NCBI GenBank assembly: GCA_947625505.1
Contig: CANQON010000006.1
Coordinates: 1 to 64,000 of the forward strand
Origin: an uncultured Bacilli bacterium
GTDB lineage: Bacteria > Bacillota_I > Bacilli_A > RF39 > UBA660
Direction of reading: 5' to 3'
DNA length: 64,000 bases
The notes below the pieces were generated by a model, which worked only from the letters and a program-made list of their open reading frames with translations, had not been told where the DNA came from and ran no database searches. Positions 1 to 64,000 of this stretch are shown here, piece by piece (position 1 is the stretch's first letter; the number at the start of each line of letters is the position of its first letter). Both the position numbers and the translations under genes were made by a program.

Positions 1-229
1 ACCGGAACGGACATACCTCTGGTGTATCTGTTGTCACGCCAGTGGCAGTGCAGAGTAGCTATGTATGGAATGGATAATCGCTGAAAGCATCTAAGCGAGA
101 AGCCAACTTCAAGATGAGTTTTCCCATACGTATGTAGTAAGATCCCAAATAGACTATTTGGTTGATAGGCTAGAGGTGGAAGCATGGTGACATGTTGAGC
201 TGACTAGTACTAATAGATCGAGGATTTAA
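1..229 (+). rRNA. 23S ribosomal RNA, 3' end (partial)
   Basis: Recognisable 3' terminal 23S sequence (ggtgtatctgttgtcacgccagtggcag... tgagctgactagtactaatagatcgagga). Confidence 0.93.
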
Positions 230-299
230 TCCTATATTTTATTCTTAATGATGAGATTAACACATTATCATGTTTTCAGGGAATTATTTCCCTTATAAA

Positions 300-404
300 T
301 TTGTGACGATAGCAAGGATGATACACCTGTTCCCATCCCGAACACAGAAGTTAAGATCCTTTACGCCGACGATAGTGTAAGCGAAAATAGGACGTTGCAA
401 ATTT
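300..404 (+). rRNA. 5S ribosomal RNA
   Basis: Conserved 5S core cccatcccgaacacagaagttaag, downstream of 23S; ends approximate. Confidence 0.9.
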
Positions 405-419
405 TTTTTTGGTTTTTAA

Positions 420-446
420 ATGACTTTACATAAAGTCATTTTTTTA
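420..446 (+). terminator. Rho-independent terminator after rRNA operon
   Basis: ATGACTTTACATAAAGTCAT stem plus T run. Confidence 0.85.
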
Positions 447-658
447 TTATATTTACATATATTTTGCGATTATAATACTATTTAATCATATTTATTTGAT
501 TAATATTTTTATTTATTAATAATATAATCCCTTTTATTTACATTAAAAAATGCTTATAATTTGTATAAGATGACATAAAAATCTTATAATGATATCTTTT
601 TTTATAAAACTAATTGAATAGAATTGCTTTTTTTTGTTATAATTAAGATGGTGATTTT

Positions 659-1108
659 ATGGAATACAAATTTACATCTCATAGCGAATATGAAACACTT
701 GAGTTAGCTCAAAACTTTGAATCAGAAAAATTTCCTAATATGGTTATTTGCCTTAATGGAGAATTAGGTAGTGGTAAAACTGTTTTTGTTAAAGGAATTG
801 CTAATGCGCTTGGTATTACGGAAAGTATAACATCGCCAACATTTACTATTGTTAAAGAATATGATGGAGAGTTGCCTCTATATCATTTTGATGTTTATCG
901 CCTAGATGGAAAAACTGATGGTATAGGTATTGAAGAGTATTTTTCTAAAAATGGTGTTGTCGTTATTGAATGGGCAGATACAATTAATGATGTCTTACCT
1001 GAAGAACGTTTAGATATTAAATTTAAAGTTGTGGGGGAAAATAAGAGAGTTTTAATTATTACTCCTCATGGCTCTAAGTATGAAGAATTATGTGAGGCGG
1101 TATTGTGA
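659..1108 (+). CDS. tsaE: tRNA threonylcarbamoyladenosine biosynthesis ATPase TsaE
   Basis: GELGSGKTVFVKGIA P-loop, SPTFTIVKEY, FDVYRL motifs; operon with tsaB/rimI/tsaD. Confidence 0.95.
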   Translation: MEYKFTSHSEYETLELAQNFESEKFPNMVICLNGELGSGKTVFVKGIANALGITESITSPTFTIVKEYDGELPLYHFDVYRLDGKTDGIGIEEYFSKNGVVVIEWADTINDVLPEERLDIKFKVVGENKRVLIITPHGSKYEELCEAVL

Positions 1109-1722
1109 AAATATTATTTTTAGATACGTCTTCTTTTTTTGTTTCAGTAGCAATTTTAGAAGATAGTAACGTTTTATATTTATATCAAGATGAGATTTAT
1201 GATGATATGTCATCAAAAATAATGCCTATTATTGAAGAAGGTTTTAATAAAGTTGATTTTAACATTAATGATATAGATAAAATTATAGTAGCTAATGGTC
1301 CTGGATCTTTTACGGGAGTAAGAATTGGTGTAACAATTGCTAAAGTTTTAGCATGGTCTTTAAAAAAGGATATAATAACTGTTTCTAGTTTAGAGTTATT
1401 AGCTACAACTCCTTTTAATACAAAATATATTATTCCTATGATTGATGCACGTCGTGGCTATGTTTATGCTGGTGTATATGATAATAATTTAAATAGCGTA
1501 CTTGAAGATCAATATATTAAATATGATGATTTAAAGGACTATTTTGATAATTCTACAATTGTAAGTTTTAATGAATTAGATAATGCTACAAAACCAATAA
1601 TTGATGTTGTTAAAGTTGTTGAAAAACATAAAAATGATAAAGGTGTTGTTTCCCATCTAGTTAATCCTAATTATTTGAAAAAGACAGAAGCAGAAGAACA
1701 TTTGGAGGAAAAAAATGATTAG
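1105..1722 (+). CDS. tsaB: tRNA threonylcarbamoyladenosine biosynthesis protein TsaB
   Basis: ILFLDTSS, ANGPGSFTGVRIG motif. Confidence 0.94.
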   Translation: MKILFLDTSSFFVSVAILEDSNVLYLYQDEIYDDMSSKIMPIIEEGFNKVDFNINDIDKIIVANGPGSFTGVRIGVTIAKVLAWSLKKDIITVSSLELLATTPFNTKYIIPMIDARRGYVYAGVYDNNLNSVLEDQYIKYDDLKDYFDNSTIVSFNELDNATKPIIDVVKVVEKHKNDKGVVSHLVNPNYLKKTEAEEHLEEKND

Positions 1723-2137
1723 AAAAGCTATAAAAAGTGATTATCCTTTACTTAGTAAGTATTATGCTGAGTTTTTAGATAATGATGTTGAATTATTTGA
1801 AACAGATCCATTTTCTCGTTTATTTGTTTATGAAGATGATTTTAAAATAGTTGGTTTTGTAAATTATAGTATTATTTATGATCGAGCTGAAATTAATTAC
1901 ATATATGTTGATAAAGATTATCGTGGAAAACACATTGCTAGTGAGTTCATGGAATTATTAATTACAGATGCTATTGATAGTGGATGCCATAATATATCTT
2001 TAGAAGTATCTGAAAAAAATAAAGAGGGTATAGCTTTATATGAAAAATATGGATTTGTGAAAAAAGCTATAAGAAAAAATTATTATCCTAATGGCGATGG
2101 GATATTAATGGTTAGAGAGTTGATTAATAATGAATAA
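1715..2137 (+). CDS. rimI: GNAT acetyltransferase, RimI-like
   Basis: GNAT fold (YRGKHIASEFM, EVSEKNKEGIALYEKYGF), located between tsaB and tsaD. Confidence 0.85.
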   Translation: MIRKAIKSDYPLLSKYYAEFLDNDVELFETDPFSRLFVYEDDFKIVGFVNYSIIYDRAEINYIYVDKDYRGKHIASEFMELLITDAIDSGCHNISLEVSEKNKEGIALYEKYGFVKKAIRKNYYPNGDGILMVRELINNE

Positions 2138-3137
2138 AGATGTATATATATTGGGAATAGAGTCTAGTTGTGATGAGACTAGTGTTGCTATTGTTAAAAA
2201 TGGATGTATTGATTTAGCAACCGTTGTATTATCACAAATGGATGTACATGCTAATTATGGGGGAGTAGTTCCTGAAATAGCTAGTCGTATGCATGTTGAG
2301 AATATAACTATTGTTATAGAAGAGTGCTTAAGAAAAGCTAATTTAACGATGGATGATATTACAGCTATTGCAGTAACGTATGGTCCTGGCTTGATTGGAT
2401 CTTTATTAGTTGGTGTAGTAGCAGCTCAAACATTATCATATGTTTATAATAAACCTTTAGTTCCTGTTCATCATATAGCAGGGCATATTTATGCAAATAA
2501 TCTAACTAAACAAATGGCTTTTCCACTTATTGCGTTAGTAGTTAGTGGAGGGCATACAGAATTAGTTTATATGAAGGATAATTATAGCTTTGAAAAGATA
2601 GGAGGCACTTTAGATGATGCTGTAGGAGAAGCTTATGATAAAGTAGCTCGTATTATTAAAGTACCTTATCCAGGAGGCCCATTAGTAGATAAAATGTCTC
2701 ATCAAGGGCGTGATAGCTATAATTTACCAATACCTTTAGATGATGATTCCTATAATTTTAGTTTTAGTGGATTAAAAAGTGCGGTTATTAACTTAGTACA
2801 TAATGAAGAACAAAGAGGCAATGAAATTAATAAAGAAGATTTGGCGTGTTCTTTTCAAACTAGAGTAGTTAATATTTTATGTAAAAAGACTCTTCGTGCA
2901 TTAAAATCTTTCAATGTTAATAATTTGATTGTTGCTGGAGGAGTTGCAGCTAATAGTGGCATTAGAGAGAGATTAACTGCTATTTGTGAAGAAAATAATA
3001 TTAATCTTACAATTCCAGAATTTAAATATTGTACAGATAATGCCACAATGATTGCTGCTGCAGGTTATTTTGCTTATCAACTTGGTAGAAGAGCAGGCTT
3101 AGATTTAAAAGCAAAAGCTAATACCCCATTAGAATAG
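2130..3137 (+). CDS. tsaD: tRNA N6-adenosine threonylcarbamoyltransferase TsaD
   Basis: GIESSCDETSVAIV, VSGGHTELV, FSFSGLKSA motifs. Confidence 0.97.
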   Translation: MNKDVYILGIESSCDETSVAIVKNGCIDLATVVLSQMDVHANYGGVVPEIASRMHVENITIVIEECLRKANLTMDDITAIAVTYGPGLIGSLLVGVVAAQTLSYVYNKPLVPVHHIAGHIYANNLTKQMAFPLIALVVSGGHTELVYMKDNYSFEKIGGTLDDAVGEAYDKVARIIKVPYPGGPLVDKMSHQGRDSYNLPIPLDDDSYNFSFSGLKSAVINLVHNEEQRGNEINKEDLACSFQTRVVNILCKKTLRALKSFNVNNLIVAGGVAANSGIRERLTAICEENNINLTIPEFKYCTDNATMIAAAGYFAYQLGRRAGLDLKAKANTPLE

Positions 3138-3147
3138 GAGTGAATAA

Positions 3148-3831
3148 ATGAAATGCATAATTTTATGTGCAGGATATAGTGAAACAAATGATCTTTTAGA
3201 GCCACATGCTTTATTCAAAGTAGATGAAAGTACTACAGCTTTAGATGTACTTATCGAACAAGTAAAAAAGATAGATGAAATTAATCAAATATTTGTAGTA
3301 ACAAATGGAAAATATTATGATAAGTTTTTAAATTGGTTAGATAAAAAACAAATAGATATGGTTAAAATAATCAATGATAATACTACTTCTCCTAATGCTA
3401 AATTAGGAGCTATTGGTGATATAAAGTTTACATTAAATTGTGAAAATGTTGATGATGATTTGCTTATTGTAGCAGGTGATGCAATATACGACTTTGATTT
3501 AGAAAATATCTTTGATTATTATAAAGAAAAGAAAAGTGCTGTTGTTGCCGTTAAAAAGGCTGATAATGTTTTAGATTTAAAGAAATATGGTGTTATTAAG
3601 TTTGATAGCAATAATAAAGTAATCGAAATGCATGAAAAGGTTAATGAGCCAATTGGTACACATATGGCTTTAGCGCTTTACTTTTATCCTAGAGAGACTA
3701 TTCGTATGTTTGATTATTATTTATCAGAAGGTAATAAGACGACTTCTCCAGGTTATTTTCTAGAGTATTTATATAGTAATTTAGATGTGTATGCTTATGA
3801 AATAAATGGTGAGTATTATAGTTTAAAATAA
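3148..3831 (+). CDS. Nucleotidyltransferase-fold protein (NTP_transferase-like) with atypical signature
   Basis: Rossmann-like ILCAGYSE..., VVAGDAIYDFDL, KYGVIKFDSNNKV resemble sugar-phosphate nucleotidyltransferases. Confidence 0.65.
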   Translation: MKCIILCAGYSETNDLLEPHALFKVDESTTALDVLIEQVKKIDEINQIFVVTNGKYYDKFLNWLDKKQIDMVKIINDNTTSPNAKLGAIGDIKFTLNCENVDDDLLIVAGDAIYDFDLENIFDYYKEKKSAVVAVKKADNVLDLKKYGVIKFDSNNKVIEMHEKVNEPIGTHMALALYFYPRETIRMFDYYLSEGNKTTSPGYFLEYLYSNLDVYAYEINGEYYSLK

Positions 3832-3840
3832 CGTAAAATG

Positions 3841-3862
3841 GAGGGTATAATTACCCTCTTTT
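3841..3862 (+). terminator. Rho-independent terminator
   Basis: GAGGGTATAATTACCCTC followed by TTTT. Confidence 0.75.
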
Positions 3863-3917
3863 AAATTGACTTTAAACAATAGTTATAGTACAATATGTGT
3901 AGATTGGGGATGTAATT

Positions 3918-5399
3918 ATGAATGAGGAACAAACACAACATAAAGTATTACCACAACGTTGGAGAAAAAAAGGTATTTTCTATGTAGTAGATTCAGGTGC
4001 AGTTTTAGTAAAAAGAAGCCCTTTTAGAAGAGGAAGAAAATTAGATGATAAAGTGATTAATCACTGGACAATTGGATCATATCAAGAAGAATCAGTTGAA
4101 CATCGTGGAGATGACATTATATTGGCTGATTGTACAGTTGGAGAACTAAGAGATTTAAAGGAAAAAACTAATCCTAGAGATAAAAAATTAATAGAAAAAA
4201 TATTAAGAAAAAAAGAGGCAAAAGAAGATATACCTGACGATTTAAAAGATATAACTATTCCTGCAGACAAAGAGACTATTATACGTCGTAGAATAAATGC
4301 TAAGGTAGGTATTCATATTAGATGGCCTTGGCAACAAATATTAATTTTACCTTTAGGTGAACAAAAAATGGATACTCCTTCTGTAAAGATTGATATTGAA
4401 GAAACTGATAAAGATGATCCAACTAAGAAAAGCGTATTCCGTTATGAATTAGACACCGATTATCGTTTTGAAATAACTGATCCAGATAAGTATGCATATA
4501 TGCTTAATTCAATAGCTAATGAAGTAGGTTCTAAAGAAGCTAGAGTAGAATTAAGTAAACGTGTTGGTTCATTATTAGATGCTTTAGTTAGCTCATATGC
4601 GAGAACTTATGGAATTCAAAAATTTAATACAGAATCTCCAGATCAATTAAGAGAAAGATTTAATTTTGAGCTTGCTAAAATTGGAAATAGCTATGGAATA
4701 GAAATTACTAAGTTCTATGTTAAAAAGATATCATTCCCTCAAGTAGTAATTGAAAGTAGTGAAAAGATTAAAAAGGCTGCTGCTGAAAAGGCTGCTCGTA
4801 TAGCAAAAGCACAAGCTGAAGCTGAAGCTACAAGACTTGAAGGAGCTGCTAGTGCTGAAAGACAAAAAATGACAATTGAAAAAATGTTAGAGGCTTTAAA
4901 TGTTGATCCTAGTTTTGTAAGTTTACCTGCAGAAGATAAGATGAACGCTCTACAAAGAATCATTGTTGCTAATACAGGAAAAGCTATTTTTACAATGAGT
5001 GATGGAAGAGGACCTGCTGCTAATGATCCAACAGCAAGTTTAATAGCAGCTTTACATGCTTATTTTGGTGTTGATAAGGGTTCTAAAGATGGCAAGCCAA
5101 TCGACTCTCATGACAGCGATTCTCATGATGGAGGATCTGGTAGTGATTCTCATGGCAGCGATTCTCATGATCATGATGCAGATAAGAATAGAGAAGATAT
5201 GATTCGTATCTTATCTGATAATAACTTATTAACTGGAAAAGGAACATTAGATTTTGATGCTTGTGAGTTTATTGCTAAAAGACGTGGAGAACCTATTAAA
5301 AAATACACTGTTGATGATTTAACAGCTGAAGATGTTGCAGCCTTAGTTGCAGAATTTAGTAAAGGTGACTCTAAAGGAGCAGATTCTAAAACAAAATAA
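3918..5399 (+). CDS. SPFH/band-7 domain protein with Asp/Ser/His repeat
   Basis: EKIKKAAAEKAARIAKAQAEAEATRLEGAASAERQ flotillin/SPFH coiled coil; DSHDSDSHDGGSGSDSHGSDSHDHD linker. Confidence 0.75.
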   Translation: MNEEQTQHKVLPQRWRKKGIFYVVDSGAVLVKRSPFRRGRKLDDKVINHWTIGSYQEESVEHRGDDIILADCTVGELRDLKEKTNPRDKKLIEKILRKKEAKEDIPDDLKDITIPADKETIIRRRINAKVGIHIRWPWQQILILPLGEQKMDTPSVKIDIEETDKDDPTKKSVFRYELDTDYRFEITDPDKYAYMLNSIANEVGSKEARVELSKRVGSLLDALVSSYARTYGIQKFNTESPDQLRERFNFELAKIGNSYGIEITKFYVKKISFPQVVIESSEKIKKAAAEKAARIAKAQAEAEATRLEGAASAERQKMTIEKMLEALNVDPSFVSLPAEDKMNALQRIIVANTGKAIFTMSDGRGPAANDPTASLIAALHAYFGVDKGSKDGKPIDSHDSDSHDGGSGSDSHGSDSHDHDADKNREDMIRILSDNNLLTGKGTLDFDACEFIAKRRGEPIKKYTVDDLTAEDVAALVAEFSKGDSKGADSKTK

Positions 5400-5404
5400 A
5401 AAAG

Positions 5405-5427
5405 ACTACGCTAATGCGTAGTTTTTT
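5405..5427. terminator. Bidirectional terminator between SPFH gene and ABC operon
   Basis: ACTACGC-TAAT-GCGTAGT plus T run. Confidence 0.7.
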
Positions 5428-6202
5428 CATACCTTTTTTCTATATAATAAACGAGATAATATAATGTAGTTGCTACTATGCATAAAAGGATTACTCCAGA
5501 CATGACTAGATCTAGATTAAAAACTTGTGAACCATACATAATTAGATAACCTATACCTTTTTTAGATACTAAGAATTCACCCATGATAATTCCAATTAAA
5601 GACATACTAATGCATATCTTTAAATTACTAATTATATTTGGAATGTTACCTGGAAAGATTAAATAGTAAAATAATTTTGTTCTACTCTTAGTTAGAGATT
5701 TTATTAATTTTATTTTAGTCTCATCAATACTCATAAAACCATTATATATATTTATCATTAATACAATGGAACTAATAAGTATAGCCATAATAATAATAGA
5801 TGTTGTTGTTGCGCCAAACCAAATTAATATGATGGGTCCTAATGCTACTTTAGGAAGACTATTAATAACTGTTAAATAAGGTTCAACAACTTTAGAAATA
5901 AAAGGGAAATACCATAGAATAGATGCAACAATTATACCTAATAACATACTGATAATAAAACTAATAATAGTTTCATAAATAGTTGTATATATATGAATAA
6001 AGAGATTATTACTACTGTACAATTGATATATTGTTTTAATAATATTTTTAGGAGAAGATATAATAAAAGAGTCGATAATTTTTAAATCGGTTAATATTTG
6101 CCATGCAATTATGAAGATAATAAAGATTAATAGTTGACAAATATACATCTTATATTTATCTTTTTTTTGTTTTCTTAAAAAAAGTTTATGTTCCTTACTC
6201 AT
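5411..6202 (-). CDS. ABC transporter permease (SsuC/TauC/ThiX-type)
   Basis: Binding-protein-dependent inner membrane component with EAA-like loop; operon with ATPase and NMT1/THI5-like binding protein. Confidence 0.88.
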   Translation of the reverse strand: MSKEHKLFLRKQKKDKYKMYICQLLIFIIFIIAWQILTDLKIIDSFIISSPKNIIKTIYQLYSSNNLFIHIYTTIYETIISFIISMLLGIIVASILWYFPFISKVVEPYLTVINSLPKVALGPIILIWFGATTTSIIIMAILISSIVLMINIYNGFMSIDETKIKLIKSLTKSRTKLFYYLIFPGNIPNIISNLKICISMSLIGIIMGEFLVSKKGIGYLIMYGSQVFNLDLVMSGVILLCIVATTLYYLVYYIEKRYEKTTH

Positions 6203-6935
6203 GATCTATTTCCTTCCATATAAGATTATAGTATTCATTAAATAAATGACTATTTCTTCTTTCAATTGGAGACAACTCTTGATCATAAGTTATATTATAT
6301 ATTTGTTTTATATGACTAGGTCTTATACTTAAAACGATTACTTTACTACATAAAGTTATAGCTTCCGAAATATCATGCGTTACTAATATCATGGTCTTAT
6401 TTTCATTTTTTAAAATGTTATATACATCATTAGATATGTTTAAACGTGATTGAAAGTCTAAAGCACTAAAGGGTTCATCCATTAATAAAATATCGGGTTT
6501 AATAGCTAAAGTACGAATAAGGGCTACACGTTTTCGCATACCTCCTGATAGATTATTTGGATAACTATTTATAAAGTCTCCTAAACCATATTTATTTAAT
6601 AAATCAATTACGTATTGCTTGTTTTCCTTAGTTAATTGATTAGTTATTCTTAAACCTAGTAAACAGTTATCAAGAACATTTAACCAATCAAATAGAGCAT
6701 CTTCTTGAAGCATGTAGCCAATAATACGATTATGATAATCAATAGCGCCTGATGTAGGTTCTTCTTGTTTATTTAAAATCGATAATAATGTAGATTTACC
6801 ACATCCTGAGGGACCTACTATTGCTATAAAGTCACCTTCATTAACGTCTAAGGAAATATCTTTTATAGCTTTAATTTCATCTTTCATAGTATGATAAGTT
6901 TTCGTGATATTTTTAATAGAAAGAATATTATTCAT
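6195..6935 (-). CDS. ABC transporter ATP-binding protein (SsuB/TauB-type)
   Basis: GPSGCGKSTLL, LSGGMRKRVALIRTLA, ILLMDEPFSALD. Confidence 0.93.
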   Translation of the reverse strand: MNNILSIKNITKTYHTMKDEIKAIKDISLDVNEGDFIAIVGPSGCGKSTLLSILNKQEEPTSGAIDYHNRIIGYMLQEDALFDWLNVLDNCLLGLRITNQLTKENKQYVIDLLNKYGLGDFINSYPNNLSGGMRKRVALIRTLAIKPDILLMDEPFSALDFQSRLNISNDVYNILKNENKTMILVTHDISEAITLCSKVIVLSIRPSHIKQIYNITYDQELSPIERRNSHLFNEYYNLIWKEIDHE

Positions 6936-7905
6936 TATTTTGATTTTGAACTAATATATTGAATGGAACTCTTTTATCTAAGAATCCATTGAATTCAACT
7001 ATATCTTGCATATGCTTATATCCAGATTCTGATATAGTTGTTGTATCATACCATGAGTCAATATCACGATATCTTTTAATAACAGTTGTTATATCATTTA
7101 AATTAGTATCAGGAAAGTAATCTACTAATATTTTAGCTAATTCTTCATCACTATGTGATTTAGTATAATTAATACCTTTTTGAATAGCTTTAGTAAAGTT
7201 TTGAATAACATCAGGATGTTCTTCTATATAACTCTTTAAAGCATTAAATGTTGTATAAGGTACTTCTCCTCCTAATTCACCTACAGATTTGATTACATAT
7301 CCTTGTTTTTCCTTTTCTAAAGCTAATCCATTTGGTTCAAATAAGGTAACTAGATCCCCATTTCCTCCAATAAATGCTCCAGATAAAGCAGCAAAATCAA
7401 TACTTGTATCAACAGTTGCTTTAACATTATTTTGATTTAAAGTATAATTTAGTGTCATAGCAGGCATACCTCCATTACGACCTCCTAAAATAGTTTTATT
7501 ATTTAAATAATCTAAAGTAAAGTTATTAACAGGTTCTCTAGATATTAAAAAGCTTCCATCTTTTTTTGTTAATCCTGCAAAGTTTATTAAATAGTCTTTA
7601 GCGCCTTTGTTATATATATATAATGTTTGTTCACTGCCACAAAAACCTATTTCTACATCTTTTGACATAACAGCAGATGCTACTTTATCAGCTCCACTTG
7701 TTAGAATTATTTCAACATCTAATCCATTTTCTTCAAAGAATCCTAAAGCATCAGCTACATACATTGGTGTATAAAATAAACTGTGCGTAACTTCTGCTAC
7801 TTTAACTTTGGTTAAGTTATTATCTTCTTTATTATTATTTTTTAATACAAAACAAAAGGTTGATAGAAAAGCGATACAAATAAGGGTAATAATAATCTTT
7901 TTCAT
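6928..7905 (-). CDS. ABC transporter substrate-binding protein, SsuA/THI5-like lipoprotein
   Basis: N-terminal signal with possible lipobox, VAEVTHSLFYTPMYVADALGFFEENGLDVEI motif. Confidence 0.88.
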   Translation of the reverse strand: MKKIIITLICIAFLSTFCFVLKNNNKEDNNLTKVKVAEVTHSLFYTPMYVADALGFFEENGLDVEIILTSGADKVASAVMSKDVEIGFCGSEQTLYIYNKGAKDYLINFAGLTKKDGSFLISREPVNNFTLDYLNNKTILGGRNGGMPAMTLNYTLNQNNVKATVDTSIDFAALSGAFIGGNGDLVTLFEPNGLALEKEKQGYVIKSVGELGGEVPYTTFNALKSYIEEHPDVIQNFTKAIQKGINYTKSHSDEELAKILVDYFPDTNLNDITTVIKRYRDIDSWYDTTTISESGYKHMQDIVEFNGFLDKRVPFNILVQNQNNE

Positions 7906-8135
7906 TTTTTATCTCCTTTCTTAAATATTATATTCATATTAATTTATAATGTGTTACAATAGTATTGTCTTAAGAAATAATAAAAATGAATATTTACATA
8001 ATAACATATGCAATAATTAAAAGAATAAAGGTAACAATATCATAAATTAACAGTTAATTTATGTAAATATTATGTATTGGTATTTAGACAATTATTTAAA
8101 GATATGATATAAAATTATTTAGATTGGAGTGGACG

Positions 8136-9047
8136 ATGAAAAAGAAAATATTAGAGTGTTCAAATTTAAAGAAAAATTTTGGTAAAAAGACAGTCTTAGA
8201 TAATGTATCTTTTTCAATTGAAGAAGGAGATATCTTAGGCTTTATAGGACCAAATGGAGCAGGTAAAACAACAACTATAAAACTTATCTTAGGTTTACAG
8301 AAAATAACTAGTGGTAGTGTTTTAATAAATGGATATGATATTAATAAAGATTTTGTAAAAGCTATAAATCGGGTAGGAGCTATTGTTGAAAATCCAGATA
8401 TGTATATGTATTTATCAGGACGTGAAAACTTAAAGATGATTGCTCGTTTATATAAGAATATAGGTAATGATAAGATTGAAGAAGTAATTAAAATATCAGG
8501 ATTAGGAAAACGTATTAATGATAAAGTAAGTAAGTATTCATTAGGAATGCGTCAAAGATTAGGAATTGCGGCTTCTTTATTAGCTAGTCCCAATTTATTA
8601 ATATTAGATGAGCCTACAAATGGTTTGGATCCTGAGGGGATAAAGGAACTGAGAGATTTACTTAATCGTTTAGTTAAAGAACAAAAAATAGGTATTTTAA
8701 TATCTAGTCATAATTTATTAGAATTAGAGACAATATGTAATAAGGTATGTATTATTCAAAATGGTAAAATAATTGAATCAAGTACAATTAAAGATTTAAA
8801 AGAACGTTTATCACAGTCTTATTATGTTTTTGAAGTAAATAAGATAAAAGATTTATATAAAATAATTGATGACAAGTTAGAAGTATTTGATGAGCATTTC
8901 TTTAGAATTAAAATTGAACATGATAAAGTACCAGATTTAATCTTAAAATTAACAAGTAATAATTATAAAGTATATCAGGTATATCAATCACAGATTAGCT
9001 TAGAAGATGCCTTCTTACAAAAGACAGGAGGTAATAAAATTGATTAA
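8136..9047 (+). CDS. ABC transporter ATP-binding protein (ABC-2 type exporter)
   Basis: GPNGAGKTTTIKLILGL, YSLGMRQRLGIAASLL, LILDEPTNGLDP. Confidence 0.94.
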   Translation: MKKKILECSNLKKNFGKKTVLDNVSFSIEEGDILGFIGPNGAGKTTTIKLILGLQKITSGSVLINGYDINKDFVKAINRVGAIVENPDMYMYLSGRENLKMIARLYKNIGNDKIEEVIKISGLGKRINDKVSKYSLGMRQRLGIAASLLASPNLLILDEPTNGLDPEGIKELRDLLNRLVKEQKIGILISSHNLLELETICNKVCIIQNGKIIESSTIKDLKERLSQSYYVFEVNKIKDLYKIIDDKLEVFDEHFFRIKIEHDKVPDLILKLTSNNYKVYQVYQSQISLEDAFLQKTGGNKID

Positions 9048-10416
9048 TTTAATAAAAAATGAATTCATAAAAATTGTTAAGAAAAAAAGCTTTATTATTA
9101 TGCTATTAATTGTTAGTGGCTATTCTTTTTTAACTAATTTTGTATATAAAACACTATTTGACATAACTGCTGATTTTGATTTTGAACAAACAATATCAAT
9201 AGATGATAAAGAAGATTTAGAGTATAAAGTGGGTCTTGAAACAGAGAAAGAATTAAAGTCTTTAACTAGTAAATATGATAAATCTTCATGGCAATATAAT
9301 TATGCTGAAGAGAATGCCTATGACTATATTTATGAAATTAAATCATATGAAATAGGCTTAACTGATGATAAAGAAATTTATGAGCAAGAAAAAGAGAATT
9401 ATGAAGCTTTAAAAAATGATTTAGATAATAAAGATTGGAAAGATATTGTTAAAGAAGAAAAGCTTGAGTATGAAAAAGCTTTAGAAGTAGCTGATGACAA
9501 GGAAAAAGAAACTATTAAGGTCCATATAGAAGCTTTAGATTTAAGACTAGAGAAGAATATTTCTTTTGCTAGAACAGAGATGAATCAAATTTTACTTAAC
9601 TATGAAACTAATAAAATTAATTTATTAGAATATTCTAATGTTGATAATTTATCAGAATCTCAAAAGGAAATTTATTATGGATTGAGAGAAGAAATGCTGA
9701 TTGATAAATATTCTTTAGATCATGGTGTAAATGCTGGAGAGAGTGGTAATTCAAGAACTATTTTTATTAATTTCTTTAGTGAATATTCTTTTATTATACT
9801 TATTATGGTTTTTGTAGTAGCAGGTCCAATTATGAGTAATGAGTATAATAATGGAACAATTAAATTACTATTAACAAGGCCTTATACCCGTACTAAAATA
9901 TTATTAAGTAAATATATTACAGTATTAATCTCTATAATATTCTCTATTTTAATTGTTTCATTAATACAACTAGTAGTGGGAGGAATTGTTTTAGATTTTG
10001 ATTCATTAAAAATACCTGCTGTTGTTTATAGCTCTGTTACTGATTCTTTAACAACATATAATTTAATTACTTACGCAGGGTTAAGCATTTTATCTTTATT
10101 ACCATCAATAATTATTGTATCTACCGTTGTATTTGCTTTAAGTACCTTATTTTCTAGTACAGCTATTGCTACTTTTGGAGGATTTGCTATTTATTCATTA
10201 AGCGATTTATTATATTTATTTAATAGTACAAATAAATGGTGGGTAAAATATTTATGGTCATATAACTGGGATTTTACACCTTATATTTTTAATAAGGCTC
10301 CTAGTATTGAAGGTTTAAATATTTGGTTTTCATTAGCTGTATGCGTAGCATATTTATTAATAATATTAATACCAACTTTTGTATTGTTTAATCGAAAAGA
10401 TATAAGTAATACTTAA
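9040..10416 (+). CDS. ABC-2 transporter permease
   Basis: SNEYNNGTIKLLLTRPYTRTKILLSKY motif; multiple TM; likely TTG start after GGAGG. Confidence 0.85.
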   Translation: MINLIKNEFIKIVKKKSFIIMLLIVSGYSFLTNFVYKTLFDITADFDFEQTISIDDKEDLEYKVGLETEKELKSLTSKYDKSSWQYNYAEENAYDYIYEIKSYEIGLTDDKEIYEQEKENYEALKNDLDNKDWKDIVKEEKLEYEKALEVADDKEKETIKVHIEALDLRLEKNISFARTEMNQILLNYETNKINLLEYSNVDNLSESQKEIYYGLREEMLIDKYSLDHGVNAGESGNSRTIFINFFSEYSFIILIMVFVVAGPIMSNEYNNGTIKLLLTRPYTRTKILLSKYITVLISIIFSILIVSLIQLVVGGIVLDFDSLKIPAVVYSSVTDSLTTYNLITYAGLSILSLLPSIIIVSTVVFALSTLFSSTAIATFGGFAIYSLSDLLYLFNSTNKWWVKYLWSYNWDFTPYIFNKAPSIEGLNIWFSLAVCVAYLLIILIPTFVLFNRKDISNT

Positions 10417-10443
10417 AACTATATCAATTGATATAGTTTTTTT
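10415..10443 (+). terminator. Rho-independent terminator
   Basis: AAACTATATCAATTGATATAGTTT plus T run. Confidence 0.8.
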
Positions 10444-10498
10444 CTTCTTGATGAAGATTTATGTTATAATAAAATAGATAGTGATAATAGGAGGAAAC

Positions 10499-12589
10499 AT
10501 GTTAGAAGAATTAAATGATAGACAACAAGAAGCAGTAAAGACAACGGAAGGTCCTCTTCTTGTTATTGCTGGAGCAGGTAGTGGTAAAACAAAAGTACTT
10601 ACAACACGTATTGCTTATTTAATAGAACATTTAGGAATTAGTCCTACATCTATTTTAGCGATTACTTTTACTAATAAAGCAGCTAAAGAGATGAAAGAAA
10701 GAGTTGTTGGTCTTTTAGGGCCTGTAGCGTATCAAATTCAAATATCAACTTTTCACTCATTTGGTTTAAGTGTTATACGTGATTATTATGATAAATTAGG
10801 ATATAAAAGAGAGTTTACTATTTTAGATAGTGATGATTCATTATTAACAGTTAAAAGAATCCTTAAGGATATGAATTTAGATCCTAAGGTATATAATCCT
10901 AAAAATATAAGAAATCGTATTAGTAGTGCGAAAAATGAAATGATGAGTCCTGATGAGTTAGATCGTTTTAGTGCTTCTGAATTTGATAATATTGTTGTAG
11001 ATGTTTACCGTGAATATCAGAAAAGATTAGAAAATAATAATTCTTTAGATTTTGATGATTTATTATTAAAACCAATTGAGTTATTTAAAGATAATTTAGA
11101 TATATTAAAGAAGTATCAAGAACAGTTTAAGTATATTCTTATTGATGAATATCAAGATACTAATGAAGTACAATATAATTTAACAAAGATGTTAAGTAAG
11201 AAATATAAAAATATTTGTGTCGTAGGTGATGAGTCACAATCTATCTATGCTTTTAGGGGATCTAATTATCGTAATATATTGAATTTTGAACATGATTATA
11301 AAGATGCAAAAATAATATTGTTAGAACAAAATTATCGTAGTACGAAAACGATTCTTAATGCTGCTAATGACGTCATAAAAAATAATAAGCAGAGAAAAGA
11401 TAAAAAGTTATGGACAGAAAATGAGACAGGTGATAAGATTACTTATCATAAAAGTTTAGATGAAAAAGACGAGGCTTTATATGTAACAAGAGAGATTAAT
11501 AAATTATTAGGTGATGGAGCAAGTTTAAATGATATCGTAGTTTTATATCGTACTAATGCTCAATCACGTAATATAGAAGAAGCTATGCTTAAAGATAATA
11601 TACCTTATAAAGTTATTGGTAGTTTCTATTTCTACAATCGAAAAGAAATTAAGGATTTGATTTCTTATCTTAAATTAATTTATAATAATGATGATGATAT
11701 CAGTTTAAATCGTATCATTAATTCTCCTAAAAGAGGGATAGGAAATAAGACAATGGAACAACTAGCTATTAAAGCATCAATTAATGGTACTAGTTTATTT
11801 GAAGCAATAGATAGTGGAAAAGAGTTAAAGTTTAAAGAACTTATTTTATCCTTAAAAAAGGAAAGTGAATTGCTATCTTTAACAGAATTAGTTGATGCTG
11901 TTTTAGATAAGAGTGGGTTAAAAGCTGAATTAGAGAGTGAAGGTACTTTAGAAGCTGAAGCTCGTCTTGAAAACTTAGAGGAATTTAAATCTATTACAAA
12001 GAATTATGAAGAGCGTAATGGAATAATATCTTTAAGTGATTTTCTTGAAGAAATTAGTTTAGTAGCGGATATTGAAGAACATAAAGATAGTACAGATGTT
12101 GTAACGCTTATGACAATTCATTCAGCTAAAGGTTTAGAGTTTAAATATGTCTTTGTTATTGGTATGGAAGAAGGAATATTCCCACATAGTCGTTCTTTAC
12201 TATCTAATGATGAATTAGAAGAAGAAAGAAGATTATGTTATGTAGCAATAACAAGAGCTAAAAAGAAACTATGGCTTGTAAGCGCTAAAAGACGTATGAT
12301 TTTTGGTTTAGATAGTATGAATCCTATTAGTCGTTTTGTTAAAGAAATTAGTGATGAATACTTAGATACAGATGAAGAAATAAATGTCTTTAGTAATAAA
12401 GGACATACTAATTATCATGATAATGTTGATGATAGTATCGAATATAAGCCTGGTGATAAGGTTATACACACATCTTTTGGAGAAGGTGTTGTTATAAGTG
12501 TTGAAAAGTCTATTTTAACAGTGGCTTTTCCACATCCTGTAGGAATTAAAACAATAATGAAAGGACATAAAAGTATTAGAAAGGTATAG
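10499..12589 (+). CDS. pcrA: ATP-dependent DNA helicase PcrA/UvrD
   Basis: LNDRQQEAVKTTEGPLLVIAGAGSGKTKVLTTRIAYL, QDTNEVQY, TIHSAKGLEF; ATG after GGAGG. Confidence 0.97.
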   Translation: MLEELNDRQQEAVKTTEGPLLVIAGAGSGKTKVLTTRIAYLIEHLGISPTSILAITFTNKAAKEMKERVVGLLGPVAYQIQISTFHSFGLSVIRDYYDKLGYKREFTILDSDDSLLTVKRILKDMNLDPKVYNPKNIRNRISSAKNEMMSPDELDRFSASEFDNIVVDVYREYQKRLENNNSLDFDDLLLKPIELFKDNLDILKKYQEQFKYILIDEYQDTNEVQYNLTKMLSKKYKNICVVGDESQSIYAFRGSNYRNILNFEHDYKDAKIILLEQNYRSTKTILNAANDVIKNNKQRKDKKLWTENETGDKITYHKSLDEKDEALYVTREINKLLGDGASLNDIVVLYRTNAQSRNIEEAMLKDNIPYKVIGSFYFYNRKEIKDLISYLKLIYNNDDDISLNRIINSPKRGIGNKTMEQLAIKASINGTSLFEAIDSGKELKFKELILSLKKESELLSLTELVDAVLDKSGLKAELESEGTLEAEARLENLEEFKSITKNYEERNGIISLSDFLEEISLVADIEEHKDSTDVVTLMTIHSAKGLEFKYVFVIGMEEGIFPHSRSLLSNDELEEERRLCYVAITRAKKKLWLVSAKRRMIFGLDSMNPISRFVKEISDEYLDTDEEINVFSNKGHTNYHDNVDDSIEYKPGDKVIHTSFGEGVVISVEKSILTVAFPHPVGIKTIMKGHKSIRKV

Positions 12590-12597
12590 GTGATTTT

Positions 12598-12768
12598 ATG
12601 TATAATTTAGTTAATGTTTTAGATATTATTAAGACTTTAGAAGAATGGTCAGATAAATTAAAGGCATGGATCTTTGATAACTATAATAATCCTGTACTAT
12701 GGGTTGGAATAGTTGTAGTAGGTGTTTTATTCTTTAAAGTAATGTTTAGCACACTTAATAAAGACTAG
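12598..12768 (+). CDS. Small single-TM protein (56 aa), hypothetical
   Basis: ATG...TAG encodes MYNLVNVLDIIKTLEEWSDKLKAWIFDNYNNPVLWVGIVVVGVLFFKVMFSTLNKD; follows pcrA directly and is followed by a terminator; not in ORF track. Confidence 0.7.
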   Translation: MYNLVNVLDIIKTLEEWSDKLKAWIFDNYNNPVLWVGIVVVGVLFFKVMFSTLNKD

Positions 12769-12787
12769 ATTTATATCTAGTCTTTTT
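12762..12787 (+). terminator. Rho-independent terminator
   Basis: AGACTAGAT-TTAT-ATCTAGTCT plus T5. Confidence 0.8.
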
Positions 12788-12815
12788 GTTATAATAAACC
12801 TTGGATGGTGATAGT

Positions 12816-13709
12816 GTGGATTTAATAATAGGTTCTCATGTATCTTTTTCAAAAGATAAACAAATGTTAGGTAGTGTAATTGAAGCATTAAGTTATAAGG
12901 CTAATACTTTTATGTTTTATACAGGTGCTCCTCAAAATACTAATCGTTCTCTTATTGATGATAAATTAACTGAGCTTGCTCATAATTTGATGTTAAATGA
13001 AAATATTAATATTAAAGATGTAATTGTGCATGCTCCATACATAATTAATTTAGCTAATGATAAAAATTATGATTTTAATATTAAATTTTTAAAAGAAGAA
13101 ATTAAGCGTGTTGAAAAACTAGGTGTATCTAAATTAGTTTTACATCCAGGTAGTCATGTAGGTTTAGGTATTGAAGCAGGTATTAATAATATTATTAAAT
13201 CTTTAAATGATTGTTTAACACCTGATACTAAAGTTATCATATGTCTTGAAACAATGGCAGGTAAAGGTAGTGAATTAGGATGTACTTTTGAACAATTAAA
13301 GACTATTATTGATGGTGTTAAAGAAAAAGATAAGATAGGCGTTTGCTTAGATACTTGTCATATAAGTGATGCAGGATATGACTTAAATAACTTTGATAAA
13401 GTTTTAGAAGAGTTTGATAATATTATTGGTTTAGATAAATTAAAGGTATTACATATTAATGATAGTAAGAATATTTGTGGCGCTAAAAAAGATCGCCATG
13501 AAAATATAGGGTATGGACAAATAGGCTTCGATAATTTATTAAAAATTTTATATCATGATAAATTAAAAGATATTCCTAAAATATTAGAAACACCTTATGT
13601 AGATACAGAACTAGGTAAACTAGCTCCATATAAGTTTGAAATTCAAATGATTAGAGATAAAAAATTTAATGATCATTTAATTAATGATATAGTTTTGGAT
13701 AATAAATAG
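12816..13709 (+). CDS. nfo: Deoxyribonuclease IV (AP endonuclease)
   Basis: IIGSHVSFSKDKQMLGSV, LVLHPGSHVG, CLETMAGKGSELG, CLDTCHISDAGYD, LHINDSKN. Confidence 0.95.
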   Translation: MDLIIGSHVSFSKDKQMLGSVIEALSYKANTFMFYTGAPQNTNRSLIDDKLTELAHNLMLNENINIKDVIVHAPYIINLANDKNYDFNIKFLKEEIKRVEKLGVSKLVLHPGSHVGLGIEAGINNIIKSLNDCLTPDTKVIICLETMAGKGSELGCTFEQLKTIIDGVKEKDKIGVCLDTCHISDAGYDLNNFDKVLEEFDNIIGLDKLKVLHINDSKNICGAKKDRHENIGYGQIGFDNLLKILYHDKLKDIPKILETPYVDTELGKLAPYKFEIQMIRDKKFNDHLINDIVLDNK

Positions 13710-13935
13710 TATATAATTCATATAGCTTGTTATAGGCTTTAGTATTTAATACTTGCTTAGCTTGATTTAAATAATAATGAGGATTATTTAAAATATTTTC
13801 GTAATTATTTTTAATGTTATTATAAAGGTAATCAATTTCTTGATTATTTAAAGATACATTATTATTTTGAGCAAACATAACTATATCATTTTTTGTTAAA
13901 TGATTAATATAAGATTTTATAATTTTTTCTTTCAT
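13681..13935 (-). CDS. DUF2624/YqfT-like small protein
   Basis: 84 aa; KSYINHLTKNDIVMFAQNNNVSLNNQEIDYLYNNIKNNYENIL resembles the YqfT family; convergent with nfo, as often seen near nfo. Confidence 0.5.
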   Translation of the reverse strand: MKEKIIKSYINHLTKNDIVMFAQNNNVSLNNQEIDYLYNNIKNNYENILNNPHYYLNQAKQVLNTKAYNKLYELYTIYYPKLYH

Positions 13936-13982
13936 ATAATAATATTATATGTTAGATACTGATAAAAATTACAGGAGGTAAT

Positions 13983-16055
13983 ATGAAGAAGAAAAAAAAG
14001 ACACACTATTATAAAAAATATACAGCTAATGATATTACTACTGTAATTAATAAAAGATATAAGTCATTAAGTTTCATTATTATTGTTTTATTTTCTATTT
14101 TAACCTTATCTTTATTTTATGTTCAGATTATTAAGCATGGATATTATGCAGTTAAATTAGATGAATTAAGTAAAGTTATTGTAGAAGGAGATAGTGCTCC
14201 TAGAGGCAGAATATATGATCGTAATGGCAAGATAATTGTTGATAATAAAGCTGTTAAAACAATCTATTATAAAAAAGAATCAGGTATTACATCTAAAGAA
14301 GAAATCATTATGGCATATAAGATAGCTGAAAATATTGATATTGATTATAGTAAACTATCTGATTATAATTTAAAGAAATTTTGGGTTATTAATAATCCAT
14401 TATCAGCTGATAAAAAAATAACCGATGAAGAAAGAAAAAAGCTAGATGAAAGAAAAATTACTAATAGTGATATAGAAGAGTATAAAATAGATCGTGTAAC
14501 AGAAAAAGATTTAGCAGATTATAAAGATATTGATAAAGAAGCTGCTTATATTTATTATTTAATGAATAATGGCTATTACTATGCTGAAAAAACAATTAAG
14601 AATAAAGATGTAACAGATGAAGAATATGCTTTTATAGCAGCTAATGAAGAAGAATTTAAAGGTTTTGGTACTAAATTAGATTGGGAAAGATACTATCCAT
14701 ATGGTGATACTTTTAGAACTATTTTAGGGAATGTATCAACTAGTAGTAGTGGACTTCCCTTAGAACTTAAAGACTCTTATTTAGCTATTGGTTATAGTTT
14801 ATCTGATCGTGTAGGTACAAGTTATTTAGAATATCAATATGAAAGTATTTTAAGAGGTACTAAAACGAAATATACTTTAGATAATGATGGTAATTATGTT
14901 ATCTTAGAGGAAGGCCAAAGAGGTAATGATATAGTATTAAGTATCGATATTGAACTACAAAAAGAAGTAGAAAAAATAGTTGAACAAGAACTTTTATATA
15001 CTAAACAAAAAGAAAAATATACACAATACTTTGATAGAGCCTTTGTTGTCATAAGTGATCCTAATACAGGTGAGATTTTAGCAATGGTAGGTAAACAAAT
15101 AGGTAAAGAAAATGGTGAATATAAGATATATGATTATTCGGTAGGTGTTATTAATGCTTCTATAACACCAGGTTCTTCCGTTAAAGCAGCATCCCATATG
15201 GTAGGATATACAACAGGTAGTTTAAAAATAGGGGAAGTAAGAAGTGATGCTTGTATTAAAATAGCCGCAACACCTCTAAAATGTTCTTTAGTACGTTATG
15301 GAAAATTAAACGATCTTAATGCTTTAGCGTATTCATCAAATACTTATCAGTATCAAACAGCTATAAAAGTAGGTAAAGGTACTTATCGTTATAATAAACC
15401 TTTAAAATTAGATCCTAATGCTTTTAATATTTATCGTAATATGTTTGCTCAGTTTGGATTAGGGGTTAAAACAGGTATTGATTTACCTAATGAAAGATTA
15501 GGTTATATGGGATCAGGAACAGCTCCAGGTTTACTACTTGATTTCTCTATTGGACAATATGATAACTATACACCAATTCAAATGTCTCAATATATCAATA
15601 CGGTTGCTAATAACGGATCACGTATGAAACCAACATTATTAAAGAAAGTGTATGCTCCAACTAAAGATGGCTTAACGGATTTAATTTATACTAATACGCC
15701 AATCGTACTTAATAAAGTAAATGCAGAAGATAAATATTTTAGTCGTGTTAAAGAAGGATTAAGATTAGTATTTACTAAAGGAACAGGTAAAGGATATATA
15801 AATAGTAAGAATAAGCCTGCAGGTAAAACAGGTACTAGTCAAAGTTTTGTTGATACCAATAATGATGGAAAAATAGATACAGAAACTCTTTCTACAAGTT
15901 TAGTTGCTTATGCTCCATATGATAATCCTAAGGTAACATTTACGATTATTACACCTAATGTTAGTAAAGGAAGTGCTACCTATAATCAAATGTCTAAGGT
16001 AAATAAACGTCTAACCCAAAAAATTTCTAAAAAATACTTTGAAATTTATAAATAA
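13983..16055 (+). CDS. Penicillin-binding protein 2 (peptidoglycan transpeptidase)
   Basis: GRIYDRNGKIIVDN, TPGSSVKAAS (SxxK), SSN, KTGTSQ; N-terminal TM. Confidence 0.93.
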   Translation: MKKKKKTHYYKKYTANDITTVINKRYKSLSFIIIVLFSILTLSLFYVQIIKHGYYAVKLDELSKVIVEGDSAPRGRIYDRNGKIIVDNKAVKTIYYKKESGITSKEEIIMAYKIAENIDIDYSKLSDYNLKKFWVINNPLSADKKITDEERKKLDERKITNSDIEEYKIDRVTEKDLADYKDIDKEAAYIYYLMNNGYYYAEKTIKNKDVTDEEYAFIAANEEEFKGFGTKLDWERYYPYGDTFRTILGNVSTSSSGLPLELKDSYLAIGYSLSDRVGTSYLEYQYESILRGTKTKYTLDNDGNYVILEEGQRGNDIVLSIDIELQKEVEKIVEQELLYTKQKEKYTQYFDRAFVVISDPNTGEILAMVGKQIGKENGEYKIYDYSVGVINASITPGSSVKAASHMVGYTTGSLKIGEVRSDACIKIAATPLKCSLVRYGKLNDLNALAYSSNTYQYQTAIKVGKGTYRYNKPLKLDPNAFNIYRNMFAQFGLGVKTGIDLPNERLGYMGSGTAPGLLLDFSIGQYDNYTPIQMSQYINTVANNGSRMKPTLLKKVYAPTKDGLTDLIYTNTPIVLNKVNAEDKYFSRVKEGLRLVFTKGTGKGYINSKNKPAGKTGTSQSFVDTNNDGKIDTETLSTSLVAYAPYDNPKVTFTIITPNVSKGSATYNQMSKVNKRLTQKISKKYFEIYK

Positions 16056-16095
16056 TTTGCTATAATAGTAATGCGTAAAAAAAGGAGGCAAGACT

Positions 16096-16263
16096 ATGGC
16101 AAAAAAGGGAGAAGCTAGACAAAGAATAACGCTTCAATGTACAGTATGTAAATCAGAGAACAAACGTACTGAAAAGAATAAGAGAAATACAACAGAACGT
16201 TTAGAGTTAAATAAATATTGTCCAAAATGTAGAAAAGTAACAGTTCATAAAGAGGAAAAATAA
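16096..16263 (+). CDS. rpmG: 50S ribosomal protein L33 (CxxC form)
   Basis: [58 protein letters not shown] aaaggaggc; missing from ORF track. Confidence 0.95.
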
Positions 16264-16299
16264 AATTGTTAAGACATCTACATACATTTATTAACTACT

Positions 16300-16470
16300 C
16301 TAAACTAATTGAAATGCAGGCTAACCAAGTTGCCTTTGGTCCTGTTATTAATAAAAAAGCTACTTTAAAACGTGAAAACTATCGCTTTAAAGTAAAAACA
16401 ATGTGTTATAAACCTAGATATAAAACACATGATACAAGACATAATAAGGAACGTAAAAACCTTATTTTTT
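16300..16470 (+). ncRNA. Candidate structured leader RNA with terminal intrinsic terminator, upstream of efp
   Basis: Four consecutive hairpins: CAGG-(CTA)-ACCAA/TTGGTCCTG; TACTTTAAA/TTTAAAGTA; ATGTGTT/AACACAT; AATAAGG/CCTTATT+T run. Confidence 0.45.
16443..16470 (+). terminator. Intrinsic terminator upstream of efp
   Basis: AATAAGG-AACGTAAAAA-CCTTATT followed by TTTT. Confidence 0.7.
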
Positions 16471-16489
16471 GTAGAGAGGAGTGAGCTAA

Positions 16490-17047
16490 ATGATTAACGT
16501 TAATGATATTAAAAACGGTATGACTATTTTATTTGAAGATAATATATATACAGTATTAGAGTTCTCACACGTTAAACCAGGTAAGGGTGCTGCCTTTGTT
16601 CAAGCTAAGTTAAAAAACTTAAGAACGGGTTCTATTATTGAAAAAAGATTCAATAGTGGTATGAAATTAGAAAAAGCCATGATTGAAAAGAAAAATATGC
16701 AATACTTATATGAAGCAAGTGGCGTATATACATTCATGGATACAAATACTTATGAACAATTAGAACTTACTGAAGATCATTTAGGTAATGATAAATATTA
16801 TTTAAAAGATGGTTTAGAGGTAATGGTATCAATTTATCAAGGAGAAGTATTAGGAGTTATTTTACCAGAAAAAGTAGAGTTAAAGATTATTGCTACAGAA
16901 CCTGCTGTAAAAGGAAATACAACTAATAATGCACAAAAAGATGCTACTGTAGAAACAGGATTAATGGTAAGAGTTCCATTATTTATTGAACAAGATGAAG
17001 TTATTCTTGTTAATACTAAAGATGGATCATATGCATCACGTGCTTAA
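16490..17047 (+). CDS. efp: Elongation factor P
   Basis: NDIKNGMTILFEDNIYTVLEFSHVKPGKGAAFVQAKLKNLRTG. Confidence 0.97.
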   Translation: MINVNDIKNGMTILFEDNIYTVLEFSHVKPGKGAAFVQAKLKNLRTGSIIEKRFNSGMKLEKAMIEKKNMQYLYEASGVYTFMDTNTYEQLELTEDHLGNDKYYLKDGLEVMVSIYQGEVLGVILPEKVELKIIATEPAVKGNTTNNAQKDATVETGLMVRVPLFIEQDEVILVNTKDGSYASRA

Positions 17048-17067
17048 GAGGGAAACCTCTTTTTTTA
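17046..17067 (+). terminator. Rho-independent terminator
   Basis: AAGAGG-GAAA-CCTCTT plus T run. Confidence 0.8.
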
Positions 17068-17145
17068 TTACTCTGTATTAACGAAAAGATTTATTGTATT
17101 AACTCCTAAAATATAGTAAAATAGATTATAGATAATGGAGGATAT

Positions 17146-18330
17146 ATGAAAAAAAATATTAGAGATTTCGATTTAAATAATAAGAGAGTTATCATTAGAG
17201 TAGACTTTAATGTTCCAATAAAAGATGGTGTTATAACCGATGATAATCGTATACGTGAGAGTTTAAAAACAATTAATTATGCTATTAGTAATGGTGCTAA
17301 AGTAATTTTAATGTCCCATTTAGGAAGAGTAAAAACAGAAGAAGATAAAGAAAAAAATACTTTAAAACCTGTAGCTGATAGATTAAGTGAATTATTAGGT
17401 AAAAAAGTTGTATTTGTAGGTGAAACAAGTGGAGCTATCCTAGAAGAAGCTATCTATAACTTACAAAATGGGGATGTATTATTAATGGAGAATACCCGTT
17501 ATGAAGATTTAGATGGTAAAAAAGAAAGTGGTAATGATCCTGAATTAGGTGCTTATTGGGCATCTTTAGGAGATATTTATATAAATGATGCCTTTGGTAC
17601 AGCGCATCGTGCTCATGCTTCTAATGTTGGAATAGCTAGTCATCTAGATAATGGTATAGGGTTCTTAATTGAAAAAGAATTAGATAATTTAGATAAAGCA
17701 GTTAATGATCCTGTAAGACCTTTCACAGTAATATTAGGAGGAGCTAAAGTAAGTGATAAAATAGGTGTTATTACAAACTTAGTAGAAAAAGCTGATTATA
17801 TCTTAATTGGTGGAGGAATGATGTTTACTTTCTTAAAGGCTCAAGGATATGAAATAGGCTCATCATTATTAGATGAAGAAAGCCTTGATTTCTGTAAAGA
17901 AATGTTAGATAAATATCCTAATAAAATTATTCTACCTGTCGATTGTGTTTGTACTAATGAAATAAGTGATAATGGAGAATATCGTGCTGCTAGAATTAGT
18001 GATATACATAAAGATGAAATAGGTGCTGATATATGTCTTCAAACTATCGAACTATTTAAATCATATTTACAAAATAGTAAAACAATCGTATGGAATGGAC
18101 CATTAGGAGCTTTTGAATATGATAAATTTAGTCAAGGTACTAAAGATATACTTGCTGCATTAGCTAATTTAGATGCTACAGTAATTATTGGTGGAGGAGA
18201 TACTGCTTCTTCTGCTATTAATTTTGGTTATAAAGATTCATTTACTCATATATCAACAGGTGGAGGCGCTTCATTAGAGTTATTAGAAGGAAAAGAGCTA
18301 CCAGGTATAGCTATTATAAATGACAAATAA
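17146..18330 (+). CDS. pgk: Phosphoglycerate kinase
   Basis: KRVIIRVDFNVPIKDG, VLMENTRYEDLDGK, GGAKVSDKIGV, GGGDTASS. Confidence 0.98.
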   Translation: MKKNIRDFDLNNKRVIIRVDFNVPIKDGVITDDNRIRESLKTINYAISNGAKVILMSHLGRVKTEEDKEKNTLKPVADRLSELLGKKVVFVGETSGAILEEAIYNLQNGDVLLMENTRYEDLDGKKESGNDPELGAYWASLGDIYINDAFGTAHRAHASNVGIASHLDNGIGFLIEKELDNLDKAVNDPVRPFTVILGGAKVSDKIGVITNLVEKADYILIGGGMMFTFLKAQGYEIGSSLLDEESLDFCKEMLDKYPNKIILPVDCVCTNEISDNGEYRAARISDIHKDEIGADICLQTIELFKSYLQNSKTIVWNGPLGAFEYDKFSQGTKDILAALANLDATVIIGGGDTASSAINFGYKDSFTHISTGGGASLELLEGKELPGIAIINDK

Positions 18331-19349
18331 TGAAAAACTTTCTAAATAAAAATAAAGGAAAAATAAATATTATTGTCTTAGTTATTATTACAGGGATAGT
18401 ATTATATTTTTCTTTAAAAGATGAATTTAACGAAATAGTTAATCAGATATTAAATATTAATATAGGATATCTATGTTTAGCTTTTTTGGCAGTAATATCT
18501 TATTGGTTATTACGCTCTTTAGCGTTACATAAATTTACTAAGAAGATAAAAGGTAATAATAAGTATTCTAGTTCTTTTCAGTTAATGCTAAGAACACAAT
18601 TTTTTAATGCTATTACACCTTTTTCAACAGGAGGACAACCATATCAAATATATTACTTAAAACAAGAAGGAGTTAGTACTACTTTAGCGACAAGTATTAT
18701 TATTCAAAACTTTATTGTTTATCAAATAGCTTTAGTATTACTTGGAATAATTGCTGTATGTTCTAATTTTGCTTTTCATATGTTTGATAAGGTAAGTTTA
18801 CTACAACATCTAGTCTTAATAGGTTTTATAACTAATACATTAGTTATTATTGTTATGTTTATCGTTTCTTTTAGTCATAAACTTAATAAAAAACTAATAT
18901 CTTTAGGTATTACAATCTTAACGAAGTTACATTTAGTTAAAGATCGTGAACAAAAGTTAAAAGAATGGTATGCTTATATTGAAAGATTTCATGAAGGTGC
19001 CAAAGTATTATTAGAGAATAAATGGGAGTTTTTTAAGAATATTGTTTATAATATTATTGCTTTAGTAGCTTTATATTCTATTCCTGTAATTTTACTTTAT
19101 TCTATGGGAGACTATACTAGTTTTAATCTTTTAGAAGCGATTGCTACTAGTGCATATGTTATGTTAATAGGATCTTTTGTTCCTATTCCAGGCGCTAGTG
19201 GAGGATTAGAATTTGGCTTTATCTCTTTCTATGGTAATTTTATTGGAGGAGCTAAATTAAAAGCTATTATGTTATTATGGCGTTTTGTAACTTACTATTT
19301 TGGTTTAATAGTAGGTGCTGTAGCATTAAATATTAAGAGGGTGAAATAA
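18330..19349 (+). CDS. Lysylphosphatidylglycerol synthase TM-region-like (UPF0104/AglD-type) membrane protein
   Basis: Multi-TM, TPFSTGGQPYQIYYL and PIPGASGGLEFGF motifs. Confidence 0.88.
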   Translation: MKNFLNKNKGKINIIVLVIITGIVLYFSLKDEFNEIVNQILNINIGYLCLAFLAVISYWLLRSLALHKFTKKIKGNNKYSSSFQLMLRTQFFNAITPFSTGGQPYQIYYLKQEGVSTTLATSIIIQNFIVYQIALVLLGIIAVCSNFAFHMFDKVSLLQHLVLIGFITNTLVIIVMFIVSFSHKLNKKLISLGITILTKLHLVKDREQKLKEWYAYIERFHEGAKVLLENKWEFFKNIVYNIIALVALYSIPVILLYSMGDYTSFNLLEAIATSAYVMLIGSFVPIPGASGGLEFGFISFYGNFIGGAKLKAIMLLWRFVTYYFGLIVGAVALNIKRVK

Positions 19350-20596
19350 TGCGTATAGGTATTTTTACGGATACATATCCTCCATTCGTTAATGGAGTAT
19401 CAACAAGTATTTTAATGCTTGAAAGAGCGCTTCGTAAATTAGGACATGAAGTATTTATTGTTACTGTTAATCCTGATACGATGCATTATAATTTTGATGA
19501 AGATAATCATATTATTAGATTACCTGGTATTCCTGTAGGTATTTATGATTATCGCTTGACAGGTATATATCCTTTAAAAGCTATTAATCGTATTAAAGAA
19601 TGGGATTTAGATATTATTCATTCCCATACTGAATTTGGTGTAGGTACTTTTGCGCGTATTATGGCAAAACAACTAGATATTCCTATTGTTCATACTTATC
19701 ATACTATGTATGAAGATTATGTTCATTATATTACCCATGGATATTTTGATAGTGCTAGTAAAAAACTAGTAGAATACTTAACTAAGTTTTATTGTGATAA
19801 AACAGTAACAGAATTAATTGTACCTACTAAGAAAACATATGATTTATTTAAAGAAAAGTATGAATATGATCGTAATGTTCATATTGTTCCTACAGGTATT
19901 GAAGTTGAAAGATTCTATCGTGAGAATAATGATGAAAAAGAAACAGATAAACTACGTAAGTTATTAGGGTTAAAGAAAGACGATTTTGTAGTATTATTTG
20001 TAGGACGTTTAGCCCAGGAAAAGAATGTTCCTTTCTTAATTGAGAATCATGCTAAAATAGTTAAAGATAATAAGAAATGTAAATTGCTTATTATTGGAGA
20101 TGGACCTGATGCTGATAGTTTTAGAAAACAAGTAAAAGAATTAGGTGTTAATAATTCTGTTATTTTTACAGGTAAGATTCCTTTAGAAGAAATTCATAAA
20201 TACTATCAATTAGGTACTGTCTTTGTAACAGCATCTAATACGGAAACACAAGGATTAACATTATTAGAAGCTATGGCTGCTTCTATACCTGTTGTAGCCT
20301 TAGATGATGAAGCATTCCAAGATGCTATTGTCGATGAATTAAATGGCTTTTTATTCCATAATAATGATGAATATTGTGAAGCTATTTTAAAACTGATGAA
20401 AGATAAAAAGTTATATAATCAAATGTGTAGACAAGCTAAGATTAATGCTGAAGCACATTCATCTAAATATTATGCTGAAAAGGTATTAGATGTTTATTAT
20501 ATGGCTTTAGGTGGAAAACCTAGTGATGATAGACCTAAAAGAACTTTTACAACAAAGATGAAAGATGTTATTAAAAGGGGGCTAAAAAATGACTAA
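19349..20596 (+). CDS. GT4 glycosyltransferase (diacylglycerol glucosyltransferase-like)
   Basis: FTDTYPPFVNGVSTSI, HSHTEFGVG, TYHTMYEDYVHY, NTETQGLTLLEAMA. Confidence 0.9.
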   Translation: MRIGIFTDTYPPFVNGVSTSILMLERALRKLGHEVFIVTVNPDTMHYNFDEDNHIIRLPGIPVGIYDYRLTGIYPLKAINRIKEWDLDIIHSHTEFGVGTFARIMAKQLDIPIVHTYHTMYEDYVHYITHGYFDSASKKLVEYLTKFYCDKTVTELIVPTKKTYDLFKEKYEYDRNVHIVPTGIEVERFYRENNDEKETDKLRKLLGLKKDDFVVLFVGRLAQEKNVPFLIENHAKIVKDNKKCKLLIIGDGPDADSFRKQVKELGVNNSVIFTGKIPLEEIHKYYQLGTVFVTASNTETQGLTLLEAMAASIPVVALDDEAFQDAIVDELNGFLFHNNDEYCEAILKLMKDKKLYNQMCRQAKINAEAHSSKYYAEKVLDVYYMALGGKPSDDRPKRTFTTKMKDVIKRGLKND

Positions 20597-21302
20597 AAAA
20601 CTTGTTGTTGGCAATATGAAAATGAATTTAACTTTAGATGAAGTTAAAGATTATATAAGTAAAATGCAAGATTATAAAGACTGTGTTATATGTCCTAGTT
20701 ATTTATATCTTCCATATTTTATTGATGCTGACTTCCTAGTAGGTGCTCAAAACTTATCTTTATATGAAAAGGGCGCTTATACAGGAGAAGTATCAGCCAT
20801 TCAAGCATCATCTATTGGTGTTGATTATGCTATTATTGGTCATAGCGAAAGACGATTATTTATTCATGAAGATGATTTAATTGTTAATGCTAAAGTTAAA
20901 AGAGCGCTATCTAGTAAACTTAAAGTTATTCTATGTGTTGGAGAAACACGTGAAGAAAAAAATTTAGGTATTACTAAAGATAAAATAGAAAAACAACTAT
21001 TAGATGATTTGGTAGATATTCCCAAAGAAGATATTAGTGATGTTTTAATAGCTTATGAACCTATATGGGCTATAGGTACAGGAGAAGTACCACTTAATGA
21101 AGAAATACATGATATTGTTTCATTTATTAAGAAGACAGTAAAAAAAGAATTTCATTATACTCCTAAAGTATTATATGGTGGAAGTACTAATGAAAAGAAC
21201 ATTGAAGAACTTAATACAATTGATAATGTTGATGGTTTTCTAGTTGGTGGAGCTTGTCTAGTTCCTGATAAATTTATTAAAATAATAGAGACCGTTAAAT
21301 AA
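20589..21302 (+). CDS. tpiA: Triosephosphate isomerase
   Basis: VVGNMKMN, IGHSERR, YEPIWAIGTG, LYGGSTNEKN. Confidence 0.97.
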   Translation: MTKKLVVGNMKMNLTLDEVKDYISKMQDYKDCVICPSYLYLPYFIDADFLVGAQNLSLYEKGAYTGEVSAIQASSIGVDYAIIGHSERRLFIHEDDLIVNAKVKRALSSKLKVILCVGETREEKNLGITKDKIEKQLLDDLVDIPKEDISDVLIAYEPIWAIGTGEVPLNEEIHDIVSFIKKTVKKEFHYTPKVLYGGSTNEKNIEELNTIDNVDGFLVGGACLVPDKFIKIIETVK

Positions 21303-21315
21303 TGGTCTTTTTTTT
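21289..21315 (+). terminator. Rho-independent terminator
   Basis: AGACC...GGTCT plus T run. Confidence 0.7.
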
Positions 21316-21316
21316 A

Positions 21317-21341
21317 TTCGACATTTTTCGATAACAATCGA
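21317..21341. promoter_or_regulatory. Putative Spo0A box (TTCGACA = reverse complement of TGTCGAA) and adjacent TCGAT-N4-ATCGA inverted repeat
   Basis: Exact 7-mer 0A core upstream of spo0A; perfect 5+5 inverted repeat at 21328-21341. Confidence 0.5.
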
Positions 21342-21393
21342 TAAAGCACCCTAGTATCATTATAATTGCGTAAAAAGAATAAGGAGATGACAT

Positions 21394-22155
21394 ATGAAAA
21401 ATATCAGAGTTTTAATGATAGATGATAATGAAAATTTAATAGCTGCTGTTAAAGAGTATTTTAGTAAAAGACCTAATATTGATGTTGTTCTAGAAGCTCA
21501 TAATGGTATTGAAGGATACAATATAATTAAAAATAGAGTTGATGATTATGATATTATTGTTTTAGATTTAATAATGCCCGAAAAAGATGGATTATACGTA
21601 TTAGAATGTATGAAACAAGATAATATTAATAAAAAGATTATAGTAGCGACTAGTTATAATACAATGGAAGTTATTCGTGAAGTATCCGATTATGGAGTTA
21701 ATTATTATATATTAAAACCTTTTGATTTATCTGATTTAGAGAAAAGAATATTAGATATAACTAATAGAGAATATAGTAATAAAGTTATTGATATGGAAAA
21801 TAGTAATATTCAAAGTTCTATATCGAAAATACTACATGAATTAGGTATACCTTCCCATATTAAAGGCTATCAATATATTAGAGAAGGCATAAATATTCTT
21901 TATGATCGACCTGAAACAGTAGGAGGAATAACTAAAGAATTATATCCTGAATTAGCTAGTAAATTTGATACTACGGTATCAAGAGTCGAAAGAGCCATAA
22001 GACATGCGATAGAAGTTAGTTGGAATAGGGGGAGTTGGGATTTAATGGAAGAAATATTTGGACATAGTGTTGATGTTGATAAAGCTAAACCTACTAATAG
22101 TGAATTTATTGTAACTATTGCTGATAAGTTAAGACTTGACTATCATCGTATATAA
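21394..22155 (+). CDS. spo0A: Sporulation transcription factor Spo0A
   Basis: Receiver domain (VLDLIMPEKDGL) plus Spo0A C-terminal domain (ITKELYPELASKFDTTVSRVERAIRHAIEVSWNRG). Confidence 0.95.
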   Translation: MKNIRVLMIDDNENLIAAVKEYFSKRPNIDVVLEAHNGIEGYNIIKNRVDDYDIIVLDLIMPEKDGLYVLECMKQDNINKKIIVATSYNTMEVIREVSDYGVNYYILKPFDLSDLEKRILDITNREYSNKVIDMENSNIQSSISKILHELGIPSHIKGYQYIREGINILYDRPETVGGITKELYPELASKFDTTVSRVERAIRHAIEVSWNRGSWDLMEEIFGHSVDVDKAKPTNSEFIVTIADKLRLDYHRI

Positions 22156-22178
22156 AAAATAACCCTAAGGTTATTTTT
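22156..22178. terminator. Bidirectional terminator
   Basis: AAATAACC-CTAA-GGTTATTT plus T run. Confidence 0.65.
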
Positions 22179-23073
22179 CTTTTGTATATTGTGATACTAT
22201 ACCTAATGTTTCATAGCTAAATATTTCAAATTCATCACGAGCTATATCATTTTTAATATAAGTATTATTATCATCTTTAGTAATTAAGTCAATTGTATAA
22301 TTAACAACATCAGTACTAGGATAAGGAATATCACTAGTCTTTTTTCTTTTACGCATTAAAACACAAGGTAGTTCTTCACTAGCATATGCTAACCAATATT
22401 TTTTAAAGAAGTTAACGATAATATCTCTTTCCTCATCTGTTAAGTTTTGAGTATCACATAGCTTTTGGATACTTTCATTAGCTCTAAATAAATTACGATC
22501 TAAGAAGACATTTAAATATTCAGGTTTATTTTCTACAAACTTACGATAAAAAGTAGGGGATGATAATCCATAATAAGGAGATGTTTTAAGATTACTAGCA
22601 AAGAAAACACCTGTATTGCCATTAAACATACCAAAGATATTTCTCTTTAAAACTCTAATAACTTCTTTTATTTCATTAACATCCCAAGGCTTATTATCTA
22701 ATTTTATGCCTTCAGCATCGATATCTTTGACAAAGACACTATTTAAAGTATGGAAGTTATATCCATTAAACCAATTATTTGTTATATGTTTAAAAGTATC
22801 TTCACTAATTCCATAAGTATTAAAATAATTGGTTACAATATATTGGATAGCGCCATTATAAATATTTGTATTATCATTAATAATAGTGCGATTACGATTA
22901 TTAATGATTAACTGGATAAAATAGTTTATATCATCAATAGATTCAGCATCATGCGTTATTATTCTTCTAGTTAAAAGAAGAGATAAAAGATTCGTATATT
23001 CATAGTTAGATAATTGATATTGTTTCTTTACAATACTTAGATATTCTTTTGTTTCATTACTAAATTCAAACAT
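22171..23073 (-). CDS. Hypothetical protein
   Basis: 300 aa intact ORF with RBS; no family recognised. Confidence 0.8.
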   Translation of the reverse strand: MFEFSNETKEYLSIVKKQYQLSNYEYTNLLSLLLTRRIITHDAESIDDINYFIQLIINNRNRTIINDNTNIYNGAIQYIVTNYFNTYGISEDTFKHITNNWFNGYNFHTLNSVFVKDIDAEGIKLDNKPWDVNEIKEVIRVLKRNIFGMFNGNTGVFFASNLKTSPYYGLSSPTFYRKFVENKPEYLNVFLDRNLFRANESIQKLCDTQNLTDEERDIIVNFFKKYWLAYASEELPCVLMRKRKKTSDIPYPSTDVVNYTIDLITKDDNNTYIKNDIARDEFEIFSYETLGIVSQYTKEK

Positions 23074-23084
23074 AGTTCACTTCC

Positions 23085-23948
23085 TTACTTATATAATATA
23101 CGATATAAATTAAATGATGGTTTATTAAATAAACGTAATTTAATATTATTAGTACCTATACCGCTTGATATATATAAATCGGTTTTTTTGATTTTATAAT
23201 AGGTATCTATATATTCATTATCTTTTTCAGGTATTAGTAATTGTCTTATACCTGGAATATTTATTTGCCCTTTATGCGTATGTCCTGCTAATAAAAGATT
23301 ATAATTATCAACATTTATCTTTTTACTAAGACTAGGTTCATGCATAATTAAAATATTATATTTAGTTTCATTTGTGGATATTGCTTTATCAATATTCATG
23401 ATTTTTTCTTCAATATCTATTTTATCATTACGCGTAGATAATCCTCCAATAAGAATAGCTTCATAGTCGTTATTATAAATAATTTCATAAGTATTATCTA
23501 ATAATTTAAAGTCAGTCTTATCAATTATCTGTTTAAATTCTTCACGTTTATAATCATGATCTCCTGTAATAATATATTTATAATTACTATTAATTAAATT
23601 AAGTGTATCGGAAATATCAATTATATCTTTATCTGTATATTGGATATCTTTATCTAATAGGTCGCCTGATATAATAACGATATTAGGCTTGCTTTTATTA
23701 AGTTTTTTAATAATATTTGTTAATTCTTCTTTATTTGTTATTTCTCCATAATGTATATCACTTAAATGCGCAATGGTATATCCATAAAAAGAACTAGGAA
23801 CTTTACTATTAATAACATTATATTCATTTACATTAATACCTGTTGTTCCTACATAACGAGCACAGGTATAACATAGAGTAATAATTAAGATTAGGCTAAT
23901 TAATATTTTTAACCAAAGGAAATGATGTCCTTTTTTTTCTTCTTCCAT
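23085..23948 (-). CDS. Membrane-anchored metallophosphoesterase (YkuE-like)
   Basis: IAHLSDIHYGE, IISGDLLDKD, GDHDY, LLAGHTHKGQI; N-terminal TM. Confidence 0.9.
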   Translation of the reverse strand: MEEEKKGHHFLWLKILISLILIITLCYTCARYVGTTGINVNEYNVINSKVPSSFYGYTIAHLSDIHYGEITNKEELTNIIKKLNKSKPNIVIISGDLLDKDIQYTDKDIIDISDTLNLINSNYKYIITGDHDYKREEFKQIIDKTDFKLLDNTYEIIYNNDYEAILIGGLSTRNDKIDIEEKIMNIDKAISTNETKYNILIMHEPSLSKKINVDNYNLLLAGHTHKGQINIPGIRQLLIPEKDNEYIDTYYKIKKTDLYISSGIGTNNIKLRLFNKPSFNLYRILYK

Positions 23949-24008
23949 GTATTATCACCTATTATCATTTTAGCATATTCATTACAAAAAAAGAAGAATT
24001 ATTCTTCT

Positions 24009-24869
24009 TTAAATGTGTTTATATGTTAACCTATCTATTAATGGTAATAATAGATTCATAATGCATAAAGCTACTAAAGAACTAGTAGTAATAGACGTAT
24101 TAAATCTTATTAAGATAGTAATTATACCTAAGCATATACCATATAAAAAAGTATATTTATCATTAATAGGACTATATTTAGAATAAGGCGCTACTAAGAA
24201 TATATATATTAAAGAATTATCTATTAAAATATTAAATAAACCATATCCTAAATCTAATTTCAAAATACTTGTAATAAGGAAAATACTTAGTATATAACCT
24301 ATACTTATTTTCCATTTAATAGCTTTAGTACTTAATAATAAGATAATAATAGATATATATATGATAATATTAATAGTATTAGGAATATTACCTTCGATAG
24401 CGTTAATTAATGTTTCTTTACTATAAATAGGTATATTAGATAAGGTTATAGAATGTGTCATTAAGACAATGATTAATAAACCTAAAAGTAAAGGATTAAG
24501 ATTAATATCCCATAAAATGCTAAGTAAACGACTAATAATAATACTCATTAAAATACCAAATATAAGAAATGTAATAGGAGTATAACTAGGAGCTAATAAA
24601 CCTATTAATAAACCAGAGAATATGCCCTTAAGTGTTAAGTAATTCTTCTCTTTAAATATTAAATCAAATATAAGATTAGTTATATATGATGTCATAGTAC
24701 CTATGATAATAAATATTAAAGGATTTAATAAATCATTTAGGTTTTGACTATGTTGATAAGGAATAACACCATTTTTATAAAATAAGTAATTAGCAATTAT
24801 TACAATCGTAAAAAGAAGTATTACTCTTTGTTTTTTAGCTGTTAAGAAAGTATGAATATAATTAGACAT
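24009..24869 (-). CDS. RnfD-like membrane protein
   Basis: Multi-TM, SGLLIGLLAPSYTP, NLNPLLLG, GNIPNT align with RnfD/NqrB blocks; adjacent to rnfC-like gene; SGAT flavinylation motif not seen. Confidence 0.65.
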   Translation of the reverse strand: MSNYIHTFLTAKKQRVILLFTIVIIANYLFYKNGVIPYQHSQNLNDLLNPLIFIIIGTMTSYITNLIFDLIFKEKNYLTLKGIFSGLLIGLLAPSYTPITFLIFGILMSIIISRLLSILWDINLNPLLLGLLIIVLMTHSITLSNIPIYSKETLINAIEGNIPNTINIIIYISIIILLLSTKAIKWKISIGYILSIFLITSILKLDLGYGLFNILIDNSLIYIFLVAPYSKYSPINDKYTFLYGICLGIITILIRFNTSITTSSLVALCIMNLLLPLIDRLTYKHI

Positions 24870-26118
24870 GTTCTACCTCCTTAACTTTTTCTTTTGCACA
24901 TTTAACACTATCACACAAAGGAATTAAAGAAGGGCATACATAGGAACATAATCCACAATCTATACACTTTTGCACACTCATCTTTTGTAATTTATCAATA
25001 TTATCAAGATTATTGTGGATAACATTGGGATATAAGTGACAAGGACATACTTTTGCACACTTTCCACACCTTATACATTCTTCTTCTTGATAGTTATGTG
25101 GCTTTAGAAGAGAAAGTGCTGATAAATTTTTAGTTACCATTGAATCATTATCAGGGAGCTTATATCCTCTCATTGGTCCATTAGCAAGCATGATATATTG
25201 TTCATCATTAAGATGTAAATAATCTAGTATTTCTTTAATTGGTGTACCTATCTTAACTAAAATATTAGTTCCTTTAATATTACCTGATATGGTAATAATC
25301 CTTTCATATGGAGGCATACCTGTCTTTAAGACGTTGTATATAGCGTAGATAGTTGAAATATTATTAACAATAATACCTACCTCCATAGGTAGTGTATCAT
25401 AATTTTTTTTAGTAACATATTTAATTAGCTTTCTTTCCCAACCCATAGGATAAGTATTACCTACTAGTTTTACTTTAATACGAAGATAAGTTCCTACATA
25501 TTGATTAACTAAATCAGCTAATTTTTTATTCCTCTTTTGAATACATATTAAGCATTCATCTATTTTATTAATATCTAGGATTGCATCAATAGCTTCTAAT
25601 ATATCCGTTATTTTATTTTTAGTTAGTGTATAGTCAGCTGTTATATAAGTTTCACATTCTACAGCATTAACAATTAAAGTATTAATCTTTTTATCGGTAT
25701 TATATTTAATATAAGTAGGATTACCTTCTTTACCAATAATCCCTGTATTTTTTATTAACTCAATAAATTCATCTTTAGTATAGCTATGAATATCTTCTTT
25801 TAAACCAATTCTTTTCTCTAATTTCTCTTTAAAGTCATTTTCAATAATTAAGCATTTTACTTTTTCCCCGTTTATATATGTTTTTTCTGTTATATCTTTA
25901 ACAATACCACTTACACTAGAATGAAGATATGATTTAATAGATCCTTTATTATTAGCAACCATCATTCCTTTATATACATGATCACCTATTTTAGGAATAA
26001 CAGTTAAATCTTTATCATTACCAATAATTAAGGGTATATATATTTCATTAGGCTTTTTATATTCTACAAGTTTATTAAGAGTTAGTTTTTGTTTATGAAT
26101 AATTCCTTCTATTCTCAT
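24862..26118 (-). CDS. RnfC-like ferredoxin-domain protein
   Basis: RnfC barrel-sandwich N-terminus, NAVECETYITADYTL, two CxxCxxCxxxCP clusters (CIRCGKCAKVCP; CIDCGLCSYVCP). Confidence 0.8.
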   Translation of the reverse strand: MRIEGIIHKQKLTLNKLVEYKKPNEIYIPLIIGNDKDLTVIPKIGDHVYKGMMVANNKGSIKSYLHSSVSGIVKDITEKTYINGEKVKCLIIENDFKEKLEKRIGLKEDIHSYTKDEFIELIKNTGIIGKEGNPTYIKYNTDKKINTLIVNAVECETYITADYTLTKNKITDILEAIDAILDINKIDECLICIQKRNKKLADLVNQYVGTYLRIKVKLVGNTYPMGWERKLIKYVTKKNYDTLPMEVGIIVNNISTIYAIYNVLKTGMPPYERIITISGNIKGTNILVKIGTPIKEILDYLHLNDEQYIMLANGPMRGYKLPDNDSMVTKNLSALSLLKPHNYQEEECIRCGKCAKVCPCHLYPNVIHNNLDNIDKLQKMSVQKCIDCGLCSYVCPSLIPLCDSVKCAKEKVKEVEHV

Positions 26119-26214
26119 ACAATACTCCTATTCTAGTATCATTATACCTTTTTTATAATTAAAAAAAAAGCTTTTTATCTTTCAAAAAAAGGTAAGGTAT
26201 GCTATAATGATACT

Positions 26215-26480
26215 TAGCAATTGACAAAGTGACATTTATTGTCTATAATATAGCTCGAAAAAACGAAGAACAAGAGGAGTAAATTAACTAGTAGTTAAAA
26301 GAGATGAAAAGTCATTGGCTGAAAGCTTTTCTTAATGAAGATTAATTGAAGGTAGCTTGGGAGTTGTATATCTAAGTAAATAGGATATAACGTTAACTGC
26401 GTTAAAGTATGAGTGCATAATAAGTATTATGAAATAGGATGGTACCACGTGTAAGCGTTCCTATACATAATACTTTTTTG
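26215..26480 (+). promoter_or_regulatory. T-box leader riboswitch upstream of valS
   Basis: aggatGGTACCACGtgtaagcgttcct T-box/antiterminator core; terminator stem AAGTATTATG (26422-26431)/CATAATACTT (26466-26475)+T run; upstream TATAAT at 26203-26208. Confidence 0.9.
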
Positions 26481-26548
26481 TTTATATTTATACTTAATAA
26501 GTAATATAATTAAAAAATAATTATTAAAAATGTAAAGGGAGTGTTATT

Positions 26549-29074
26549 ATGTTAGAAGCAAAATATAATCACAAAAAGGTAGAAGAAGGAAAGTATAATA
26601 ATTGGAAACAAAAAGGATACTTTGAAAGTGGCGATTTAAGTAAAAAGCCATATTGTATAGTTATTCCTCCTCCTAATGTTACAGGTAAATTACATTTAGG
26701 ACATGCTTGGGATACAACTTTACAAGACATATTAATTCGTTATAAGAAAATGAATGGATATGATGTATTATGGTTACCTGGTACTGATCATGCTGCTATC
26801 GCAACCGAAGCACGTGTTGTAGGCAAACTAAAACAAGAAGGAATCGACAAGTATGAATTAGGTCGTGATAAATTCTTAGATGCTTGTTGGGATTGGACAC
26901 ATAAGTATGCAGGTAATATTCGTGAACAATGGGCTAAACTAGGTCTTACTTTAGATTATCGTAAAGAAGCTTTTACCTTAGATGAAAATTTAACACGAGC
27001 TGTTAAAAAAGTATTTGTTGATTTATATAATGAAGGACTAATATACCGTGGAGAACGTATTATTAACTGGGATCCTGTTGCGAAGACAGCCTTATCTAAT
27101 GAAGAGGTATTCTATAAAGATGATGAAGGTGCTTTCTATCATTTAAAATACTTTATTGAAGATTCTGATGAATATCTTGATGTTGCGACAACACGTCCAG
27201 AAACTTTATTTGGAGATACAGCTGTAGCTGTTAATCCTAAAGATAAACGTTATAAACATTTAATAGGTAAACATGTTGTTTTACCTGTTGTTAATAAATT
27301 AATTCCTATTGTTGGAGATGAACATGCTGATCCTGAATTTGGTACAGGGGTAGTTAAGATTACACCTGCTCATGATCCTAATGACTTTGAAGTAGGTAAT
27401 CGTCATAACTTAGAACGTATTGTTGTTATGAATGAAGACGCTACAATGAATGAAAATGCAGGTAAGTATGTTGGTATGAGTCGTGAAGCTTGTCGTGAAG
27501 CTTTAGTAAATGATTTAAAAGAAGAGGGAATCTTAATAAGTATTGAACCTATGGTACATAGTGTTGGACATAGTGAAAGAACCGATGCTGTTGTAGAGCC
27601 TTACTTATCTAAGCAATGGTTTGTTAAGATGCGTCCTTTAGCAGATCGTGTTTTAAAGAATCAAAAAGATAAAAAGAATAAAGTAAATTTTGTACCTACA
27701 CATTATGAAAAAATAATGAATCATTGGATGGAAATAACTTATGATTGGTGTATATCACGTCAATTATGGTGGGGACATCGTATTCCTGCTTGGTATAAAG
27801 GTGATGATATATATGTAGGTATAGAGCCTCCTAAAGGTGATGGATGGGTACAAGATAATGATGTATTAGATACATGGTTTAGTAGTGCTTTATGGCCATT
27901 TGCTACTTTAGGATGGCCTAATGAAACGGATGATTATAAAAGATATTATCCTAATGATGTTTTAGTAACAGGATATGATATTATTCCATTCTGGGTTAAT
28001 AGAATGACTTTCCAAGGATTAAAGTTTACAGGTAAAAGACCTTTTAAAGATTGTTTAATACATGGATTAATTCGTGATAAGAATGGTGTTAAGATGAGTA
28101 AATCCTTAGGTAATGGTGTTGATCCTATGGATGTTATAGATGAATATGGATGTGATGCTTTAAGGTTCTTCTTAACTACTAATTCAGCTCCAGGCGCTGA
28201 TTTAAGATATGATGATGAAAAAGTTAAATCAGCATGGAATTTTATTAATAAATTATGGAATGCCTCTAGATTTGTTTTAATGAATCTTGAAGGATTTACT
28301 ACTAAAGATTATACTTTAAAGAACTTATCTTTACCTGATAAATGGATGCTAAATAAATTAAATAAAACAGTTAAAGAAGTAAGAAAAAATATGGATTCAT
28401 ATGATTTCCATAATGTAGGTAATGCTTTATATTCATTTATTTGGGATGATTTCTGTGATTGGTATATTGAGTTATCTAAGAGTGATATGTCTAATACTAA
28501 TAAGAGTGTTTTACTTAAAGTATTAACCGATATTGTTAAAATGTTACATCCTTTTATGCCATATGTAACTGAAGAGATATATTTAATGTTACCTATTAAA
28601 GATCAAGAATCTATTATGTTAGAAAATTATCCTAAAGCTACAAAGAATAAATATGATGAAGAAGAAGATACTTTAGATAAGATTATTGAAGATATTATCG
28701 CTATTAGAAATTTAAAAGCAACTAATAATATTACAAAACAAGCTAAGGTTAAATATGAAGTAGACTCTTCTTTAGAAACAATTTATACATCACAATTAAA
28801 GATTAAAGAAGAAAATATTTTACAAGATAATAACGAATATTTAACAAGTAATTATAAATCTAAATATATTAATATTACTTATTATTATGAAGGTACTAAA
28901 GAAGATGAAAGCCGTAAAGAAGAAGAAATTAAAAAACTTGAAGCTTCTATTGAACGCCGTGAAAAATTATTAAGTAATGAAAATTATGTATCTAAAGCTC
29001 CTTTAAATATTGTTGAAGCTGATCGTAAGAAATTAGCTGAAGAAAAAGAAAAATTAGCTATATTAAAGGGTTAA
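26549..29074 (+). CDS. valS: Valyl-tRNA synthetase
   Basis: [27 protein letters not shown], ValRS C-terminal coiled coil. Confidence 0.98.
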
Positions 29075-29075
29075 A

Positions 29076-29423
29076 ATGGTATTTATTCATTATCCTAAAT
29101 GTTCAACATGTAAGAAAGCTAAAGAGTTTTTAGATACTAATAATATTAAGTATGAAGAAAGAAATATTGTCTTAGATAATCCTAAATATGAGGAATTAAA
29201 AGAATGGATTACTATTATTCCTATTAAGAAATTATTTAATACTAGTGGATTAAAATATAAAGAATTAAAACTAAAAGATAAATTAGATACCATGAGTGAT
29301 GAAGAAAAGCTAAAATTACTTGCTAGTGATGGAATGTTAGTTAAAAGACCATTACTTATTGATAAATCTAAAATATTAGTAGGTTTTAAAATAAAAGAAT
29401 GGGAAGATAATTTTAAAATATAA
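29076..29423 (+). CDS. ArsC/Spx family protein (thioredoxin-like CxxC)
   Basis: IHYPKCSTCKKAKEFLDTNNI, DGMLVKRPLLID. Confidence 0.92.
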   Translation: MVFIHYPKCSTCKKAKEFLDTNNIKYEERNIVLDNPKYEELKEWITIIPIKKLFNTSGLKYKELKLKDKLDTMSDEEKLKLLASDGMLVKRPLLIDKSKILVGFKIKEWEDNFKI

Positions 29424-29446
29424 GCTATACAATGTATAGCTTTTTT
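29422..29446 (+). terminator. Rho-independent terminator
   Basis: AAGCTATACAATGTATAGCTT plus T run. Confidence 0.8.
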
Positions 29447-29490
29447 ATTATTTTTTTGATATACTTAAAAAGAGAATAGGAAGTGTGTGT

Positions 29491-30354
29491 ATGAATTGTA
29501 AGAATTGTGGAGCACCTTTAAGAGAAGGCGCTAAATTTTGTCAATCATGTGGAACAGCTGTTAGTCAAGATAAAGAAGTAAATACAAATACAGAAGTAAA
29601 AAGTGTAGATAATGTTACAGAAAGTACTACAGATACTACTAACAATGTAGTAACACAAGAGCCTAGTAATGTGGTAGCACCTACACCTGATATGAATCAA
29701 GTGTCTCAGACACCAGTTATGAATCAAGTAAATCCTAATATGGGATTTAATCAAGTACCTCAATATAATCAACAAATGTATTATCAACCTGTTCCTCCAA
29801 AGAAAAACTTAACAGCTTTATGGATTGCTTTAGGTGTTGTAGGAGGATTATTACTTTTAGGAGTAGCTATTATATTTATTTGTGTAGCTGTATATAGTAG
29901 TAATGCTAGTGATACTGAGTATAATACTAATGAACCAACTGTTAATGAAAATGGTGATAAAGTATATCGTGTTGGTCAAAAGTTTGAATTTGATGACTTA
30001 GAAATTACTGTTAACGATGATTATAAATTTACAGTTGTTGATAATAAATATTCTGATTATTATAATGAGCCTGTTGTTAAAATACCTGTAAGAATAAAAA
30101 ATATAGGTAGTGAGAATAAGAAACTAAATATGTTCTATTTTAGTTTAGAATCTCCAGATGGTGATGATTTACATAATGTAGCCACTTTATTCACATTGTC
30201 TAATAGTGATTCTGCTGATTACGCTAATTATTTAAAGCCAGGGGAATCATATGATAAATATTTATACTTTATTTATGATGGCTCAGGAACATATACATTA
30301 GAGTTTGATAATTGGTCTACAACAGTAGAAGTAAAATTAAATATCAAAAAGTGA
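29491..30354 (+). CDS. Zinc-ribbon, single-TM protein with N/Q/P/M-rich linker and DUF4352-like ectodomain
   Basis: MNCKNCGAPLREGAKFCQSCGT zinc ribbon; TM LWIALGVVGGLLLLGVAIIFICV; repetitive linker. Confidence 0.8.
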   Translation: MNCKNCGAPLREGAKFCQSCGTAVSQDKEVNTNTEVKSVDNVTESTTDTTNNVVTQEPSNVVAPTPDMNQVSQTPVMNQVNPNMGFNQVPQYNQQMYYQPVPPKKNLTALWIALGVVGGLLLLGVAIIFICVAVYSSNASDTEYNTNEPTVNENGDKVYRVGQKFEFDDLEITVNDDYKFTVVDNKYSDYYNEPVVKIPVRIKNIGSENKKLNMFYFSLESPDGDDLHNVATLFTLSNSDSADYANYLKPGESYDKYLYFIYDGSGTYTLEFDNWSTTVEVKLNIKK

Positions 30355-30372
30355 TTCAATAATCACTTTTTT
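30346..30372 (+). terminator. Rho-independent terminator
   Basis: AAAAAGTGATT-CAAT-AATCACTTTTT. Confidence 0.8.
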
Positions 30373-30428
30373 TGTTGATTATTTGAATAATTTTTGGTAT
30401 ATTTAAAAAGAGAATAGGAAGTGTAAAT

Positions 30429-31199
30429 ATGATATGTAAGAATTGTGGAAGAGAAGTTAATGGTCCTTTTTGTACTAGTTGTGGAACACCAGTAGATACT
30501 AATACCCCAAATATGAATGCCACTACTACTCCAGTAGCGCCTACACCAGTTATGAATCAGGTACCTCAAACTCCAGTTATGAATCAAGTAAACCCTAATA
30601 TGGGTAATCAAATGCCTCAATATAATCAACCAATGTATACTACTCCTTATACAGCTCCTAAAAAGAATAATACAGGTTTAATAATAGCGATTGTTGTCGT
30701 TGCTGTAGTATTGTTAGGAATTGTTGGAATTAGTATGGCATCACATGGTGATGATAGTGAGGTAACAACTAATGAAAGCGGTGAAAAAGTATCTGAAGGA
30801 GTATCTATCACAGTAGATGGCTATACTTATAAAGTACCTAGTCGTTATACAGCTAAAGAATCTAATGGTAGATTACAATTAACTAGTAAAGATAATGTTG
30901 ATTTAGCTTTAATTGATATTGTTGATGGTGATTTTAATAATATTAGAAATAATCAAACATATATTAAAAACTACTTAACAACTTCAGGATATACTGTTTT
31001 AAACATTGGTAATAGAGTTGTAGGTGGAATGGATTTTGTTACTATTGAAGTATCTCAAAATGGACAAAAAATGTTAATGGGATATGCTAAATTCAATAGT
31101 AGTAAAGTATTCTTAGTAACAGTTGGTAATACAAGTTATACAATTGATTACGACTTACTTGCTGATGTTGTTCCAATAATGCGTTCAGCTCAAAGCTAA
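30429..31199 (+). CDS. Zinc-ribbon, single-TM protein, paralogous N-terminus to upstream gene
   Basis: MICKNCGREVNGPFCTSCGT; duplicated linker VMNQVNPNMGNQMPQYNQPMY; TM. Confidence 0.8.
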   Translation: MICKNCGREVNGPFCTSCGTPVDTNTPNMNATTTPVAPTPVMNQVPQTPVMNQVNPNMGNQMPQYNQPMYTTPYTAPKKNNTGLIIAIVVVAVVLLGIVGISMASHGDDSEVTTNESGEKVSEGVSITVDGYTYKVPSRYTAKESNGRLQLTSKDNVDLALIDIVDGDFNNIRNNQTYIKNYLTTSGYTVLNIGNRVVGGMDFVTIEVSQNGQKMLMGYAKFNSSKVFLVTVGNTSYTIDYDLLADVVPIMRSAQS

Positions 31200-31212
31200 T
31201 AAGAAAGTCAAA

Positions 31213-31239
31213 AAGAAATTCGAGAGAATTTCTTTTTTT
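31213..31239 (+). terminator. Rho-independent terminator
   Basis: AAGAAATTCGAGAGAATTTCTT plus T run. Confidence 0.8.
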
Positions 31240-31260
31240 GATATTAAATAAATGGTATAA

Positions 31261-33261
<2,001 letters not shown>

Positions 33262-33301
33262 TATGATTATATTTAGAACATGATGGGTGTGTGGAAGTTT
33301 T

Positions 33302-35515
33302 ATGATAGAAGAATGGAATGGTTTTAAAGGTACTAAATGGCAACAAACGATTGATGTTGAAGACTTTATTATCAATAATTATAAAGAGTATACAGGAAGT
33401 TCAGAATTCTTAAAAGGAATAAGTAGAAAAACAAGTCGCGTTTGGAGTAGATGTCAAAAACTATTAGATAAAGAGGATATAACCAAAGTATTAGATGTAG
33501 AAACTAGTTATTTTTCTAGTATTAATGGTTTTGAACAAGGATACATTGATAAAAAAAATGAAGTAATCGTTGGATTACAAACTGATGAACCTTTAAAACA
33601 ATTTATTAATCCCTTTGTAGCTTTAGATTCTTCTTTAGAAGCTTCTAAAAATTATGGATATCGTTTTGATCGTAATATGGAAGAACATTTTAGAGAGTTC
33701 GCTATATCACATGAAGAAGCTACAGAAGCATCTTATACTAAAGAGATAAAAAAATATCGTGAAGTTCATTTATTAGAGGGATTACCTGATAATTATGGAA
33801 GGGGATTTATTGTCTCTGATTTTAGACGTTTACCTTTATATGGAGCTGATTATTTAATAGCGCGTAAAGAACATGATTTAGATCGTTTAAGACGTGATAT
33901 TAATTATTCTATTGTACGTACAAGAGAAGAAGTAATAAAACAAATTGATGCTTTAAAGAAGATAAAAGATATGGCTAAGCATTACGATATTGATATATCA
34001 AGGCCTGCTAAAAATACTAAAGAAGCTATTCAATGGTTATATTTTGCTTATTTAGGAGCTAGTAAAGATACTTGCAGTGCTTCTTTACCAGTAGGAAATA
34101 ATACACCATTTTTAGATATTTATATTAATAGAGATTTAGAAAATGGTAGTATTAAAGAAGAAGAAGTGCAAGAATTAATTGATCAATTTATTATTAAATT
34201 ACGTTTAATAAGATTTTTGCATACACCTGAATATAAAAATTATTTTCCAGGTAAGAATCCTTTGATTACTGAAGTAATTGGGGGATTATATAATGGTAAA
34301 TCGCTTATTACTCAAACAGCATATCGCTTCTTAAACTCCTTAGAAAATTTAGGAACATATCCTGTACCTAGTTTTGCTATTTTATGGAGTTCGAAATTAC
34401 CAATTAATTTTAAAAGATATTGTGCTAAAACTATGTTAAGTCATCATACTATTGAGTTATTAAATGCTGATAAGTTAGATAGTTTTAATTATGCTGTTAC
34501 GGGTTTAGCAGGTTTATCTAAGATAGGTAAACAAATTGATTACTATGGTGGTAGTTGTAATTTACCTAAAGCTTTATTATATGCTATTAATGAAGGTAAA
34601 GATGAAATAACAGGAGAACTTGTTATTCCTGATATAGAACCTATTAAGGATGATGTTTTAAATTATCCAATAGTTGTTAAAAACTTTGTTAAAGTATTAA
34701 GTAAATTAATATGTATTTATGCTGATGCTTTAAATATTGTGCATTATATGCATGATAAGTATGCTTATGAAGGATCTTTAATGGCATTTAATGATACAGT
34801 AGTTGAAAGATATATTACTTTTGGTATAGCAGGATTATCTACTTTAGTAGATTCTTTATGTGCTATTAGATATGCTAAAGTCCATGTAAATCGTGATGAT
34901 AAAGGTTTAACTACGGATTTTAATATTGATGGTTCTTTCCCTAAATTTGGTAATAATCAAGATGAAGCTGATCGTATTGCTAGTGATATTATTAAATTAT
35001 TTAATAAAGAATTACGTAATCATCATATGTATCGAAATGCTAAAATAAAAGTTGGTGTTGAAACAGTAGGATTAAATATGGTATATGGTAATAATACAGG
35101 ATCAACACCTAATGGACGCTTTAAAGGAGTACCTTATGCTATAGGAGCATGTCCTGTAGGAAATGCCGATACTAAAGGACTTTTATCTTCTTTAAAGAGT
35201 GTTATGAAATTACCAAAAGAACTATGTACTAATGGTATTATTACGACAGTTAATATTAGTGGTAATGCTTTAGGTAGTAAAAAGAGCGAAAGAGCAGAGA
35301 ATATTATAGGCTTATTAGATAGCTACTTTAATCAAAATGGTAGTCAGTTAGAAATAAATATCATTGATAAAAGTACTATTACTTCAGCTATAAAAGATGA
35401 TCGTAATTATACTAATTTAGTTCTTCATAATGGGGGATTTGCTGTAAGATTTAAAGATATAGATAATAATTTATCTAATGATTTAGCTGAAAGAACATTT
35501 CATGAGGTATTATAA
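33302..35515 (+). CDS. Pyruvate formate-lyase homologue lacking the catalytic Cys-Cys pair (putative pseudoenzyme)
   Basis: Collinear with PFL (VGLQTDEPLKQFINPF, GLPDNYGRGFIVSDFRRLPLYGADYL, LHNGGFAVRF at C-terminus) but YAIACCVSPMIVGKQ is YAVTGLAGLSKIGKQ. Confidence 0.88.
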   Translation: MIEEWNGFKGTKWQQTIDVEDFIINNYKEYTGSSEFLKGISRKTSRVWSRCQKLLDKEDITKVLDVETSYFSSINGFEQGYIDKKNEVIVGLQTDEPLKQFINPFVALDSSLEASKNYGYRFDRNMEEHFREFAISHEEATEASYTKEIKKYREVHLLEGLPDNYGRGFIVSDFRRLPLYGADYLIARKEHDLDRLRRDINYSIVRTREEVIKQIDALKKIKDMAKHYDIDISRPAKNTKEAIQWLYFAYLGASKDTCSASLPVGNNTPFLDIYINRDLENGSIKEEEVQELIDQFIIKLRLIRFLHTPEYKNYFPGKNPLITEVIGGLYNGKSLITQTAYRFLNSLENLGTYPVPSFAILWSSKLPINFKRYCAKTMLSHHTIELLNADKLDSFNYAVTGLAGLSKIGKQIDYYGGSCNLPKALLYAINEGKDEITGELVIPDIEPIKDDVLNYPIVVKNFVKVLSKLICIYADALNIVHYMHDKYAYEGSLMAFNDTVVERYITFGIAGLSTLVDSLCAIRYAKVHVNRDDKGLTTDFNIDGSFPKFGNNQDEADRIASDIIKLFNKELRNHHMYRNAKIKVGVETVGLNMVYGNNTGSTPNGRFKGVPYAIGACPVGNADTKGLLSSLKSVMKLPKELCTNGIITTVNISGNALGSKKSERAENIIGLLDSYFNQNGSQLEINIIDKSTITSAIKDDRNYTNLVLHNGGFAVRFKDIDNNLSNDLAERTFHEVL

Positions 35516-36108
35516 TGAAAGGTACTATTAGTTCAATTAATCCTATGAGTTTTGATTCAGGCCCAGGAATACGTGTTAGTGTTGAATTAAATAATACTAA
35601 TGAATTAAGTTTAACACCTAATGAAATGGTAGATCGTATTCGTAAGTTTCGTCCTTATATAGGACCTGATGGTGGAGGAGTTACTTTCTATGGAAATCTT
35701 TTTGAACAAAAGGATTTCTTAAAAGAAACTTGTTTAATATCTCATAAAGCAGGTATTAATACATGTATTATAACTAATGGTATAGATTATGTAGACGATG
35801 AAGCTCTATTTAAACATATAGATTTAGTTATTTTAGATATAATAAGTTTGCCAATGTATAATTATAATGATATAGCTATTGAAGATCTTATGAATATCAA
35901 TCGTTTTCTTAATAAATTAGAAGAAAAACAAATTAATTTATGGATTAAGCAAAAAATATATAAAGATAAAAATGATAATGAAGAATATATTAATGCCTTA
36001 AAAAAATTTTTAAATATGTTTCATAATATAAATGATATTGAATTAATAGGTATTGATGTAGATTCTAATCGATTAAATTATTTAGAAAGTTTATTAAAGG
36101 AGGTATAG
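35515..36108 (+). CDS. PFL-activating-enzyme homologue lacking the radical-SAM cluster motif (putative pseudoenzyme)
   Basis: SFDSGPGIR, DGGGVTFYG, INTCIITNG align with PflA; CxxxCxxC segment absent, GGE absent; directly follows PFL homologue. Confidence 0.82.
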   Translation: MKGTISSINPMSFDSGPGIRVSVELNNTNELSLTPNEMVDRIRKFRPYIGPDGGGVTFYGNLFEQKDFLKETCLISHKAGINTCIITNGIDYVDDEALFKHIDLVILDIISLPMYNYNDIAIEDLMNINRFLNKLEEKQINLWIKQKIYKDKNDNEEYINALKKFLNMFHNINDIELIGIDVDSNRLNYLESLLKEV

Positions 36109-36109
36109 T

Positions 36110-37237
36110 GTGAAAAGATATCGTTTTATTGCTATCTTATATTTTGTTATCATGGCATATTTTGTTTTAACAAGTAAAAGTTTAACAATGTACGCTACCA
36201 CATTAGATTATGTAGGATGTGGATCAGCTAGTGGAATACCTAAACCTATACCTCAATTAACAACAGTAGCGTATACTTTATTAATTGTTGGAACACCTCT
36301 TATTTTAATAACTTTTTCTATTGTTGCTTTGATTAAAGCTATATCTGGTGGTAAAGCTGATGAAATATTAAAAGCTAAAACTAAATTATTTAAAAAATTT
36401 ATGGCAGCAGGAATAATCTTTTTATTATCAGCTATTGTTCAATTTGTTATAGGTAGAGTAACGACAACGGTAGATGATGAAAGTACAGTAACAGCTTGTC
36501 TTCAATGCTTTCTATACTATAGTGATCAGAACTGTTATAAATCAAGTTCAGGTAATGGTGTAACAGAAGATACTACTAATCCTACCTATGATGATAAAGC
36601 CCAACCTACAACAGGGAATCGTGATAAAACACCTTCAGGTAATGTAAGTAATGGAACTATTAAGAAAGGTTCTAAAACTATTTTAGTAGGAGATTCAAGA
36701 ACAGTAGGAATTTGCCAACTATCTTCCTCTGGTTATTATTCAGGAGCATGCCGTGATTACAATGCTGTATGTCAAGGTGGTATGGGATATAATTGGTTTA
36801 AAGCAACAGGGGTAGCAGGAGTAAATGGTTTATTAGAGCAAAACGCTAATACAAGACATAATATTGTTATTTTACTAGGTGTAAATGATATATCTAATAC
36901 TGAATATTGGGCTGATAATGCTGTCAAAGAATATATGGGAATTATAACTGAGCATGCTAATGGAGATTGGAAAAATCAAAATATTATTTTTGCTTCTATT
37001 ACTCCAATTGGGGCAGAACAAACTGGAGGGAAGTGGCCTGTAAGTCAAACAAATATTAATTACTTTAATACCCAAATACGTTCTAAAATAGCTTCATCAG
37101 GATTAAGTAATGTAAGTTATTGTGATATTAGTACAGGAATAGACTTAAATGGTAAATTTGCAGGAGATAATTTACATTATACAGGAGCAGGATATACAAC
37201 TATGTATAACCAAATAGTTAATAAGTGCTTAAAGTAG
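36110..37237 (+). CDS. Membrane-anchored SGNH/GDSL-family hydrolase with N-terminal two-TM (VirB2/TrbC-like) region
   Basis: ILVGDSRTVGI, ILLGVNDI, DNLHYTGAGY SGNH blocks; hydrophobic N-terminus. Confidence 0.78.
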   Translation: MKRYRFIAILYFVIMAYFVLTSKSLTMYATTLDYVGCGSASGIPKPIPQLTTVAYTLLIVGTPLILITFSIVALIKAISGGKADEILKAKTKLFKKFMAAGIIFLLSAIVQFVIGRVTTTVDDESTVTACLQCFLYYSDQNCYKSSSGNGVTEDTTNPTYDDKAQPTTGNRDKTPSGNVSNGTIKKGSKTILVGDSRTVGICQLSSSGYYSGACRDYNAVCQGGMGYNWFKATGVAGVNGLLEQNANTRHNIVILLGVNDISNTEYWADNAVKEYMGIITEHANGDWKNQNIIFASITPIGAEQTGGKWPVSQTNINYFNTQIRSKIASSGLSNVSYCDISTGIDLNGKFAGDNLHYTGAGYTTMYNQIVNKCLK

Positions 37238-37257
37238 CAAGAAATTGCTACTTTTTT
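37231..37257 (+). terminator. Rho-independent terminator
   Basis: AAGTAGCAAGAAATTGCTACTT plus T run. Confidence 0.8.
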
Positions 37258-37291
37258 ATTTCTAACATGGTATAATAAAGTAGGTGATAAT

Positions 37292-40200
37292 ATGAAGAAG
37301 ACAATAACAGTTGATGGTAATGAAGCTTGTAGTTATACATCATATATGTTTACGGAGGTAGCAGGAATATATCCTATTACACCTTCTAGTCCTATGGCAG
37401 AACATGTCGATGAGATGAGTTCTAAAGCAGTAAATTTATTTAATAATCCTGTTAAAGTAGTAGAAATGCAAAGTGAAGCAGGAGCTGCTGGCTTTATTCA
37501 TGGTTCATTAAAAGCAGGATGCTTAACAACTACTTTTACAGCTAGTCAAGGATTATTACTTATGATACCTAATATGTATAAAATAGCAGGAGAGATGCTT
37601 CCAGGGGTTATTCATGTGGCAGCTCGTGCTTTATCTACACATGCTTTAAGTATCTTTGGTGATCATCAAGATATATATGCTTGTCGTATGACAGGTTTTG
37701 CGATGTTAGCATCTTCATCAGTTCAAGATGCTGCTTATTTAAGTGCAGTCGCACATTTATCTAGTATTAAAGCTAGTCTTCCTTTTATGCATTTCTTTGA
37801 TGGCTTTAGAACTAGTCATGAAATTCAAAAGATAGAAGTATTGCAAGCAAGTGATTATCAAGATATGCTAGATTATGAAGCTCTAGATAGATTCCGTCGT
37901 CGTGCTTTAAATCCTCATCATCCAAAAACGCATGGTACAGCGCAAAATGAAGATATTTATTTTCAAACAACGGAAGCTCGTAATATTTATTATGATAGAT
38001 TACCTGATATCGTTAATGATTATATGGAAAAAATAAATACGAAAGCAGGTACTGATTATAAACCATTTAATTATTATGGTAGTGAGACAGCATCTAAAGT
38101 TATTGTTGCGATGGGTTCAGTATGTGAAACAATTAAAGAAGTAATTGATGCTAAAAAAGATGTAGGATTAATAGAAGTACATTTATATCGTCCATTTAGC
38201 TCTAAATATTTATTAAATGTATTACCTAGTACAGTTAAAAAAATAGCTGTATTAGATCGTACTAAAGAAGCAGGTAGTAATGGAGAACCTTTATATTTAG
38301 ATATCGTTAATGCTTTAAAAGGTAAAAATATTGAAATAGTAGGTGGAAGATATGGTTTAGCTAGTAAGAATACAACACCTAGTGATATTAATGCGGTATA
38401 TGAGATGTTAGATAATCCTAAAAATAACTTTACTTTAGGTATTGTTGATGATGTAACACATCTTAGTTTAGAACCTATAAATATTGAAACAAAAAAATGC
38501 AATGAGTGGTTATTCTATGGATATGGTTCTGATGGTATGGTAGGAGCTTCTAAATCCATTATTAAATTAATTGGTGATAATACCGATGACTATGTACAAG
38601 GATATTTCCAATATGATTCTAAAAAATCAGGAGGAGTAACTTGTAGTCATTTAAGATTTAGTACAGATAAGATAAGATCAACTTATTATGTAATGAAACC
38701 TTCATTAGTTGTTATAACAAAAGATAGTTATTTAGAAGATTATGATCTATTAAGTGATCTTGATGATAGCGCTACTGTGATAATCAATACTATTCATAAT
38801 GAAGAAAAAATAAATAAAATGTTAAATAACCATCTAAAGAAATTATTATTAGATAAACATGCAAAAGTATATTTAATTAATGCTTATGATTTAGCTGAAC
38901 AAGTAGGATTAAAAGGTAAAATTAGTACGATTATGGAAAGCACTATTATGTATTTAACTAGTGTTATGCCTTACGATGAAGCATTAAAATATATTGAAGA
39001 TGGTATTAAGAAAAAGTTTGCTAAAAAAGGCGAAAGTGTCGTTAATGCTAATCTTGAAGCTATTAAACTTGCTACTACTAACTTAAAAGAAATAACAATT
39101 GATAATAATTTTAGTGATAAGGAAGAAGAAAAAACATCATTAGTTAAAACGATTATGAAAAGGAAAGGTGAGTCTTTAAAAACATCTGATTTTGTAAGAC
39201 GTGCTGATGGAGTTTTTGAAAGTGGAACTAGTGTTTTAGAAAAGAGATATATTAGTGATGTTGTACCTGCATGGATAAGTAGTAATTGTTCTAATTGTAA
39301 TCAATGTTCATTATATTGTCCACATGGTGTTATAAGACCTTTCATATTGGATGAAGAAGAATATAATAATGCTCCAGAAGAAATAAAGAAACGTGCTGTT
39401 AAGGCTATAGGTATGGATTATTATTATATTATTAGTGCTTCAGTAGCTGATTGTACAGGATGTGGTGTATGTGTAAGTGTATGTCCTGGTATGAAAGGCA
39501 ATAAAGCTCTTACAATGGATAAAATAAATCCTAAAGAACAAGAAGTATTTAATTATCTTGATAAGAATATTAAACCTAAAGATGTAGGTAATATCTTTAC
39601 TGTTAAAAATAGTCAATTTAATAAACCTAAATTTGCTTTTTCAGGTGCTTGTGCAGGATGTGGAGAAACAGCTTATATTAAATTGTTAACACAATTATTT
39701 GGGGAACATTTAATTATTAGTAATGCGACAGGATGTTCTTCTATCTACGGAGGAAGTGCTCCTACAACACCTTATACTATTCCATGGGCTAGTAGCTTAT
39801 TTGAAGATAATGCAGAATATGGATATGGTATGCTAATAGCTAACAATGTTATACGTACGCGTATAGCAGGTATTATGGAAAAGAATATGGATAATGAAAA
39901 TAGTGAACTATTTAAAGAATGGCTAGATAATTCTAATAGTTATGAACATACAAAGCATGTTTATGATAACTTAACAGACAATATACCAGAAGAATTAAAA
40001 GAATTAAAAGACTATATTACTGTTCGTAATATCTGGTGTATTGGAGGCGATGGATGGGCTTATGATATTGGTTATGGAGGAATAGACCATGTCTTAGCTA
40101 GTCGTGATAATATTAAAATATTAGTCCTTGATAGCCAAGTATATTCTAATACAGGAGGACAATCATCTAAAGCTAGCCCTAAAGGCGCTATTGCATCCTT

Positions 40201-40663
40201 TGCTTCAATGGGTAAGAAAACAAATAAAAAGGATTTAGCTCGTATCGCTATGTCTTATCCAGATGTTTATGTAGCCCAAGTATCATTAGGAGCTAATCCT
40301 ATGCAAGTAGTAAAAGCTTTTAAAGAAGCTAATGAATATGATGGTCCTGCTATTATTATAGCTTATACTCCATGTATTTCTCATGGCATTAAGGGTGGAA
40401 TGGAACATAGTGTTGATATGGAAAAATTAGCTACTAATTCAGGATATTTCTTAACCTTTAGAAGACATCCAATAGATGGATTTACTTTAGATAGTAAAAA
40501 TGTTAATTTTGACTTATATGAAGAATTCTTAAATAGTCAAACAAGATATAATATGTTAAAAGTAATTAATCCTGATAAAGCTAATGATTTATTACAAGCT
40601 AATAAGGATAATGCTATTAAGACTTATAATTACTATGAAGAATTAGGAAAAAGTAATCAATAG
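37292..40663 (+). CDS. nifJ: Pyruvate:ferredoxin (flavodoxin) oxidoreductase
   Basis: TVDGNEACSYTSYMFTEVAGIYPITPSSPMAEH, CSNCNQCSLYCP, CTGCGVCVSVCP, GDGWAYDIGYGGIDHVLAS, SNTGGQSSKASP. Confidence 0.97.
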   Translation: MKKTITVDGNEACSYTSYMFTEVAGIYPITPSSPMAEHVDEMSSKAVNLFNNPVKVVEMQSEAGAAGFIHGSLKAGCLTTTFTASQGLLLMIPNMYKIAGEMLPGVIHVAARALSTHALSIFGDHQDIYACRMTGFAMLASSSVQDAAYLSAVAHLSSIKASLPFMHFFDGFRTSHEIQKIEVLQASDYQDMLDYEALDRFRRRALNPHHPKTHGTAQNEDIYFQTTEARNIYYDRLPDIVNDYMEKINTKAGTDYKPFNYYGSETASKVIVAMGSVCETIKEVIDAKKDVGLIEVHLYRPFSSKYLLNVLPSTVKKIAVLDRTKEAGSNGEPLYLDIVNALKGKNIEIVGGRYGLASKNTTPSDINAVYEMLDNPKNNFTLGIVDDVTHLSLEPINIETKKCNEWLFYGYGSDGMVGASKSIIKLIGDNTDDYVQGYFQYDSKKSGGVTCSHLRFSTDKIRSTYYVMKPSLVVITKDSYLEDYDLLSDLDDSATVIINTIHNEEKINKMLNNHLKKLLLDKHAKVYLINAYDLAEQVGLKGKISTIMESTIMYLTSVMPYDEALKYIEDGIKKKFAKKGESVVNANLEAIKLATTNLKEITIDNNFSDKEEEKTSLVKTIMKRKGESLKTSDFVRRADGVFESGTSVLEKRYISDVVPAWISSNCSNCNQCSLYCPHGVIRPFILDEEEYNNAPEEIKKRAVKAIGMDYYYIISASVADCTGCGVCVSVCPGMKGNKALTMDKINPKEQEVFNYLDKNIKPKDVGNIFTVKNSQFNKPKFAFSGACAGCGETAYIKLLTQLFGEHLIISNATGCSSIYGGSAPTTPYTIPWASSLFEDNAEYGYGMLIANNVIRTRIAGIMEKNMDNENSELFKEWLDNSNSYEHTKHVYDNLTDNIPEELKELKDYITVRNIWCIGGDGWAYDIGYGGIDHVLASRDNIKILVLDSQVYSNTGGQSSKASPKGAIASFASMGKKTNKKDLARIAMSYPDVYVAQVSLGANPMQVVKAFKEANEYDGPAIIIAYTPCISHGIKGGMEHSVDMEKLATNSGYFLTFRRHPIDGFTLDSKNVNFDLYEEFLNSQTRYNMLKVINPDKANDLLQANKDNAIKTYNYYEELGKSNQ

Positions 40664-40676
40664 ATTACTTTTTTTA
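40648..40676. terminator. Terminator between nifJ and sigK
   Basis: AAAGTAATCAATAGATTACTTT plus T run. Confidence 0.75.
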
Positions 40677-41366
40677 GTTATCTTTATTTTTAATATATTC
40701 TTTTAACATTTTAGTTAGAGCTCTTTTTTCAATACGTGATACATAACTACGAGATATACTAAGCATTTTAGCAATTTCTTTTTGGGTTTTCTTTTGTTCA
40801 TCATTTAAACCATAACGTTTATTAATTATTTCTTTCTCACGATCATTTAAAACATTAAAGTATTTATCAATGAGTTTTAGATTGTTTTGATTATGAATGT
40901 CTAAAGCAAAATCAGGTTTAGGTGTTTTAATAATATCTAATAATGTTATTTCATCACCTTCCTTGTCATAACCAATAGCTTCATTTAAACTAATATTGCG
41001 ATTATTCCTTTTATTAGCTCGATAATACATTAATATTTCATTTTCAATACATTTAGCAATATAAGTCGTTAATTTAGCATTATGTTTACTATTAAAGGAG
41101 TCAATACCTTTAATTAGTCCTATAGTGCCTATACTGATAAGATCATCTGTATCTTCATTTTTATTATCGTATTTTTTAACGATATGTGCGACTAATCTTA
41201 GGTTATGTTCTATTAAAGTATTACGAGCTTCCTTATCATTATTTTTAAGTCTTTCTAATAAGATATCTTCTTCCTCTTTAGATAAGGGATCAGGAAAAAT
41301 ATTATTTGAGTAAGCTGCACAAAATAAATGAAAATCATTAAATAACCATTTTAATAATTTAAACAT
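40674..41366 (-). CDS. sigK: RNA polymerase sporulation sigma factor SigK
   Basis: PLSKEEEDILLERLKNNDKEARNTLIEHNLRLVAHIVKKYDNKNEDTDDLISIGTIGLIKGIDSF, KTQKEIAKMLSISRSYVSRIEKRAL. Confidence 0.9.
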   Translation of the reverse strand: MFKLLKWLFNDFHLFCAAYSNNIFPDPLSKEEEDILLERLKNNDKEARNTLIEHNLRLVAHIVKKYDNKNEDTDDLISIGTIGLIKGIDSFNSKHNAKLTTYIAKCIENEILMYYRANKRNNRNISLNEAIGYDKEGDEITLLDIIKTPKPDFALDIHNQNNLKLIDKYFNVLNDREKEIINKRYGLNDEQKKTQKEIAKMLSISRSYVSRIEKRALTKMLKEYIKNKDN

Positions 41367-41382
41367 AAATCACTTCCAATAA

Positions 41383-41409
41383 AGTATATGATATTTAAAC
41401 AAAGGTTAT
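41383..41409 (-). promoter_or_regulatory. Putative sigma-E-type promoter for sigK
   Basis: On minus strand ATA-N16-CATATACT, matching ATA-N16-18-CATANNNT, about 17 bp before the start codon. Confidence 0.4.
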
Positions 41410-41460
41410 TTTAAAAAAAGATTAAGTATGTTATAATGTAAGTAGAAAGTAGGAAAGTAT

Positions 41461-42012
41461 ATGGATAAAAAGGAAAAAGATAATATCGAAAAAGAACATA
41501 AAGAGATAAAACATAAAACAGTAAAAACTGATAAACATAAAAAAGAAACAAAAAAAATAGATAAGAAAGTATTAATAATAGGAGGAGTTATCCTTATTGT
41601 TATAGTTGCTGTATTAATTATTTTTGTTCCAAAGTTATTAAATAAAGAAGAACCTGAAGAAAATATCCAAGTTAATAAGCCTTCTGATACTAATAATGAA
41701 GAGATAGATTATTCTAATGATATAGATAAGCTAATTAGTGTTACATCTGATGAAACAAAAAAACGTACTAAAGCATTTAATACATTAACAGCTAATGATA
41801 AGTATTATATTATTATTGATAATGTTAAAGCGATGATTAATGAAGATAGCTCTATTAAATCCGCATGTACTAAAGATTGGTGTTCTATGGAAGTTAGTGC
41901 AATGAATTATTATTATGCTTCTAGTTATATTACAAATTGTACAGGAGTAGTTCGCGCTAAAGTAACTGGTGAAAAAATCGAATATGATTTAAGTGGTGTT
42001 AATTGTTCATAA
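41461..42012 (+). CDS. Hypothetical single-TM protein with Cys-containing ectodomain
   Basis: Lys/Glu-rich N-terminus, TM VLIIGGVILIVIVAVLIIFV. Confidence 0.75.
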   Translation: MDKKEKDNIEKEHKEIKHKTVKTDKHKKETKKIDKKVLIIGGVILIVIVAVLIIFVPKLLNKEEPEENIQVNKPSDTNNEEIDYSNDIDKLISVTSDETKKRTKAFNTLTANDKYYIIIDNVKAMINEDSSIKSACTKDWCSMEVSAMNYYYASSYITNCTGVVRAKVTGEKIEYDLSGVNCS

Positions 42013-42015
42013 AAG

Positions 42016-42038
42016 ACTGCATTAAGCAGTTTTTTTTA
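42016..42038 (+). terminator. Rho-independent terminator
   Basis: ACTGCATTAAGCAGT plus T8. Confidence 0.8.
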
Positions 42039-42070
42039 TTATTTATGTTATAATAAATATGGTGATTAAA

Positions 42071-44290
42071 ATGGAAAATTATATAATGGGAACGTTTAAA
42101 CAAAAAATATTTCAATCAGATAAGGGTTATATAATTGGCCTTTTTAAGATTAAAAATACTGATATGGAATCTATGCAAGATTATGTTAATAAAACAATCA
42201 CTATTACAGGTTATTTCCATGAGTTAAATGAAAATGAAAACTATTATTTTAAGGGTGAAGAAACAGTTCATCCTAAATATGGTTTTCAATTTAATGTAAA
42301 AGAGTATGAAAGAGTAAAACCTGAAGATAAAGATGGTATAGTTGAATTCTTATCTAGTGATTTATTTCCAGGTATTGGTGAAAAGTTAGCTCAAAAAATT
42401 GTTGATGTATTAGGAGATAAAGCTCTAGATGTAATTCTAGAGAATCCTAATAATTTAATGTTAGTTCCTAAAATGGGTTCTAAAAAAGCTAAAACGATAT
42501 ATGACACATTAGTTAAATATGAAGAAAGTCATAAGATGATAGTTTATTTAACCGAATTAGGTTTTGTTATGCGTGATGCTTTATTAATTTATAATAATTA
42601 TAAAGGTAATACTATTGATGTAATTGAAAATAATATATATAGATTAATAGATGATATTGATGAGATTAGTTTTTTAAAAGTCGATATGCTTGCTAAAAAG
42701 ATGAATATTGAACCTGATAGTATAGAACGTATTAAAGCTTGTATATATTACATTATGAAAGAATTAACTTTTAAGACAGGCGATACTTATTTATATTTAG
42801 AGGATATTTATAAAAACACCATAAGTTATTTAAACTTTGACTTAGATATGGATTATTTCCAAGAATTATTAGTCGAGTTAAATGGTGAATTAAAAGTAGA
42901 AATAAAAGATGATAAATATTATTTACATGATTTATATGAAGCTACTAATAATATAGTGTATAAATTAAATTATTTAATGCATAAAGAGACAACACATTAT
43001 GATAACTTAGATGCTCATCTTCATGAATTAGAAGAAAATAATAATATAACTTATAATGATAAGCAACTTTTAGCGATTACTAAAGCTTTAGAAAACAATG
43101 TTTTAATTATAACAGGAGGCCCTGGTACAGGTAAAACAATGATTATTAAAGCTATTGTAGATTTATATAAAAGCTTAAATAGTTATAATCGTAAAGATAT
43201 AACTGATCATATTGCTTTATTAGCGCCTACAGGTAGAGCTAGTAAAAGACTAAGTGAATCTACTAATTTACCTGCTAGTACAATTCATCGTTTTTTAAGA
43301 TGGAATAAAGATAGTAATACATTCGCTATTAACGAATATAATCCTGACTTTAGTCATTTAGTAATTGTTGATGAAGTTAGTATGATTGATATATCTTTAA
43401 TGGATAGCTTATTAAAAGGATTAACCAATAATATTAAGTTAATATTAGTAGGAGATTATAATCAATTACCTAGTGTAGGTCCTGGAATGTTACTTAAAGA
43501 CTTAATAGATAGTCAAACTATTGATACTGTTCATTTAGATATTTTATATCGTCAAAAAGAAAATAGTTATATTCCTATTTTAGCTAATGAGATTAGAAAT
43601 GATGATTTAGGAGACTTTACATCTGTTAAAGATGATTATACCTTTATCAAGTGCGGTGGAAGTAATATAATTACTAATTTAACAAATGTATGCAAGCAAA
43701 TATTATGTAAAGATTATGACTATAAACACTTTCAAGTTATGGCACCTATGTATGCAGGTGTTAATGGCATAGATAATTTAAATAAAGTATTGCAAAGTAT
43801 TTTTAATCCTCCAAGTAAGGAAAAGAAAGAATTAAAATATGGTGATGTTATATATCGAGAGAATGATAAAGTTTTACAATTAGTTAACGATCCTGATAAT
43901 AATGTCTTTAATGGCGATATTGGAATAATAAAAAGTATAAATACCACAATGACTAAAAGTGGTAAAACAGAGATAACCATTGATTTTGATGGTAATTTAG
44001 TAGTTTATCAAACTAAAGATTTAGGTAATATTAAACATGGCTTTATTATTAGTATCCATAAATCACAAGGTAGTGAATTTGACTTAGTTGTTATGCCAAT
44101 TACCCAAAGTTATCATCGTATGTTATATCGTAAATTAATATATACAGGAGTAACAAGAGCTAAAAAGAAATTAATCATGATAGGGGAACCAGAAGCTTTT
44201 CAATATAGTGTTCATAGTAATTATGAACAAATAAGAAAAAGTGACATGATTGATAAATTAAGAGAAGTTTGTATAAAAAATAATTCATAA
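42071..44290 (+). CDS. recD2: ATP-dependent RecD2-like DNA helicase
   Basis: SDLFPGIGEKLAQKIV, ITGGPGTGKTMIIKAIV, LAPTGRASKRLSE, VDEVSMID, SIHKSQGSEFD. Confidence 0.95.
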   Translation: MENYIMGTFKQKIFQSDKGYIIGLFKIKNTDMESMQDYVNKTITITGYFHELNENENYYFKGEETVHPKYGFQFNVKEYERVKPEDKDGIVEFLSSDLFPGIGEKLAQKIVDVLGDKALDVILENPNNLMLVPKMGSKKAKTIYDTLVKYEESHKMIVYLTELGFVMRDALLIYNNYKGNTIDVIENNIYRLIDDIDEISFLKVDMLAKKMNIEPDSIERIKACIYYIMKELTFKTGDTYLYLEDIYKNTISYLNFDLDMDYFQELLVELNGELKVEIKDDKYYLHDLYEATNNIVYKLNYLMHKETTHYDNLDAHLHELEENNNITYNDKQLLAITKALENNVLIITGGPGTGKTMIIKAIVDLYKSLNSYNRKDITDHIALLAPTGRASKRLSESTNLPASTIHRFLRWNKDSNTFAINEYNPDFSHLVIVDEVSMIDISLMDSLLKGLTNNIKLILVGDYNQLPSVGPGMLLKDLIDSQTIDTVHLDILYRQKENSYIPILANEIRNDDLGDFTSVKDDYTFIKCGGSNIITNLTNVCKQILCKDYDYKHFQVMAPMYAGVNGIDNLNKVLQSIFNPPSKEKKELKYGDVIYRENDKVLQLVNDPDNNVFNGDIGIIKSINTTMTKSGKTEITIDFDGNLVVYQTKDLGNIKHGFIISIHKSQGSEFDLVVMPITQSYHRMLYRKLIYTGVTRAKKKLIMIGEPEAFQYSVHSNYEQIRKSDMIDKLREVCIKNNS

Positions 44291-44333
44291 GCGTTATTAT
44301 TTGATATAATAATGGTGAAAGGTAGAGAAGTAT

Positions 44334-44846
44334 ATGAATCCAAATATGAATTATAATATGTATCCTAATCAATATCAGACACCCATGTATCCACAGTATA
44401 ATATGCCTAAGAAGAAGAGTAAAGTATGGCTAATTGTTTTAATACCAGTATGTTTATTTGTTTTAGGATTAGTTGTCCTATATTTTATAGGTAGCAGTGT
44501 TATTAAGTCTGGCGAACTTATCGATGGTGAATGGTCATGTAGTGGAGTATCTGTTGAATTTAATCATGATGATAAAAAATTTGAAATGTATAGCACTTAT
44601 GATAAATCAGAGCTTGATGTCCGTGGAACTTATAAGGTTACTAGCTATAATATGGAAACATCTAATGGCGAAACAACTTATCGTTATACGACAGTATTAA
44701 CAGCTAAAGAACGTATCTATAAAGGTGAATCATATGATGGAGAAATTACTAATAACTATGAAATTACCTTAAATGATGATGAGGATGAATTAGTTATGGT
44801 TAATGATGAAGAGGGAACTTATTATATTTGTGAGAAAGTTGATTAA
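44334..44846 (+). CDS. Hypothetical single-TM protein with N/M/P/Y-rich N-terminus
   Basis: MNPNMNYNMYPNQYQTPMYPQYNMPKKKSK + TM. Confidence 0.75.
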   Translation: MNPNMNYNMYPNQYQTPMYPQYNMPKKKSKVWLIVLIPVCLFVLGLVVLYFIGSSVIKSGELIDGEWSCSGVSVEFNHDDKKFEMYSTYDKSELDVRGTYKVTSYNMETSNGETTYRYTTVLTAKERIYKGESYDGEITNNYEITLNDDEDELVMVNDEEGTYYICEKVD

Positions 44847-44928
44847 TAGTATGTTTTAAGATAATCTGTTCATACTAAAGATGTATATAAGTTAATATAT
44901 ACAATGATTCTAGTATGAGGTGATAAAT

Positions 44929-45081
44929 GTGCAAATGTGTAGAGATATTGCCATGATTATGGTAGGCGCTTTAGGGGTATTAGCTTTTCAAAAATATAGG
45001 GAGCCTGTTATGCGAAAGGTTGACTGTATGATGGATAAGGCTATGGACTACGCTGAAGATAAACTAGATCAAATGAAATAG
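44929..45081 (+). CDS. Small hypothetical protein (50 aa)
   Basis: GTG start after tgaggtgat; MQMCRDIAMIMVGALGVLAFQKYREPVMRKVDCMMDKAMDYAEDKLDQMK; followed by terminator. Confidence 0.6.
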   Translation: MQMCRDIAMIMVGALGVLAFQKYREPVMRKVDCMMDKAMDYAEDKLDQMK

Positions 45082-45151
45082 AAAGCTAAGGCTTTCTATT
45101 TTATTTGACAAAAATAAGTAAACATAATATAATACTCCATTGAGGTGCGTT

Positions 45152-45583
45152 ATGCGTAAGTTTGATGTTGAAAAACATAATAAAATTAATCATACATCTA
45201 GTAATATTATTTATTTAAATCAATATGTAGAACCTCCAACATTTTTAGTAACAGCTAGTCTTAAAGTTCGTGCTTATTTAGGTTCTATGGGATTAGAAAA
45301 AACAAATGATGGAAATAATAAAGAGATGGCTATCTATGATATTAAAAGTAAATTAGATTTAAGATATGTACATGCTTATTTAGAAAAACCTATATTTACT
45401 TTATTAAATATTGAAGCTATTCCAGAAGATTTAAGAAAAGATTGGTTTGAGTTAACTCGTAATATTATGGAAGGTATTGGAAGAGTAGAACAAGTAAGTT
45501 CTAGTGTCTTCGCTATTATACCAGATGATGTCGTTTTCATCGATGATAGTAAGAAAAAAGTAAAAAGAAATGGGCTTAAGTAA
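45152..45583 (+). CDS. SepF-like cell division protein (DUF552)
   Basis: C-terminal half FTLLNIEAIPEDLRKDWFELTRNIMEGIGRVEQVSSSVFAIIPDDV resembles SepF; upstream of lspA. Confidence 0.55.
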   Translation: MRKFDVEKHNKINHTSSNIIYLNQYVEPPTFLVTASLKVRAYLGSMGLEKTNDGNNKEMAIYDIKSKLDLRYVHAYLEKPIFTLLNIEAIPEDLRKDWFELTRNIMEGIGRVEQVSSSVFAIIPDDVVFIDDSKKKVKRNGLK

Positions 45584-45639
45584 TACTTAAGCCTATTTAT
45601 ATATAGATTAATTCATGATATAATGATATAGGTGAGCTT

Positions 45640-46131
45640 ATGAAAAAAAAGTTAGTTATCTTTAGTAGTATTTTTGTTATTATTGATCAATTAATAAAAC
45701 TATTAGTATCTAATTTTATACCTTATAACAAAGAGATTGGTGTTATTAATAACTTTTTTTATTTAACTAATGTTCACAATAATGGTGCTGCATTCAGTAC
45801 TTTTGAAGGTAATTTATTTTTTATAATGTTAATGACAATTGTTTCCATTGTTATTGTATATTATTTTTTTGTTAAGAATCAAACATTAAAAAAAATGGAT
45901 TTATTATTTGTTAGTATGTTATATGGAGGAATTATTGGTAATTTTATAGATCGTCTTTTATATGGATATGTAATTGATTATTTAGGATTTATATTAATAA
46001 ATAATTATCATTTTCCTATCTTTAATTTAGCTGACATGTGTATTGTTATATCTGTATTTTTATTAATCATAATAAGCTTTAAGGAGGAAATATGCAAGAA
46101 TATCGAATCGAAGAAGAAACAGGAAGAATAG
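45640..46131 (+). CDS. lspA: Lipoprotein signal peptidase
   Basis: IDQLIKLLV, NVHNNGAAFS, GNFIDRLLYGYVIDYL, FPIFNLADMCI. Confidence 0.95.
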   Translation: MKKKLVIFSSIFVIIDQLIKLLVSNFIPYNKEIGVINNFFYLTNVHNNGAAFSTFEGNLFFIMLMTIVSIVIVYYFFVKNQTLKKMDLLFVSMLYGGIIGNFIDRLLYGYVIDYLGFILINNYHFPIFNLADMCIVISVFLLIIISFKEEICKNIESKKKQEE

Positions 46132-46988
46132 ATACTTGTTTAGCAAATTTATTAGGCTATAGTCGTAGTAAAATAGCTAAAATGTTAAAAGATAATGCGA
46201 TATTAGTAAATGATACTCCTGTTAAAGCTAGTTATCAGTTAAAAAAAGGAGATATCATTAAAGTAGGGGAATACGTTGAAGAAGAAATGAGCGCTGAACC
46301 TGAAAAAATGGAATTAGATATCGTCTATGAAGATGATGATGTTATGGTTATTAATAAAGCTAATGGTATTGTTGTTCATCCTGCTGTAGGTAATAATCAT
46401 GGTACTTTAGTTAATGGCTTATTATATCATTCAAATAAATTAAGTGATATTAATGGCGAATTTCGTCCTGGTATAGTTCATCGTATTGATGCTTATACAA
46501 CAGGTTTATTAATGGTAGCTAAAAATAATGAAGCTCATGAAATATTAGCTCGTGAATTAAGTGAAAAAAAGACAACACGTAAATATTGGGCATTAGTATG
46601 GGGAATTATTAGACATGATACAGGAACAATAGATGCTCCTATAGGCAGAGATTTAAATGATCGTAAAAAAATGTGTGTTACAAGTATAAATAGTAAACCT
46701 GCTGTTACCCATTTTAAAGTTTTAGAAAGATATAAAAATGCTACTTTAATAGAGTTAAAACTTGAAACAGGTAGAACACATCAAATAAGAGTACATATGA
46801 ATTATATAGGATATCCTGTTGTTAATGATCCTGTGTATGGTAATCGTAAATTAATAGATGATACAGGTCAATGCTTACATGCTAAAACCTTAGGATTTAT
46901 TCATCCTAAAACAAATGAGTATATGGAATTTGATAGTGAATTACCTGAGTGTTTTATAAATATATTAAATAAATTTAAGGAAGAATAA
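46092..46988 (+). CDS. rluD: Pseudouridine synthase RluD family
   Basis: S4 domain, GIVHRIDAYTTGLLMVAKN, LETGRTHQIRVHM. Confidence 0.95.
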   Translation: MQEYRIEEETGRIDTCLANLLGYSRSKIAKMLKDNAILVNDTPVKASYQLKKGDIIKVGEYVEEEMSAEPEKMELDIVYEDDDVMVINKANGIVVHPAVGNNHGTLVNGLLYHSNKLSDINGEFRPGIVHRIDAYTTGLLMVAKNNEAHEILARELSEKKTTRKYWALVWGIIRHDTGTIDAPIGRDLNDRKKMCVTSINSKPAVTHFKVLERYKNATLIELKLETGRTHQIRVHMNYIGYPVVNDPVYGNRKLIDDTGQCLHAKTLGFIHPKTNEYMEFDSELPECFINILNKFKEE

Positions 46989-46999
46989 GAGGTGATATC

Positions 47000-48166
47000 A
47001 TGAATATAACACTAGATAAAAATGATGAAATTGTTATGAAATTACTTCATTACTTTATAACAGAACAAGGATATAACCCAATTATTTTACATGGCGCTAA
47101 AGATGAAATATGGTTAGAGAATACTGATGGTGATTATAAAATTATTCGAATAGTAACTAATTATATTCATAATGATGAACAATTTGATTGGGATATCTAT
47201 CGTACTAAGCAAATAATGCGTACTATTAAAAGAAAAACCTTTAGTTTTGGGATGAATGCTTTAAGTATTTTTATTAACTTAGGTGATAATGTTCATTTAG
47301 AAGAAAATCATACGAAAAATATTGATTGTATTGAAATTAAAAATATTGATGATTTAAATAAATATGATTTCCTTAAAGAAACATTCCCAACTATAACTAA
47401 AATAGGAAATGTAACAGAACAAGGCTTAGAATTATTTATGAAATTAACCGAAGAGATAAATAAAAAGAATAGAGAAGACGCTATTAAAGCTGATGAAGTA
47501 TTTAGTAGAAAAAGACCTATTATTACATATGCTCTTATCATAAGTAACATTATTATGTTTATTATGACTTTATTAGCAGGAGGTAATATCTTTGGTATTG
47601 ATGCTAATCTATTATACTCTTTTGGAGGCTTAGTTAATTATAACACAATGACTAGCCCATTAGATTACTGGCATTTATTACCTAGTATGTTTTTACATGC
47701 TAATTTACTACATCTTCTTGTTAACTTATATGCTCTATATGTTCTAGGCCCTCAATTAGAAAGCTTTTTTGGTAAAGTTAAATACTTATTTATCTATTTA
47801 GTAAGTGGTTTAATAGGTGGACTTGTATCAATGATCTTTTTAGGAGATAATGTTGTATCTGTTGGAGCAAGTGGAGCTATCTTTGGACTTATTGGAGCTT
47901 TCTTATTCTTTGGATATCATTACCGTGTATACTTTAGTGGCATAATTAAATCACAAATAATACCATTACTTATTGTTAACCTTATTTTAGGTGTTATGAT
48001 TAGTGGTATAGATTTAGGTGCTCACTTTGGAGGAATTATTGGAGGATTCTTAGCTGCTAAAGCTATGGGTGTTAAATATAAAACAACAGTAAGTGATAAT
48101 GTTAATGGCTTTGTTATGTTAGGTATTTTGACTATTTTTGCTATCTATTTAGGTATTACTATTTAA
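47000..48166 (+). CDS. Rhomboid family intramembrane serine protease
   Basis: HLLPSMFLHANLLHLLVNLYALYVLG, VGASGAIFGLIGA, LGAHFGGIIGG. Confidence 0.93.
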   Translation: MNITLDKNDEIVMKLLHYFITEQGYNPIILHGAKDEIWLENTDGDYKIIRIVTNYIHNDEQFDWDIYRTKQIMRTIKRKTFSFGMNALSIFINLGDNVHLEENHTKNIDCIEIKNIDDLNKYDFLKETFPTITKIGNVTEQGLELFMKLTEEINKKNREDAIKADEVFSRKRPIITYALIISNIIMFIMTLLAGGNIFGIDANLLYSFGGLVNYNTMTSPLDYWHLLPSMFLHANLLHLLVNLYALYVLGPQLESFFGKVKYLFIYLVSGLIGGLVSMIFLGDNVVSVGASGAIFGLIGAFLFFGYHYRVYFSGIIKSQIIPLLIVNLILGVMISGIDLGAHFGGIIGGFLAAKAMGVKYKTTVSDNVNGFVMLGILTIFAIYLGITI

Positions 48167-48192
48167 CTGAGAAGTATTTCTTCTCAGTTTTT
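48165..48192 (+). terminator. Rho-independent terminator
   Basis: AACTGAGAAG...CTTCTCAGTT plus T run. Confidence 0.85.
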
Positions 48193-48291
48193 GTTTATAT
48201 TATAAGTGTAAAGTAACGTATAATTCATTAAAAAGATGGATTAAAATAAATAGGGATGTGATACAATAAAATTGATAATAGAGGTGATAAT

Positions 48292-49227
48292 ATGCCTAAT
48301 CAAAGTATGCTAGAGGAAGAAAAAATAAAAAAGCAAAAAGAAGAAGAGACTAAAAAAAGTAAAGATGCAGACGCTAAGAAAGAAGAAGTAGCGAAAGCTT
48401 TTGGAATTAGCTTAGCTGATATTGAACATGTTGAATTAAATAATGGCAAAGAATTCTTTAAGTTTTATAATCCTAAAGATCGTACAGTTAAAATGATTGA
48501 AAATAGGGATTATGGTAATGGTTTAAGTAAACAGTTTAAAAGTATTCAACAAGAACTATCTTTTACTCAAAGTGATAACGAAAGAGATAATGCAGCACGT
48601 ATTTATGAACATTCATCTGCTCATAAGAATATCGAATTATCTTTAATTCCTATTGAAGAGTTAAGAAGTAATCGTTTTAAATATATGCGTGCTATTAACG
48701 AACTATCAACCATTGATAGAAAGAAAGTTATGGCTTTAATAAAAAGTAGTAAAGAAGTACGTTTAACACATATAAACATTGAGAATGCTATTGGTATAGA
48801 TGAAGATCATAATGTTATTGACGTTGTATTTGATTATGCTAATAATCGTGCTATTATTAGAAATGCACGTGTATTAAATTATCAAGATCAAAATGAATAC
48901 ACTGATAACGATGAAGAATTAGTTGAAATATCTGGTGCTGACTTCGATAAGTTAGTAGAAAATATTACGATAAGTGATGATACTCCTGTTGTAACTGATC
49001 CTGAAGAACGTATGACAGTTCGTGGAGAAGAAATAAGCGTTCAAACAGCTGTTCAATTATATGAAATGCCAGAAGCTATTGATAAGATGGACTTATCACC
49101 AAAGAAACGTCGTATTTATATGGGTATCGTAGAGGCTTTAAAACGTCGTATTGCGGCTAAAACAAATGAAAAGAAAACCCAAAAACAAAAAGTATTAGTA
49201 AATGAAAACGATCATAAAGCTGCTTAG
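48292..49227 (+). CDS. Hypothetical charged protein
   Basis: 311 aa ORF with RBS; no family recognised. Confidence 0.75.
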   Translation: MPNQSMLEEEKIKKQKEEETKKSKDADAKKEEVAKAFGISLADIEHVELNNGKEFFKFYNPKDRTVKMIENRDYGNGLSKQFKSIQQELSFTQSDNERDNAARIYEHSSAHKNIELSLIPIEELRSNRFKYMRAINELSTIDRKKVMALIKSSKEVRLTHINIENAIGIDEDHNVIDVVFDYANNRAIIRNARVLNYQDQNEYTDNDEELVEISGADFDKLVENITISDDTPVVTDPEERMTVRGEEISVQTAVQLYEMPEAIDKMDLSPKKRRIYMGIVEALKRRIAAKTNEKKTQKQKVLVNENDHKAA

Positions 49228-49239
49228 CTTTATGATTTT

Positions 49240-49677
49240 TTATATGTTAGGATTTTCTATATCTGCATTTGTTTCTGTACTAGATAAAGAAATAACATAT
49301 AAAGCAATTAATTCTGATATAACAACTAAAATAGACGCTATTATTTGTAAATTATAACTTTTTAAATCTTGCTTTTTAGCTTTAGCTATTTTATATAGTT
49401 CATAATTAATATATAGAAAGAAGAATCCTGATAATAAAATAACAATTCGATTAATCGTTGTTAACGATAGAGTATCCTTATTATTTAATATTGTTTTTTT
49501 ACCTAATTTAGCTAGTTTTTGATTATAAGTTATAACAATAGCGATAATCGATGTTACAACACCTATTACTAACGTTATAATTTGATAGTCAATATACTTT
49601 ATTTCTTCTTTCTTCATAATACAATATATGATTTTTATGATATAATTTAAACAGATGATTTTATCATTTATTAACAA
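49240..49677 (-). CDS. Hypothetical multi-TM protein
   Basis: Three predicted hydrophobic segments; convergent with upstream gene. Confidence 0.65.
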
Positions 49678-49694
49678 TGAATACAGGTGATCTA

Positions 49695-51494
49695 ATGAAA
49701 CAACAAAATATTAGAAATTTCTCTATTATAGCGCATATTGATCATGGTAAAAGTACTTTAGCTGATCGTATTCTAGAGGCAACTGGTGCTATTAGTGAAA
49801 GAGAAAAGAAAGATCAATTATTAGATAGTATGGATCTTGAACGTGAAAGAGGAATAACAATTAAATTAAATGCTGTTAGATTAAACTATCATTATAATAA
49901 TGAAGATTATTTACTACATTTAATTGATACTCCAGGTCATGTTGATTTTACATATGAAGTATCACGTTCTTTAGCAGCTTGTGAGGGAGCCTTACTTGTA
50001 GTAGATGCAGCCCAAGGTATTGAAGCTCAAACTTTAGCTAATCTATATCAAGCTTTAGATAATAACTTAACTATTATTCCTGTTATTAATAAGATTGATT
50101 TACCTAATGCCGATATACCTAAAGTAACTAAAGAATTAGTAGATACGGTTGGTTTTGATGAAAAAGATATTTTATTAGTAAGTGCTAAAACAGGAGTAGG
50201 AATAAAAGAGTTATTAGAAGCTATTATTGAAAGAATACCTGCTCCTAAAGGCAATATTAATGATAAATTACAATCTTTAATTTTTGATAGCTATTTTGAT
50301 TCATACCGTGGAATTGTAACATTATTACGTGTAGTTAATGGTAAAGTAAAAATAGGAGATAAAATTAAAATGATGGCAACTAATGCTACTTATGAAGTAA
50401 CAGAATTAGGCTATCATAATCCTCATGAAATTAAAGTTAACGAGTTATCAGCAGGTGAAGTAGGATATTTATGTGCTAGTATTAAAAGTATTGAAGATGT
50501 TAAAGTAGGAGATACAATTACTTTAGAAGATAATCCATGTATAAAGCCATTAGAAGGGTATAAACCAATGAAACCAATGGTATTCTGTGGATTATATCCG
50601 ATAGAATCTAGTAAATTTCCTGATTTAAGAGAAGCTTTAGAAAAGTTAAAATTGAATGATGCATCTTTAGAATTTGAACCAGAAACATCTCAAGCCTTAG
50701 GATTTGGTTTTCGTTGTGGCTTTTTAGGACTTCTTCATATGGAAATAATAGAAGAACGTATTGAAAGAGAATTCAATATTGATTTGATAGCTACTTCACC
50801 ATCCGTTGTATATGAAGTATTACTTACCGATAAAAGTATGATCTTAGTAGATAGTCCTAGTAAGTTACCTGATAGACAGCGTATTGAAGAAATAAGAGAG
50901 CCTTATATTAAAACAAATATATTTGTTCCTAGTGAATATATAGGACCTATTATGGAATTATGCCAAAATAAAAGAGGCAATTATATATCAATGGAATATA
51001 TAGATGCTTCTAGAGTTAATATTCACTATGAAATACCATTATCAGAGATTGTTTATGATTTCTTTGATAAATTAAAAAGTTATACAAAGGGATATGCCTC
51101 TTTTGATTATGAATTAGTAGGATATAAACCTAGTAATTTAGTTAAGATGGATATTTTACTTAATGGAGAAATTGTTGATGCTTTAAGTATAATAGTGCAT
51201 AAAGATTTTGCATATCCTAGAGGAAAAGCTATTGTAGAGAATTTACGTAAGTTGATTCCTCGTCAACAGTTTGAAGTACCTATTCAAGCCGTAATAGGTA
51301 CTAAAGCTATCGCACGTGCCGATATTAAAGCTATGCGTAAGAACGTTTTAGCGAAGTGTTATGGTGGCGATGTATCTCGTAAAAGAAAATTATTAGAGAA
51401 ACAAAAAGAAGGTAAGAAACGTATGAAGATGGTTGGTAGTGTTGAAGTACCACAGGAAGCATTCTTATCAGTATTAAGTATGGAAGAAGAGTAG
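49695..51494 (+). CDS. lepA: Elongation factor 4 (LepA)
   Basis: [52 protein letters not shown]-terminal [21 protein letters not shown]. Confidence 0.98.
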
Positions 51495-51509
51495 TAAAGG
51501 AGGAATATT

Positions 51510-53222
51510 ATGAGTGCTATTTATAATCGTAATGAAATAATTGAAGATTACTTAACTCATAATTTTACTCAAACGGAATTAGCGCATTATTATGATACTA
51601 AGTATTATCCTGGATATATATCTAGTCAAACAATTAGTAAAATAATTAATAATAAGAATTTACCTCAAGATATTAAGGATAAAATAGCTTTAAAAAAACA
51701 AGAGTTAAAAGGTAAAGGTAATGCTAATCAAGAATATCATGAGTTATGTAAAAAAATAGATCGTGAATTAGGTAAGATTGTGTTATTGCCTTCTTTTGTT
51801 AATGAAGAAAATATTATGATGTTAAGGGTAGTTTATCTATATATTAATAATTGTACTTATACAGATATAAGTAATCTTTTAGGTTTATCTAAAGCTACGG
51901 TATCTAAATATATTAATGAGTTATTAAAGACAGGTATTCTTAATGAAATAACGCGAACTATATTAAGAAATAAGTTGGATAATCAAAGTAAGTATAATAA
52001 AAATGATGTAACGGAAGATATTAGATTAGCTGTTTCAACTTTTATTAAACTAAATGGTGATTATCAAGAAACAATGAAACAATTAAATATTTCTGAACGT
52101 ACTTTAAGTCGTTATTTAAGTACACCTAAATTAGAAGAAATAGTAGGTGAAGATGAATATCGTTCTTTTAAACAACTTGTTGATAGATATAATCATCAAA
52201 GAATTATGGTAGCGAGCGCTAAATCAATACGTAATAAAAAGATTCAAAGTAGTTTAAGTCGCGCTAACACACCTAGAAGTATGGATATTAGTAAATTACT
52301 TAAATTAATATTAATAGATGAAATAATAGATATTAATGAATTAAAAAATAAATCTAATATACCTAGTTTTTTAATTAAAGATTATTTACAAAATTTAGAT
52401 GAAATAAGATCTTTATTTGGTGAATATGTATATCAAGAATTACTTGGTGTTTATAGTAGTATTATCAAAGATGAAGATGATTTACAATTATCTTTAGTAG
52501 CTACTTATTTAAAAGGAAGATATACTTATGAAGAAATAAGTAGTTTATTCTTTATTAATTCTAATAAAGCAAGACAATTATTAACAACTGATTTAGAAGA
52601 ATTAGAAAATAAAACAGGCAAAAATATTTCTTTAGCTATTCAAGAACATACTAAAGAAGTATCTAGAATTAAGAGAAGTTGTCCTAAAGATAAGTATACT
52701 ATTAGTGATCCTAATATGATTGAATTAGTACGTGATGATTTATTATATGTTAATAAGGGGCAATATACAACCTTACAATATATTATCATGTTCTATAAAT
52801 ATCATGGTGTTTTAATTGATATGGCTATTAAAGAAGATATTCCTTATCAACTATTATATACTGATTTATCTAGTATTATAAATAGTGATATTTTAAATGT
52901 TGAAGCAAAAGAAAAACTATCTTTATATATGAAGTATGAAGAAACTTTATATGCTTTACCTAATGTTATTCAAAAATGGGATTTAATATCTAAATGTATC
53001 AACACTTTATATAATAATGGTTTAGATGTAGCTCAAACACTTAAAGATTTAGAATTACCAATAGAGATATTTGAACGTATTATATTTGATGCTTCAGCAC
53101 CTACATTATTTGTTAAAGAAGTTATTTTAGATGCTAGAAAACAAGTTCAAAAGTATAAACAGAGTCTTCAAAAAGAAAATAATATTAATTTAATTGAAAG
53201 TATTAAAGCGTGTATTAAATGA
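51510..53222 (+). CDS. Tandem helix-turn-helix protein (SpoIIID-like HTH repeats)
   Basis: Repeated about 75-aa units with HTH patterns (FTQTELAHYY..SSQTISKIIN; CTYTDISNLLGLSKATVSKYINE; GDYQETMKQLNISERTLSRYLSTP; YTYEEISSLFFINSNKARQLL). Confidence 0.65.
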   Translation: MSAIYNRNEIIEDYLTHNFTQTELAHYYDTKYYPGYISSQTISKIINNKNLPQDIKDKIALKKQELKGKGNANQEYHELCKKIDRELGKIVLLPSFVNEENIMMLRVVYLYINNCTYTDISNLLGLSKATVSKYINELLKTGILNEITRTILRNKLDNQSKYNKNDVTEDIRLAVSTFIKLNGDYQETMKQLNISERTLSRYLSTPKLEEIVGEDEYRSFKQLVDRYNHQRIMVASAKSIRNKKIQSSLSRANTPRSMDISKLLKLILIDEIIDINELKNKSNIPSFLIKDYLQNLDEIRSLFGEYVYQELLGVYSSIIKDEDDLQLSLVATYLKGRYTYEEISSLFFINSNKARQLLTTDLEELENKTGKNISLAIQEHTKEVSRIKRSCPKDKYTISDPNMIELVRDDLLYVNKGQYTTLQYIIMFYKYHGVLIDMAIKEDIPYQLLYTDLSSIINSDILNVEAKEKLSLYMKYEETLYALPNVIQKWDLISKCINTLYNNGLDVAQTLKDLELPIEIFERIIFDASAPTLFVKEVILDARKQVQKYKQSLQKENNINLIESIKACIK

Positions 53223-54313
53223 TAACAGCTGCTTATATTCATATTCCATTCTGTGAAGATATATGTACTTATTGTGATTTTTGTAAATATTATTATAATA
53301 AAAAGTTTATTCTTCCTTATTTAGAAGCTTTAGATAAAGAAATAAAAAAAAGATATCATGAAGAAGTATTAAAGTCTATCTATGTAGGGGGAGGGACTCC
53401 TAGTAGTTTAAGCCTTGATGAGTTAAGAATTTTACTAAAGATATTATCTATATTTAAAATAAATGATACAGAGTATACTTTTGAATGTAATATCGAAAAT
53501 ATTACAGAAGAGAAAGTAAAATTATTAAAAGAGTATGGTGTTAATCGTTTAAGTATAGGTGTTCAAACCTTTAATGAAAAGTTTTTATCTTACTTAAATC
53601 GTAAACATACGAAAGATTTAGTATATAATAAAATAGCTATGATTAAGAAATATTTTGATAATATTAATATTGATCTAATATACGCTATTCCAAATGAAAC
53701 TTTAGAAGATTTAAAAGAAGATTTAGATAATTTCTTAAAGTTAGATATTGATCATATATCAACTTATTCTCTTATTATTGAAGAACATACTATTTTAGGT
53801 AATAAGAAGACAATGCCTGTTGATGAAGAATTAGATTATCAAATGTATCAATTAATCATCAATAAATTAAAAGATTATGAGCATTATGAATTAAGTAATT
53901 TTGGTAAAAAAAGATCAAGACATAATTTAGTTTATTGGAATAATGAAGAATATTATGGCTTTGGATTAGGCGCTAGTGGATATGAAGGAAACACTAGATA
54001 TACTAATACTCGAAGTTTAACTGAGTACTTAAATGGACATTATCGTATATATGAAGAACAATTATATTTAAACACGACTATTGAAAATTATTTTATTTTA
54101 GGATTACGTAAAATAAAAGGAATAAATAAAAGAGATTTTAAAAAGCGATATAATATTGATATAGATAAAATAGATATTATTAATAATTTAATAAAACAAG
54201 ATAAATTAAAATTAGATAATGATAATTTATATATTAATCCAAAATATCTTTATGTTAGTAATGATATTTTAGTAGAGTTTATGGGAGTTGATTATGAAAG
54301 ATATATTTGCTAA
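53219..54313 (+). CDS. hemW: Radical SAM heme chaperone HemW-like
   Basis: YIHIPFCEDICTYCDFCKY, YVGGGTPSSL, RLSIGVQTFNEKFL. Confidence 0.93.
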   Translation: MITAAYIHIPFCEDICTYCDFCKYYYNKKFILPYLEALDKEIKKRYHEEVLKSIYVGGGTPSSLSLDELRILLKILSIFKINDTEYTFECNIENITEEKVKLLKEYGVNRLSIGVQTFNEKFLSYLNRKHTKDLVYNKIAMIKKYFDNINIDLIYAIPNETLEDLKEDLDNFLKLDIDHISTYSLIIEEHTILGNKKTMPVDEELDYQMYQLIINKLKDYEHYELSNFGKKRSRHNLVYWNNEEYYGFGLGASGYEGNTRYTNTRSLTEYLNGHYRIYEEQLYLNTTIENYFILGLRKIKGINKRDFKKRYNIDIDKIDIINNLIKQDKLKLDNDNLYINPKYLYVSNDILVEFMGVDYERYIC

Positions 54314-54866
54314 AGAATTAAGTTATATTCATGATAATCGTATTAGAGAAAGTATTGGTAAATTAATAGATATGTTACCTGAATATTTTTTTAGAGTACC
54401 TGCATCTAGTACAGGTAAATATCATCCCAAATGTTCAAATGTTGAGGGAGGATTAGTTAATCATACAAAGATTGCTGTTAGATATGCTAAAGAGTTATTA
54501 CATAATGCTATTTTGTTTAATAATTTTAGTGATCATGATCAAGATATAATTATTGCTAGTTTGATTCTTCATGATGGATTTAAGCATGGTTTAACAGAAG
54601 AAAAATATGTACGTTTTGATCATCCTTTAATAGCTGCTAATTTTGTTAAGGAACATGCTATAGAAGTAGGATTAACAGAAGAAGAGGGGAATCTCTTATA
54701 TGAAGTAATCTCATCACATATGGGTGTATTTAATACTAGTAATTATAGTGATGTAGTACTTCCACTACCTAAAACTAATATGCAAAAATTCGTTCATATG
54801 TGTGATGATTTAGCTAGTAAAAAGTTTATAAACGTTGAATTTAAAGGGCATGATATCGTAGAGTAA
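54294..54866 (+). CDS. HD-domain phosphohydrolase
   Basis: GLVNHTKIAVRYAKELL, ASLILHDGFKHG, HPLIAANFV. Confidence 0.85.
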   Translation: MKDIFAKELSYIHDNRIRESIGKLIDMLPEYFFRVPASSTGKYHPKCSNVEGGLVNHTKIAVRYAKELLHNAILFNNFSDHDQDIIIASLILHDGFKHGLTEEKYVRFDHPLIAANFVKEHAIEVGLTEEEGNLLYEVISSHMGVFNTSNYSDVVLPLPKTNMQKFVHMCDDLASKKFINVEFKGHDIVE

Positions 54867-54893
54867 AAACTATTTTAAATAGTTTTTATTTTT
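54864..54893 (+). terminator. Rho-independent terminator
   Basis: AAAACTATTTTAAATAGTTTT plus T-rich tail. Confidence 0.7.
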
Positions 54894-54896
54894 ATA

Positions 54897-54957
54897 TTGA
54901 CAAGTGTATGATAAACACTTTATAATGTAGTTATAGATAAGTGTAATAATAACACAT
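54897..54957 (+). promoter_or_regulatory. Sigma-A-type promoter with two operator-like inverted repeats upstream of thyX-tmk
   Basis: TTGACA (54897-54902)-N18-TATAAT (54921-54926); AAGTGT-N7-ACACTT at 54902-54920 and AAGTGT-N7-ACACAT at 54939-54957. Confidence 0.7.
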
Positions 54958-54976
54958 CTATAGAGAGGGATAGAAT

Positions 54977-56365
54977 ATGCGAGTAGAGTTATTAGCAGGA
55001 AATAATATTAAAAAAAGAATTAAAATGATTGCGGCAGCAGGGAAGTTGTCACGAACTAAAGGAGATGTATTTGAAGTACTAGATAGTTGTGAAGTATATG
55101 AAAAAAATTTGGGTTTGGTTAAAGCAATATTAGGTATGGGGCATAAATCTATTATGGAACACGACTATTTTGTATTTGCTATAGGTGATGTAACACCTAT
55201 TATTGAACAAACAATCATAGGTTATAGATTAACATCTTTTACGATTAAATCGGGAAGAGAAACTAATTTTAAAAGTGCAGGACATTATACGCCTACTTTT
55301 AAAGATAAAGATAATAATTTAGTAGCTAATCAACAAGAATTAGTTGATAGGTATAACAGTCATATGGATATGTTATTTGATGAGTATGAAAATTATATTA
55401 ATAAAGGTGTAAAAGAAGAAGATGCACGTTTTGTTCTGCCTTATTCTTTTTTAACAAATATTATTATGGGATGTAATGCTCATGAATTAGAACGTATGAT
55501 TAATGAGTTTTTATATGGAAAACTTAGTAAGATTGATGAAATAAAGAAATTTGGTGAAGAATTATTAAAGATTGTAAGTAGTAAAGCACCTTATTTAACA
55601 CCACATATTAATGGTAATGGATATCAATTAGATGATTGGTATGATAAATATCGTATAGGAGGAGATATTAAGACTTATGATAAAGTAAGATTAGTATCTA
55701 GTACACCTCATATTGATGAAAAAATAATTTTAAGTACCATTATGTATCATGAACAAGTAACAGAAGAACAAGCTAAAAAAATATTAAAAAGAATGCAAAA
55801 GAGTAATCCTAATATAATGGCAGAATTAATGAATGAAATAAAATATTCTAATGAACAAAGAGAATTAGAACAAGTTAATTTCCAATTTGAAATACCAATA
55901 TCATTAATTGTCTTAAAACATTTAACAAGACATCGTATGCATTCATTATTAGTGCCTTCTTTTGTTCCTATGTGGGATTTAAGTAATTATCAAACTCCTC
56001 CTAGTATTAAGAAAATAGATTTAGAGCATTATCAAGAATTACAAAAAATTAATTTAGAGGAATATCAGTATTTTAAAAGCTTAGGTATTCGTGATGAAGA
56101 TTTAATATATTTCTATTTATGTGGAACATTCACTAATGTAGTAACAACGATGAATGGTAGATCTTTAGAATGGATATCACGTATGAGATGTTGTAATAAA
56201 GCGCAATGGGAGATTAGAAATATTGCTAATGAAATGGTAAGACAAGTAAAAGAGGTAGCGCCTGTTTATGGTACTTGTTTAGGAGCTAGTTGTGAAGCTT
56301 TCTTAACTTGCCCTGAAGGAAGAGAAAGCTGTGGTAAAGTAAAAGTACTTAGAGGTGAAAAGTAA
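54977..56365 (+). CDS. thyX: FAD-dependent thymidylate synthase, two-domain ThyX
   Basis: C-terminal half LTRHRMHSLLVPS (RHRx7S), RSLEWISRMRCCNKAQWEIRNIANEM; N-terminal half YRLTSFTIKSGRETNF. Confidence 0.82.
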   Translation: MRVELLAGNNIKKRIKMIAAAGKLSRTKGDVFEVLDSCEVYEKNLGLVKAILGMGHKSIMEHDYFVFAIGDVTPIIEQTIIGYRLTSFTIKSGRETNFKSAGHYTPTFKDKDNNLVANQQELVDRYNSHMDMLFDEYENYINKGVKEEDARFVLPYSFLTNIIMGCNAHELERMINEFLYGKLSKIDEIKKFGEELLKIVSSKAPYLTPHINGNGYQLDDWYDKYRIGGDIKTYDKVRLVSSTPHIDEKIILSTIMYHEQVTEEQAKKILKRMQKSNPNIMAELMNEIKYSNEQRELEQVNFQFEIPISLIVLKHLTRHRMHSLLVPSFVPMWDLSNYQTPPSIKKIDLEHYQELQKINLEEYQYFKSLGIRDEDLIYFYLCGTFTNVVTTMNGRSLEWISRMRCCNKAQWEIRNIANEMVRQVKEVAPVYGTCLGASCEAFLTCPEGRESCGKVKVLRGEK

Positions 56366-57039
56366 TGCGCGGAAAAGTCATCCTAGTAGAGGGAACTGAT
56401 TGTTCTGGTAAAGAAACCCAAGCTAATTTATTAGTACAATATTTAAAAGAACAAGGCATAGAAGCTATAAAAATAGGCTTTCCTGATTATGAAAGCCCAA
56501 CAGGTAAGATTATTGGAGGTCCTTATTTAGGAAAAGAATATATATGTCATGGATGGTTTCCTGAAACAGCAGCTAATGTAGATGCTAAAGTATCAGCTTT
56601 ATATTATGGTGCTGATTTCTTATATCATAAAGATATGATGAATGAAATATTAGAAAGTGGAAAATGGATTGTTTTAGATCGTTATTTTTATTCATCATTT
56701 GCGCACCAAGGAGGAAAGATTGCTAGTAAAAATAAACGTATGGAAATGTATAAATGGTTAGAAAAATTAGAGTTTGACTTGTTAGGATTAATTGATCCTG
56801 ATATTAAGTTATTCTTACATATGCCATATGAATGTAGTCTTACATTAAAGAAGAATAGGGAAGAGCCTGCCGATGAAAATGAAAAGAATGAACATCATTT
56901 AAGGAGTGCTGAAAAAGCATATAAAGAAATTGCTAAATTATATGGCTTTATCACAATTAAATGTGGTGATACAAATAAAATAAAAACAATTGAAGAAATT
57001 CATAAAGAAATTATAAAAAAATTAAAAAAGATGTTATAA
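56365..57039 (+). CDS. tmk: Thymidylate kinase
   Basis: VILVEGTDCSGKETQANLL, VLDRYFYSSFAHQG; adjacent to thyX. Confidence 0.92.
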   Translation: MRGKVILVEGTDCSGKETQANLLVQYLKEQGIEAIKIGFPDYESPTGKIIGGPYLGKEYICHGWFPETAANVDAKVSALYYGADFLYHKDMMNEILESGKWIVLDRYFYSSFAHQGGKIASKNKRMEMYKWLEKLEFDLLGLIDPDIKLFLHMPYECSLTLKKNREEPADENEKNEHHLRSAEKAYKEIAKLYGFITIKCGDTNKIKTIEEIHKEIIKKLKKML

Positions 57040-57061
57040 TGATTATAGGGAGCTGATTAAT

Positions 57062-57481
57062 GTGCAAAAAGAAGATTATATCTCGTTAAGCCTTGATAAG
57101 TTAAAACAAACTATTGAACAGTTTAAAATGGATACATTAGATAACCAAGGTAAAACCATAATCAATTTATTAAAAGGAATAATGGTTGTAGAAAAACAGT
57201 CAGCTACACCTATTTCTATATATAATCAGTTAAAGGAAAGTTATTTTCAAAGTGATTTAGCAACGGCACATTTTATATGTAGTTTATATGGATATGAACC
57301 TAATACTATGGATATGTACTTAGATATTTGCTTAGAACAAGTATTTGAAGATGAAATAGATATGAATGCTATTAAAGATAGAGTAAATAAGTTAAGAGAG
57401 TTAATGCGTAGTATTAATGGTGAATTAGAAGCTTCCTTAAATCAAAAATTACAAAAGTATCAATTAGAATTTAAGCTATAA
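57062..57481 (+). CDS. Hypothetical protein
   Basis: 139 aa ORF, RBS, no recognised family. Confidence 0.7.
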   Translation: MQKEDYISLSLDKLKQTIEQFKMDTLDNQGKTIINLLKGIMVVEKQSATPISIYNQLKESYFQSDLATAHFICSLYGYEPNTMDMYLDICLEQVFEDEIDMNAIKDRVNKLRELMRSINGELEASLNQKLQKYQLEFKL

Positions 57482-57543
57482 AAGATATTTACTTTTTTAG
57501 CTTTTTTTTTTATAATTATATTAGTATAGGGATAGGTGATACG

Positions 57544-58830
57544 ATGCATAGCTTTTTAAGAAAATTAAGAAGAAGATTAAACTTTCTAGATGAAAAAGAA
57601 AGAGATAAGGTTATAAATACATATCGTGATAAAATAAATGAAGAAATAAAAAAAGGAAAGAAAGAAAAAGATGCCGTTAATAGTTTAGGATCTCTTGATA
57701 AAGTAGTTAAAAAAGTATGTCAAGAACATAATATTGATTATGATTATTGCCATCGTCAAAATAATTTTGATAAAGATGTAACTAATTTATCTAATGTTAT
57801 TGCTGAATTCTTAAGAGATATTATTAGAATTGTTCGTAAAGTTAAACTAAGTACATCTTTAGAATCTTTCTTAGAAGTAGTTATTAAGGTAATTGTATTA
57901 GTTTTATTATTTGTTGTAGCTAAGTTACCATTTATCTTATTAGAATCTTTAGCAGGATTTATAAATCGTTTTGTTTTCTATCCATTTAATAGTACATTTG
58001 ATATGGCTGTTAACCTAATCTTATCTTTAGCATATTTAGTTGTATGTGTTATTATGACTCTTAAAGTCTTTGGTACTTATCAAGTAAAAGAGAAGAGACA
58101 AGTCAAAGAAGAAGAATTAGAAAAAGTAGATAAAGAGTATAATTGGTTAGATTTTATTGTACGTCTTGTTATCTATTTAGTTATTTTAATACCATTAGCT
58201 TTATTAGCTTTAGTTGATTTGTTCATCTTAACTGTATCTGCTTATTTAGTAGCACGTGGTATCGATATGATAGGTATACCAATTATGTTAGCAGGTATCT
58301 TTGGATTATTATTTGCTTTATTTGCTATTATACGTGATTGTTTATATCGTAAGAGAAGATCATATTTACTTGCTGTTATGTTATCCGTTTTAGTCTTTAT
58401 AACAGGTATATTTATTACTATCAACGATTTCTCTAAATTCCAATATCCTAATAATTTAGATTTAAGTTCTATTAAGATAACAGAAGAAGAGAAAACTATT
58501 GAATTAAACGATGTAGATAGTCGTATATATGTTAATAATGGTGATTATGAAGTATTATTAGATAATAATTTAATTGATGGTGAGATTAGAGTCGTTGTTA
58601 ATTATTATGATCAATATATTGATGTTAATTATTATCAAGAAGAAAAAAATAATGTTAATTACCTAGTTTTCGATTATAAATTAGATGATAAAATTACTTA
58701 TAGTAATATAACAGAAAATGTTATTAAGGATTTAAAGAAAGGTTATATCTTTAATTATTCTAATGTTAAGAAAATAAAAGTAAAAGTATATGCTAATGAT
58801 CGTACAAAGCTTAATTTAGAACAAAAATAA
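57544..58830 (+). CDS. HAAS/DUF1700-like multi-TM membrane protein
   Basis: N-terminal RRRLNFLDEKERDKVINTYRDKINEEIKKGKKEKDAVNSLGS (HAAS-like), multiple TMs, lipid-like ectodomain. Confidence 0.65.
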   Translation: MHSFLRKLRRRLNFLDEKERDKVINTYRDKINEEIKKGKKEKDAVNSLGSLDKVVKKVCQEHNIDYDYCHRQNNFDKDVTNLSNVIAEFLRDIIRIVRKVKLSTSLESFLEVVIKVIVLVLLFVVAKLPFILLESLAGFINRFVFYPFNSTFDMAVNLILSLAYLVVCVIMTLKVFGTYQVKEKRQVKEEELEKVDKEYNWLDFIVRLVIYLVILIPLALLALVDLFILTVSAYLVARGIDMIGIPIMLAGIFGLLFALFAIIRDCLYRKRRSYLLAVMLSVLVFITGIFITINDFSKFQYPNNLDLSSIKITEEEKTIELNDVDSRIYVNNGDYEVLLDNNLIDGEIRVVVNYYDQYIDVNYYQEEKNNVNYLVFDYKLDDKITYSNITENVIKDLKKGYIFNYSNVKKIKVKVYANDRTKLNLEQK

Positions 58831-58835
58831 TGGAT

Positions 58836-58868
58836 AAAGTCATCCTTTAAAAAGGATGACTTTTATTT
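58836..58868 (+). terminator. Rho-independent terminator
   Basis: AAAGTCATCCTTTAAAAAGGATGACTTTT. Confidence 0.85.
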
Positions 58869-58917
58869 GATATTTACGCTTGTTAGTGCTATAATTAACA
58901 TTGAATTGAGGTGTAAC

Positions 58918-61041
58918 ATGAAAGATACATTAAAAGTAGGTTTAGCCAAATTAAAAACAATTGTTTCAACCAATATTTTAATGATTACTTTTATTATAAG
59001 TACTGTTATTAATTCGGTTATAGTACGTGCTATGACAATAGGAATAGAAAATGCTTATTATATAAAACCTGTCATAGCTGATTTAACTATAGCTATTTTT
59101 GTAAGTTCTTTTGCTTTTTTCTTTAAGCCTAAGAATCGTTTTAAATACTTCTTTATTTGGAGTATTATATTTACTTTAGTATGTTTAATCAATGGAGTAT
59201 ATTATAAGAATTATGTTTCTTTTGCTTCATTCTCCTTACTTGCTACTTTAACACAGTTAAAAGATTATACTAATGCTTTAGTTGATAATATCTTAGATGT
59301 TAAAGACTTTATTTATGTATGGCAATTATTCTGCTTAATATTTGTTCATCTTCAATTAAGAAAGAAAAAATATTATGATAAAGTTGAACAAGTAGAGAAT
59401 CGTAAAGTTAGATTTTTAAATACGATTGTTGTTACCTTAATTACCTTAGGTTTCTTTATGAGTATGCTAACAAGTCTTGATGTTAGTCGTATGCGTAAAC
59501 AATGGAATCGTGAATATGTTGTTCAAGAATTTGGTATTTATACATATCAATTTAATGATTTATTTAGTTATATAAGAATTAAGACGAATAGCATGTTTGG
59601 ATATGATGAAGCTGCTAAATCTTTTAGAGAGTATTATGGTACTAAAGAAAATGATGCTCATACTAATCGATATACTAATATATTTGCAGGAAAAAATGTT
59701 ATTGTTATTCATGCTGAGAGTATTCAAAACTTCTTAATAGAGGATGATAATTTAGAAGGTAAGCCTGCAACATTTAATGGCTTAGAAGTAACTCCTAACT
59801 TAAATAGAATAGCTAAAGAAGGATTATATTTCTCTAATTTCTATTCTGAAGAAGGTGCAGGTACTAGTAGTGATACAGAATTTACATTTAATAGTTCTTT
59901 ACTTCCTTCATCATTAGGTACAGTATTTATAAATTATTATAATCGTGATTATGTTACAACTCCTAAATTATTTAAAGAATTAGGTTATGCAACATCTAGT
60001 ATGCATGCTAATAAAGGTAGTTCATGGAATAGACAATTAGTTCATCCTAGATTAGGTTATGATGAATTATATTTCTATAAAGATGCTTATGATATACCAA
60101 AAGAAAGTATTTTAGGATTAGGATTAAATGATAAAGATTTCTTTAAACAATCTGTTGAACATATTAAGAAGATTGATGAAAAAAATGATAAATGGTATAC
60201 AACTTTAATTATGTTAACAAATCATACTCCATTTGATGGTATTATTAAGTATGAAGAAGAAACAGGAGATGTTTTCCCTGTTGATTATAAGTATGAAAAA
60301 GTTAATGAAGAAACAGGTAAAAAAGAGACTGTAAGTGCTCCATATATGGAAGGTACAGCCTTAGGATATTACTTCAAGAGTGCACATTATGCTGATGCTG
60401 CTATTGGTGAGTTTATTGATGAATTAGATGAAGAAGGATTACTAGATAATACGGTTTTAATCATCTATGGAGATCATGATAATAAACAAAAAACAAAATA
60501 TTATAATCGTTATTATAACTACGATTATGAAAATGATCGTGTTCTAAAAGAAGGCGATGAGGGTTATAAAAATGTTGATTACTATTTCTATGAATTAAAT
60601 CGTAGCGTTCCATTTATTATATGGACTAAAGATATGAAAGGAACTAAGTATAATCAAGAGATAACTAAAGTAATGGGTATGATAGATGTTCAACCTACTT
60701 TAGGAAATATGTTTGGTTTCTATAATAAATATGCTTTAGGTCATGATATCTTTAATATTGAAGAGAATGTTGTTGTATTCCCTTCAGGAAACTGGTTAAC
60801 AGATAAATTATATTACAATAGTGCTAAAGAAGAATTTAGACAGATAGATTCAAATAGTTCTATTCCAAATGAATATATAGATTATTATAAAAAATATTCT
60901 GAGAAAATAATTGAAGTATCTAATAATATTATTACATACGATTTAATTAAGAAAGTAGGAGAGAATCCTGATAATGAATTGTTAGAAGAGGTTGGTGACG
61001 ATAGTGGCGAAAAAACGCAAAGTAAAACTAAAAAAGGATAA
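58918..61041 (+). CDS. Lipoteichoic acid synthase family (LtaS-like sulfatase)
   Basis: Multi-TM N-terminus, VIVIHAESIQNFLIE, GAGTSSDTEFTFNSSLLP, IYGDHDNK. Confidence 0.92.
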   Translation: MKDTLKVGLAKLKTIVSTNILMITFIISTVINSVIVRAMTIGIENAYYIKPVIADLTIAIFVSSFAFFFKPKNRFKYFFIWSIIFTLVCLINGVYYKNYVSFASFSLLATLTQLKDYTNALVDNILDVKDFIYVWQLFCLIFVHLQLRKKKYYDKVEQVENRKVRFLNTIVVTLITLGFFMSMLTSLDVSRMRKQWNREYVVQEFGIYTYQFNDLFSYIRIKTNSMFGYDEAAKSFREYYGTKENDAHTNRYTNIFAGKNVIVIHAESIQNFLIEDDNLEGKPATFNGLEVTPNLNRIAKEGLYFSNFYSEEGAGTSSDTEFTFNSSLLPSSLGTVFINYYNRDYVTTPKLFKELGYATSSMHANKGSSWNRQLVHPRLGYDELYFYKDAYDIPKESILGLGLNDKDFFKQSVEHIKKIDEKNDKWYTTLIMLTNHTPFDGIIKYEEETGDVFPVDYKYEKVNEETGKKETVSAPYMEGTALGYYFKSAHYADAAIGEFIDELDEEGLLDNTVLIIYGDHDNKQKTKYYNRYYNYDYENDRVLKEGDEGYKNVDYYFYELNRSVPFIIWTKDMKGTKYNQEITKVMGMIDVQPTLGNMFGFYNKYALGHDIFNIEENVVVFPSGNWLTDKLYYNSAKEEFRQIDSNSSIPNEYIDYYKKYSEKIIEVSNNIITYDLIKKVGENPDNELLEEVGDDSGEKTQSKTKKG

Positions 61042-61654
61042 TATTTTAATTATTATTCTCTCAATAATACTTGTAGGCTTATTAGTATATCTATTCATGA
61101 TGGCTAAAGATATCTTTAAGAAAGAAGAAGAGAAAGTACCTGAAACAAAAGTTGTTGATAAATTAGATGACTATGGTTATTTCTTAACTGATAATAATAC
61201 GGAATATTATAAAAAACTATTTGATGAATTAAAAGATACACTAAATGCTGAAGAATTAGATGATGAGGCTTACGCTACTTTAGTTGCTAAAATGTTTACG
61301 GCTGATTTCTATGATTTAGATAGTAAACTTAGTAAAGGACAAGTAGGAGGAACACAATTTATTATTGATAAATATGAGGAAACATTCATTAAGAAAGCTA
61401 CTTCAAGTAATGGTATGTATTATTATATAGAAAGTAATCTATATGATGAGCGTAAACAAGAATTACCTAAAGTAAAAAACGTTGAATTAGTATCTTTAAA
61501 GAGTTATCCATATAAATATCAAGATATAAATGATGAAAAAGGATATCAAGTTAATGTTAAAATAGAATATGAAAAAGACTTAGGATATCCTACAACCGTA
61601 GCTTTAAAGCTTGTTCATGTAGATAATAAAATATATGTCGCTGAAGTTGCATAA
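61004..61654 (+). CDS. Hypothetical single-TM protein
   Basis: Start overlaps end of LTA synthase gene; TM ILIIILSIILVGLLVYLFMM. Confidence 0.75.
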   Translation: MAKKRKVKLKKDNILIIILSIILVGLLVYLFMMAKDIFKKEEEKVPETKVVDKLDDYGYFLTDNNTEYYKKLFDELKDTLNAEELDDEAYATLVAKMFTADFYDLDSKLSKGQVGGTQFIIDKYEETFIKKATSSNGMYYYIESNLYDERKQELPKVKNVELVSLKSYPYKYQDINDEKGYQVNVKIEYEKDLGYPTTVALKLVHVDNKIYVAEVA

Positions 61655-61679
61655 AGAAGATGTAAATCTTCTTTTTTTA
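61653..61679 (+). terminator. Rho-independent terminator
   Basis: AAAGAAGATGTAAATCTTCTTT plus T run. Confidence 0.8.
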
Positions 61680-61718
61680 TAGTAAAAATGATATACTAAT
61701 AGTATTGGAGGATAAAGT

Positions 61719-62231
61719 ATGGTAGAACAAATAGTTAGTACAATTGTAGATTTATTTAGTGGTTTAAAAAGTATTCCTTTTGGACGTGAAATATTAGTAT
61801 TCATTATTTCTTTAATGCCTATATTAGAACTAAGAGGAGGATTAATTGCTGCTGCTTTATTACATTTAAATCCTATATCTAGTTATGTTATAAGTATTAT
61901 TGGAAATATTATACCTGTACCATTTATCCTATGGTTTATAAACTATATATTAAATTGGATGCGTAATAGCAAAAGATTTAAAGGTATAGCTAATTGGTTA
62001 GATAAAAAAGTAAATAAACATAAATCACAAATAGAGAAGTTTGGTTTTTGGGGACTAGTCTTTTTTGTAGGTATTCCATTACCTGGTACAGGAGCATGGA
62101 CAGGTTGTTTAATAGCTGCTGTTTTAGAAATGGATAGAAAGAAATCATTTGTAGCAGCCATGATAGGTATCTTTATAGCGAGTATCATTATGATGATCTT
62201 ATCATTTGGTGTTCTAGGTTCATTAATATAA
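61719..62231 (+). CDS. Small multidrug export protein family (COG2426) membrane protein
   Basis: MPILELRGGLIAAALL, FFVGIPLPGTGAWTGCLIAAVL. Confidence 0.9.
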   Translation: MVEQIVSTIVDLFSGLKSIPFGREILVFIISLMPILELRGGLIAAALLHLNPISSYVISIIGNIIPVPFILWFINYILNWMRNSKRFKGIANWLDKKVNKHKSQIEKFGFWGLVFFVGIPLPGTGAWTGCLIAAVLEMDRKKSFVAAMIGIFIASIIMMILSFGVLGSLI

Positions 62232-64000
62232 TGCGTAGTTTAGATAGTATTAAAGGTATAGGTCCTAAAACCATTAAATTGTTAGATAAATTAGGAATTA
62301 ATGATACTAATAGTTTACTTACTTATTATCCTTATCGTTTTGATGTAATTGCTAAAAGCAATATTGAAGCATTAGAACAAGATGATCATGTTATAACTGA
62401 TGGTATAGTAGAAAATATACCTACAGTATTTTTCTTTAGTAAAAAACTTAATAAAATGACTTTTCGATTAAATACAGGTGATAATATTTATAATATTGTT
62501 ATCTTTAATCGTGCTTTTATGAAAAGTAATTTAAAAATAGGTACTAAGGTTATTATTATAGGTAAATATGATAAAAAACACTCTAGCATTGTAGCTAGTG
62601 ATATTAAATTAGGTGTTCTACCTCCTAGACCTATGATAGAACCTATATATCATGTTACAAATGGTATAAGTAGTAATCAACTACATAAAATCATCTTAAA
62701 TTATTTAAATGATAATATAGAAGTAGAAGAATATATACCTGATTATTTAGTAGATAGATATAAACTAATTAACAAAAAAGATAGTATTTTAGAAATACAT
62801 CAACCTAGTAATAAAATTAATTTAAATAAAGCTTTAAACTATTTAAAATATGAAGAATTATTTTTATTTATGTTAAAGATGAACTATTTAAAACAAACAA
62901 GAGATAATATAGATGGTTTAAAAAGAAATGTTGAGTATGCTAAAGTAGAAGAATTTATCAACACTCTTCCATTTAAATTAACTGATGATCAAGATAAATG
63001 TGTGCATAACATATATGATGATTTAATGAGTACTAAAAGAATGAATAGATTAGTTCAAGGTGATGTAGGAAGTGGTAAAACAATTGTCGCTATTATCACT
63101 TTATATATTAATTATTTAAGTCATTATCAAGGAGTATTAATGGCACCTACAGAAATATTAGCTATTCAACATTATAATAATTTAACTAATTTATTTAAAA
63201 ATACTAATATTAAAGTAGAACTATTAACTGGTAAATTAAAACTAAGTGAAAAGAAAAAAATATATAAAAGATTAATTGATAATGAAATAGATATCTTAAT
63301 AGGTACCCATGCTTTATTTAGTGAAGATGTCATATATAATAATTTAGGATTAGTAATTACCGATGAGCAACATCGTTTTGGTGTTAATCAAAGAAGTAGT
63401 TTAAAAAATAAAGGTATTACTCCTGATATATTATATTTAAGTGCTACCCCAATACCTAGAACATACGCTATTAGTTTATATGGTGATATGGATTTATCTA
63501 GTATTCATACTATGCCAAGTGGTAGAAAAGATATTATTACTATTTTAAAAAAAGATGAAGAAATAAAAGATGTATTAGACCTTATGTATCAAGAGTTAAA
63601 GAAAAAGCACCAAATATATGTAGTAGCGCCTTTAATCGAAAAATCAGAAAATAGTGATATGGAAAATGTTTATGTTTTAAAAGAAAAAATGGATAAAGCC
63701 TTTGGTAAGATATGTAAAACAGCTATCTTACATGGTAAAATGTCAGCTAAAGAAAAAGATGAAGTAATGAATCAATACAAGAATAATGAAATAAGTATAC
63801 TTATTAGTACAACAGTTATCGAAGTAGGTGTAGATGTAAAGAACGCTACAATGATGGTTATCTTTGATAGTTATCGCTTTGGCTTATCACAATTACATCA
63901 GTTAAGAGGTAGAGTAGGACGTAATGATTTACAAAGTTATTGTGTCTTAATAAGTAGTAAAGAAACAGAAAGACTAAATATTTTAACAAAAACTAATGAT
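62231..64000 (+). CDS. recG: ATP-dependent DNA helicase RecG (partial, runs off window end)
   Basis: MRSLDSIKGIGPKTIKLLDKLGI; LVQGDVGSGKTIVAII; TDEQHRFGVNQRS; LSATPIPRTYA; QLRGRVGR; start overlaps previous stop. Confidence 0.96.
   Translation, partial: MRSLDSIKGIGPKTIKLLDKLGINDTNSLLTYYPYRFDVIAKSNIEALEQDDHVITDGIVENIPTVFFFSKKLNKMTFRLNTGDNIYNIVIFNRAFMKSNLKIGTKVIIIGKYDKKHSSIVASDIKLGVLPPRPMIEPIYHVTNGISSNQLHKIILNYLNDNIEVEEYIPDYLVDRYKLINKKDSILEIHQPSNKINLNKALNYLKYEELFLFMLKMNYLKQTRDNIDGLKRNVEYAKVEEFINTLPFKLTDDQDKCVHNIYDDLMSTKRMNRLVQGDVGSGKTIVAIITLYINYLSHYQGVLMAPTEILAIQHYNNLTNLFKNTNIKVELLTGKLKLSEKKKIYKRLIDNEIDILIGTHALFSEDVIYNNLGLVITDEQHRFGVNQRSSLKNKGITPDILYLSATPIPRTYAISLYGDMDLSSIHTMPSGRKDIITILKKDEEIKDVLDLMYQELKKKHQIYVVAPLIEKSENSDMENVYVLKEKMDKAFGKICKTAILHGKMSAKEKDEVMNQYKNNEISILISTTVIEVGVDVKNATMMVIFDSYRFGLSQLHQLRGRVGRNDLQSYCVLISSKETERLNILTKTND

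Follow-up and report, generated by a model that had tools for sequence, protein, structure and literature searches.

The stretch of DNA analysed here (the window) comprises 64,000 nucleotides from the genome of an uncultured Bacilli bacterium and carries, on its minus strand, two intact frames encoding homologues of RnfC and RnfD (Table 1). The frames overlap by 8 nt, a GGAGGT precedes the rnfD start inside the 3′ end of rnfC, and a hairpin with a T-run follows rnfD, which together suggest that the two genes form one bicistronic unit; the hairpin is too AT-rich for the terminator scanner and was found by folding and sequence reading. The pair is flanked by a metallophosphoesterase gene and by valS, the latter preceded by a T-box leader.

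Table 1. Positions of the genes, motifs and other features of the window mentioned in the text
Feature	Position	Strand	Remarks
Metallophosphoesterase	23085-23948	-	flanks the pair
Terminator-like AT-rich hairpin, 9 bp + T-run	23983-24010	-	directly 3′ of rnfD; fold -9.0 kcal/mol, z -2.46
RnfD homologue, 286 aa	24009-24869	-	polytopic membrane protein; PF03116 only, without RnfG domain
FLVAPYSKYSP	24168-24200	-	replaces FMATDPVTSP; Tyr where A. woodii RnfD has its riboflavin-binding Asp (D249)
GNIPNT	24375-24392		conserved block of RnfD
IPIYSKETLI	24405-24434	-	where the covalent-FMN motif is expected; attachment Thr absent
NLNPLLLG	24480-24503	-	Asn125 kept, equivalent of A. woodii riboflavin ligand N123
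SGLLIGLLAP	24588-24617		conserved block of RnfD
RnfC homologue, 418 aa	24862-26118	-	RnfC_N barrel at N-terminus, NuoF-like FMN/NADH domain, C-terminal 2x[4Fe-4S] ferredoxin domain
Second [4Fe-4S] motif, CIDCGLCSYVCP	24931-24966	-	CxxCxxCxxxCP; four Cys invariant in 80 C-D pairs
First [4Fe-4S] motif, CIRCGKCAKVCP	25042-25077	-	CxxCxxCxxxCP; four Cys invariant in 80 C-D pairs
Damaged flavin/NADH loop, GKEGN--PTYIK	25705-25734	-	two residues shorter than GLGGAGFPTYVK
T-box leader	26257-26465	+	Rfam RF00230, 107.3 bits
valS	26549-29074	+	flanks the pair
Pyruvate formate-lyase-like protein	33287-35515	+	782.7 bits
PFOR (pyruvate:ferredoxin oxidoreductase)	37292-40663	+	

By family and by fold, the product of the first gene is an RnfC subunit with two [4Fe-4S] clusters: it reached 296 bits against TIGR01945 (cut-off 245.95), matched solved RnfC chains with E values down to 5.5e-64, has all eight cysteines, and gave an AlphaFold2 model (pLDDT 89) whose best PDB match is the RnfC of A. 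woodii (9eri_C, TM 0.91 by query length). Its flavin/NADH loop is not intact, and alignment with PDB and family sequences attributes the shortening to a true two-residue deletion, with no shift, in a loop that the nearest relatives keep (GLSGNGFPTYVK in G003 and GMSGNGFPTYMK in G008). The RnfD homologue passes Pfam PF03116 (82.4 bits, cut-off 27.7) and stays far under the cut-off of TIGR01946 (46.5 bits against 207). Its model (pLDDT 76) found RnfD/NqrB matches at TM 0.66-0.75 by query length and, weakly, urea transporters (E about 0.014, TM 0.44-0.49), RnfD/NqrB being related in fold to urea/ammonium transporters (PMC12174285). The covalent-FMN site of RnfD reads D-x-[VI]-[ST]-x-[AS]-T-P-L (T156 in A. 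woodii), and the riboflavin ligands of the A. woodii protein are N123 and D249 (PMC11889175). Neither the attachment threonine nor the full pair of ligands is present in the window RnfD. The original prediction, made from the window alone, had described C- and D-like genes as the only rnf genes here, between the same two flanking genes, with two CxxCxxCxxxCP clusters in RnfC and the blocks SGLLIGLLAP, NLNPLLLG and GNIPNT and the stretch IPIYSKETLI in RnfD, and all of these were located. It was also right that the RnfC loop is altered, the loop lying somewhat away from the position given for it (about 25712-25752), and that RnfD has lost its FMN attachment site, although the motif it named, S/T-GAT, is that of RnfG (FMN_bind) and not of RnfD.

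Genome-wide searches of the window assembly (G000; 1.66 Mb, 59 contigs, 94.85% complete) returned a single Complex1_51K/RnfC match and a single RnfD, but no match to PF02508 (Rnf-Nqr) for RnfA/E, to TIGR01944 for RnfB or to PF04205 (FMN_bind) for RnfG; a widened A/E profile also found nothing among the neighbours of the pair. The same searches detected A/E, RnfB and FMN_bind in relatives, which supports their absence here, and hidden or divergent copies of A, E, G or B were rejected on the basis of the family searches together with the widened profile. Because RnfB, RnfA/E, RnfG and the FMN of RnfD are all missing, there would be no ferredoxin path across the membrane, so that the sequence excludes an Rnf pump and strongly supports the conclusion that the pair is something else. 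Neither rnfGEAB elsewhere in the genome nor flavin motifs at shifted positions came to light, and the idea of a stripped-down module instead of a pumping Rnf complex is thus supported as a whole, its non-pump half strongly; the other half, an electron-transfer or scaffold role, is something that we infer.

The wider survey drew on 386 genomes of the window's family, 60 of which have RnfA/E over the cut-off, and covered the neighbourhoods of RnfC matches without A/E. It yielded 80 pairs in 35 genus codes, all within this one family, in which rnfC is followed by rnfD with no other Rnf gene in the neighbourhood (hereafter C-D pairs); unrelated genes lie downstream of them and the widened profile found no A/E-like gene nearby. 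Since the gap between the two genes is 10 nt or less in 79/80, chance pairing is excluded. The full operon of the family runs rnfC-rnfDG-rnfE-rnfA-rnfB, with RnfG fused to RnfD, and nine members (G033, G080, G214, G308, G376, G174, G278, G354 and G306) have rnfC and a fused rnfDG without A, E or B. The RnfG domain and ApbE are kept in these C-DG genomes, as is the threonine motif of RnfD, with slight changes in some, and they resemble an intermediate step of the reduction; a degenerate A or E was seen in three genomes (G060, G177 and G281). With full, C-DG and C-D loci all found, every stage is present in the family. The pair is also dispensable, as 8 of the 12 genomes of the window's genus group are without RnfC and RnfD. 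An RnfC remnant was observed in G030 (L101:2227-3255, minus strand), where an open frame of 342 aa adjoins a metallophosphoesterase gene, the Fe-S motifs being absent and RnfD gone. Beyond the family, apparent C-D pairs in named genomes look like contig ends or incomplete loci, and most other cases are fuller Rnf operons. G038 and G049, from another family of the class, were likewise rejected as C-D genomes: their loci (L105 and L106) run rnfC-rnfDG-FMN_bind and continue with two genes of ~175 aa and ApbE, Pfam recognising no Rnf-Nqr there, and one of these genes in G038 has a weak RnfA match (26 bits).

All eight cysteines of the two clusters are conserved in 80/80 RnfC of the C-D pairs, and the covalent-FMN motif of RnfD is lost or broken in every one of the 80; it is intact or lightly changed in 22 comparison sequences that retain RnfG or A/E. 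In ten RnfD of C-D pairs, mostly from genomes without ApbE, an isolated Thr or Ser falls at the FMN site, and the riboflavin ligands fare unevenly, N123 being kept in 62/80 and D249 in 34/80. RnfC falls into two length classes, 31 long proteins in which the flavin/NADH loop is mostly kept and 49 short ones in which it is mostly deleted. ApbE was found in 12/80 genomes without RnfG against 36/39 with it, counts taken from genomes related by descent; the raw contrast is strong, but when loss of RnfG was tested against that of ApbE in pairs on the tree, the result fell short of significance, with too few independent pairs. As for a constant genomic neighbour that might be a partner, none was found across the C-D pairs: part of the short-RnfC clade (L095, L098, L102 and others) has the pair among uvrC, dnaG, rpoD and trmK, and a metallophosphoesterase lies 3′ of the pair in the closest relatives of the window (beside RnfC alone in G030), but neither association is general.

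The C-D-only arrangement, whose conservation in relatives the original prediction had proposed to check, proved to be conserved, with dN/dS values (Nei-Gojobori) in 13 close C-D pairs of 0.09-0.33 for rnfC and 0.06-0.35 for rnfD, as expected under purifying selection. Between G000 and G003 the values are 0.20 for rnfC and 0.68 for rnfD, where dS exceeds 1 (saturated) and the rnfD figure is unreliable; the window RnfD shares 30% identity with that of G003, its nearest relative, and RnfD evolves very fast in this lineage. This suggests that constraint on RnfD may have relaxed in the lineage of the window. The C-D sequences do not form one clade in a maximum-likelihood tree built from 119 RnfC (AU p = 0.0005), and the C-D label changes at least four times on supported branches and about 10 times by parsimony on the best tree, the exact number not being firm in a quick tree with long branches. 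The window, G003 and G008 belong together to a single reduction, apart from a C-D-only clade of 43 sequences that spans many genera, and within a single genus code (g94) a C-D genome and a full-Rnf genome (G107 and G325) are sisters.

Compared with the Rnf complex (RnfCDGEAB; A. woodii 9eri, C. tetanomorphum 7zc6, A. vinelandii 8ahx), RnfC and RnfD of the window are true homologues in the same order, RnfC with the same fold and both clusters; the pair differs in that RnfB, RnfG, RnfE and RnfA are absent, as are the covalent FMN site, an intact RnfC loop and the riboflavin Asp. The nearest known system is that of the two-subunit, flavinylation-associated Nqr/Rnf-like complexes, in which an RnfD-like protein with a fused NqrF-type NAD domain occurs with an FMN_bind protein and a link to ApbE (PMC8238504, PMC10979944). 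A reduced gene set and an RnfD/NqrB-like subunit without the attachment Thr are common to both, but here the partner is an RnfC with Fe-S clusters, no FMN_bind protein is present and usually no ApbE. The window RnfD carries no NqrF-type NAD domain (PF00175), and neither an FMN_bind (NqrC/RnfG) partner nor ApbE stands in its gene cluster, so that the pair lacks the defining features of these complexes as well as most of those of Rnf. In NqrA-NqrB of Na+-NQR, too, a subunit of RnfC type docks from the cytosol on one of RnfD type, and one of the two is cofactor-depleted; however, NqrA, a relative of RnfC, has lost its Fe-S clusters and FMN and is retained in the six-subunit pump (PMC12174285), whereas the window pair keeps the Fe-S clusters and the pump subunits are gone. 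The rnfC-rnfDG pairs of the same family share the C-D adjacency and the absence of A/E/B and, unlike the window pair, keep the RnfG domain. Our literature search found no description of a C-D-only module, and the available part of a Tenericutes study that includes RF39 speaks of Rnf as retained by other groups and does not describe the pair (PMC7301438).

We consider it somewhat probable (roughly 0.55) that RnfC-RnfD is a recurrent, selected module, a membrane-tethered Fe-S electron relay left from a reduced Rnf operon. Gene content, pairing, cysteine conservation, site loss, repeated origin and purifying selection are established at the level of sequence, and from these we propose the tethering, the relay role and the existence of a partner. 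An operon of the order rnfC-rnfDG-rnfE-rnfA-rnfB, in a reduced-genome family of Bacilli, would have lost RnfG, RnfE, RnfA and RnfB; from RnfD the RnfG domain and the covalent FMN would be gone, in the window together with one of the two ligands of riboflavin, and what remains most probably anchors RnfC to the membrane and gives it a docking site. In the solved complexes RnfD grips RnfC with its N- and C-terminal arms, and electrons move from the riboflavin of RnfD to the proximal cluster of RnfC, whose two clusters pass them to FMN and on to NAD+ (PMC9588780, PMC11889175). Because the N-terminal arm of RnfD is buried in RnfC there, we infer tethering here as well, and a tethered Fe-S relay is favored because selection keeps the two-cluster domain of RnfC beside a membrane RnfD. 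With its two-cluster ferredoxin domain under strict selection and its FMN/NADH-type domain kept in many lineages, RnfC would lie at the inner membrane face and relay electrons between the predicted partner and carriers in solution, NADH or ferredoxin. Electrons cannot follow the Rnf route that starts at ferredoxin and runs by way of RnfB, AE, G and D to C, nor can Na+/H+ be pumped by that mechanism. The broader proposal, that RnfCD is a two-subunit redox module which arose several times from Rnf by shedding the pump and every covalent flavin, and which throughout a gut-bacterial family feeds a putative acceptor as a membrane-tethered bis-[4Fe-4S] relay, whether FMN/NADH takes part or not, has in our judgment about an even chance.

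The main rival, serious in the window's own lineage, is that decay is under way and that the pair is an Rnf vestige with little or no function in this species. The eight genus-group genomes without the genes, the two loop residues missing here and kept by G003 and G008, the low identity of the window RnfD with its high dN/dS (about 0.7, at saturated dS) and the loss of RnfD and the Fe-S domain in G030 all agree with it, but a vestige would sit poorly with two intact, overlapping frames ending at a terminator-like hairpin, with eight retained cysteines and an RnfC dN/dS of about 0.20, or with the strong purifying selection in other C-D lineages and a 43-member clade over many genera; we hold decay to be rather unlikely. 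Less likely still is a reduced trans-membrane chain of the Nqr/Rnf-like kind, in which RnfC (NADH, FMN, two [4Fe-4S]) would pass electrons through a non-covalent flavin in RnfD to an extracytosolic acceptor. Two-subunit complexes whose RnfD-like subunit has no attachment Thr have been proposed (PMC10979944, PMC8238504), and both the frequency of N123 and D249 among the C-D pairs and the mostly kept loop of long RnfC would suit such a chain, whereas in the window the Asp is a Tyr, the loop is damaged and the genome has no FMN_bind partner, and more than half of the RnfD of C-D pairs are without the Asp.

That RnfD has turned into a solute channel, like urea/ammonium transporters, with RnfC as redox sensor, we judge very improbable: the weak transporter matches of the model and the known kinship of RnfD/NqrB with these proteins point that way, but such likeness is general to RnfD, and the pair showed neither transport residues nor linked transport genes. 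That the Rnf is complete after all, its A, E, G and B having diverged strongly or escaped assembly, appears extremely improbable, even with an assembly in many contigs that falls short of completeness and with the precedent of G038/G049, whose small operon genes Pfam misses; the four genes are missing from 80 pairs with unrelated genes downstream, the widened profile recovered nothing around them, and the covalent-FMN motif and, mostly, ApbE have been lost in step.

Rnf subunits are usually assumed to be functional only within the six-part pump. This family shows C and D to have a selectable role outside it, and a reduction that happened more than once, with intermediates still visible (C-DG loci; degenerate A/E), offers a natural series for asking what RnfC-RnfD alone does and bears on the open question of RnfD participation in ion transport. 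Matches to rnfC/rnfD in gut metagenomes call for caution against inferring Rnf energy conservation, and genomes of this kind may be annotated as Rnf.

The sole ApbE of the window genome is on a different contig, as the C-terminal domain of a 696-aa fusion protein (L082:133-2223, plus strand, G000:C19) that begins with a group 1/4 glycosyltransferase. Most of the genus-group genomes again have ApbE matches in frames of 678-708 aa, though G000 has no FMN_bind protein, and some ApbE motifs in these fusions seem altered by eye. No FeFe hydrogenase was found in the window genome, and a role for the pair as hydrogenase substitute, providing a ferredoxin sink, was rejected as not required: in the family sample no C-D genome has FeFe hydrogenase, but many genomes are without both. 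PFOR is encoded in the window, and a few kb from this full gene lies that of the pyruvate formate-lyase-like protein, whose score in a single family scan is under the equivalog cut-off of 994.2.
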